Below are positions 1-45,357 of a DNA stretch of 45,357 nucleotides, piece by piece (positions within the stretch are counted from its first letter, which is position 1; each line of letters starts with the position of its first letter). The translations under genes and the position numbers were made by a program. Origin of the DNA: Gilliamella sp. Lep-s35 (lineage in GTDB: Bacteria > Pseudomonadota > Gammaproteobacteria > Enterobacterales > Orbaceae); the NCBI RefSeq assembly GCF_009795845.1, contig NZ_WTEX01000019.1, positions 1 through 45,357 on the forward strand, written 5' to 3'. The notes beneath the pieces are model-generated. The model was given only the letters and a program-made list of their open reading frames with translations, had not been told where the DNA came from and did no database searches.

Positions 1-200
1 TTTCTGCCGAATGGCGTTTACTTGTGATAACCGGTTTTTGTGGAGGGCTATCAACCTTTTCAACTTTTTCAGCCGAAATTGTTAATTTTTTACAAGAAGG
101 TCGAATATCTTGGGGCTTAGCAGCCATATTGATTCATGTAATTGGCTCAGTTTTAATGACATTCTTAGGGATTTTATCGTACCAATATTTGCGATCTTAA
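1..200 (+). CDS. crcB: CrcB/FluC fluoride channel, C-terminal part (5' end outside window)
   Basis: Partial reading frame entering from the left edge and ending at TAA 198-200; 66 codons are visible. The translation contains [15 protein letters not shown], the conserved Gly/Thr/Phe-rich motif of the CrcB (FluC) family, small dimeric inner-membrane channels that export fluoride. The rest is one hydrophobic helix ending [11 protein letters not shown], which matches the last transmembrane segment of a protein of about 125 residues. The 5' half and any regulatory region, such as a fluoride riboswitch, lie outside the window. Confidence 0.85.
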
Positions 201-245
201 AGTGATTAAATTAACAAATAATACAAAAAATAATCATAAATAGAG

Positions 246-274
246 TTTACAACACCTAAATACTGTATTAATAT
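246..274 (+). promoter_or_regulatory. sigma70-type promoter of sulA
   Basis: TTTACA at 246-251 and TAATAT at 269-274 are separated by 17 bases. The -10 hexamer lies inside the first LexA-like box, so LexA binding would block RNA polymerase. Confidence 0.5.
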
Positions 275-293
275 ACACTGTATATAGACACAG
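263..293 (+). promoter_or_regulatory. two abutting LexA (SOS) boxes upstream of sulA
   Basis: The box at 278-293 (CTGTATATAGACACAG) is a perfect CTGT-N8-ACAG LexA operator. A second one at 263-278 (CTGTATTAATATACAC) has one mismatch in the right half-site. The two share base 278, so their centres are 15 bases apart, and they cover the -10 region and likely start point of sulA. Tight SOS control is the expected reading. Confidence 0.85.
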
Positions 294-306
294 TATTGAG
301 GTTATT

Positions 307-696
307 ATGTTAATTGAACATTCATCACAACAACTTATGGCAATTCATTTTGAATCACCTTTTCAACAACTGTTACAACAACAACGCCCTTTATTAAAAT
401 CACTTAATAAAGCCAAAAAATGGCAATTATGGCTTTCTGAACGCCCAATGTTAAAACGTTCATGGATCAATACGGCTGGGTTAGACAAACAAAAAGTTGT
501 TCATTTAAGTAATTTAAAAAATGAAAATCTAATATCGACAATAGAAAAGGCTTTACGAAGCCAAACCTGTAGTTATATCGTTGCTTGCATCAACAATCTC
601 AATGAACAAGACAAACAACGATTACAGCAAGCCGTATTATCAAGCAATACCTGTCTACTTTTAGTCAACGACAAACAGCCAATTCAATATCATTAA
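307..696 (+). CDS. sulA: SulA, SOS-induced cell division inhibitor
   Basis: Encodes 129 residues; ATG at 307 is preceded by GAGG at 299-302. The segment from FQQLLQQQ through KKWQLWLSE, RSWINTAGLDKQKVVHLS and EKALRSQTCSYIV follows the core of enterobacterial SulA, which binds FtsZ and blocks Z-ring assembly during DNA damage. E. coli SulA is 169 residues; this protein is shorter at both ends and ends soon after the conserved core, lacking most of the tail that makes SulA a Lon substrate. Two LexA boxes directly upstream support the assignment. dinB, at 27.8 kb, is a second likely SOS gene in the window. Confidence 0.85.
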   Translation: MLIEHSSQQLMAIHFESPFQQLLQQQRPLLKSLNKAKKWQLWLSERPMLKRSWINTAGLDKQKVVHLSNLKNENLISTIEKALRSQTCSYIVACINNLNEQDKQRLQQAVLSSNTCLLLVNDKQPIQYH

Positions 697-710
697 ATTA
701 CAGAATATGG

Positions 711-985
711 CTAACAAGACAAATACAGTTGAGTTAGTCGTTTTCGATCAACTTTACCAATCTTTGTCATGGGCAATTGATCAATAATATTGATCTTTTT
801 CGGCATTTGATAACGGGCAATTTGAGGCTTTAACCACCCCAATAATACTGTTTCGGTTAATTTACTATTAGGTACTAAAACAACAAAAGCCATTAACCGT
901 TGCCCAAATTCAGTATCCCAGTAATACTAATCATTTTATGCTGTAAAGACTGTGTTAACTGGCAAAAATTAGGCTTGCGTATAGG
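711..985 (-). pseudogene. acyl-CoA synthetase/AMP-dependent ligase, C-terminal remnant
   Basis: The minus strand at 711-926 reads YYWDTEFGQRLMAFVVLVP, later LPMTKIGKVDRKRL. These are the C-terminal subdomain motifs of AMP-forming acyl-CoA ligases, the final Lys of PxTxxGKxxR being the adenylation lysine. The frame is closed by TAG at 927-929, but another frame further upstream reads LTQSLQHKMISITGI, the segment that should precede DTEFGQRL. The gene is therefore broken by a frameshift near 915-918. Nothing of the large N-terminal domain is visible between 985 and the TetR gene, so this is a decayed 3' fragment. Its original substrate class cannot be told. Confidence 0.7.
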
Positions 986-1088
986 AAAAAGGAGATAATT
1001 AAGCAACTCAGTGAAAATCTTCATCTATCAATAATTAATATTTTAACGTAACAGTATAAAATTAATGCTAAATTACTTTAGGATTCAA

Positions 1089-1718
1089 TTACACTTTTAA
1101 TGCATCTTGCCGAGCTTGGTTAATTACTGCTTTTGCTATCCACTGCGTTAACGATATAATTTGTTGATTATCCAATTTCCAAATATCTTTTAACACCATA
1201 AATATTTCTGATCCATAAATAATTGAAATAGAATAAATTACTTGATTATAAATTTCATCAGGTAACTCAGTTTTGAGTGGTAATAATATTGTTGAAAGGA
1301 TTTCTTTTCGATTACCTCTAACCAATTTTTTAGTTTGCAATGATGATGAGGCTCGTTCTGTTGCCCATTGTTGTAATGAAAGCCTCAATGCAGCACGTAG
1401 CGCTCCTTCATGTTTTAACATTTGAGGAAAGGCAAAAGCTAAAAAATCATTAAGTTGTTCTTCTACATTCTGTTTTTGGGAATGCCAACTAAAAATAGGT
1501 CCTAACGAGCTTGCCACCACAGCTGCAATTAAATCACTTTGTGTAGGAAAATAACGATAAGCTGTTGCTCTTGAAATACCTGATTTATCAGCTAATTCAG
1601 TTATAGTAAGTTCATACCCTTGTTCTAATGCTTCTAATGCAGTATTAATTAAACGTTCATAAGTCCGCTTTTTTACGCCTGCATATGTTGAAGAAGAGAT
1701 TAAATTATTTTGAATCAT
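1089..1718 (-). CDS. TetR/AcrR-family transcriptional regulator
   Basis: Encodes 209 residues from ATG 1718; a TTG at 1733 would add five residues, and neither has a clear ribosome-binding site. Residues around 38-65 read LTITELADKSGISRATAYRYF, the TetR helix-turn-helix with its typical SRATAYRYFP recognition helix. The remainder is an all-helical ligand-binding domain of normal family length, without recognisable ligand motifs. The gene is divergent from the Tm-1-like pair, separated by about 180 bases with a perfect 8+8 inverted repeat, so it most likely represses that pair and possibly itself. The inducer is unknown. Confidence 0.85.
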   Translation of the reverse strand: MIQNNLISSSTYAGVKKRTYERLINTALEALEQGYELTITELADKSGISRATAYRYFPTQSDLIAAVVASSLGPIFSWHSQKQNVEEQLNDFLAFAFPQMLKHEGALRAALRLSLQQWATERASSSLQTKKLVRGNRKEILSTILLPLKTELPDEIYNQVIYSISIIYGSEIFMVLKDIWKLDNQQIISLTQWIAKAVINQARQDALKV

Positions 1719-1800
1719 TGGGCATATATTCAATTTTTATTAATTATGGATATGATACATCATATTTAATAAATTAGTTAAAATTTATCATTTAATAAAT

Positions 1801-1822
1801 AAATGAGACTTCATTCTCATTT
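1801..1822. promoter_or_regulatory. candidate TetR-type operator
   Basis: AAATGAGA (1801-1808) and TCTCATTT (1815-1822) form a perfect inverted repeat with a six-base centre. It lies just upstream of a TATAAT at 1828-1833, so a bound dimer would overlap the -35 zone of the gene starting at 1898. Size and position fit a TetR dimer operator. That it is bound by the neighbouring regulator is inference. Confidence 0.5.
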
Positions 1823-1897
1823 TGATATATAATGTTTAACAATTAACCACTCTTTGGTTATAAATACTCACCAAATTAACTTAGTTAGGAGTAATAA

Positions 1898-3106
1898 ATG
1901 ACATCACCTAGTACAATTTATTTGGTCACAACATTAGACACTAAAGGGGAAGAAATCATTTATATCAAAAACCTCCTAAATTTAAGAAATCTTAATTGTA
2001 AAATCGTTGATATTTCTACACAACCTCATCAATTTAATCATTTAGCAACGATTGAAGCTGAAACTGTTGCTAATTACCATCCAAATGGTAAACAAGCTGT
2101 TTTTTGTGGAGACAGAGGTAAAGCAATTGTTGCAATGGCTGATGCATTTAAATTATTTTTGATAGCTCAAAATGATGTAGAAGCCATACTAGGGTTAGGT
2201 GGTTCAGGTGGAACAGCCTTAATTACTCCGGCTATGCAATCACTAGCTGTTGGAGTTCCTAAACTGATGGTATCAACAATGGCATCAGGCGATATTTCTG
2301 GTTATATTGGTGCAAGTGATATTGCAATGATGTACTCAGTTACAGATATTGCAGGTATTAATGTCATATCTAGAAAAGTTTTAACCAATGCTGCAAACTT
2401 TATTGCAGGTTCGGTTCTTTTTAAAAGCCAAGATATGATTGAAGATAAACCTGCAATTGGCTTGACAATGTTTGGTGTCACAACAAAGTGTGTTCAATCC
2501 GTATCAGCAAAATTACATAAACAATATGACTGTTTGGTTTTTCATGCAACAGGTAGTGGCGGTAAAGCCATGGAAAAGCTTGCCGACAGTCACCTATTAC
2601 ATGGGGTCCTTGATATCACAACAACCGAAGTATGTGATTATCTTTTCGGCGGAGTTTTAGCTTGTAATGAAGACCGTTTTGGTGCAATAGCTAGAAGCAA
2701 AATACCTTATATTGGTTCATGTGGTGCACTGGATATGGTTAATTTTGCAAGCCCTGATACAATTCCTGAAAAATATAAAGATCGTTTATTCTATCCACAT
2801 AATCCCCAAGTGACTTTAATGCGAACAACGCCAGAAGAAAACAAAAAAATGGCTAATTGGATCGCAAATAAACTTAACCAATGCCTAGGTTATGTGACTT
2901 TTATTATTCCAGAAGGTGGGTTTTCAGCGTTAGATATTGAAGGTGGAGCTTTTTGGTTACCACAAGCTAATCAAGCATTTATTGATGAGTTTGAAAAAAC
3001 TTTTATTCAAACTGACAAAAGAAAGTTAATAAAAACCCCTTATCACATAAATTCAGCAGAGTTTTGTGATCTAATCATCAACGAATTTGCAAATGTAATG
3101 AAATAA
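1898..3106 (+). CDS. UPF0261 / Tm-1-like ATP-binding protein
   Basis: Encodes 402 residues; ATG 1898 follows AGGAG. The opening [14 protein letters not shown] and the glycine-rich blocks [17 protein letters not shown] and [16 protein letters not shown] are characteristic of the UPF0261 family. This is the N-terminal ATP-binding half of the tomato Tm-1 protein, which inhibits tobamovirus RNA replication. Length is normal for the free-standing bacterial form. The next gene, 16 bases downstream, encodes the TIM-barrel half, so the two products probably act together. The bacterial function and substrate are not established. Likely controlled by the divergent TetR regulator. Confidence 0.85.
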
Positions 3107-3122
3107 ATATTTGGAGAATATA

Positions 3123-3953
3123 ATGAGTAGTCAACGTGCTCAATTGTTAAAAAAATTCCACGATATGATTAATAAAGGTCAATCAATTATTGGTGGTGGT
3201 GCTGGGACAGGATTATCAGCAAAATGTGAAGAAGCCTGTGGAATCGATCTTATTGTTATCTATAATTCAGGACGTTACCGTATGGCAGGTAGAGGTTCAT
3301 TAGCAGGATTACTAGCTTATGGCAATGCTAACGAAATTGTTATGGATATGGCAAAAGAAGTATTACCTGTAGTCAAACACACACCAGTGCTAGCAGGTGT
3401 AAACGGTACTGATCCATTTTGCCAGTTTGACCAATTTTTAGATAAAATTAAAGAAACAGGATTTGCTGGTGTACAAAACTTTCCAACTGTAGGGCTTATT
3501 GATGGCAATTTTAGAGCAAATCTAGAAGAAACAGGCATGGGATACGACTTAGAAGTGGAAATGATTCGTAAAGCACATGAAAAAGATCTACTTACAACAC
3601 CTTACGTATTTAGTGAACAAAATGCAATCGATATGGCTAAAGCGGGTGCTGATATTTTAGTACCTCATATGGGACTAACAACAGGTGGCAGCATTGGGGC
3701 AGAAACGGCATTAAAACTTGCAGATTGTGTACCATTAATCAATCAATGGGCCAAAGCAGCTAAAGCAATTCGCCCTGATATTATTATTTTATGCCATGGT
3801 GGCCCTATTGCCACTCCTGAAGATGCCGAATATATTTTAAATAATTGCCCTGATTGTAATGGATTTTATGGGGCAAGCTCAATGGAGCGCTTACCAACAG
3901 AAGTAGCACTAAAACAAACTACAAAACAATTTAAATCAATTCAACGACACTAA
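3123..3953 (+). CDS. TIM-barrel protein of the PEP-hydrolase-like / Tm-1 C-terminal family
   Basis: Encodes 276 residues. ATG 3123 is chosen because GGAG at 3113-3116 is well placed for it; an upstream TTG at 3111 overlaps that site. Sequence such as [33 protein letters not shown] and [13 protein letters not shown] matches the family annotated as phosphoenolpyruvate hydrolase-like or TIM-barrel signal transduction protein, equivalent to the C-terminal half of plant Tm-1. It is co-transcribed with the UPF0261 gene and followed by a terminator. The enzymatic reaction is not established for the family, so the hydrolase name should be read only as a homology label. Confidence 0.85.
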
Positions 3954-3975
3954 CAATAATATAAGCAATAACGGT

Positions 3976-4003
3976 GCGACTAATTAGTCGCGCTGCTATT
4001 TTT
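3976..4003 (+). terminator. terminator after the Tm-1-like pair
   Basis: GCGACTAATTAGTCGC at 3976-3991 is a perfect palindrome followed by a T-rich stretch (TATTTTTG). It ends the two-gene unit before the his leader. Confidence 0.55.
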
Positions 4004-4168
4004 GTTATAGCGATTCCGATTAAGCAGAAATAATTTCTAACTACTTCCAAATATAGATAGAATTAACAAATCAATAAATTAAGCGTCAAAATTGCCTAGT
4101 TTTAAAGTTATGTTGAAATTATTGAGCTAATTATGCAAGCTATTTTTGAATAAAAAATCAAAAAAAAG

Positions 4169-4197
4169 TTGCGAGCAAATAAATTCTGTTATATTTT
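4169..4197 (+). promoter_or_regulatory. candidate his operon promoter
   Basis: TTGCGA (4169-4174) and TATTTT (4192-4197) are spaced by 17 bases, about 47 bases before the leader peptide start. An alternative -10 TATATT lies two bases earlier. The 4004-4168 stretch upstream shows nothing else that can be named. Confidence 0.35.
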
Positions 4198-4243
4198 GTT
4201 CAGTAGCTTTAATTATCAACTCAGTTAAAGGTTTTTTATTTTT

Positions 4244-4324
4244 ATGAATTGTTTTTGCGGTTTTGTTACTACTTTTGTTAATACAGATGTTATTAGTACA
4301 CATCATCATCACCATCATTCCTGA
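4244..4324 (+). CDS. hisL: his operon leader peptide HisL
   Basis: A 26-residue frame from ATG 4244 to TGA 4322-4324, with six consecutive histidine codons (CAT CAT CAT CAC CAT CAT, 4301-4318) followed by one serine. It lies directly before a terminator/antiterminator structure and hisG, as in enteric his operons. The E. coli leader is 16 residues with seven His; this one is longer at the N-terminus. Stalling on the His codons when charged tRNA-His is scarce would favour antitermination. The best ribosome site (AAAGG, about 12 bases upstream) is weak. Confidence 0.88.
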   Translation: MNCFCGFVTTFVNTDVISTHHHHHHS

Positions 4325-4326
4325 AT

Positions 4327-4424
4327 AGTCTTCGGGCGATTGGTGCTGGAAGACTTTGATCTTCCGGTGATATCGCAAAAGCAAGCAGAGAACCCTCGGA
4401 AGATCAAACTTCCGAGGGTTTTTT
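4327..4424 (+). terminator. his attenuator: pause hairpin, antiterminator and terminator
   Basis: AGTCTTC (4327-4333) pairs with GAAGACT (4349-4355), the pause hairpin next to the leader stop codon. The terminator is a perfect 12-bp stem, 4391-4402 with 4409-4420, loop ATCAAA, then a T-run. TTTGATCTTCCG (4355-4366) is exactly complementary to CGGAAGATCAAA (4397-4408), so it forms a competing 12-bp antiterminator that removes the left arm of the terminator. This is the classic histidine attenuation logic, seen directly in the sequence. Confidence 0.9.
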
Positions 4425-4465
4425 GTTTGTGGTTTATAAATTTTTAGATAACTTTGGAGAAAGAT

Positions 4466-5365
4466 ATGTTGGATAATTCGCGTTTACGCATTGCAATGCA
4501 AAAGTCAGGTCGATTAAGTGACGAATCAAAAAAATTACTTGCTCAATGTGGTATTAAAATTAATCTTCAAGAACAGCGTTTGATCGCTTTTGCCGAAAAT
4601 ATGCCAATTGATATTTTGCGTGTTCGTGATGATGATATCCCCGGATTGGTTATTGATGGTGTTGTCGATATTGGGATTGTCGGCGAAAATGTTTTAGAGG
4701 AGGAAGTATTAGATAGGCAAGCCGAAGGCGAAAACCCACAATTTAAAAAATTGCGCAGTTTAGATTTTGGTGGCTGTCGGTTGTCGATCGCAGCACCTCG
4801 TGATTTTGAGTATACAGGACCAGAATGTTTAAATGATTTACGTATTGCTACCACTTACCCTCACCTGCTCCGCCGTTATCTTGCTCAATATAATGTTAAC
4901 TTTAAAACCTGTTTGCTGAATGGTTCGGTCGAGGTTGCCCCTCGGGCTGGGCTTGCCGATGTAATTTGTGATTTGGTTTCGAGTGGTGCAACACTTGAGG
5001 CCAATGGACTAAAAGAGATCGAAGTTATCTATAAATCAAAAGCCTGCTTAATTCAACGTCAAGGTGAAATGTCGCCAATAAAACAGGCGTTAATCGATAA
5101 AATTATGACACGCATTCAAGGCGTTATTCAGGCTCGTGAGTCCAAATATATTATGCTCCATGCCCCTACCGAGGTGTTAGATGATATTGTTGCGCTATTG
5201 CCGGGTGCCGAAAACCCAACCATTTTGCCACTCACTGGCGAGCAAAATCGTGTTGCGCTACATATGGTGAGTAGTGAATCGCTTTTTTGGGAAACCATGG
5301 AAAAATTAAAAACATTAGGCGCAAGTTCAATTCTTGTATTACCAATTGAAAAAATGATGGAGTAA
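4466..5365 (+). CDS. hisG: ATP phosphoribosyltransferase HisG
   Basis: First enzyme of histidine synthesis: ATP plus PRPP gives phosphoribosyl-ATP. Encodes 299 residues, the length of the long, hexameric enteric form with a C-terminal regulatory domain, so HisZ is not needed. [13 protein letters not shown] at the start, [16 protein letters not shown] (PRPP loop) and the terminal [14 protein letters not shown] match E. coli HisG almost residue for residue. ATG 4466 is chosen over a TTG at 4454 because GGAGA lies at 4456-4460. The histidine-binding C-terminal domain suggests feedback inhibition in addition to attenuation. Confidence 0.97.
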
Positions 5366-5369
5366 TAAG

Positions 5370-6671
5370 ATGAAACTTTCTTATTGGCAACAATGTACTG
5401 ACGTTCAACGAAAGAAACTACTGACTCGCCCAGCAATTAATGCTTCAGATTCGATTAGCAAGGCAGTAGCCGATATTTTGGCACAAGTAAAGCAGCACGG
5501 CGATGAGGCTCTAAAAGCATTAAGTAACAAATTTGATAAAGTCCAAATTGAGCAAATAAAGCTTACAAAAGAAGACATAAAAGCCGCCGCAAATCGTGTT
5601 AATCCTGAATTAAAACAAGCCATGCAATTAGCGGTTGCCAACATTGAAAAATTCCACCAAGCACAAGCCTATCAATCTATTACGGTTGAAACAATGGCAG
5701 GCGTAAAATGCCAGTTAGTTACTCGCCCTATTGATTCGGTTGGGCTTTATATTCCAGGCGGTTCAGCCCCTTTATTATCTACTGTGTTAATGCTTGCAAC
5801 ACCAGCTAAAATTGCGGGTTGTCGTCAAGTTATTTTATGTTCGCCACCGCCCATTGCTGATGAGATTTTATATGCCGCACAGTTGTGTGGTGTTAGCGAG
5901 GTTTATCAATTAGGCGGTGCGCAAGCCATTGGTGCAATGGCACTAGGTACCGAGTCGGTTCCTAAAGTCGATAAGATTTTTGGTCCTGGAAATGCCTACG
6001 TTACCGAGGCTAAACGACAAGTCAGTCAGCGACTTGATGGCGCAGCCATTGATATGCCAGCTGGTCCGTCTGAAGTGTTAGTGATTGCAGATAGTTCAGC
6101 AAATCCTGCTTTTATTGCTGCCGATCTTTTGTCGCAAGCTGAACATGGTCCTGATTCACAAGTTATTTTGTTAACACCTGATGAAAAAATAGCACAAGCA
6201 GTATCGATTGAAGTCGATAAGCAACTTACGCAACTATCGCGCCAAAATATCGCTAAAAAAGCATTACAAGAAAGTCGCCTCATTGTAACTAAAGATTTGG
6301 ATGAATGTGTTGCTATTAGCAATCGCTATGGTCCCGAACACTTAATTATTCAAACTACGAATGCGGATGAATTAGTTGAACAAATTACTAGTGCTGGCTC
6401 GATCTTCTTGGGTGATTGGTCACCGGAGTCAGCAGGTGATTATGCTTCAGGAACCAATCATGTATTACCAACTTATGGTTATACAGCCACATATTCTAGC
6501 CTTGGGCTTGCTGATTTTCAAAAACGTATGACAGTGCAAAAATTAACACCAGAAGGTTTAAAAGCCATTGGTCATGCGGTTGAGTTGATGGCAGAAGCAG
6601 AACAACTCACTGCCCACAAACAGGCGGTTAGCCTTAGGCTTGCGGTATTAAATTCAATAAATCAAAAATAG
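5370..6671 (+). CDS. hisD: histidinol dehydrogenase HisD
   Basis: NAD-dependent, zinc-containing enzyme for the last two oxidations, L-histidinol to L-histidine. Encodes 433 residues, normal length. Diagnostic stretches include [33 protein letters not shown] and [12 protein letters not shown], the last carrying Gln/His zinc and substrate ligands, and [10 protein letters not shown] near the catalytic Glu-His pair. The start follows the hisG stop by four bases, consistent with coupled translation. Confidence 0.97.
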
Positions 6672-6680
6672 GTGGCTTAA

Positions 6681-7739
<1,059 letters not shown>

Positions 7740-7747
7740 GAGTAAAT

Positions 7748-8815
7748 ATGTTACAAAAATACTTATTTATTGATCGAGACGGTACATTAATTACCGAACC
7801 GCCCGTTGACTTTCAAGTTGATCGTTTTGATAAGCTGGCTTTTGAGCCAAATGTGATCCCTGCGCTTCTTAAATTGCAAGCTGTTGGTTATAAGTTGGTG
7901 ATGGTGACCAATCAAGATGGACTTGGTACAAGTAGTTATCCGCAAGCCGATTTTGATGGTCCGCATAATTTGATGATGCAGATTTTTAAATCACAAGGGG
8001 TTAATTTTGAGGATGTCTTAATTTGCCCACACTTTCCAGAAGATAATTGTGAGTGTCGTAAGCCGAAAATCCAATTAGTTTTGCCATATCTTACTAGTGG
8101 TAAATTAGATAAACAAAACAGTTATGTTATTGGTGACAGGGTCACAGATATTCAATTGGCTGAAAACATGCAAATCCAAGGATTACGCTATCATCCTGAA
8201 AATTTAAATTGGAGCGAAATCGCCCAACGATTAACCACTAAAGATCGTTATGCAAAAGTTGAACGCAATACCAAAGAAACAAAAATACAAGTTGAAGTGT
8301 GGCTTGATCGCCAAGGTGATAGTCATATCAATACCGGGATCGGTTTTTTTGATCATATGCTTGATCAAATTGCGACTCATGGCGGTATTAAGCTCAATAT
8401 TCAAGTTGATGGCGATTTGCATATTGATGATCATCATACTATCGAAGATACTGGGCTTGTCTTGGGCGAGGCTTTAAAAATAGCGCTCGGTGATAAGCGT
8501 GGTATTACTCGCTATGCCTCTGTTATTCCGATGGATGAGTGTTTAGCAAAATGTGCAATGGATATTTCAGGTCGTCCTTATCTTAAATTTTCGGCTCAGT
8601 TTACTCACCAGAAAGTGGGCGATATGAGCACGCAAATGGTTGAGCACTTTTTTTATTCAATCAGCTATGCAATGGCAATTACCTTGCATATTGAAACCAC
8701 AGGTGATAATGATCATCATAAAGTAGAAAGTCTGTTTAAGGCTTTTGCTCGTACTTTAAAACAAGCAATTAAAATTGAAAGTGATCGACTACCTAGCTCA
8801 AAAGGAGTGCTATAA
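7748..8815 (+). CDS. hisB: bifunctional histidinol-phosphatase / IGP dehydratase HisB
   Basis: Encodes 355 residues, the bifunctional enteric form. Residues 1-165 are a HAD-type histidinol phosphatase ([25 protein letters not shown] zinc-binding cysteines). Residues from about 168 on are imidazoleglycerol-phosphate dehydratase ([42 protein letters not shown]), with the two HH motifs that bind manganese. The frame is open further upstream, but ATG 7748 after AGGAG aligns with E. coli HisB, and earlier starts lie inside hisC. Confidence 0.97.
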
Positions 8816-10909
<2,094 letters not shown>

Positions 10910-10916
<7 letters not shown>

Positions 10917-11566
10917 CTCAAAATTGCGATACAAAATTAGATTTACAGCAATTAAATTCACAACAACTAGATTTGCAACGACTGGATTGGCAAAAAGTAA
11001 ACAATCTAATGCCGGTGATTATTCAGCATTATGTTTCGGGTGATGTGTTAATGCTAGGCTATATGAATCAAGAGGCATTAGCACAAACGCAAAATAGCGG
11101 TAAAGTGACATTTTATTCACGTACCAAACAACGCCTTTGGACTAAAGGCGAAACGTCTGGTAACTTTTTAAATGTGATGAGTATTTCAACCGATTGTGAT
11201 AATGATACTTTGCTGATTTTAGTTGATCCAGTTGGCCCAACTTGCCATACCGGCTCAACAAGTTGTTTTGCTTCGACTAAAACCCAATGGGGATTTTTAT
11301 TTGAATTAGAACAGTTAATTGCAGGGCGCAAAAATGCTGATCCTAAATCATCATATACCGCTAAACTCTATCATGATGGCACCAAACGTATTGCTCAGAA
11401 AGTTGGCGAGGAAGGTGTTGAAACAGCACTAGCAGCAACCGTACATGATCGCGAAGAATTAAAAAATGAATCTGCTGATTTGGTTTATCATCTTTTAGTT
11501 TTACTTCAAGATCAAAATCTGTCACTGCAAGATGTCATTGGTATTTTAAAAGCAAGACATAAATAA
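10910..11566 (+). CDS. hisI: bifunctional phosphoribosyl-AMP cyclohydrolase / phosphoribosyl-ATP pyrophosphatase HisI (HisIE)
   Basis: Encodes 218 residues. The HisI cyclohydrolase domain ([44 protein letters not shown]; Zn/Mg ligands) is followed by the HisE pyrophosphohydrolase domain ([33 protein letters not shown]-like helix). The N-terminus before LDWQKV carries an extra, internally repetitive stretch ([18 protein letters not shown]) compared with E. coli. Last gene of the operon; a terminator follows ten bases later. Confidence 0.96.
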
Positions 11567-11575
11567 TAAACCTAG

Positions 11576-11609
11576 CTAAAGTGTAAACCTTATTACACTT
11601 TAGTTTAAC
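11576..11609 (+). terminator. his operon terminator
   Basis: CTAAAGTGTAA (11576-11586) pairs perfectly with TTACACTTTAG (11593-11603) over a six-base loop and is followed by TTTAACTTTATTT. Confidence 0.8.
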
Positions 11610-11628
11610 TTTATTTGTTAGTTAGCAT

Positions 11629-11994
11629 AAAATTTAGGAAAGCACCAACTTGTTTACCCTTCATGATTAAAATAATCCGCTAAAAAACCAAGTTTTGAGT
11701 TTTTAATCTTTAAGTTATAAAAAGCTAGCCAAACAATAAAAAAACAGCATCCTCACATCAAGTGGGGCGATTTATTGGTTTATTTGACCGGTTATTTTGT
11801 AAAAAATATTCAGGAGTCTATACCGTTTTAAATCCATAACAAATTGATTTAAATAAAAAAGTAAAAAAGTCTAACAACACCGCAAGGCCAATATTTCAGC
11901 CTTTTTACCGTATCAAAAAAACAAACAAATCCGCCATTTTTGTTAAAAACTTTCAGGAACGCACTACATTTATGTAAAAAATCTAAAAAAATCA
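11629..11994. repeat. non-coding stretch with dispersed intergenic repeats
   Basis: No credible gene lies between the his terminator and 12004. The stretch holds diverged copies of short sequences also found at 34.4-34.7 kb. 11649-11686 matches 34375-34413 (core ATGATTAAAATAATCCGC against ATGATCAAAATAATCTGC). 11931-11994 matches 34671-34734 (CGCCATTTTTGT, TTTCAGGAA, TTTATGTAAAAA). Partial versions occur at 11637-11660 (GGAAAGCACCAACTTGTTTA) and 11795-11815 (TTTTGTAAAAAATATTCAGG). They look like degenerate copies of an unknown family-specific intergenic element. Confidence 0.5.
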
Positions 11995-12003
11995 GACCTG
12001 TAA

Positions 12004-12834
12004 CTTATATTTTTGATTCCTTGTTTCAGTGGATACTTGGGATTAGATACTCTACTGAAATTGTATAATCATGAGAGTGATAATATCATATCAGGTATAT
12101 TTTCAATTACATCTCACTCAATTGTAGTTATTTTATTAACATATTTATGTATCCGCTATTTCCGCTATATTTACCGCTTTGAACTATTTACCATCCGCCA
12201 TATTCGGGTACGATTTAATCGAATTACAAGGCAAGTGTATATTCAGCGCCCTAAATATTGTGGTGGCACAGTGGTATTTAAGTGGGAACATATTATGCCT
12301 GCTAACTTCGGCGAAACTGGCTGAGATATGGGTGGCACCAATATGGTTAACCTAATGACCTTTCCCCCATATAAAACTGGCTTTCCGGTTGCTCAATCAG
12401 TCGGCATTGGCAAAAATACTTATAATGCCCAAGATTATAAAGACGAATGGGAATTTATTCTCCGGTATATGGAGCACGGCCCCGAAAACTTGCCAAAACC
12501 ACGCCTAAGCACCCATTTACCCATGCCTTTTCATGGCTTTAAGGGGCATATAAAGCCCATGATTCATGCAGCTAAAAATGCCCCAACGGCATGGGTGTAT
12601 TTACTGCTTATTCCTGTATTTTTAATTTTATTACCGTTTTACACTATCGGCTACTTTATTTCGGAATGCCTGTGTTGGCAACCTCGATGGCCAAAAGTTA
12701 TACGCCAAGCTGGTAAAGTGGGCAAACCGATCCCTAAAGAAACCACCTTAGCTGACTATCCCCCTAACATACAGCAAGCCCTATTAGATAGCCGTGATCC
12801 TCGCCAAAAAAGTGGACAAAAGTCACCTCTATGA
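12004..12834 (+). pseudogene. broken DUF6708-like membrane protein gene
   Basis: Two frames (12004-12321 and 12325-12834) are in the same phase, separated only by TGA 12322-12324 in the context NFGETG-stop-DMGGTNMV. Read through, they encode about 275 residues with hydrophobic helices near residues 30-50 (SIVVILLTYLCIRYF) and 200-220 (WVYLLLIPVFLILLPFYTIG). The pattern FNRITRQVYIQRP, then VVFKWEHI, then a C-terminal PPNIQQALL resembles DUF6708 proteins often found near type VI secretion effectors; this is from memory and not certain. An upstream in-frame stop at 12001-12003 and the lack of a good start suggest 5' truncation, and the 3' end runs into the insertion element. Confidence 0.5.
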
Positions 12835-12864
12835 TATAAACAAAAATCATAGGAGACAAATATT

Positions 12865-13146
12865 ATGGTCAAAAAATTTAGTATCGAATTCAAACAACAA
12901 TCAGTGGATTATGCGTTATCTAATGCACACCTTTCTATCAGCGAACTTGCCAACCATCTAGGTGTGGGTAAATCAACCCTAGATAAATGGATTAGGCAAC
13001 TTTCCCCGAATAAAACCAGCCGTCGAGAGTTAACCGCTGAGCAACAGCGGATTATGGCGTTAGAAAAAGAGATTAAAGAACTGAAAATGGCTAATGATAT
13101 ACTAAAAAAGGCGCATGTGTACTTCATCAACAATCCAAGTCGATGA
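12865..13146 (+). CDS. IS3-family OrfA (transposase N-terminal HTH protein)
   Basis: Encodes 93 residues. FSIEFKQQSVDYALSN followed by SISELANHLGVGKSTLDKWI is the HTH_Tnp_1 helix-turn-helix that binds IS ends. A leucine-rich coiled segment (LEKEIKELKMANDILKKA) follows. An AAAAAAG slippery heptamer at 13104-13110 is where the family makes the OrfAB fusion by -1 frameshifting. OrfA itself looks intact, but its partner is broken. Confidence 0.85.
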   Translation: MVKKFSIEFKQQSVDYALSNAHLSISELANHLGVGKSTLDKWIRQLSPNKTSRRELTAEQQRIMALEKEIKELKMANDILKKAHVYFINNPSR

Positions 13147-14031
13147 AGTACGCTTATATGAAAAATCATTTAACCTGCTATCCCGTTACTAGGATATGCT
13201 CATTACTTGGTGTCAGTTCATCGGGTTATTATGCTTGGTTAAAAAAAGCAAACAAATCAGCTAAACTCAGCGAGTATATCCAAAAGCAGTATTGGCAACA
13301 TAAAGCTCGTTTGGGTGCGCCAAGCCTGCTTCATGATGCAAGGGAAGCGGGCTATCAAGTTTCAGAAAGGACAATTAGCCGTGTTTTGTAACAATGGGGA
13401 TTACCTAGTTTAAGATTGCATAGTAAAGCAGCACGTAAATTCAAGTATAAAACAGACACGGCTCATCGCAATATTGTGCCCAACACGTTAGATAGGCAAT
13501 TTAACCCTGATAAGCCTAATAAAACATGGGTAACCGATATTACTTATATTAAAACGGGTGAAGGTTGGTTATATTTGTCGGTGATTATCGATTTATATGG
13601 ACGAAAAGTGATTGCTAGGCAAACGAGTCTCTACATAGACCGCCATTTAGTGTGTAATACATTAAAACAAGCTTTATTTCGGCGTCACATTTCCTAAAAA
13701 TGTACTCATTCATAGTGACCAAGGAAGCCAATATTGCAGTGCTGATTTCAAGCAATTATTGTTACAATATGGGCTAAGGCAAAGCATGAGTCGAAGAGGC
13801 AACTGCTTTGATAATGCGGTTGTTGAGAGTTTTTTTCATACACTCAAAACACATATTATTCATGACTGTTACTACAAAACGAGGAAGCAGGCTAATAAAG
13901 CACTATTTGAATATATTGAAATCTATTATAATCGGATACGCCGTCATTCAGCCAATGGCTAGGTATCACCGCAGCAATATGAACAACAATATTACCAAAA
14001 CGAAAAAATGATAGAGGTGGGCACTGTCTAA
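13143..14031 (+). pseudogene. IS3-family OrfB transposase, inactivated
   Basis: The rve/DDE integrase part of the IS. Reading starts MKYAYMKNHLTCYPVTRIC with SSSGYYAWLKKA. All three catalytic regions remain: WVTDITYI (first Asp), VLIHSDQGSQY (second Asp) and NAVVESFFHTLKT (Glu). The frame has three lesions: TAA at 13389-13391, a one-base insertion in a T-run near 13677-13680 (frame changes from FRRHIS to GVTFPKNV), and TAG at 13960-13962 just before VSPQQYEQQ. The three lesions point to an old insertion that cannot move by itself. Confidence 0.85.
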
Positions 14032-14301
14032 TATTTTGGCGAGGATCACCGTTTGCAATGGTGTGTGCGTGATGAAAAAACAGGAAAGCTCGTTGATTAT
14101 GGAAATTCATAACATAAAAACATTTTTTAAAATAATAACAACAGGATTTAAAACCTATAGAAATCCCTCGCATTTTTTACAGTAATTTAAAAAATTGCAG
14201 TAATAAACATAAAAAACAAAATTAACGCCCGATAGGGCACTTATCTGTTATAGGTAGATACTGTCTAATATTTTAACAAGGATCGATCTACGATTTCCTT
14301 T
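14032..14301. other. flank between IS and CRISPR array: gene scrap and second IS-end relic
   Basis: No intact gene. A frame through 14039-14113 reads GEDHRLQWCVRDEKTG and ends at TAA, which could be the 3' end of the gene hit by the IS, but I cannot name it. At 14260-14284 ACTGTCTAATATTTT followed by AACAAGGATC nearly repeats the right IS end at 14023-14047 (GGCGAGGATC there). It stops 17 bases before the first CRISPR repeat, so a second, related IS end appears to have reached the trailing side of the array. Confidence 0.5.
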
Positions 14302-15950
14302 TTTCTAAACTGCCTACACGGCAGTGAACAATAGCGTAGAATTAAATGAGCTATTTGTTGCTTTCTAAACTGCCTACACGGCAGTGAACATTATTTTGTA
14401 CTGCTTTTTTATAATCAGACTTTTCTAAACTGCCTACACGGCAGTGAACGCAACGTGTTGCTGGTGGGCACGTTGTTGATATTTCTAAACTGCCTACACG
14501 GCAGTGAACAGTAATATTAAAAAAATAAATAAAAATGGTTTTTTCTAAACTGCCTACACGGCAGTGAACATGATTTAGAAAATCTCTTTTTTCATCCTGT
14601 GTTTCTAAACTGCCTACACGGCAGTGAACTATACACAGCGTAACACTCGCCGACGTGCCGCTTTCTAAACTGCCTACACGGCAGTGAACCAAATGGTGGC
14701 AAAGCAGATTAAAGCGGAAATTTTCTAAACTGCCTACACGGCAGTGAACTAGCACCCAATTTATAACGCCTACCCTTATATTTTCTAAACTGCCTACACG
14801 GCAGTGAACCGTATTATGTTTTTAATGCTCAAGATGTCGAGTTTCTAAACTGCCTACACGGCAGTGAACCGGTCCAATTAATGTTGTCTGGGTCTTTTAT
14901 TTTTCTAAACTGCCTACACGGCAGTGAACGTTGGACAATAGTTGACGTATTCGGCGGTTCATTTCTAAACTGCCTACACGGCAGTGAACATCAAGAAGCA
15001 ATAGCAATTCTAATGCCAGTAATTTCTAAACTGCCTACACGGCAGTGAACGATCCTATTGGTCTTGATTATTGGACCGGCGATTTCTAAACTGCCTACAC
15101 GGCAGTGAACATCTTCTTCCAAATAATTTTAGTGCGAAATCATTTCTAAACTGCCTACACGGCAGTGAACTTTCGATATATCCGTTAATGTTGCCCACAT
15201 GCTTTCTAAACTGCCTACACGGCAGTGAACAATAAAGCAATTGAGAAAGCTATTTTAATTACTTTCTAAACTGCCTACACGGCAGTGAACGACGTTATTC
15301 TCATCAATTACCCCTCTTTCTTTTTCTAAACTGCCTACACGGCAGTGAACGTCCCGCTGCAAGTTCAATTGATTTGAAATATTTTCTAAACTGCCTACAC
15401 GGCAGTGAACGGAGCGAATACGGCAAAAATCAAGCATGAAATTTTCTAAACTGCCTACACGGCAGTGAACACAATTAATTTACATAAAAAAGCCACTAAT
15501 TATTTCTAAACTGCCTACACGGCAGTGAACGTTTGCTCCACCGCTCAACTGCTTTGTTTGTCTTTCTAAACTGCCTACACGGCAGTGAACTTTAAGTGGG
15601 AGCGTGCTCCCACCCCCTTATATTTCTAAACTGCCTACACGGCAGTGAACAAAGAAAAGCTCGTTTCTGGTGAGTTAATCATTTTCTAAACTGCCTACAC
15701 GGCAGTGAACGAGGCTCGTTATTTGGCTGTGTTAGTGATGCATTTCTAAACTGCCTACACGGCAGTGAACTCAACTGTATCACTGATAAAAAACATGTAC
15801 TATTTCTAAACTGCCTACACGGCAGTGAACGTCGAGCATGTGATTGAGACCTTGAGGACAGTTTTCTAAACTGCCTACACGGCAGTGAACAGAGCCAATA
15901 CCAACCGTTAATATGTTAGCTGTTTCTAAACTGCCTACACGGCAGTGAAC
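14302..15950 (-). CRISPR. type I-F CRISPR array, 28 repeats and 27 spacers
   Basis: The 28-nt repeat, on this strand beginning TTTCTAAACTGCC and ending GGCAGTGAAC, starts at 14302 and recurs every 60 bases to 15923-15950. Spacers are 32 nt except the one at 14990-15022, which is 33. The complement begins GTTCACTGCC and ends with AGAAA, with the internal palindrome CTGCC/GGCAG. This is the I-F (Ypest) repeat, transcribed on the minus strand, so the leader and newest spacers are at the high-coordinate end. By eye all 28 repeats are identical, including the trailing one. No cas gene lies in the window; Cas1, Cas2-3, Csy1-3 and Cas6f would have to be encoded elsewhere. Confidence 0.97.
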
Positions 15951-16100
15951 TAGAAGCTAATATACTATCAATATAGTATGTAAAAAGGCAAATAGGTATT
16001 TAGTTTTTAAAAACCCTTTTTTTAGAGATAAATTTAATCTATTGATTTTATTAACTTTTAAAATACAGCTAAAAAAAGGGTTTTTGTTTTTAGATTTTGT
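15951..16100 (-). promoter_or_regulatory. CRISPR leader region
   Basis: AT-rich, non-coding sequence adjoining the leader-proximal repeat. It contains a 7+7 inverted repeat (ATACTAT-CAAT-ATAGTAT, 15962-15979) and a perfect 17-bp inverted repeat, 16009-16025 with 16069-16085 (AAAAACCCTTTTTTTAG and complement), around a 43-base AT-rich centre. Position and composition fit an I-F leader that drives pre-crRNA transcription leftward and marks the integration end. I cannot fix an exact promoter. From 16101 to 16294 I see only AT-rich sequence that must hold the hsd promoter. Confidence 0.55.
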
Positions 16101-16310
16101 TGCTTTGTTATTTCTTAATATTTCCCAAGTTTAAAATTTAAAATACCCATTGGCTGAGTTTTTAATAAACGCCCCAGATGGAAAAATAACAACAAATCAG
16201 CTATGCTATAACACCTATAACAGGTAGCTATAAAATGGCTAATATGGAAGTAAAAATTAGTTACCTTCTAATTAGGCAGCACCTATTTTTATTTAGGAAT
16301 TTTGAAAAAT

Positions 16311-17876
16311 ATGACATCTAATAACGCTAAATCAATTACCGAAACGCAACAACGCGATCAACTACAACGCCAAATATGGAAAATTGCCGACGAAGTCCGT
16401 GGTGCGGTCGATGGTTGGGATTTTAAACAGTATGTACTTGGTTCTTTGTTTTATCGCTTTATTAGTGAGAATTTTGCCAATTATATTCAAGCTGGCGATG
16501 AGAGTATCGACTACAGCGCATTACCGGATGATGTTATTACCGATGAAATTAAAAAAGACGCAATAAAAACCAAAGGCTATTTTATTTATCCTAGCCAACT
16601 ATTTTGTAAAATTGTAGCGGAAGCTAATACCAATCCAAGTTTAAATACTGACTTGGCTAATATTTTTAATGCGATTGAAAGCTCAGCTATTGGCTATCCT
16701 TCAGAAAGTGATATTAAAGGATTATTTGCCGATTTTGATACCACTAGTAACCGATTAGGTAATACGGTTGCCGATAAAAACAAACGGTTAGCTGCAGTAC
16801 TTAATGGGGTGGCCGAGCTTGATTTTGGCGATTTTGCAGACCATAAAATCGATCTGTTTGGCGATGCTTATGAGTATTTGATTTCTAATTATGCCTCGAA
16901 CGCCGGTAAATCGGGAGGCGAGTTTTTTACCCCGCCGAATGTGTCCAGGCTGATCTCACAACTCGCCTTACATAATCAAAAAAAGGTCAATAAAATCTAT
17001 GATCCGGCAGCAGGATCGGGCTCTTTATTGTTACAGGCGAAAAAACAATTTGACGAACATATTATTGAGGATGGATTCTTCGGTCAAGAGATTAATCATA
17101 CCACCTATAACCTTGCTCGAATGAATATGTTTTTACACAATATCAACTATGATAAATTTGAAATTGCCTTAGGGGACACGCTACTTAATCCAAAATTTGG
17201 CGACGAAAAGCCATTTGATGCCATTGTTTCTAATCCACCTTATTCAATTAAATGGATTGGCAGTGATGATCCAACCTTAATCAATGATGACCGATACGCA
17301 CCTGCCGGTGTGCTGGCACCCAAATCGAAAGCTGATTTTGCCTTTATTATGCATGCATTAAGTTACCTGTCCGATCGCGGTCGTGCGGCAATTGTTACCT
17401 TTCCGGGGATCTTTTATCGTGGCGGTGCAGAACAAAAAATTCGCAAATATTTGGTCGACAATCATTATGTTGAAACCGTAATATCGCTCGCACCCAACTT
17501 ATTTTATGGCACCTCGATTGCGGTTAATATTCTGGTGCTTGCTAAAAATAAAACCGTCAAAACGACACAATTTATTGATGCCAGCAAACTGTTTAAAAAA
17601 GAGACCAATAATAGTGTGCTCACTGATGAACATATTCAACAAATTATGCAAGTATTTGCTAGCAAGCAAGATATCGAATATTTTGCCAAATCGGTTGATA
17701 ATCAAACCATTGCCGACAATGATTATAATTTAGCGGTCAGTTCGTATGTCGAAGCCGAAGATACCCGTGAAGTGATTGATATCAAACAGCTTAATGCTAA
17801 CATTGCCGAAACGGTAAAAAAAATAAACACACTTCGTGCTGATATAGATGAAATAATTAAAGAGATTGAAGCATGA
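16311..17876 (+). CDS. hsdM: type I restriction-modification DNA methyltransferase subunit HsdM
   Basis: Encodes 521 residues; methylates adenine at the site chosen by HsdS and is part of the M2S methylase and R2M2S endonuclease. ATG 16311 is chosen because AGGAA lies at 16295-16299; a TTG at 16302 is too close to it. The N-terminal helical HsdM domain ([20 protein letters not shown]) is followed by the methylase: SAM motif [11 protein letters not shown] at Asp231 and catalytic NPPY at Asn308. [14 protein letters not shown] is the typical pre-motif region. The operon order and the HsdS type indicate subfamily IC (EcoR124/EcoprrI). The stop overlaps the next ATG (ATGA). Confidence 0.95.
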
Positions 17877-18049
17877 GTAATGATCATATCCTTATTTACC
17901 AGGATAATAACCAATCAATTCGCGTTGAGGCTCGCTTTAAAGGTGCAACTGTTCGGAAAATCCGAACAGTTCAACCACAGAGCTCATGCAATGTTTCCAG
18001 TGGGGGTAGAAATATCTTATCTGAAAACCATCAATGTATTAGCAAATAA
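17873..18049 (+). pseudogene. rhuM-like remnant between hsdM and hsdS
   Basis: A 58-codon frame starting in an ATGA overlap with hsdM. Its first 30 residues (ILIYQDNNQSIRVEARFKGATV) resemble the N-terminus of RhuM/virulence-RhuM proteins, often found inside type I loci; there the next residues would be the WLTQ helix. Here the sequence instead meets a hairpin and becomes unrelated. Another frame over 17970-18074 reads HRAHAMFPVGVEISYLKTINV, unassigned, so the insert is probably a deletion product of one or two genes. Identification is by recall, hence moderate confidence. Confidence 0.45.
17947..17971. repeat. 11-bp perfect hairpin within the rhuM-like remnant
   Basis: AACTGTTCGGA (17947-17957) and TCCGAACAGTT (17961-17971) are perfect complements around AAA. 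No T-run follows on the + strand, so it is not a standard terminator. It lies where the RhuM similarity ends, so it may mark a deletion or small insertion junction. Confidence 0.6.
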
Positions 18050-18073
18050 AGCGAAACAGGAAAGCCGCAAAAA

Positions 18074-19234
18074 ATGAATGATAGACTAAATATGCAAAAT
18101 AGTATCGCGAAATTACTTGATGGGGTAGTGGTTGAGTGGAAACCATTAGGTAAATTACTTATACGCACAAAAGGAACAAAAATTACAGCAAGTCAAATGA
18201 AGGAACTACATAAAGATGATGCACCATTAAAGATTTTTGCTGGTGGTAAAACATTTGCTTTAGTCAATTTTGACGATATATCCGAAAAAGATATCAATCG
18301 AGAACCGTCTATTATTGTAAAATCTCGCGGTATCATTGAATTTGAATACTACGATAAACCATTCTCTCATAAAAATGAAATGTGGTCATATCACTCCAAA
18401 GATAAACAGATTAATATCAAATATGTTTACTATTTTTTAAAAACTAAAGAACTACATTTTCAAAATATTGGCAGCAAAATGCAAATGCCACAGATTGCGA
18501 CACCAGATACGGATAAATTTGAAATCCCCATTCCCTCTCTACACGTTCAAACCGAAATAGTCCGTATTTTAGACACATTTACAGCCCTAACAGCAGAGCT
18601 AACAGCAGAGCTTACCGCACGGAGAAAACAATACAACTATTATCGTGATCAATTGTTGTCCTTTCAAGAGGATGAGGTTGAGTGGAAGGCTTTAGGGGAA
18701 ATTCTTCATCGAACCAAAGGCGCAAAAATCACTGCATCTAAAATGAAAGAAATTCATAAAAATAATGCACCATTAAAGATTTTTGCTGGTGGAAAAACAT
18801 TTGCTTTAGTCAATTTTGACGATATACCCGAAAAAGATATTAATCGAGAACCGTCTATTATTGTAAAATCTCGCGGTATCATTGAATTTGAATATTACGA
18901 TAAACCATTTTCCCATAAAAATGAAATGTGGTCATACCATTCTAAAGATGGGAATATTAATATCAAATATGTTTACTATTTTTTAAAAACTAAAGAACTA
19001 CATTTTCAAAATATTGGTAGTAAAATGCAAATGCCACAGATTGCGACACCAGATACGGATAAATTTGTTATACCAATTCCATCGCTCAGTATTCAAAACA
19101 GAATTGTCGAAATCCTAGATAAATTTGATGCGCTTACTAACTCAATCACCGAGGGTTTACCGCGTGAGATTGCCTTACGCCAAAAACAATATGAATATTA
19201 TCGGAATTTGTTATTAGACTTTCCGAAAGAGTAA
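18074..19234 (+). CDS. hsdS: type I restriction specificity subunit HsdS with duplicated target-recognition domain
   Basis: Encodes 386 residues. Layout: TRD1 (about 20-155), central conserved region (about 156-195, IVRILDTFTALTAELTAEL then RRKQYNYYRDQLLSF), TRD2 (about 202-337), distal conserved region (IVEILDKFDALTNSI and RQKQYEYYRNLLLDF). Residues 50-149 and 232-331 are nearly identical, differing at three positions by my reading (Ser/Pro, Lys/Gly, Gln/Asn). Normal HsdS proteins have two different TRDs, each reading one half of an asymmetric split site; two equal TRDs should read a palindromic split site. The TAELTAEL segment is the EcoR124-type spacer that sets the gap length. It lies between the rhuM remnant and prrC. 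Confidence 0.95.
   Translation: MNDRLNMQNSIAKLLDGVVVEWKPLGKLLIRTKGTKITASQMKELHKDDAPLKIFAGGKTFALVNFDDISEKDINREPSIIVKSRGIIEFEYYDKPFSHKNEMWSYHSKDKQINIKYVYYFLKTKELHFQNIGSKMQMPQIATPDTDKFEIPIPSLHVQTEIVRILDTFTALTAELTAELTARRKQYNYYRDQLLSFQEDEVEWKALGEILHRTKGAKITASKMKEIHKNNAPLKIFAGGKTFALVNFDDIPEKDINREPSIIVKSRGIIEFEYYDKPFSHKNEMWSYHSKDGNINIKYVYYFLKTKELHFQNIGSKMQMPQIATPDTDKFVIPIPSLSIQNRIVEILDKFDALTNSITEGLPREIALRQKQYEYYRNLLLDFPKE
18221..18520 (+). repeat. intragenic direct repeat in hsdS, copy 1 (TRD1)
   Basis: A 300-base segment repeated at 18767-19066, 546 bases (182 codons) downstream and in frame. I count about 16 differences, mostly silent third-position changes plus one clustered block (GATAAACAG against GATGGGAAT). 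Confidence 0.9.
18587..18610 (+). repeat. 12-bp tandem repeat encoding TAEL units
   Basis: CTAACAGCAGAG occurs twice in tandem (18587-18598, 18599-18610) and encodes LTAE-LTAE, followed by a diverged third unit (CTTACCGCACGG). In EcoR124I and EcoR124/3 two against three TAEL units change the recognition gap from six to seven bases. The present copy number corresponds to the two-unit form. Confidence 0.85.
18767..19066 (+). repeat. intragenic direct repeat in hsdS, copy 2 (TRD2)
   Basis: Second copy of the 300-base TRD segment, about 95% identical to 18221-18520 by hand count. Outside these limits the two halves of hsdS diverge quickly, as expected for independent conserved regions. Confidence 0.9.
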
Positions 19235-19260
19235 GAATCATAAGGTAGAGTTATAAAAAG

Positions 19261-20370
19261 ATGAATACTACATTAAGGAATATTGCTGAAAAGCTGGATA
19301 AAAACGATAGAAAAGTCCAATTAATCTATGCCTTTAACGGAACCGGTAAAACACGTTTATCTCAAACCTTTAAGAATTTAATTATATCGCAGCATAAAGG
19401 CAATCAAGAGGATCATGCAGCCTTAACAAGGCATAAAATCCTTTATTATAACGCCTTTACTGAGGATTTATTTGTTTGGGATAATGATAAACACCAAGAG
19501 GGTGAACATCAATTAATCATACAACCGAACTCATTTACGGACTGGATTTTGAAAGACCAAGGACAAGACCAAAATATTGTTCGTTACTTTCAATCCTATA
19601 CTCATCAAAGATTACTGCCGCATTTTAATGAGGATTTTTCCGCTATTACTTTTTCGCTGGCAGGCGATAATGAGCAGCGTATGGATAATATTAAAATCTC
19701 CAAAGGCGAAGAAAACAATTTAATTTGGAGTATTTTTTTCACGCTGATTAACTTAGTGATTGCCGAGCGCAATATTGCGGAAACAAGCGAGCGTTCCACT
19801 AATGAGTTTGACCAATTACGCTATATTTTTATTGATGATCCGGTCAGTTCGTTGGACGAAAATCACCTTATCCAATTGGCGGTAGATATTGCCCAATTGA
19901 TCCAATCTAGTGATTCTGACATTAAATTTATTATTACGACCCATAACCCACTGTTTTATAATGTACTTTATAATGAACTCAAATTGTCAAACGGTTATAT
20001 TTTAAGACGATTTGAGGGCGGTGAATTTGCATTAGAAGAGAAAAAAGGCGATTCAAACCGCAGTTTTTCCTATCATCTGTATGTAAAACAGTTGCTGCAA
20101 GAAGCGGTTAAGGAAAATAAAATTGAAAAATATCATTTTACCCTATTACGCAACTTATATGAAAAAACCGCCGGTTTTTTAGGCTATCCGCAATGGTCAG
20201 ACTTGTTGCCTGACGATAAAAAACTTTACTTAACACGGATTATCAATTTCACCAGCCATTCAACCTTATCTAATGAAATGGTTTCCGAACCTTCTGAACC
20301 TGAAAAGCAAACGGTTGCCTTTTTACTGAACCATTTACTTGAAAAGTATAATTTTAAACATTTGGAATAG
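19261..20370 (+). CDS. prrC: PrrC-type anticodon nuclease
   Basis: Encodes 369 residues (E. coli PrrC is 396). The N-terminal part is an ABC-like NTPase: Walker A AFNGTGKTRLS (Lys30), signature-like ISKGEENNLIW (146-156), Walker B YIFIDDPVSSLDE (Asp192-Asp193), switch TTHNP (His228). The C-terminal part carries KKGDSNRSFSYHLYVK, then Arg297, Glu301 (LLRNLYEKT) and His333 (FTSHST). Spacing of 4 and 36 equals the Arg320-Glu324-His356 nuclease triad described for E. coli PrrC. PrrC cuts tRNA-Lys at the anticodon; it is kept silent by the type IC complex and released by the T4 Stp peptide. The gene order hsdM-hsdS-prrC-hsdR is that of the prr locus. hsdR starts three bases downstream. Confidence 0.92.
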   Translation: MNTTLRNIAEKLDKNDRKVQLIYAFNGTGKTRLSQTFKNLIISQHKGNQEDHAALTRHKILYYNAFTEDLFVWDNDKHQEGEHQLIIQPNSFTDWILKDQGQDQNIVRYFQSYTHQRLLPHFNEDFSAITFSLAGDNEQRMDNIKISKGEENNLIWSIFFTLINLVIAERNIAETSERSTNEFDQLRYIFIDDPVSSLDENHLIQLAVDIAQLIQSSDSDIKFIITTHNPLFYNVLYNELKLSNGYILRRFEGGEFALEEKKGDSNRSFSYHLYVKQLLQEAVKENKIEKYHFTLLRNLYEKTAGFLGYPQWSDLLPDDKKLYLTRIINFTSHSTLSNEMVSEPSEPEKQTVAFLLNHLLEKYNFKHLE

Positions 20371-20373
20371 ACT

Positions 20374-23300
20374 ATGACGACTTATACAACCCCCATCGCC
20401 GAAACCAATGGTTATATTATTTTAGATAACTACACCAAGCTTGAAGAGCCAGCGGCTGCTTACCAAACCGAAAATCAATTAGAAAACGAATTAATTCAGG
20501 ATTTATGCCGTCAAGGATATGAATATTTGCCCAACCTAACTACGCACGAAAAGTTGTTGGCCAATATTCGCGTGCAGTTACAAACACTGAACAACATGCA
20601 GTTTACTGATGCGGAATGGCAACGGTTTGTTTTGGAGTATTTGGATAAACCCAATGAGTCAATGGTCGATAAAAGTCGTAAAATCCACCACAATCATATT
20701 TATGATTTTGTGTTTGATGATGGTCATATTCAAAATATTTATCTACTTGATAAAAAAACACTTAAAAATAATAAATTACAAGTTATTCACCAATTTCAAC
20801 AAGCGGGTAGTTATGCCAATCGTTATGATGTGACTATTTTAGTGAACGGCTTGCCTTTAATACAAGTCGAATTAAAAAAACGGGGTATTGCCATTCGTGA
20901 AGCCTTTAATCAAGTCCATCGTTATAGTAAAGAAAGCTTTAATCAAGATAATTCGTTATTTAAATATTTGCAAATGTTTGTGATTTCAAACGGTACGGAT
21001 ACGCGCTATTTTGCTAACACGACTAAACGTGACAAAAATAGCTTTGACTTTACCATGAATTGGGCAAATGTAAAAAACAAACCGATTAAAGACTTAAAAG
21101 ATTTTACTGCAACGTTTTTTGCCAGTCGTACTTTGTTGAGTGTACTTATCACCTACTCGGTTTTGGATGTTAATGATACTTTATTAATTATGCGTCCTTA
21201 CCAAATCGCCGCAACCGAACGGATTTTGTGGCAAATTACTAGTGCATATCATGCCAAAAATTGGAGTACGCTTCAAAGTGGTGGCTTTATTTGGCACACA
21301 ACGGGATCGGGTAAAACACTGACCAGTTTTAAAGCCGCTCGTTTAGCCACTGAACTTGAATTTATAGACAAAGTCTTTTTTGTGGTGGATCGTAAAGATC
21401 TGGATTATCAAACCATGAAAGAGTATCAAAAATTCTCAAAAGATAGTGTCAATGGTTCAAACAGCACCGCTGGGCTTAAGCGTAACATTGAAAAAACCGA
21501 TAATAAAATTATTGTTACCACTATTCAAAAACTCAATAATTTGATTAAAAGCGAAGATGACTTAGCAATCTATGATAAACAGGTCGTGTTTATTTTTGAC
21601 GAAGCGCACCGCTCCCAGTTTGGCGAAGCCCAAAAAAACATAAAGCGTAAATTTAAAAAATATTACCAATTTGGTTTCACCGGCACGCCGATTATGCTTG
21701 ATAACGCACAAGGAACACCAACCACGGCTGATGTTTTTGGTCGTGAATTGCATGCTTATGTATTAACCGATGCCATTCGTGACGAAAAGGTACTAAAATT
21801 TAAAGTCGACTATAATGATGTGCGCCCGAATTTTAAATCAATAGAGCAAGAACAAAATCTTGAAAAACTCAGCGCTGCTGAAAATAAAAAAGCCCTGCTC
21901 CACCCAAACCGTATAGAGCAAATTACACAATATATTTTGAATAATTTTAAACAAAAAACCCATCGCTTAAACGGTACAAGTAAAGGATTTAATGCCATGT
22001 TTGCGGTGAGTAGTGTGGACGCAGCTAAACTCTATTATGAATCATTCAAAAAATTACAAAAAGGAACCAATCAACCGTTAAAAATAGCCACCATATTTTC
22101 TTTTGCCGCCAATGAAGAACAAGATCCACAAGGTAACCTTGTTGATGAGAGCTTCGAGACTGATGCTTTGAATCAAAGTGCCAAAGAGTTTTTAGCGATG
22201 GCTATTGATGACTATAATCAGGAATTTAAATCAAACTATGATGTCAGCAGTGAGCAGTTTCAGAACTATTATCGCGATTTATCTTTAAAAGTAAAAAATA
22301 AAGAAATTGATTTGTTAATTGTGGTGGGTATGTTTTTAACCGGCTTTGATGCGCCAACGCTTAATACTTTATTTGTTGATAAAAACCTGCGATATCATGG
22401 GTTAATTCAAGCCTTTTCACGCACCAATCGCATTTATAATGCCACCAAAACCTTTGGTAATATTGTGGCGTTTCGCGATTTAGAACAAGCTACCATTGAT
22501 GCAATAAAAACATTTGGTAAAAGTAATACTCGTGAAGTGGTGCTAGAAAAAAGCTTTAAGGAATACATGGAAGGGTTTACTGATCAAAGCTCAGGTCAGT
22601 TCCATCAGGGCTATCTAGCCATCGTTGCCGAGTTACAAGAAAAATTCCCACGTCCCGACGAAATTATCACCGACAAAGATAAAAAAGCGTTTGTTAAATT
22701 ATTTGGCGAGTACTTGCGTGCTGACAACATATTGCAAAATTATGATGAATTTGTGGCATTAAAAGATTTCCAACAATTAGATATGACCGATGCGCAAGCG
22801 GTTTTAGCGTTTAAAAACAAGCATTATGTGACTGATGAAGATCTGCAAAAAATGCAAGCAGTTAAACTACCGACTGATCGCGCAATACAAAATTATCGTT
22901 CAACTTATAATGATATTCGTGATTGGCTACGCCGAGAAAAACAAGCCAATCAACAAGATCAGCAAAGATTTGACTGGGATGATGTGGTTTTTGAAATCGA
23001 TCTATTAAAATCGCAAGAGATTAATTTGGATTATATTCTTGAGCTCATTTATGAACAAAACAAACAAGAAAAAGCCAAACAAGACATTGTCGAAGATGCT
23101 CAGCGCTTAATTCGATCAAGCTTAGAAAATCGTGCTAAAGAAGAGCTAGTTGTTGATTTTATAAAACACACCGATCTTGACGCTATTCCGGATAAAGCCT
23201 CGATTATTGATGCGTTTTTCTTATATGCACAGCAAGAGTTACAGGTAGAACTAAATACCTTAATTGAAGAAGAAAATTTAAACGAAGCCGCTACAAAACG

Positions 23301-23475
23301 CTATATCTCCTCATCGTTAAAGCGAGAGTATGCAACTGAAAATGGCACAGAACTGAATGAGATTTTACCTAAAATGAGCCCACTTAATCCTCAATATTTA
23401 ATTAAAAAGAGCCGAGTTTTTGAAAAAATCGCCGCATTGGTTGAAAAGTTTAAAGGGGTTGGGGGGGAAATTTAA
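20374..23475 (+). CDS. hsdR: type I restriction endonuclease/translocase subunit HsdR
   Basis: Encodes 1033 residues, the size of type IC HsdR. PD-(D/E)xK nuclease near the N-terminus: Asp152 (RYDVTILV) and Glu166-x-Lys168 (IQVELKKRG). SF2 translocase: Walker [13 protein letters not shown] (Lys314), DEAHRSQFG (409-417), FGFTGTPI, and helicase domain 2 with [16 protein letters not shown] and [13 protein letters not shown]. The C-terminal helical domain binds HsdM/HsdS. It translocates DNA from unmethylated sites and cuts at a distance. Last gene of the operon. Confidence 0.95.
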
Positions 23476-23495
23476 CTTTTTAGCAATTATAATAA

Positions 23496-23526
23496 TAGGA
23501 GCTTGATATTTGGCTCCTCTTATTAA
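23496..23526. terminator. possible bidirectional terminator between hsdR and gntR-type gene
   Basis: AGGAGC and GCTCCT, flanked by TAAT and ATTA-rich arms, form a short hairpin between the two convergent genes. T-rich stretches occur on both sides but are not strong. Confidence 0.35.
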
Positions 23527-23547
23527 TTGATAATTTAATAGATAAAA

Positions 23548-24252
23548 TCACTTTGAATGATTTTGTATACAAAATCTTGCATTTTCATAATGGTAAATAA
23601 TGGTTGAAAAGTCAAAGGGTTCGCCAGCTGTGGTATAAAATACCTCTTCCACACAAAGAGCTGGTTCACCTGCTTGTAAGCCAAGATATTGAGCTGTTTC
23701 GGCATCAAGTTTGATTACTTGAAAATATTTATCAGAAAAACCAATATTAATATTATAATTATCTTGAATGTAACTAAAAATTGAGTTTTCAACAATTTCT
23801 TTATTCAAGTAATTGATTAATTTTTTGCGATAATAAGATTGCTCTAGGCCATATAATTTACCATCAACATAGCGCAGGCGTTTAATAAAATAAACATCCT
23901 CATCGTCATCACACTGTAAATTATCTTTTACCTTTGAGTTTGGTTTAATAAGATCGACATTAAAAACTTTGGATACACCATAAGTATCGTCTAAATCAAC
24001 TGTAAATCCATGACTTTGTAAAAAATTGAGATAGCCTCTTTTTTTACGTTGGCGTACAAAAATACCACTACCTTGCACTTGGTAAATCACCCCTTGCCGT
24101 TCAAGGCAATTGAGCGCTTTGATAATTGTGCTACGACTGACCTGATATTGGTTAATTAAGCCTTCAATATTAGCAAGTTGCGCCCCTTTTGGTAATTGCT
24201 GCTGATAAATCAGCTGTTTAATCTTCCCTGCAACATATTGATATTTAACCAT
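23548..24252 (-). CDS. GntR/HutC-family regulator (UTRA domain), likely of the beta-glucoside operon
   Basis: Encodes 234 residues. The N-terminal winged helix-turn-helix (GLINQYQVSRSTIIKALNCL, then QGVIYQVQGSGIFV) is typical GntR, and the C-terminal UTRA ligand domain ends VEEVFYTTAGEPFDFSTIIY. This size and pattern is common in regulators next to PTS sugar operons. It is divergent from the EIIBCA gene with 177 bases between, so it probably represses the PTS/glycosidase unit and responds to a phosphorylated beta-glucoside. Confidence 0.85.
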   Translation of the reverse strand: MVKYQYVAGKIKQLIYQQQLPKGAQLANIEGLINQYQVSRSTIIKALNCLERQGVIYQVQGSGIFVRQRKKRGYLNFLQSHGFTVDLDDTYGVSKVFNVDLIKPNSKVKDNLQCDDDEDVYFIKRLRYVDGKLYGLEQSYYRKKLINYLNKEIVENSIFSYIQDNYNINIGFSDKYFQVIKLDAETAQYLGLQAGEPALCVEEVFYTTAGEPFDFSTIIYHYENARFCIQNHSK

Positions 24253-24335
24253 TCAAAATTATTTTCTATTCTACAAAAGTTTAATGATTATTTTATACAG
24301 GTTATATTTAATTTTTAAACTAAATTACATAAAAA

Positions 24336-24351
24336 AGAGATCTAGATCACA
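24336..24351 (+). promoter_or_regulatory. CRP-cAMP site upstream of the beta-glucoside PTS genes
   Basis: AGAGATCTAGATCACA matches the ideal palindromic CRP site TGTGATCTAGATCACA at 14 of 16 positions and sits about 80 bases before the EIIBCA start, consistent with catabolite control. I see no equally clear GntR operator in this intergenic region. Confidence 0.7.
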
Positions 24352-24429
24352 AACAATATAATTGATCATTAACAATTTAAAATTTCAGACTAAGATAAAG
24401 GCATTAACTTGCTTTAAGGAGCTAAATCA

Positions 24430-27751
<3,322 letters not shown>

Positions 27752-27780
27752 TAATTTTCAATTAGTTATTATTCTATAAT

Positions 27781-27816
27781 GAGGATGTTTAAGGCGTTGC
27801 CAACATCCTCTTTTTT
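27781..27816 (+). terminator. terminator after the beta-glucoside operon
   Basis: GAGGATGTT (27781-27789) pairs perfectly with AACATCCTC (27802-27810), followed by TTTTTT. Confidence 0.85.
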
Positions 27817-27831
27817 ATAAATTAACAATGA

Positions 27832-28887
27832 CTAAAATAGAAAAATCAGCTGCTTTTCAACTTGCGGATCGATTAACGTAACATGGAACCCAATTAGCCG
27901 AACGCCACGACCATTACGCCGCTCAACCCAAACTTTATGTGCTTGTTCAATTAAATCAGCTTTATCTAATTTAGACCATGCATGTTCTTGTGTTGTAAGT
28001 TGAAAATCATCAAACTTAAATTTGACCCCTTGCCGAGCTATAGACAAATCAGCACGCACTTTGCTTAACCGTTTTTCCATTTCATCAAATAATGGGTCGA
28101 ACTGCAATAAACACTCTTCCCAGCTATGAATATCATCAGTTAAAGTACGCTCAACGCCAACAGATTTACGTTGCCTATCATTACACACTTTGCGATCATC
28201 GATACCTTGGCATCGTTCATACAATACTCGCCCAAATTTACCAAATTGCTTAATTAATTTAGTTACATCATAATTAACCACATCATTGCACGTAAATAGC
28301 CCCAATTGGGCTAATTTCTTTTCTGTTACTTTACCCACTCCTGGGATTTTTTTTAAGGAAAGCTTCTCAATAAAGCTATCAACTTCATCGGGTGTTATCA
28401 CATATTGACCATTAGGCTTGTTCATATCAGAAGCCACTTTAGCAAGAAACTTAAGAGGTGCAACGCCAGCTGATGCGGTTAATTCAAGTTCATTAAAAAT
28501 AGCTTGGCGAATATCTTGAGCGATAAAAGTGGCAGATCCATAACAACGTTTGCAATCGGTAACATCAAGGTAAGCTTCGTCGAGCGATAGTGCTTCAATA
28601 GATTCAGTATACCGTTTAAATATTTGGTGGATTTGTTTAGATACTTCTTTATACACTGCATGCCTACCTGGTATTATTTTAAGATTAGGACACAGTTTTA
28701 CTGCTTGCGCCATAGACATAGCGCTATGTATACCATATTGACGAGCTAAATAATTGGCAGTAGCAACCACACCACGTTTACGAGGATCCCCCCCTACTGC
28801 AATAGGTATATTACGATAACGGGGATTATCCCTCATTTCAACGGCGGCATAAAAACAATCCATATCGACATGAATGATTTTTCGCAT
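27832..28887 (-). CDS. dinB: DNA polymerase IV DinB
   Basis: Encodes 351 residues, same length as E. coli Pol IV. Y-family translesion polymerase: MRKIIHVDMDCFYAAVEMRD with metal-binding Asp8, LSLDEAYLDVTD with the catalytic Asp-Glu, helix-hairpin-helix KKIPGVGKVTEKKLAQLG, and the little-finger domain (RKSVGVERTLTDDI). It ends QLIFLF, which resembles a beta-clamp-binding tail. ATG 28887 matches the E. coli start; a GTG at 28899 would add four residues. A LexA-like box lies about 30 bases upstream. Confidence 0.95.
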   Translation of the reverse strand: MRKIIHVDMDCFYAAVEMRDNPRYRNIPIAVGGDPRKRGVVATANYLARQYGIHSAMSMAQAVKLCPNLKIIPGRHAVYKEVSKQIHQIFKRYTESIEALSLDEAYLDVTDCKRCYGSATFIAQDIRQAIFNELELTASAGVAPLKFLAKVASDMNKPNGQYVITPDEVDSFIEKLSLKKIPGVGKVTEKKLAQLGLFTCNDVVNYDVTKLIKQFGKFGRVLYERCQGIDDRKVCNDRQRKSVGVERTLTDDIHSWEECLLQFDPLFDEMEKRLSKVRADLSIARQGVKFKFDDFQLTTQEHAWSKLDKADLIEQAHKVWVERRNGRGVRLIGFHVTLIDPQVEKQLIFLF

Positions 28888-28917
28888 AAATTGGTTCACA
28901 ACATCTTAAAATATACA

Positions 28918-28933
28918 CTGTATAAATATACAA
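28918..28933 (-). promoter_or_regulatory. LexA box upstream of dinB
   Basis: CTGTATAAATATACAA on the + strand is CTGT-N8-ACAG with one mismatch in the last position. It lies 31-46 bases before the dinB start, as expected for SOS control. Confidence 0.75.
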
Positions 28934-28972
28934 TACCATAATTTAAACCGTTGTGTAAATAACCTGTGGTGG

Positions 28973-30679
28973 TTACTTAGGTAATTTATCAAAATCAATT
29001 AAACCATTTTTATCATAAGGATCACCAATCCAACGAATCGACTCATGAAAATTAGGATTAACAACACTTTTTTCAGGAACATATAAATTATAACTTAATC
29101 CAGCTAAATCAGACCAAGTGTGGATCAAATCTTGTGTACTAAATTTGCGATCCACATAATTTTGATAATTATTTGGATGTGTTTTTATCCATGTTGGCGA
29201 TTGCCAAAGCATAAATGGTATAGTATACATAGTGCGTGTTGGGGCTTTCTCGTTTCGACCCAAAATATTGTGCGGAGGTGTTTGATAAACATCCTCGCCA
29301 TGATCTGAAAAGTACAACATAAACCCATTTTGCTGGCTATTTTTAAAGATATTAAAAAGTGTTGTTGTAACGTAATCGTTATAACTTACCGCATTATCAT
29401 AAGTATTATAAATACCCACTTTATCGTTATCAATATTAAACGAAATGCCTGCCTTATCTTTAAAACGATCATGTTCGCCTCCTTTCGGATAACGAAATTC
29501 GTATTTCATATGCGTTCCGAGCAAATGAATAACGATAAATTTCTTTTCACTTGGATCGGTTAATACTTTTTTAAATGGATCAAAGACAGACTCATCATAT
29601 CGTCTTGCACTTTGGTTACGATCATTATTCATATAAAATTGTTCATCAGTTTGCTGAGAAAACATTGTTAGCATTGTATTACGTCGCGTCATTGTTTGCT
29701 GGTTGGTAATCCAAAATGTCTTATATCCTGCTTGTTTCATTAAATGCATTAAAGAAGGTGTTTTTAAATATAAATCAGGATGTTTTTCATCAGCAAAAGT
29801 TAACGCCTGTTGCAAAATTTCAATGGTATAAGGCCTTGACGAAACCACATCATTAAATACCACAAAATCTGGGTTATCTTTTTTAAACTGCTCAATTTGT
29901 GGTGTGGTATCGCGTTCATAGCCATAAATGCCCATTCGATTGCGTGTTGTTGACTCACCGATAACTAGTACTAACGTTCTTGGAGTATTGCCGTTGGTAT
30001 CTTTTAAGTTTTCTAATGGTGGTAACGTTTGTAAATGATTTAAAATATCTTCCATATTAGATAGTTGTGTTCGATAAGCCAAATAACTATTAAGAAGTTG
30101 CCATGGTACGGTTGTTTCCATGCGCGTTAACAAATGAGATCCTGCTTTTCCAATAGAAGATTTTTTGATTGTAACGCTGATAAACACCGGCATAACGGCA
30201 TAAATCACAATTAATAGTGATGCAATCGATTTAGTACGGTTTTTAACATAAACTGGTTTGACTTTAGTCCAAAGATAAATTCCAATTAAACTATAAATAA
30301 TCAGAACTGCAACTAATTTAAAGCTCAAATATTGTTGAATAAACTCACTAGATTCTGTAAAGTTTGATTCGGCCATAATAAAAAACACACTTTGCGAAAA
30401 TTCCTGCCGATAAATAGTAAAATAACCAACAGGAATCAAAGACAAACTTCCTACAATTATCCCAAAAACAGTCGCAATTTTCCGCGTATAGTTAGGAAAA
30501 ATCAAAATGGGAATAAGCCAAATCAAGCTATAAATGATAGAATCACGCAACCCAATGACATTTGAATGACCAGAAAAGAAAATATACAATTGCAATGCAC
30601 TAGAAAAATAAGTAAAAAATAGAATATCAAAGATAAGCGCTGACCAACTAAATGAACGATTTATTTTTGTATTTTCCAT
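28973..30679 (-). CDS. cptA: LPS-core phosphoethanolamine transferase CptA
   Basis: Encodes 568 residues (E. coli CptA/YijP is 577). The N-terminal membrane domain has about five helices (for example FDILFFTYFSSALQLYIFF and LKVKPVY after LIGIYLW). The periplasmic sulfatase-fold domain carries LVLVIGESTTRNRMGIYGY with the Thr nucleophile, FNDVVSSRPYTIEILQQALT, NQQTMTRRNTM and YFSDHGEDVYQTPPHN, metal ligands of the alkaline-phosphatase superfamily. Identity with YijP continues to VVNPNFHESIRWIGDPY near the end. It adds phosphoethanolamine to heptose of the LPS core at the outer face of the inner membrane. Single gene on the minus strand. Confidence 0.92.
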   Translation of the reverse strand: MENTKINRSFSWSALIFDILFFTYFSSALQLYIFFSGHSNVIGLRDSIIYSLIWLIPILIFPNYTRKIATVFGIIVGSLSLIPVGYFTIYRQEFSQSVFFIMAESNFTESSEFIQQYLSFKLVAVLIIYSLIGIYLWTKVKPVYVKNRTKSIASLLIVIYAVMPVFISVTIKKSSIGKAGSHLLTRMETTVPWQLLNSYLAYRTQLSNMEDILNHLQTLPPLENLKDTNGNTPRTLVLVIGESTTRNRMGIYGYERDTTPQIEQFKKDNPDFVVFNDVVSSRPYTIEILQQALTFADEKHPDLYLKTPSLMHLMKQAGYKTFWITNQQTMTRRNTMLTMFSQQTDEQFYMNNDRNQSARRYDESVFDPFKKVLTDPSEKKFIVIHLLGTHMKYEFRYPKGGEHDRFKDKAGISFNIDNDKVGIYNTYDNAVSYNDYVTTTLFNIFKNSQQNGFMLYFSDHGEDVYQTPPHNILGRNEKAPTRTMYTIPFMLWQSPTWIKTHPNNYQNYVDRKFSTQDLIHTWSDLAGLSYNLYVPEKSVVNPNFHESIRWIGDPYDKNGLIDFDKLPK

Positions 30680-30856
30680 AGAGATTGAATAAGTTAAGTG
30701 TAGTTATTAGCAACAATCTACACAAAATAGATTAATAAAACCTTAAGATATAACTGCATGAATTTAAATTAATAACAAGTCAAATTTGCAAAAATTGATT
30801 TAGAAAAAGCATAAATCAATATAGACAGCAAAAAGGCCTTTATTTAGCCCTAACAA

Positions 30857-31567
30857 CTACGCTTTATTGAAATTAAAACCCAACATGTTGGCAATATGGT
30901 TATTTTCAGATTGTTTTAGTTGCTTTGGCAAACCGTTAAAGACAATCTGCCCATTATCTACCACCAAACAACGTGAAAAATAACCTAGAAAATCGCCAAT
31001 ATGATGCGATACCATCATTAATGTCAAATTAAACTCGTCACAAATTTGATTAACTAGTGCTAACATTTCAAAACGTAAGGCTTGATCGAGCGCTGAAAAT
31101 GGCTCGTCTAACAATAAAATAGGACGCCGTTGAATTAAGCAGCGTGCTAAAGCAACACGTTGACATTGCCCGCCTGAAAGCTGATCAGGGTAACGATCAT
31201 TAAAGCCCACTAAACCGACTTTAGCTAACATATCATCAATGGTTTGCCGTTCGGAATCAGTGAGTTTTAAGCAAGGTCTAATACCTAAACCTATATTTTG
31301 TTCAACCGTTAAATGACTAAATAAATTATTATGCTGAAATAAAATTGAAACAGGCCGTTTACCAGGTAAAATATTAGTCATTTTTTGATGATTAAGTAAA
31401 ATATTACCAGAATCAGGAAAAATAAACCCTGCTATCAAACTTAGCAAGGTACTTTTACCCGCACCACTTGGCCCTACAATCAGCACCTTGTCTTTAGAAG
31501 CTATTTTAATATCAAAATGCATTTTAAAATTATCATAATGATAATTAATTTTATTTAGTTCTATCAT
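30857..31567 (-). CDS. thiQ: thiamine ABC transporter ATP-binding protein ThiQ
   Basis: Encodes 236 residues. ABC motifs: VGPSGAGKSTLLSLIAGF (Walker A), LSGGQCQRVALARCL (signature), PILLLDEPFSALDQ (Walker B), MMVSHHIGDF (switch His). It energises uptake of thiamine and thiamine diphosphate. Last gene of thiBPQ; its start overlaps the thiP end by 17 bases. Confidence 0.95.
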   Translation of the reverse strand: MIELNKINYHYDNFKMHFDIKIASKDKVLIVGPSGAGKSTLLSLIAGFIFPDSGNILLNHQKMTNILPGKRPVSILFQHNNLFSHLTVEQNIGLGIRPCLKLTDSERQTIDDMLAKVGLVGFNDRYPDQLSGGQCQRVALARCLIQRRPILLLDEPFSALDQALRFEMLALVNQICDEFNLTLMMVSHHIGDFLGYFSRCLVVDNGQIVFNGLPKQLKQSENNHIANMLGFNFNKA

Positions 31568-33122
31568 AATCTATCACTATCAACAAACTAAAAGATAATA
31601 TTAACAATAAAGCAGCCGTTACGGTACTTTCTTGATAATGATAATGTGATATCTGCTCGTACAAATAATAAGGTAGCGTAGTGACAGATTGCCCCCCAAA
31701 CAACGCAATAATACCAAAATCCCCCAATGACAAGATCGCCGCAAAAGCAAAACTCTGAAAAATTAATTTTTTTAATGCTTTATATTCAATTAAATAAAAA
31801 TGCAAAAATCCATTAATATTAAGTGATTGGCTTAATTGCCAGTAACGTGATGTGACATCATACATGGGCATGGCAAGATTTTTTAATATAAAAGGTAATG
31901 CCATTAAACCGTTACATAACATCATTAACCCACAAACAAAGGCAGTGTTATAAGCAAAAGGAAACAACAATAAAAATAAACCTGATGCAAGTACCATACT
32001 TGGAATAACTAAAATGAGCGACCCCACTAACATTAACCGATTACTCCAACGTGTTTGCTGATTAATCAACAAACGGCTATTGGTATAAAGCAACAATAAC
32101 GCAAGCAACATAGCAATAATGGCCGAACCAAAGGCAATTAATAATGAAAACATGATAGCTCGTTGAAAATCTACCGTTAAAAATACCCACTTAAAAGAAC
32201 AGATACCTTCAATTAATATAATAACAATTGGCAATGAAATAAATAATCCACCAATAACAACAATTACCATACACAACAACGCCAAATTCCACGAAACAGG
32301 TAAACGGTAGTATGATCTAAAATAACGCACGTTAATTTTTTGCCTATGATTAATTTTTTGCATCAAACACATAAAAATAGCACAATAAACCAACTGCAAA
32401 CATGCTAAAAGCACAGCTTCAATCAAATCAAAATCACGAATAGCTTGATAAATAGCAACTTCAAGTGTGGTATATTTGGGCCCTCCTCCAAGTGCCAATG
32501 GGATAGAAAAGCTAGAAAAACAAAGCATAAAAATAAGCGTTGCCATTGGAAGTAACTGTCGAGATAACAATGGCCATTCAATCAATTTAAAATAAAAAAA
32601 ACTTGAAAAATTCAATTGCGCTGCCAATTGTTTTTGTTCAATTGGTACACTATTTAACGTTTGATAAAACAAACAACAAGCATACGGAAGATTAAGAAAT
32701 ACATGGGCAAGTAAAATACCTTTTAAACCATAGATTGAGCTAAAAAATGACACGCCAAAATAATCAAAAATTGACGCCAATAAACCATGTTGTCCATAAA
32801 TAGATAATAACCCTGTAACTACAACCAATGTAGGCAAAATAAAGGTAATAGGCATAATGCGCAACAATAACCCCTTACCCCAAAAATTAACCATTGACAA
32901 AGCCTTTGCCATCAATATTGCTAACAATACAGATAACACTGTCGATAGCGTTGCTTGATATGTCGTTACCCAAATGATATGCAATAAGTAACTATCAAAA
33001 TAAACCGTTAAATTATTGGATTTAATCGCTGTTATGCAAAGTGCAAATAGCGCAGCACCTAATACAGTTAAGATTAAGCTTGCTGCGCTAATACCGGGAA
33101 GTAACGTTCTTAATTTCAACAT
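31551..33122 (-). CDS. thiP: thiamine ABC transporter permease ThiP
   Basis: Encodes 523 residues from ATG 33122 (a TTG at 33131 adds three). Two fused permease halves with about twelve membrane segments, each half with an EAA-type loop (EWPLLSRQLLPMATLIFMLC and IEYKALKKLIFQSFAFA, which end in the conserved helix). GGGPKYTTLEVAIYQAI and GGQSVTTLPYYLYEQI are ThiP landmarks following each loop. It lies between thiB (14-base gap) and thiQ. Confidence 0.94.
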   Translation of the reverse strand: MLKLRTLLPGISAASLILTVLGAALFALCITAIKSNNLTVYFDSYLLHIIWVTTYQATLSTVLSVLLAILMAKALSMVNFWGKGLLLRIMPITFILPTLVVVTGLLSIYGQHGLLASIFDYFGVSFFSSIYGLKGILLAHVFLNLPYACCLFYQTLNSVPIEQKQLAAQLNFSSFFYFKLIEWPLLSRQLLPMATLIFMLCFSSFSIPLALGGGPKYTTLEVAIYQAIRDFDLIEAVLLACLQLVYCAIFMCLMQKINHRQKINVRYFRSYYRLPVSWNLALLCMVIVVIGGLFISLPIVIILIEGICSFKWVFLTVDFQRAIMFSLLIAFGSAIIAMLLALLLLYTNSRLLINQQTRWSNRLMLVGSLILVIPSMVLASGLFLLLFPFAYNTAFVCGLMMLCNGLMALPFILKNLAMPMYDVTSRYWQLSQSLNINGFLHFYLIEYKALKKLIFQSFAFAAILSLGDFGIIALFGGQSVTTLPYYLYEQISHYHYQESTVTAALLLILSFSLLIVIDYDRTK

Positions 33123-33136
33123 TAAACTCAATAAAA

Positions 33137-34141
33137 CTATTGACTAATCGTAGATTTCCATTCACGCACCCAAGCTTTTTGTTGGCTTTCAACTTGCTTT
33201 GCATCAAACTCAAGCGCTTTATTGACAGGTTTAATCTGTCCAAAAGCTTCAGGTAATTCGGTATTAACAATAGGATACATAATATTTTTTTCTGCAAATT
33301 GACGTTGCACATCGGGCGTTAATAAATATTGCAAAAAGGCACGTGCTAATTCAGGATGATGATTATATTTAGTAATGCCTGCCACTTCAACTTGGCGATA
33401 ATGCCCTTCATCAAAAATTGCTGCAACATAGCGATGTTCATTATTATTCATAATATGTGCAACAGGTGAAGTACTATAGCTAAGTACAAAATCGGCTTCA
33501 TCTTTTAAAAATAACCCATAAGATTCGCTCCAACCTTTAGTAATAGTGACTGTATTTTTAGCTATTTTTTGCCATGCAGATACTGCATCATCACCATAGA
33601 TATTCTTCACCCAAAATAAAAAACCTAAGCCTGGAGTACTTGTTCTAGGATCTTGATAAATAATTCGCCAATTTGCTTTATTATCCACTAACTCATGCAT
33701 ACTATGTGGAGGATTGGTGATCTTTTGTTGATCATAAATAAATGCAAAATAACCAAAATCATAAGGTATAAAATCACTATCCCACCAATCAATATTCAAA
33801 TTATCAGGCTTGCTGATTTGATGAGGAACAATAATATTAATCATTTTTGCTTGTTCTAAAAGGTTATTATCTAACCCTAAAATAACATCGGCATTAGTTT
33901 TATCACCTTCAAGGCGAATTCGATTCAAAATTGACACTCCATCGCCTAAGGTCACGATATCTAGCTGACAGTTACATTGAGCTTCAAACCCTTTTTTTAT
34001 TTCCTGACCGGGTCCCCATTCTGAAATAAACGAATTGTAACTATAAACAGTCAAAGTAGGTCGTTCGTCGGTAGCGTTAGCATTGTTGTTGATAAAAAGC
34101 ACAAACAATCCCAACGGTAATAGAATATTTTTAAAAAACAT
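33137..34141 (-). CDS. thiB: thiamine-binding periplasmic protein ThiB (TbpA)
   Basis: Encodes 334 residues. ATG 34141 follows GGAGG, and the N-terminus MFFKNILLPLGLFVLFI then NNNANA is a signal peptide. Mature sequence LTVYSYNSFISEWGPGQEIK, CQLDIVTLGDGVSILNR, VILGLDNNLL, IYQDPRTSTPGLGFLFW and TITKGWSESYGLFLKDEAD match E. coli TbpA closely; it binds thiamine and its phosphates. First gene of the operon, 59 bases after the TPP riboswitch. Confidence 0.95.
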   Translation of the reverse strand: MFFKNILLPLGLFVLFINNNANATDERPTLTVYSYNSFISEWGPGQEIKKGFEAQCNCQLDIVTLGDGVSILNRIRLEGDKTNADVILGLDNNLLEQAKMINIIVPHQISKPDNLNIDWWDSDFIPYDFGYFAFIYDQQKITNPPHSMHELVDNKANWRIIYQDPRTSTPGLGFLFWVKNIYGDDAVSAWQKIAKNTVTITKGWSESYGLFLKDEADFVLSYSTSPVAHIMNNNEHRYVAAIFDEGHYRQVEVAGITKYNHHPELARAFLQYLLTPDVQRQFAEKNIMYPIVNTELPEAFGQIKPVNKALEFDAKQVESQQKAWVREWKSTISQ

Positions 34142-34199
34142 TTTGCCTCCAAAATAGCAAATAAAAGACAAAAGGTTTTGAGTAGGTATAATAACTCAA

Positions 34200-34290
34200 A
34201 TCCCTCCGCTGGCATGATCCAGTTCAGGTTCGACGGGTTACGTTAGTCAACCTAACATTCTCAGCCCTTCTGGGCACCCCGTTGAGAACG
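34200..34290 (-). promoter_or_regulatory. TPP riboswitch (thi box)
   Basis: On the minus strand the region reads GGGGTGCCC, AGAAGGGCTGAGAATG, then AACCTGAACTGGATCATGCC and AGCGGAGGGA. These are the conserved TPP aptamer elements CUGAGA, ACCUGAUCUGG and GCGUAGGGA in the right order and spacing. It precedes thiB, so it should lower thiBPQ expression when TPP is plentiful. Confidence 0.95.
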
Positions 34291-34374
34291 TTGAGTAGTT
34301 TAGAGGTTAGAGTTAGGCTTGTAAATAACGGAACAGGTACTAAAAAGTATAATAAACAGTGTAGAAAAATGCCG

Positions 34375-34734
34375 AGTTGTTTACACTCCATGATCAAAAT
34401 AATCTGCTAAAAATTCATAAGGCGTTTTTCTTAAAATTACTTTATGCATCTTAACAAGATTATAAAATTAATCAATTTCTTAAAATTTTATTTCCTATAT
34501 TTTAAATCATTAAATATTGGCTGATTAGACCGCGCATCAATGCAAAATTCGCATCACGCTTGCGGCTTTTTCATTGATTTGTGGGTAGATGATTTTTGTT
34601 GATTTTTTGCTTGATAAACCGGTTATCACGCAATTTATCTAAACAAACATTTATCTAACCAACAAAAGTAACGCCATTTTTGTGAAAAAATTTCAGGAAA
34701 GCACCCTGTTTATGTAAAAAAACAATAAAAATCA
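34375..34734. repeat. dispersed intergenic repeats, second locus
   Basis: 34375-34413 and 34671-34734 are diverged copies of sequences at 11649-11686 and 11931-11994. Between them lies a stretch including CGCATCACGCTTGCGGCTTT (34550-34569) and a T-rich region; no gene is recognisable. Confidence 0.5.
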
Positions 34735-34754
34735 TATCAATATAAAAAGCAACT

Positions 34755-34975
34755 TAATCACTGCGCAAGACTATATTGTTGTTTGTCTTGTTTCGAGGTC
34801 TGAATGTGCTGACAATAGAGCAAGGCTATGCTTGGTCGAAAGCAAATCATAGACTGCACATTAAGACTAAGCGCCGACATCGGTTCAGCTCTAGGCCTCT
34901 TCTAGAGCTAAAAGTATGAATTGGCAAGCAATTTGCTTTAATTCTCTGACTCAGGCGTGCTCACTGCAGCCATTT
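34755..34975. other. unexplained, less AT-rich, structure-prone island upstream of argS
   Basis: No long open frame on either strand. The base composition differs from the AT-rich spacers around it. It contains AGCTCTAG/CTAGAGCT arms around GCCTCTT (34888-34910), CCGA-CA-TCGG, and GCAAGCAATTTGC. It may be a structured RNA or a decayed gene. I compared it in mind with tmRNA, 6S, RNase P and 4.5S RNA and saw no match. Confidence 0.3.
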
Positions 34976-35138
34976 TAATCACTTAAATTACAAACCACCA
35001 AAACTACAACTGTAAGCTCAATACATCGACAAAATAACACCTCGATTTTAAACAAAAATTACTTAGAAAAGATATTTATTTAATTAAAGTTTTTTATTTT
35101 CTTTTTAAAGAAAAACAATCCCCCATCATATCCAATCA

Positions 35139-35167
35139 GTGACAATTTATCACTTTCTCGGTATGAT
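35139..35167 (+). promoter_or_regulatory. argS promoter
   Basis: GTGACA (35139-35144) and TATGAT (35162-35167) with exactly 17 bases between, each hexamer differing from consensus at one position. It is 35 bases before the argS start. Confidence 0.6.
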
Positions 35168-35201
35168 ATTAGCCATTTTATGATAATCGATTAGGTTTAG
35201 T

Positions 35202-36935
35202 GTGAATATTCAACAATTATTAACGCAACGCGTTTCGCAAGCAATGATTATGGCGGGTGCCGATAAGAACTGTGATGCTTTAATTAAGCAATCAAATAAA
35301 GCTCAATTTGGTGATTACCAAGCCAATGGTATTATGGCTGTTGCTAAGAAACTTGGAATGCCACCTCGCGATCTTGCTCAAGCTGTTTTACAACATTTAG
35401 ATATCGATGATATCGCCGAAAAAGTTGAGATTGCAGGCCCTGGTTTTATTAATATCTTTTTAAAAAATAGCTGGATTGCTGAGCAAAATGAAATTGCATT
35501 AAACAGTGACAAACTCAATATCACCCTCCCTGCCAAACCACAAACCATTGTGGTCGATTATTCGGCGCCAAATGTAGCTAAAGAAATGCACGTTGGTCAC
35601 TTGCGTTCAACCATTATTGGCGATGCGAGTGTGCGTGTTTTGTCATTTTTGGGACATAATGTGATTCGAGCCAATCATGTTGGCGATTGGGGAACGCAAT
35701 TTGGTATGTTAATTGCGTATCTTGAAAAAATGCAAAATGAACATGCCAATGATATGGAACTTTCAGATTTAGAATCATTCTATCGTGCTGCTAAAAAACA
35801 CTATGATGAAGACGACGTGTTTGCTGAAAAGGCACGTAATTATGTTGTTAAACTACAAGGTGGTGATGAGTATTGCCGTGATATGTGGCGCAAGCTAGTA
35901 GATATTACCATGACGCAAAATATCGCCACTTATCGACGTTTAAATGTTACGTTAACCGTTGAAGATACTATGGGCGAAAGTATCTATAACAGTATGCTGC
36001 CAACAATTGTGGCTGATTTAAAACAGAAAAAACTAGCAGTTGAAAGCGATGGCGCGATTGTTGTGTTTTTAGATGAATATAAAAACAAAGAAGGCGAGCC
36101 AATGGGTGTTATCATCCAAAAACGTGACGGCGGTTACCTTTATGCTACCACCGATATTGCCTGCGCTAAATACCGTTACGAAACATTGCACGCAGATCGT
36201 ATCCTTTATTATACCGATTCCCGTCAACATCAACATTTAGAGCAAGTTTGGGCTATTGTACATAAAGCTAAGTATGTACCAGAATCGTTAAAACTTGAGC
36301 ACCATATGTTTGGTATGATGCTTGGCAAAGATGGAAAGCCGTTTAAAACTCGTTCTGGCGATACAGTTAAACTCAATGACTTGCTCGATGAAGCCTGCGA
36401 ACGTGCGACAACGTTAATTCGCAGTAAGAATCCTGAATTATCTGAAAGCGAGCTTGCTAAAATTGTCGATGCGGTAGCAATTGGTGCGGTTAAATATGCT
36501 GATCTTTCAAAAAACCGTACTACTGATTATGTTTTTGATTGGGATAATATGTTGTCATTCGAGGGCAATACCGCACCTTATTTGCAATATGCTTATACCC
36601 GTGTGTTATCTATCTTCAAAAAAGCTAATATTGCAAAAGACAGTTTAACGGGTGATATCTGTTTAGACACCGATAAAGAGCGCGCTTTAGCAACACGTTT
36701 AATTCAATTCGATGAGACCATTTCAACCGTTGCAAACGAAGGTACGCCACATGTGCTTTGTGCTTATCTTTATGAAATTGCGACGCTGTTTTCAAGTTTT
36801 TATGAAAACTGCCCTATCTTAACGGCAGATAACGAAAGCTTGAAGCAAAGCCGTTTGAAATTATCGTCGTTAACAGCAAAAACCCTCAAAATTGGTCTTG
36901 ATATGTTAGGTATTAAGACAGTTGAGAAAATGTAA
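35202..36935 (+). CDS. argS: arginyl-tRNA synthetase ArgS
   Basis: Encodes 577 residues, same as E. coli. GTG start 35202 aligns with the E. coli N-terminus MNIQ and has only a weak AGG upstream. Class Ia motifs: HVGH in [37 protein letters not shown], and the KMSKS-equivalent region around [20 protein letters not shown]. The anticodon-binding DALR domain ends [10 protein letters not shown]. Confidence 0.97.
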
Positions 36936-36942
36936 CAAAATT

Positions 36943-36996
36943 GCCACTTATGTTGATGGATTTATAATATCGAACAAGCATAACAACATAAGTGGC
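36943..36996 (+). terminator. long inverted repeat after argS
   Basis: GCCACTTATGTTG (36943-36955) and CAACATAAGTGGC (36984-36996) are perfect 13-bp arms with a 28-base loop, beginning eight bases after the argS stop. The following sequence (TGCTTTGC) is not a strong T-run, so termination is probable but not certain. Confidence 0.55.
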
Positions 36997-37038
36997 TGCT
37001 TTGCTAATATGCAATATTTTGTGAATTTTTAGTTATCG

Positions 37039-37257
37039 ATGATTAGGTTTATTATTCGCCAACAAAATAAGTTAATGGCATTACTGCTATTAACCATTGC
37101 GCTTGTTGCCATTCGGCTTTATCCCCACGCTCCACTTTCTGAACCATTGACCTTTTCGACTCGTTATTATGATAACAATAATCAGCTAATTCGCATGACA
37201 TTAACTGATGTTAAATTACTCAGTAATCTCATTTTTGTGACAATAAATTATTATTAA
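37039..37257 (+). pseudogene. pbpC (penicillin-binding protein 1C) 5' remnant
   Basis: Encodes 72 residues. One membrane helix (LMALLLLTIALVAI) is followed by RLYPHAPLSEPLTFSTRYYD and NNQLIRMTLTD. This matches the N-terminal anchor and first beta-strand of PBP1C, where the next residues would lead into the transglycosylase domain. Here the frame continues with an unrelated LLSNLIFVTINYY and stops. PBP1C is about 770 residues, so only the first tenth remains, and no further pbpC sequence is seen before the next gene. Confidence 0.6.
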
Positions 37258-37591
37258 TAAATAATTAGTTAATGTTAAATATCTTATTTTTATAGACATT
37301 AAACTGATTAAAGATGTTTTTCAAAAACAAAAAATCTAAAAAATAATACTTTAACTATTTCATTTATTTATATATTTTATGAATTATAGTACTTGCTATT
37401 ACCAATATTTTGGTTAAAATTCCTGCTGTTTTGAATCGATATGGCGTTAGTACAATGAGTAATAGTAAATCAATCGTTTTAATCAATAAAATTATTGATA
37501 TTATATTTTGTCCTCCTTTTTTGGGGGATTTTTTTTGTCTGCACCATTCGATTTTATCTTTTTATTTTAAACAGAATTGTAGAGGCAGATT
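37258..37591 (+). promoter_or_regulatory. leader of the amidohydrolase gene with a terminator-like hairpin
   Basis: Non-coding AT-rich stretch. At 37509-37535 TCCTCC and GGGGGA (one G-U pair) flank TTTTTT and are followed by eight T, forming an intrinsic-terminator-like hairpin about 60 bases before ATG 37592. A short frame from ATG 37458 (MSNSKSIVLINKIIDII) runs through the hairpin. Either a terminator of an upstream transcript or an attenuator for the gene that follows. Confidence 0.35.
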
Positions 37592-38608
37592 ATGACCGAT
37601 AATAAAAAAATGTTATTAACCAGTCGAGATCAAAGCTTAAAAGCTTATTTAATCAATAAAATTAAGCAAAATGGTGGTTGGGTTAATTCGCATATGCATG
37701 CAGATCGTGCTTTTACTATCTCGGTTGATAGTTTTGATGTTTATCAAAAACAATCATTAATTGAAAAATGGGATACGCTAGATAAAGTCAAAGCGTCGAT
37801 GAGCGAGGATGATTATTATCGACATTTTAGTATGGCGGTTGAGCGAATGATTGAACAAGGTGTTAGTGCCATGGGATCGTTTGTTGATATTGACCCAATT
37901 GCAGAAGAGCGCGCTATTAAAGGGGCATTACGGGCTCGAGAAACCTATAAAAACGACATCATCATAAAATTAGTCAATCAAACACTTAAAGGTGTTATTG
38001 ATAAAGAGGCGCGTTATTGGTTTGATAAAGGCGCTGATTTGGTTGATATTATTGGCGGTTTGCCACGTCGTGATGAGCGTGATCATGGCAAAGGTATGGG
38101 GCTTAAACATCTTGACGTGTTAATGCAAACTGGTAAATCATTAGGCAAAATGGTGCATGTGCATGTTGACCAATTTAATTCACAAGATGAAATCGAAACA
38201 GAACAACTTACTGATAAAACCCTTGAACACGGTATGCATGGGCGTGTGGTTGCAATTCATAGCATATCAATTACTGCACACAGTTTAGAATATCGCCAAA
38301 AACTCTATAAAAAAATGCAAGAAGCCAAAATGATGGTTATCGCCTGCCCATTTGCTTGGATCGATAGTCCTCGTCGTGAAGAACAAGGCCCTACTCGTAA
38401 CTCGCTAACGCCAGTGGATGAACTCGCTGCTGCGGGTATTCCTGTTGCCATTGGCACGGATAATGTGAGTGACTATATGTTACCATTTTCTACGGGCAAC
38501 ATGTGGGAAGAACTTAAACTGTTAGTCACTGGATGCCGTTACACTGATTTAGATAATGTGGTTAATGTGGCAACTAAAAATGGGCGAATGGTGCTGGGTA
38601 TTGATTGA
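37592..38608 (+). CDS. amidohydrolase-superfamily metal-dependent hydrolase (cytosine deaminase-like)
   Basis: Encodes 338 residues; ATG 37592 follows AGAGG. Metal-binding HxH in VNSHMHADRAF (strand 1), VHVHVDQFNSQDE (with the strand 5 His), AIHSISIT (strand 6 His) and AIGTDNVSDY (strand 8 Asp). The GTDN motif and HVDQ are like CodA-type deaminases and related N-acyl or amidine hydrolases. There is no signal peptide, so it is cytoplasmic. The substrate cannot be read from sequence, and the neighbours give no pathway clue. It stands alone, with a 12-bp inverted repeat downstream. Confidence 0.75.
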   Translation: MTDNKKMLLTSRDQSLKAYLINKIKQNGGWVNSHMHADRAFTISVDSFDVYQKQSLIEKWDTLDKVKASMSEDDYYRHFSMAVERMIEQGVSAMGSFVDIDPIAEERAIKGALRARETYKNDIIIKLVNQTLKGVIDKEARYWFDKGADLVDIIGGLPRRDERDHGKGMGLKHLDVLMQTGKSLGKMVHVHVDQFNSQDEIETEQLTDKTLEHGMHGRVVAIHSISITAHSLEYRQKLYKKMQEAKMMVIACPFAWIDSPRREEQGPTRNSLTPVDELAAAGIPVAIGTDNVSDYMLPFSTGNMWEELKLLVTGCRYTDLDNVVNVATKNGRMVLGID

Positions 38609-38646
38609 TTAGCTGTAGTAGTTTGAATTTAACCAGTCAGACACCG

Positions 38647-38690
38647 ATTACTCATCGAAATTTATTAGAAAAGTAATATCGATGAGTAAT
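38647..38690. terminator. inverted repeat between convergent genes
   Basis: ATTACTCATCGA (38647-38658) and TCGATGAGTAAT (38679-38690) are perfect arms with a 20-base loop between the amidohydrolase and the HlyD-like gene. It lacks a clear T-run on either strand, so it is a possible bidirectional terminator. Confidence 0.4.
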
Positions 38691-38733
38691 AATTATCTGT
38701 CAAATTAAATGAAAGCTATTACAAATTAATGTA

Positions 38734-40062
38734 CTAACGTTGCTTACCAACGTCATCTAAAGCTTCCATCATTGGGCTTAATAGATAGCTTAATAAGGTT
38801 CTTTGTCCTGTTATTATTTCCGCAGAAATTGACATCCCTGGCTCTAAATTAACAGCTTGATCATCAATAATTAAGTGATTTTTACTTAATTCAATGACAG
38901 CTTTATATACAAGTCCTAAGTCTTTATCTTCAATAGCGTCAGAAGAAATAGTTAACAATTTGCCTTCAATCCAACCATAACGCGTAAAATCAAATGTATC
39001 AATCTTTACCGTAACCGATTGATTTTTTCTTAGAAAACCAATATCTTGGTTGCTCACCAAAACTTCTGCAATCAGTTTTTCATTTTCAGGAACAATCTTC
39101 AATAGCTCTTGAGGTGCCTCAACTGCAGCGCCTGCATCTCGGTAAGCTAACGATTCTACAATCCCTGCAATAGGGGCTTTTAATTCATACTGTTCAATAA
39201 GTGCTTCTAGCTGCTTTTGTTGTACGGATAATAGGTGGTTTTGATTGAGTTTTTGTATTTTTTCCTGTTCAACTTCTTTAATTTTATCGGCAATATGAGA
39301 CTTTATTTGTGTATCAATTTGAGCATAACTTGCGCGCATCTCTTTCACTTTTGCTTCGGCTGCACTCACAGTAAATTTTGCTTCTAGATATTTTTTCTTA
39401 ACCTCAAGTAAACTATCTTTACTTGTCATATTTTTTTTATAGAGCACATCTAGCGCCTGATGTTGTTCTTCATAAATCGGTAATAGATTTTCAGCCATCT
39501 CTTTTTGAGCTTGATAATTTTCTATCTGAGCCATTAACACTTGTTGGTTTAACTTAAAAACCTCTTTTTCTTTATAATCATCTTCTACTTCAGCTTGAAG
39601 TAGCATCGAAATTTGTTTGGCAAGTATTGGGGACTCGGTTTGTAACTCAGTAGGTAAAGTCATCGCCGCTGGGCGATTAAGGTAGTGTTCGTACAATAAT
39701 GTTAACCTAGCAATATGAAAGCGATTAATCTGTTGTTGTAATAGATTCTCTTCTAATTGTGCTAACAATGATTTGCTATTTAGCTTAATTAAAGGCTGTC
39801 CCTTTTCAACATGCTGCCCTTCTTTAACCAATACGGCGACAATTTCGGCTGTGACCGACGTGTTAACGGGTCTTGATAGTTCATTGACAACTAATTTTCC
39901 ACGAGTGGTGGCAACAATATCAACTTTACTTAACGAGGACCAGCAAACAACAATAACAAATAAAACCATAATTACCCATAATAACAACCTACCAAGGGGG
40001 GAAGGCGGTGTCTCTTGAACCTCTAATACAGCAGGCAAAAAGTCACGGTAATTTTTTTTCAT
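38734..40062 (-). CDS. HlyD-family type I secretion adaptor (membrane fusion protein)
   Basis: Encodes 442 residues from the ATG that overlaps the permease stop codon (TGATG). One N-terminal membrane helix (LLLWVIMVLFVIVVCW) is followed by a biotinyl-lipoyl half (VKEGQHVEKGQPLIKLN), long coiled-coil helices (about 95-290) and the second half-motif YELKAPIAGIVESLAY with a C-terminal beta-barrel (GMSISAEIITGQRTLLSYLL). HlyD bridges the inner-membrane ABC exporter and a TolC-type outer-membrane channel; no TolC gene is in the window. Confidence 0.93.
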   Translation of the reverse strand: MKKNYRDFLPAVLEVQETPPSPLGRLLLWVIMVLFVIVVCWSSLSKVDIVATTRGKLVVNELSRPVNTSVTAEIVAVLVKEGQHVEKGQPLIKLNSKSLLAQLEENLLQQQINRFHIARLTLLYEHYLNRPAAMTLPTELQTESPILAKQISMLLQAEVEDDYKEKEVFKLNQQVLMAQIENYQAQKEMAENLLPIYEEQHQALDVLYKKNMTSKDSLLEVKKKYLEAKFTVSAAEAKVKEMRASYAQIDTQIKSHIADKIKEVEQEKIQKLNQNHLLSVQQKQLEALIEQYELKAPIAGIVESLAYRDAGAAVEAPQELLKIVPENEKLIAEVLVSNQDIGFLRKNQSVTVKIDTFDFTRYGWIEGKLLTISSDAIEDKDLGLVYKAVIELSKNHLIIDDQAVNLEPGMSISAEIITGQRTLLSYLLSPMMEALDDVGKQR

Positions 40063-42170
40063 CAATGGCTCCCACTTTGTAAATCATGCAGCTTATAATA
40101 AATCCCCTTTTTATCTAACAACATTTGATGGGATCCTTGTTCAACAATTTCACCTTTTTCCATTACAATAATGCGATCTGCGTGCCTAACTGTTGATAGG
40201 CGGTGAGCAATAATAAAAACCGTTTTATCATGACAAATTTTTGCCATATTATCTTGAATAATCTGTTCTGACTCATAATCAAGCGCACTGGTTGCTTCAT
40301 CAAAAATAAGCAATTTAGGATTTGTTATTAATGCTCGAGCAATACCAATTCGCTGTTTTTGTCCACCAGATAATTGCCCCCCATTCTCGCCGACTGGCGT
40401 GTCATATCCTAATGGAAATTCACTAATAAAATCATGAGCACCGGCCATTATTGCAGCATTAACCACCGCTTCAAGAGGCGCATCAGGAATTGCTAATGCA
40501 ATATTGTCACGAATAGAGCCATTAAAAAGCTGTGTCTCTTGTAATACCACGCCAATTTGTTTACGTAACCATTGGGGATCTGTTTGTGCAATATCAATAC
40601 CATCGATAAAAACTTGCCCTTCTATCGGGGTATAGAGTCGCTGTATCAACCTAGTTAATGTACTTTTACCCGATCCTGAGCGCCCAACAATACCGATAAC
40701 CTCACCAACATTAACCGATAAATTCAATTGTCGAATAACAGGCGCAGCATCGGGTCTATAAGCAAAAGAGATGTTAGCAAAACGGACATGTCCCTTGATT
40801 TCTTTCAAAACACTGCTATTTTCTTGTTGTCGTTCCGCAGGAACATTTAATATATCGCCCAAGCGTTTTACTGAAATCGAAACCTGCTGAAAACTTTGCC
40901 ATAACTGCACTAATCGTAATACGGGGGTTGTTGCTTGTCCTGCAAACATATTAAAAGCGACCAGTCCACCCACAGTCAATTTGCCTTCAATCACTAAATT
41001 TGCGCCATACCATAAAATGGCAACACTCGTTAATTTATTAACCAGTTGAGATATTTGCCCTGCAATATTTCCTAAATTTTGTGTTTTAAAACAGCTTGTC
41101 ACAAAGTAGGCAATTTGTTCATCCCAACGACGTGTCATATGATTTTCAACTGCCATCGCTTTAACTTGCTCAATACCTGAGATACTTTCCACTAAAAAGG
41201 CTTGATTTCTAGCACCTTGTTGAAACTGCTCATCAAGACGTCTACGTAACACTGGGGTAATAAAAGCTGATAACATGATATAAGGAATCAATGACACCAA
41301 AACAATTAATGTCAGGGGAATACTATAAAATGCCATAATGACAAAAAAAACAATCGCAAAAAGAATATCTAAACAAAGTGTCATTGCACTGCCAGTTAAG
41401 AATTCACGTACTGTTTTTAGTTCATAAACACGAGCAACAGTAATACCAACTTGACGCGATTTAAAGTAGCTTAAAGGTAATGAAAGCAGATGTTTATATA
41501 GTAACGAACTGAGCATGACATCAATACGTTGCGAGGTATGCGCCATTTGATAATTACGTAACCCACCTAAAATCACATCAAAAATCACGATAGTAAACAT
41601 TCCAATAGCTAACACATCTAATGTTGTTAAACTTTGATGAGCAAGCACTTTATCTACAACAACCTGAAAAAATAGTGGAGTAACCAAAGCTAAAATTTGG
41701 ATAAAAAATGAGGCCAATAAAATTTCACCCATCAGTTTTTTATAACGCATAAAAGCTTGAAAAAACCATTGGATGTTAAACTCTCGATTAATTGATTCCC
41801 ATGTAATTCGTTTGGTAAATAAAAACGCACTCATTTTTTCTTGTACCTGTGGCGTTATCACTTCTGGCTGTTTTTTGTGAGGAGATTGAATCAGCCATTG
41901 ACCATCTTTAACTGCTAATAAAACGACATAACCTTGCTGCTTTAAATGGACAATAATAGGCGTCGAAATTTTATTATTTAGATTTAATTTATCAATATAG
42001 CGGCATTTTAACCCTGTTTTTTTGACTGCTCTAACAAACTGGAGTGGGATATTATGTTCATCATCAAGATAGAACTGTTCTTGTAACGATTTAGTATTGA
42101 CCGCTAATCCATAAAATTGAGCGATAATCGTAAATCCTAACCATAAATCATTATACTTTTCTTTTTGCAT
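40062..42170 (-). CDS. HlyB-type type I secretion ABC exporter
   Basis: Encodes 702 residues from ATG 42170, preceded by GGAA. The N-terminal 125 residues are a C39 peptidase-like domain with no Cys at the catalytic position (LWLGFTIIAQFYGL), so like HlyB it should bind the substrate without cutting it. Then a six-helix membrane domain (ILALVTPLFFQVVVDKVLAH) and an ATPase: GRSGSGKSTLTRLIQ, LSGGQKQRIGIARAL, LLIFDEATSALDYES, IIAHRLSTVRHAD. The likely substrate is the RTX protein encoded just upstream on the same strand. Confidence 0.94.
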   Translation of the reverse strand: MQKEKYNDLWLGFTIIAQFYGLAVNTKSLQEQFYLDDEHNIPLQFVRAVKKTGLKCRYIDKLNLNNKISTPIIVHLKQQGYVVLLAVKDGQWLIQSPHKKQPEVITPQVQEKMSAFLFTKRITWESINREFNIQWFFQAFMRYKKLMGEILLASFFIQILALVTPLFFQVVVDKVLAHQSLTTLDVLAIGMFTIVIFDVILGGLRNYQMAHTSQRIDVMLSSLLYKHLLSLPLSYFKSRQVGITVARVYELKTVREFLTGSAMTLCLDILFAIVFFVIMAFYSIPLTLIVLVSLIPYIMLSAFITPVLRRRLDEQFQQGARNQAFLVESISGIEQVKAMAVENHMTRRWDEQIAYFVTSCFKTQNLGNIAGQISQLVNKLTSVAILWYGANLVIEGKLTVGGLVAFNMFAGQATTPVLRLVQLWQSFQQVSISVKRLGDILNVPAERQQENSSVLKEIKGHVRFANISFAYRPDAAPVIRQLNLSVNVGEVIGIVGRSGSGKSTLTRLIQRLYTPIEGQVFIDGIDIAQTDPQWLRKQIGVVLQETQLFNGSIRDNIALAIPDAPLEAVVNAAIMAGAHDFISEFPLGYDTPVGENGGQLSGGQKQRIGIARALITNPKLLIFDEATSALDYESEQIIQDNMAKICHDKTVFIIAHRLSTVRHADRIIVMEKGEIVEQGSHQMLLDKKGIYYKLHDLQSGSH

Positions 42171-42227
42171 CAATTTTTCCAAAATAATTCACCATTTAGA
42201 CCGACAAAACAAACTTAAATTCTAAAT

Positions 42228-42255
42228 AAAAGACAGCCCTTATCAGCTGTCTTTT
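42228..42255 (-). terminator. terminator between the RTX gene and the secretion genes
   Basis: AAAAGACAGC (42228-42237) and GCTGTCTTTT (42246-42255) form a perfect 10-bp stem with an eight-base loop. On the minus strand it is followed by a T-rich stretch, 30 bases after the RTX stop. The exporter genes may therefore depend on read-through or their own promoter. Confidence 0.75.
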
Positions 42256-42283
42256 AATGATTAAAATAAAATCTAAAGATTAG

Positions 42284-45200
42284 TTAGATTTTGATTGAAG
42301 GACTAAAATGTGGCGATGGATTGGCCAGTATTAACTCATCGGTTACCACATCACTATCATCATCTGATGCAACAAAAGCACTTATGCTTTGCGTTATTAA
42401 TGAAAAATTAGCTGTAGATGCATTTGATGAAAATACAGGTAGTGGTATACCATCGTTAATATGAGCGTTAATATCAGCCGCTAACCACGATGAACCATCC
42501 GCAAATTGGAAAATATCAATTCGGGAAGATAATCGAGTATCTAGCTTAGTTGAGAACCAATTTTTAATTGTAATAGAATCGGTACCAAATGTTACTAAAA
42601 GATCTGTATCCGATTTTTTAATATCAACCATTTTCGCTGAGATCCCTTCTCCAAAACGGATTGTATCAACATCAGATTTTATTCTATTCCAAAAACCGGT
42701 GTAACCTAATTCGCCTTGGTTATTTATTGTGTCGTGACCATCACCTAAATTAAACAAGTAAGTATCGTTTCCTGCTCCGCCTGATAACAGGTCATTGCCT
42801 TTACCACCTGTTAAGATATCATTACCTTTACTGCCTAAAATAATATCGTCACTATCTGTACCTGTCATTACTAAGCGGTTGTTTAATACCTCATCCCATG
42901 TTAATTTGGTGCCATCGGCAAATATAAACTCTTCAATAACGTTATAGCTATTAATGCTTGCGGTTGCTGACGTTGCATTGTAAAAGACATTCTTTAAAGT
43001 TATGCTGCTATTACCACCAATTAAGGTTACTTTTATATTAGCCCCTTGGCGTGAAAATATAACGTCATTCGGCGTAATACCATCAATAAACTCTAGTTTA
43101 TCTTTACCGCCTAATTCTGTCACTTGGTCATGACCACTATTACGGCCAAATTGGTAAATATCATTGTAATTTGAGCTTAACAGTGTCTCATCTTTTGCTG
43201 TGCCCGATGTCACAATTGGATTATCATTATACCACTCTTTAATATTAAGTTGTGAGCCATCTACAAATTCAAAAAAATCCACCCTAGCGACTAATTGCGT
43301 ATCACCAGTTGAAAACCAATTTTTTATGGTGATTGAATTTTGGCTATTAATAGAGATAACTAAATCATTGTTTTTTCTAGAACGACTTAGCATATCAGCA
43401 CGAATGCCTTCTCCAAAACGGATTGTATCAACATCAGATTTTATTCTATTCCAAAAACTAATGTAGCCTAATTCGCCTTGGTTATTTATTGTGTCGTGAC
43501 CATCACCTAAATTAAACAAGTAAGTATCGTTTCCGGCTCCGCCTGATAACAGGTCATTGCCTTTACCACCTGTTAAGATATCATTGCCATCCCCCCCAGA
43601 TAAAGTATCATTACCATCACCTCCTGTTAAGATATCATTACCATCACCACCTGATAAAGTATCATTACCATCACCTCCTGTTAAGATATCATTACCTTTA
43701 CTGCCTAAAATAATATCGTCACTATCTGTACCTGTCATCACTAAGCCGTTGTTTAATACCTCATCCCACGTTAATTTGGTGCCATCGGCAAATATAAACT
43801 CTTCAATAACATTATTGGTATTAATTTTTGCGGTTGCTGATGTTGCATTGACAAAAACATTCTTAAAGGTGATGCTACTTTTGCCGTCAATTAAGGTTGC
43901 TGTTATATCTGCCCCTTGGCGTGAAAATATAACGTCATTCGGCGTAATACCATCGATAAACTCTAGCTTATCGTTTCCGCCTAATTCTGTCACTTGGTCA
44001 TGACCACTATTACGGCCAAATTGGTAAATATCATTGTAATTTGAGCTTAACAGTGTCTCATCTTTTGCTGTGCCCGATGTCACAACTGGATTATCATTAT
44101 ACCACTTTTTAATATTAAGTTGTGAGCCATCTGCAAATTCAAAAAAATCCACCCTAGCGGCTAATTGCGTATCACCAGTTGAGAACCAATTTTTTATGGT
44201 GATTGAATTTTGGCTATTAATAGAGATAACTAAATCATTGTTTTTTCTAGAACGACTTAGCATGTCAGCACGAATGCCTTCTCCAAAACGGATTGTATCA
44301 ACATCAGATTTTATTCTATTCCAAAAACCAATGTAACCTAATTCGCCTTGGTTATTTATTGTGTCGTGACCATCACCTAAATTAAACAAGTAAGTATCGT
44401 TTCCGGCTCCGCCTGATAACAGGTCATTGCCTTTACCGCCCGATAAGATATCATTGCCTTTACTGCCTAAAATAATATCGTCACTATCTGTACCTGTCAT
44501 TACTAAGCGGTTGTTTAATACCTCATCCCACGTTAATTTGGTGCCATCGGCAAATATAAACTCTTCAATAACGTTATAGCTATTAATGCTTGCGGTTGCT
44601 GACGTTGTATTGTAAAAGACATTCTTTAAAGTTATGCTGCTATTACCACCAATTAAGGTTACTTTTATATTAGCCCCTTGGCGTGAAAATATAACGTCAT
44701 TCGGCGTAATACCATCGATAAACTCTAGCTTATCGTTTCCGCCTAATTCTGTCACTTGGTCATGACCACTATTACGGCCAAATTGGTAAATATCATTGTA
44801 ATTTGAACTTAACAGTGTCTCATCTTCTGCTGTGCCCGATGTCACAATTGGATTATCATTATACCACTCTTTAATATTAAGTTGTGAGCCATCTGCAAAT
44901 TCAAAAAAATCCACCCTAGCGGCTAATTGCGTATCACCAGTTGAGAACCAATTTTTTATGGTGATTGAATTTTGGCTATTAATAGAGATAACTAAATCAT
45001 TGTTTTTTCTAGAACGACTTAGCATGTCAGCACGAATGCCTTCTCCAAAATGGATTGTATCAACATCAGATTTTATTCTATTCCAAAAACCGGTGTAACC
45101 TAATTCGCCTTGGTTATTTATTGTGTCGTGACCATCACCTAAATTAAACAAGTAAGTATCGTTTCCGGCTCCGCCTGATAACAGGTCATTGCCTTTACCG

Positions 45201-45357
45201 CCCGATAAGATATCATTGCCATCACCCCCTGATAAAGTATCATTACCATCACCGCCTGATAAGATATCATTACCTTTACTGCCTAAAATAATATCGTCAC
45301 TATCTGTACCTGTCATTACTAAGCGGTTGTTTAATACCTCATCCCACGTTAATTTGG
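42284..45357 (-). CDS. large repetitive RTX protein, C-terminal part (5' end outside window)
   Basis: The frame is open to the right edge, where upstream codons read [13 protein letters not shown] before the first internal Met at 45316, so more than 1020 residues are visible and the start is missing. Four units begin [17 protein letters not shown]. Each has a block of RTX nonapeptides (GGxGNDxLS, calcium-binding beta-roll), a segment [20 protein letters not shown], and one or two haemolysin-related domains ([31 protein letters not shown]). The last about 55 residues ([19 protein letters not shown] to SPSIKI) lack RTX repeats and fit an uncleaved type I secretion signal. It is probably a secreted or surface adhesin/toxin-like protein; no enzymatic domain is visible in this part. 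Confidence 0.9.
42868..45316 (-). repeat. three long near-identical tandem units in the RTX gene
   Basis: The unit header (codon ATG of MTGTDSDD) starts at 45316, 44500, 43738 and 42868, so the full units are 816, 762 and 870 bases. They differ by exactly 54 or 108 bases, that is by two or four RTX nonapeptides, and are otherwise close to identical. Confidence 0.9.

Follow-up and report, generated by a model that had tools for sequence, protein, structure and literature searches.

The window, a stretch of 45,357 nucleotides from the bee-gut bacterium Gilliamella sp. Lep-s35 (contig NZ_WTEX01000019.1), holds a locus that, judged by its gene order and domains, is a type IC restriction-modification operon (hsdM-hsdS-prrC-hsdR) with all frames open. 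Its specificity subunit, HsdS, has the same target-recognition domain (TRD) in both slots. We consider it probable that this is a complete type IC system, that it modifies GC(m6A)-N7-TGC, and that the symmetry arose by replacement of TRD1. Type I sites are usually asymmetric. A symmetric HsdS is uncommon, yet it recurs in nature.

The operon and the duplicated TRD

The genes hsdM, hsdS and hsdR adjoin and encode canonical type I domains (Table 1). Family IC is indicated by the EcoR124-type C-terminal domain of HsdR, the homology of HsdS with EcoR124I, and the TAEL repeats of the central helix D1. A PrrC homologue is encoded between hsdS and hsdR.

Table 1. Coordinates of the operon and of the HsdS segments, in window positions (T1 and T2, the TRD copies of slots 1 and 2)
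Feature	Positions	Strand	Detail
hsdM, N6-adenine methyltransferase subunit, 524 aa	16302..17876	+	Pfam N6_Mtase 1.5e-119, HsdM_N 3.1e-16
hsdS, 386-aa specificity subunit that carries one TRD twice	18074..19234	+	Pfam Methylase_S
TRD1 upstream edge, codons 30-49, slot-1 (Snodgrassella-like) ancestry	18161..18220	+	informative sites: T1 = Snodgrassella alvi (L034, slot-1 TRD) 14, T1 = T2 1
TRD1 core, codons 50-149	18221..18520	+	97/100 aa = TRD2 core; 85/100 = gonococcal (NgoAV-like) TRD
Central connecting helix D1, 27 residues (ILD to YYR) including two TAEL repeats; determines the length of the spacer	18566..18646	+	
TRD2 core, codons 232-331	18767..19066	+	100/100 aa = G. intestini TRD2, 7 nt differences
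Distal connecting helix D2, 31 residues	19112..19192	+	length equal in full-length relatives compared
prrC-like anticodon nuclease gene, 369 aa, inside operon	19261..20370	+	PADLOC PrrC 9.5e-142; Pfam AAA_13 1.2e-13
hsdR, type IC restriction/translocation subunit, 1033 aa	20374..23475	+	Pfam EcoR124_C 2.2e-65, HSDR_N, SWI2_SNF2

The sequence-only reading of this DNA described residues 50-149 and 232-331 of HsdS as almost the same, with about 16 mostly silent mismatches. The in-register comparison (offset 546 nt) agrees. The two cores differ at exactly 16 of 300 nucleotides and at 3 of 100 residues: 70 (S/P), 111 (K/G) and 112 (Q/N). About 11 of the differences are synonymous and 5 non-synonymous, with dS of 0.22 and dN of 0.02, a coarse estimate on only 57 synonymous sites. 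The differences being mostly silent, both copies are constrained.

The likeness ends on both sides of the core. Upstream, 25 of 93 nucleotides differ in codons 19-49. Past codon 149 identity falls, and the halves enter different central and distal conserved regions. A repeat search reported a 300-nt direct repeat (18117-18416 and 18663-18962, spacing 546) with only 85% identity, because its shifted frame takes in the divergent upstream edge. The half-vs-half score of this HsdS is 729, and the median of 140 full-length HsdS is 151.5. Therefore, the duplication of the TRD is far beyond chance. The protein is full length with D1 and D2 present, and not a truncated, homodimerising HsdS. Its structure model has the HsdS fold (pLDDT 84.9), with a weak part at residues 221-250 in TRD2 (pLDDT 51-60).

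The genome is a draft of 103 contigs, and TRD alleles or copies might have been wrongly merged in the assembly. Nevertheless, such an artefact is an extremely unlikely source of the duplication. The cores carry 16 mismatches, their edges are distinct, and the longest exact run common to both copies is 62 nt. The flanks are colinear with those of Gilliamella intestini, and the genome is 99.99% complete with 0.03% contamination.

Relatives of the locus and the origin of TRD1

HsdS matches are present in 29 of 198 genomes, the window's own counted, and the best of the others has 68% identity. The closest locus found is on a contig of G. intestini (L033), 90.9% identical over 18514-23599, with an hsdM product 97.1% identical in amino acids. 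The HsdS protein of this contig is also found, identical, in another genome of the same genus (G009). The alignment of HsdS with a related strain, which the sequence-only reading had proposed as a check, shows that G. intestini shares only TRD2. It carries the same locus, with a TRD2 identical in amino acids and a TRD1 unlike that of the window. Thus, the TRD1 region of the window (about 18141-18514) is foreign in a colinear locus. TRD1 was probably swapped in. By the route that we propose, the resident TRD1 (G. intestini has an unlike one) would have been replaced by a TRD of the family of the resident TRD2, through recombination within the flanking conserved regions.

The edge and the core of TRD1 have different affinities. 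More precisely, the edge goes with the slot-1 TRD of Snodgrassella alvi (Table 1). Over codons 19-49, T1 agrees with Snodgrassella at 19 informative sites and with T2 at 4. In the core, T1 agrees with T2 at 33 sites and with Snodgrassella at 7 (Fisher p 5e-7 when codons 19-49 are compared with the core). Since the edge follows Snodgrassella and the core follows TRD2, TRD1 either has a mosaic make-up or derives from a donor outside the sample. The T1 core is nearest to T2; among the 39 other gapless carriers of the TRD, the slot-2 TRD of G. intestini, which is the orthologue of T2, differs at 18 of 300 nucleotides and that of Snodgrassella at 42 of 300.

For this gene, the sequence-only reading had suggested that the two slots recently underwent gene conversion or recombination with each other, and the divergence does not support this. 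Between the window and G. intestini, dS is 0.22 for hsdM, 0.25 for prrC and 0.47 for hsdR. The dS between the two cores equals that of hsdM, and no exact run exceeds 62 nt. These two values give no support to a recent duplication of the TRD. The edge that matches the slot-1 lineage of Snodgrassella alvi also disfavours a recent conversion.

An intragenic copy from slot 2 to slot 1 by gene conversion would also make the TRDs alike. In the core, none of the 39 other carriers without gaps is as close to T1 as T2 is, and the reversal of the site pattern upstream of the core is as expected at a conversion tract. Likewise, a search of the window's genome for a second hsdS that could have donated the TRD (Methylase_S, E <= 0.001) found none, and both Methylase_S matches of this genome fall inside the hsdS of Table 1. 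The same dS and run length stand on the other side, so any conversion is old, or the donor was the allele of another strain. We regard intragenic copying as somewhat unlikely. Either an old conversion or the allele of a relative is a possible origin of the likeness in the core.

It could also be proposed that the locus has no activity and keeps its symmetric HsdS as a tolerated relic. Upstream there are broken ORFs that resemble transposases. In addition, the N-terminal half of the Staphylococcus xylosus HsdS, expressed in E. coli, is described as giving no modification at all (PMC10030836). However, hsdM, hsdS, prrC and hsdR are all open. The dN/dS values are about 0.1 or less for the TRD cores, hsdM and hsdR, and 0.16 for prrC (the genes compared with G. 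intestini). We find an inactive relic quite improbable.

The predicted recognition site

An active system whose two slots hold one and the same TRD would work as follows. The single HsdS chain would present this TRD twice, in opposite orientation around antiparallel helices, and the two copies would recognise identical half-sites, one on each strand. A palindromic bipartite site would be modified by the M2S methyltransferase, and the complex with HsdR would cleave away from that site. By comparison with characterised systems, our best prediction for this site is a palindromic m6A motif, GC(m6A)-N7-TGC, modified on both strands. The symmetry is expected because the TRDs of an S subunit are oppositely oriented around the antiparallel helix pair. 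The GCA half and the N7 spacer are proposed because the nearest characterised TRD is that of NgoAV (GCA, a half-site with a single adenine) and the spacer helix is EcoR124I-like, with two repeats.

The claim that two equal TRDs would read a symmetric site finds support in the same family, where half-HsdS proteins that dimerise do so, and in the palindromic site of the closest characterised TRD relative. Half-HsdS dimers are reported to read palindromes in EcoR124I-delta50 (GAAN7TTC), in the EcoDXXI truncation and in NgoAV (GCAN8TGC) (PMC3874165). A half-HsdS of Staphylococcus aureus is also reported with a palindrome, ACCN5GGT (PMC6158711). Using one TRD for both half-sites can also fail, as in the S. 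xylosus case above (PMC10030836). In the window, the 97 of 100 residues common to both cores are the basis for a supported, though predicted, palindrome; the P70S change in T1 is a caveat.

The gonococcal HsdS of Table 1 (L064) is truncated; it has 207 aa from its first ATG and ends at a G8 tract. The hsdS1 product of NgoAV is described as having 208 aa, a polyG at its 3' end, and the site GCAN8TGC (PMC9577141). Species, size and polyG tract fit the assignment of this sequence, which has no named record, to NgoAV. When the gonococcal hsdS1 is fused to hsdS2, the GCA half is retained, as GCAN7STCA (PMC9577141). NgoAV and the window share the TRD family, the type IC assignment and a symmetric specificity, which is predicted for the window. 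Unlike the window, NgoAV of Neisseria gonorrhoeae has a truncated, single-TRD HsdS that is phase-varying by its polyG tract. In contrast, the window carries both TRDs in one chain.

The length of D1 bears on the spacer. From ILD to YYR it has 31 residues in the gonococcal protein, one 4-residue repeat more than in the window. The D1 of the window is shorter, and therefore N7 is predicted instead of N8. In type IC systems the gap is determined by the number of repeats, and with the EcoR124I form it is 7 nt between the methylated adenines (PMC3874165). The window HsdS matches the EcoR124I chain 7bst (phmmer 4.1e-61) and its fold, with a D1 as long by an alignment count made by eye; the D2 helices are also equal in length. 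The labels of 7bst conflict, with EcoR124II protein as molecule name and EcoR124I in the title; its two TAEL repeats fit EcoR124I. The window HsdR carries EcoR124_C. On the other hand, EcoR124I itself has two unlike TRDs, and its symmetric forms (HsdS-delta50) are mutant half-subunits, unlike the window HsdS.

The site could also depart from a perfect palindrome, for example as GCA-N6-RTGC, through Ser70 or through the context of the slot. At position 70, proline is present in T2 and in each of the 39 gapless relatives, and T1 has serine. It breaks one family-invariant column: of the 30 columns that are invariant in the relatives, T2 matches 30 and T1 matches 29. This serine could weaken or alter TRD1. 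Few residue changes can shift the specificity of a TRD (PMC3983042), so 85% identity is no proof of GCA. The table of the 2013 review lists four-base second half-sites, RTNN, for EcoR124I, EcoDXXI and EcoprrI (PMC3874165), and by analogy T2 might demand an extra purine. However, NgoAV reads GCAN8TGC with a related TRD acting on both sides, and residues 111 and 112, where T1 and T2 also differ, belong to freely variable columns of the TRD family. An imperfect palindrome seems unlikely to us, and GC(m6A)-N7-TGC is still the preferred site. The window holds 10 copies of GCAN7TGC where 13.9 are expected (sd 3.8), a count that is uninformative on avoidance.

Motifs with a GCA half from Zymomonas (PMC8088579) were considered as an independent anchor and rejected, with no Zymomonas among the 63 plasmid records that carry the TRD. 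Phage records gave no match to this TRD.

Recurrence of symmetric HsdS and features of the locus

By analogy, the window HsdS should act in the way of NgoAV and of the truncated forms of EcoR124I and EcoDXXI, and it is built differently, as two copies in one chain. It would be the natural equivalent of symmetric enzymes that were truncated or engineered, inside an operon with an anticodon-nuclease homologue. A search of open-licence PMC text found neither a description of a full-length type I HsdS from nature whose two TRDs are identical nor recognition data for one. NgoAV is the sole natural palindromic type I system in the list of a 2013 review (PMC3874165). The nearest cases concern TRD position. 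The Helicobacter pylori allele HPV225_1544 is described as having the same TRD sequence in TRD1 and TRD2 (PMC3077401); it is type IIG, and the window system is type I. Identical TRDs at either position are reported in Moraxella catarrhalis (PMC6241649). Movement of TRDs between slots, or domain movement, is reported for both species (PMC3077401, PMC6241649).

We compared the halves of HsdS proteins from 215 loci. Most of them come from searches with the window HsdS, and the sample is biased to its type IC relatives and its TRD. A part comes from a TRD-blind search with the C-terminal 53 residues of HsdS, which matched 10 of 369 and 15 of 398 genomes. From 186 distinct HsdS-like ORFs, 46 were dropped (length not within 340-520 aa, or too little sequence to divide into halves), leaving 140. 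Near-duplicate halves (half-vs-half score above 400) are present in 5 of these 140, the window included, in a non-random sample. The half-vs-half identities are 85% over 213 residues (L210), 83% over 170 (window), 78% over 194 (L111), 72% over 166 (L085) and 55% over 185 (L198). The TRDs of L210 (reading frame 4965-6311), L111, L085 and L198 are different from those of the window, and L210 and L198 are on viral contigs. These four add to the candidates for a palindromic type I site, although L198, with its 55%, could well combine two specificities that differ.

The TRD family itself is widespread, with 49 carriers at 60% identity or more among the sampled HsdS ORFs. It is in slot 1 in 30 (window included), in slot 2 in 11, and in ORFs shorter than 340 aa in 8; the slots were assigned from ORF length and position, and some short ORFs may be products of contig ends or frameshifts. 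The family is found in either slot of full-length HsdS, so this TRD can work in both positions. Among the 49, only the window has it twice. Thus, the view of a natural full-length duplicate as unusual is sound, but it does not extend to uniqueness: 4 of 87 sampled full-length HsdS without the window's TRD (no match above 35% over at least 80 residues) also have near-duplicate halves. As the sample is non-random, it shows recurrence and not a rate.

In methylomes later than the 2013 review, natural palindromic type I-like motifs are reported in Lacticaseibacillus paracasei PC646 (GCANNNNNNNTGC, PMC10164179), Bifidobacterium longum (GCAN8TGC, PMC4618763) and Sphaerotilus (CGCAN7TGCG, PMC6856280). 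Considered here as motifs alone, they are neutral with regard to the TRD assignment. Likewise, a palindromic motif of H. pylori F32, RGAN7TCY, is given without an assigned enzyme (PMC3983042). We suggest, tentatively and with rather more doubt than for the window system itself, that a full-length HsdS with the same TRD twice is a recurrent and selectively maintained type IC state. It would arise when TRDs are exchanged among slots and across species, and could be a source of unassigned palindromic m6A motifs. A symmetric HsdS that occurs naturally as one chain points to the exchange of TRD slots as a way to the same result without truncation. It also offers a motif that can be checked, GCA-N7-TGC, and a route to assigning orphan palindromic bipartite motifs.

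The EcoprrI/PrrC locus of E. coli resembles that of the window in having a PrrC homologue inside a type I operon (PMC3874165). Its asymmetric site, CCAN7RTGC, is unlike the one predicted here. A symmetric type I enzyme with an anticodon nuclease would be an unusual combination. R297, E301 and H333 of the PrrC-like protein may correspond to the active-site triad of E. coli PrrC, which has this spacing. Two Enterococcus plasmids (L116 and L217) have similarly arranged type I operons carrying the window-type TRD. One of them has an AAA-ATPase gene at the prrC position, in the gap between hsdS and hsdR, and the other lacks it. Thus, the nuclease gene embedded in the operon may come and go.

Other features lie near the operon. 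A CRISPR array upstream of hsdM (14302-15950) has 28 identical 28-nt repeats with a period of about 60 bp, and the repeat is presumably I-F-like. The window's genome has 0 matches to Cas1 (PF01867) and a Cas_Csy4 match on another contig (C79). This is either an effector without its adaptation gene or a gap of the draft. Upstream of the array, transposase-like ORFs are in pieces at 12865-13697; by appearance we take them to be IS3-like. The gap of about 200 bp between hsdM and hsdS (17874-18073) contains a short reading frame whose start lies at the stop codon of hsdM, and it looks like the remnant of a decayed gene.
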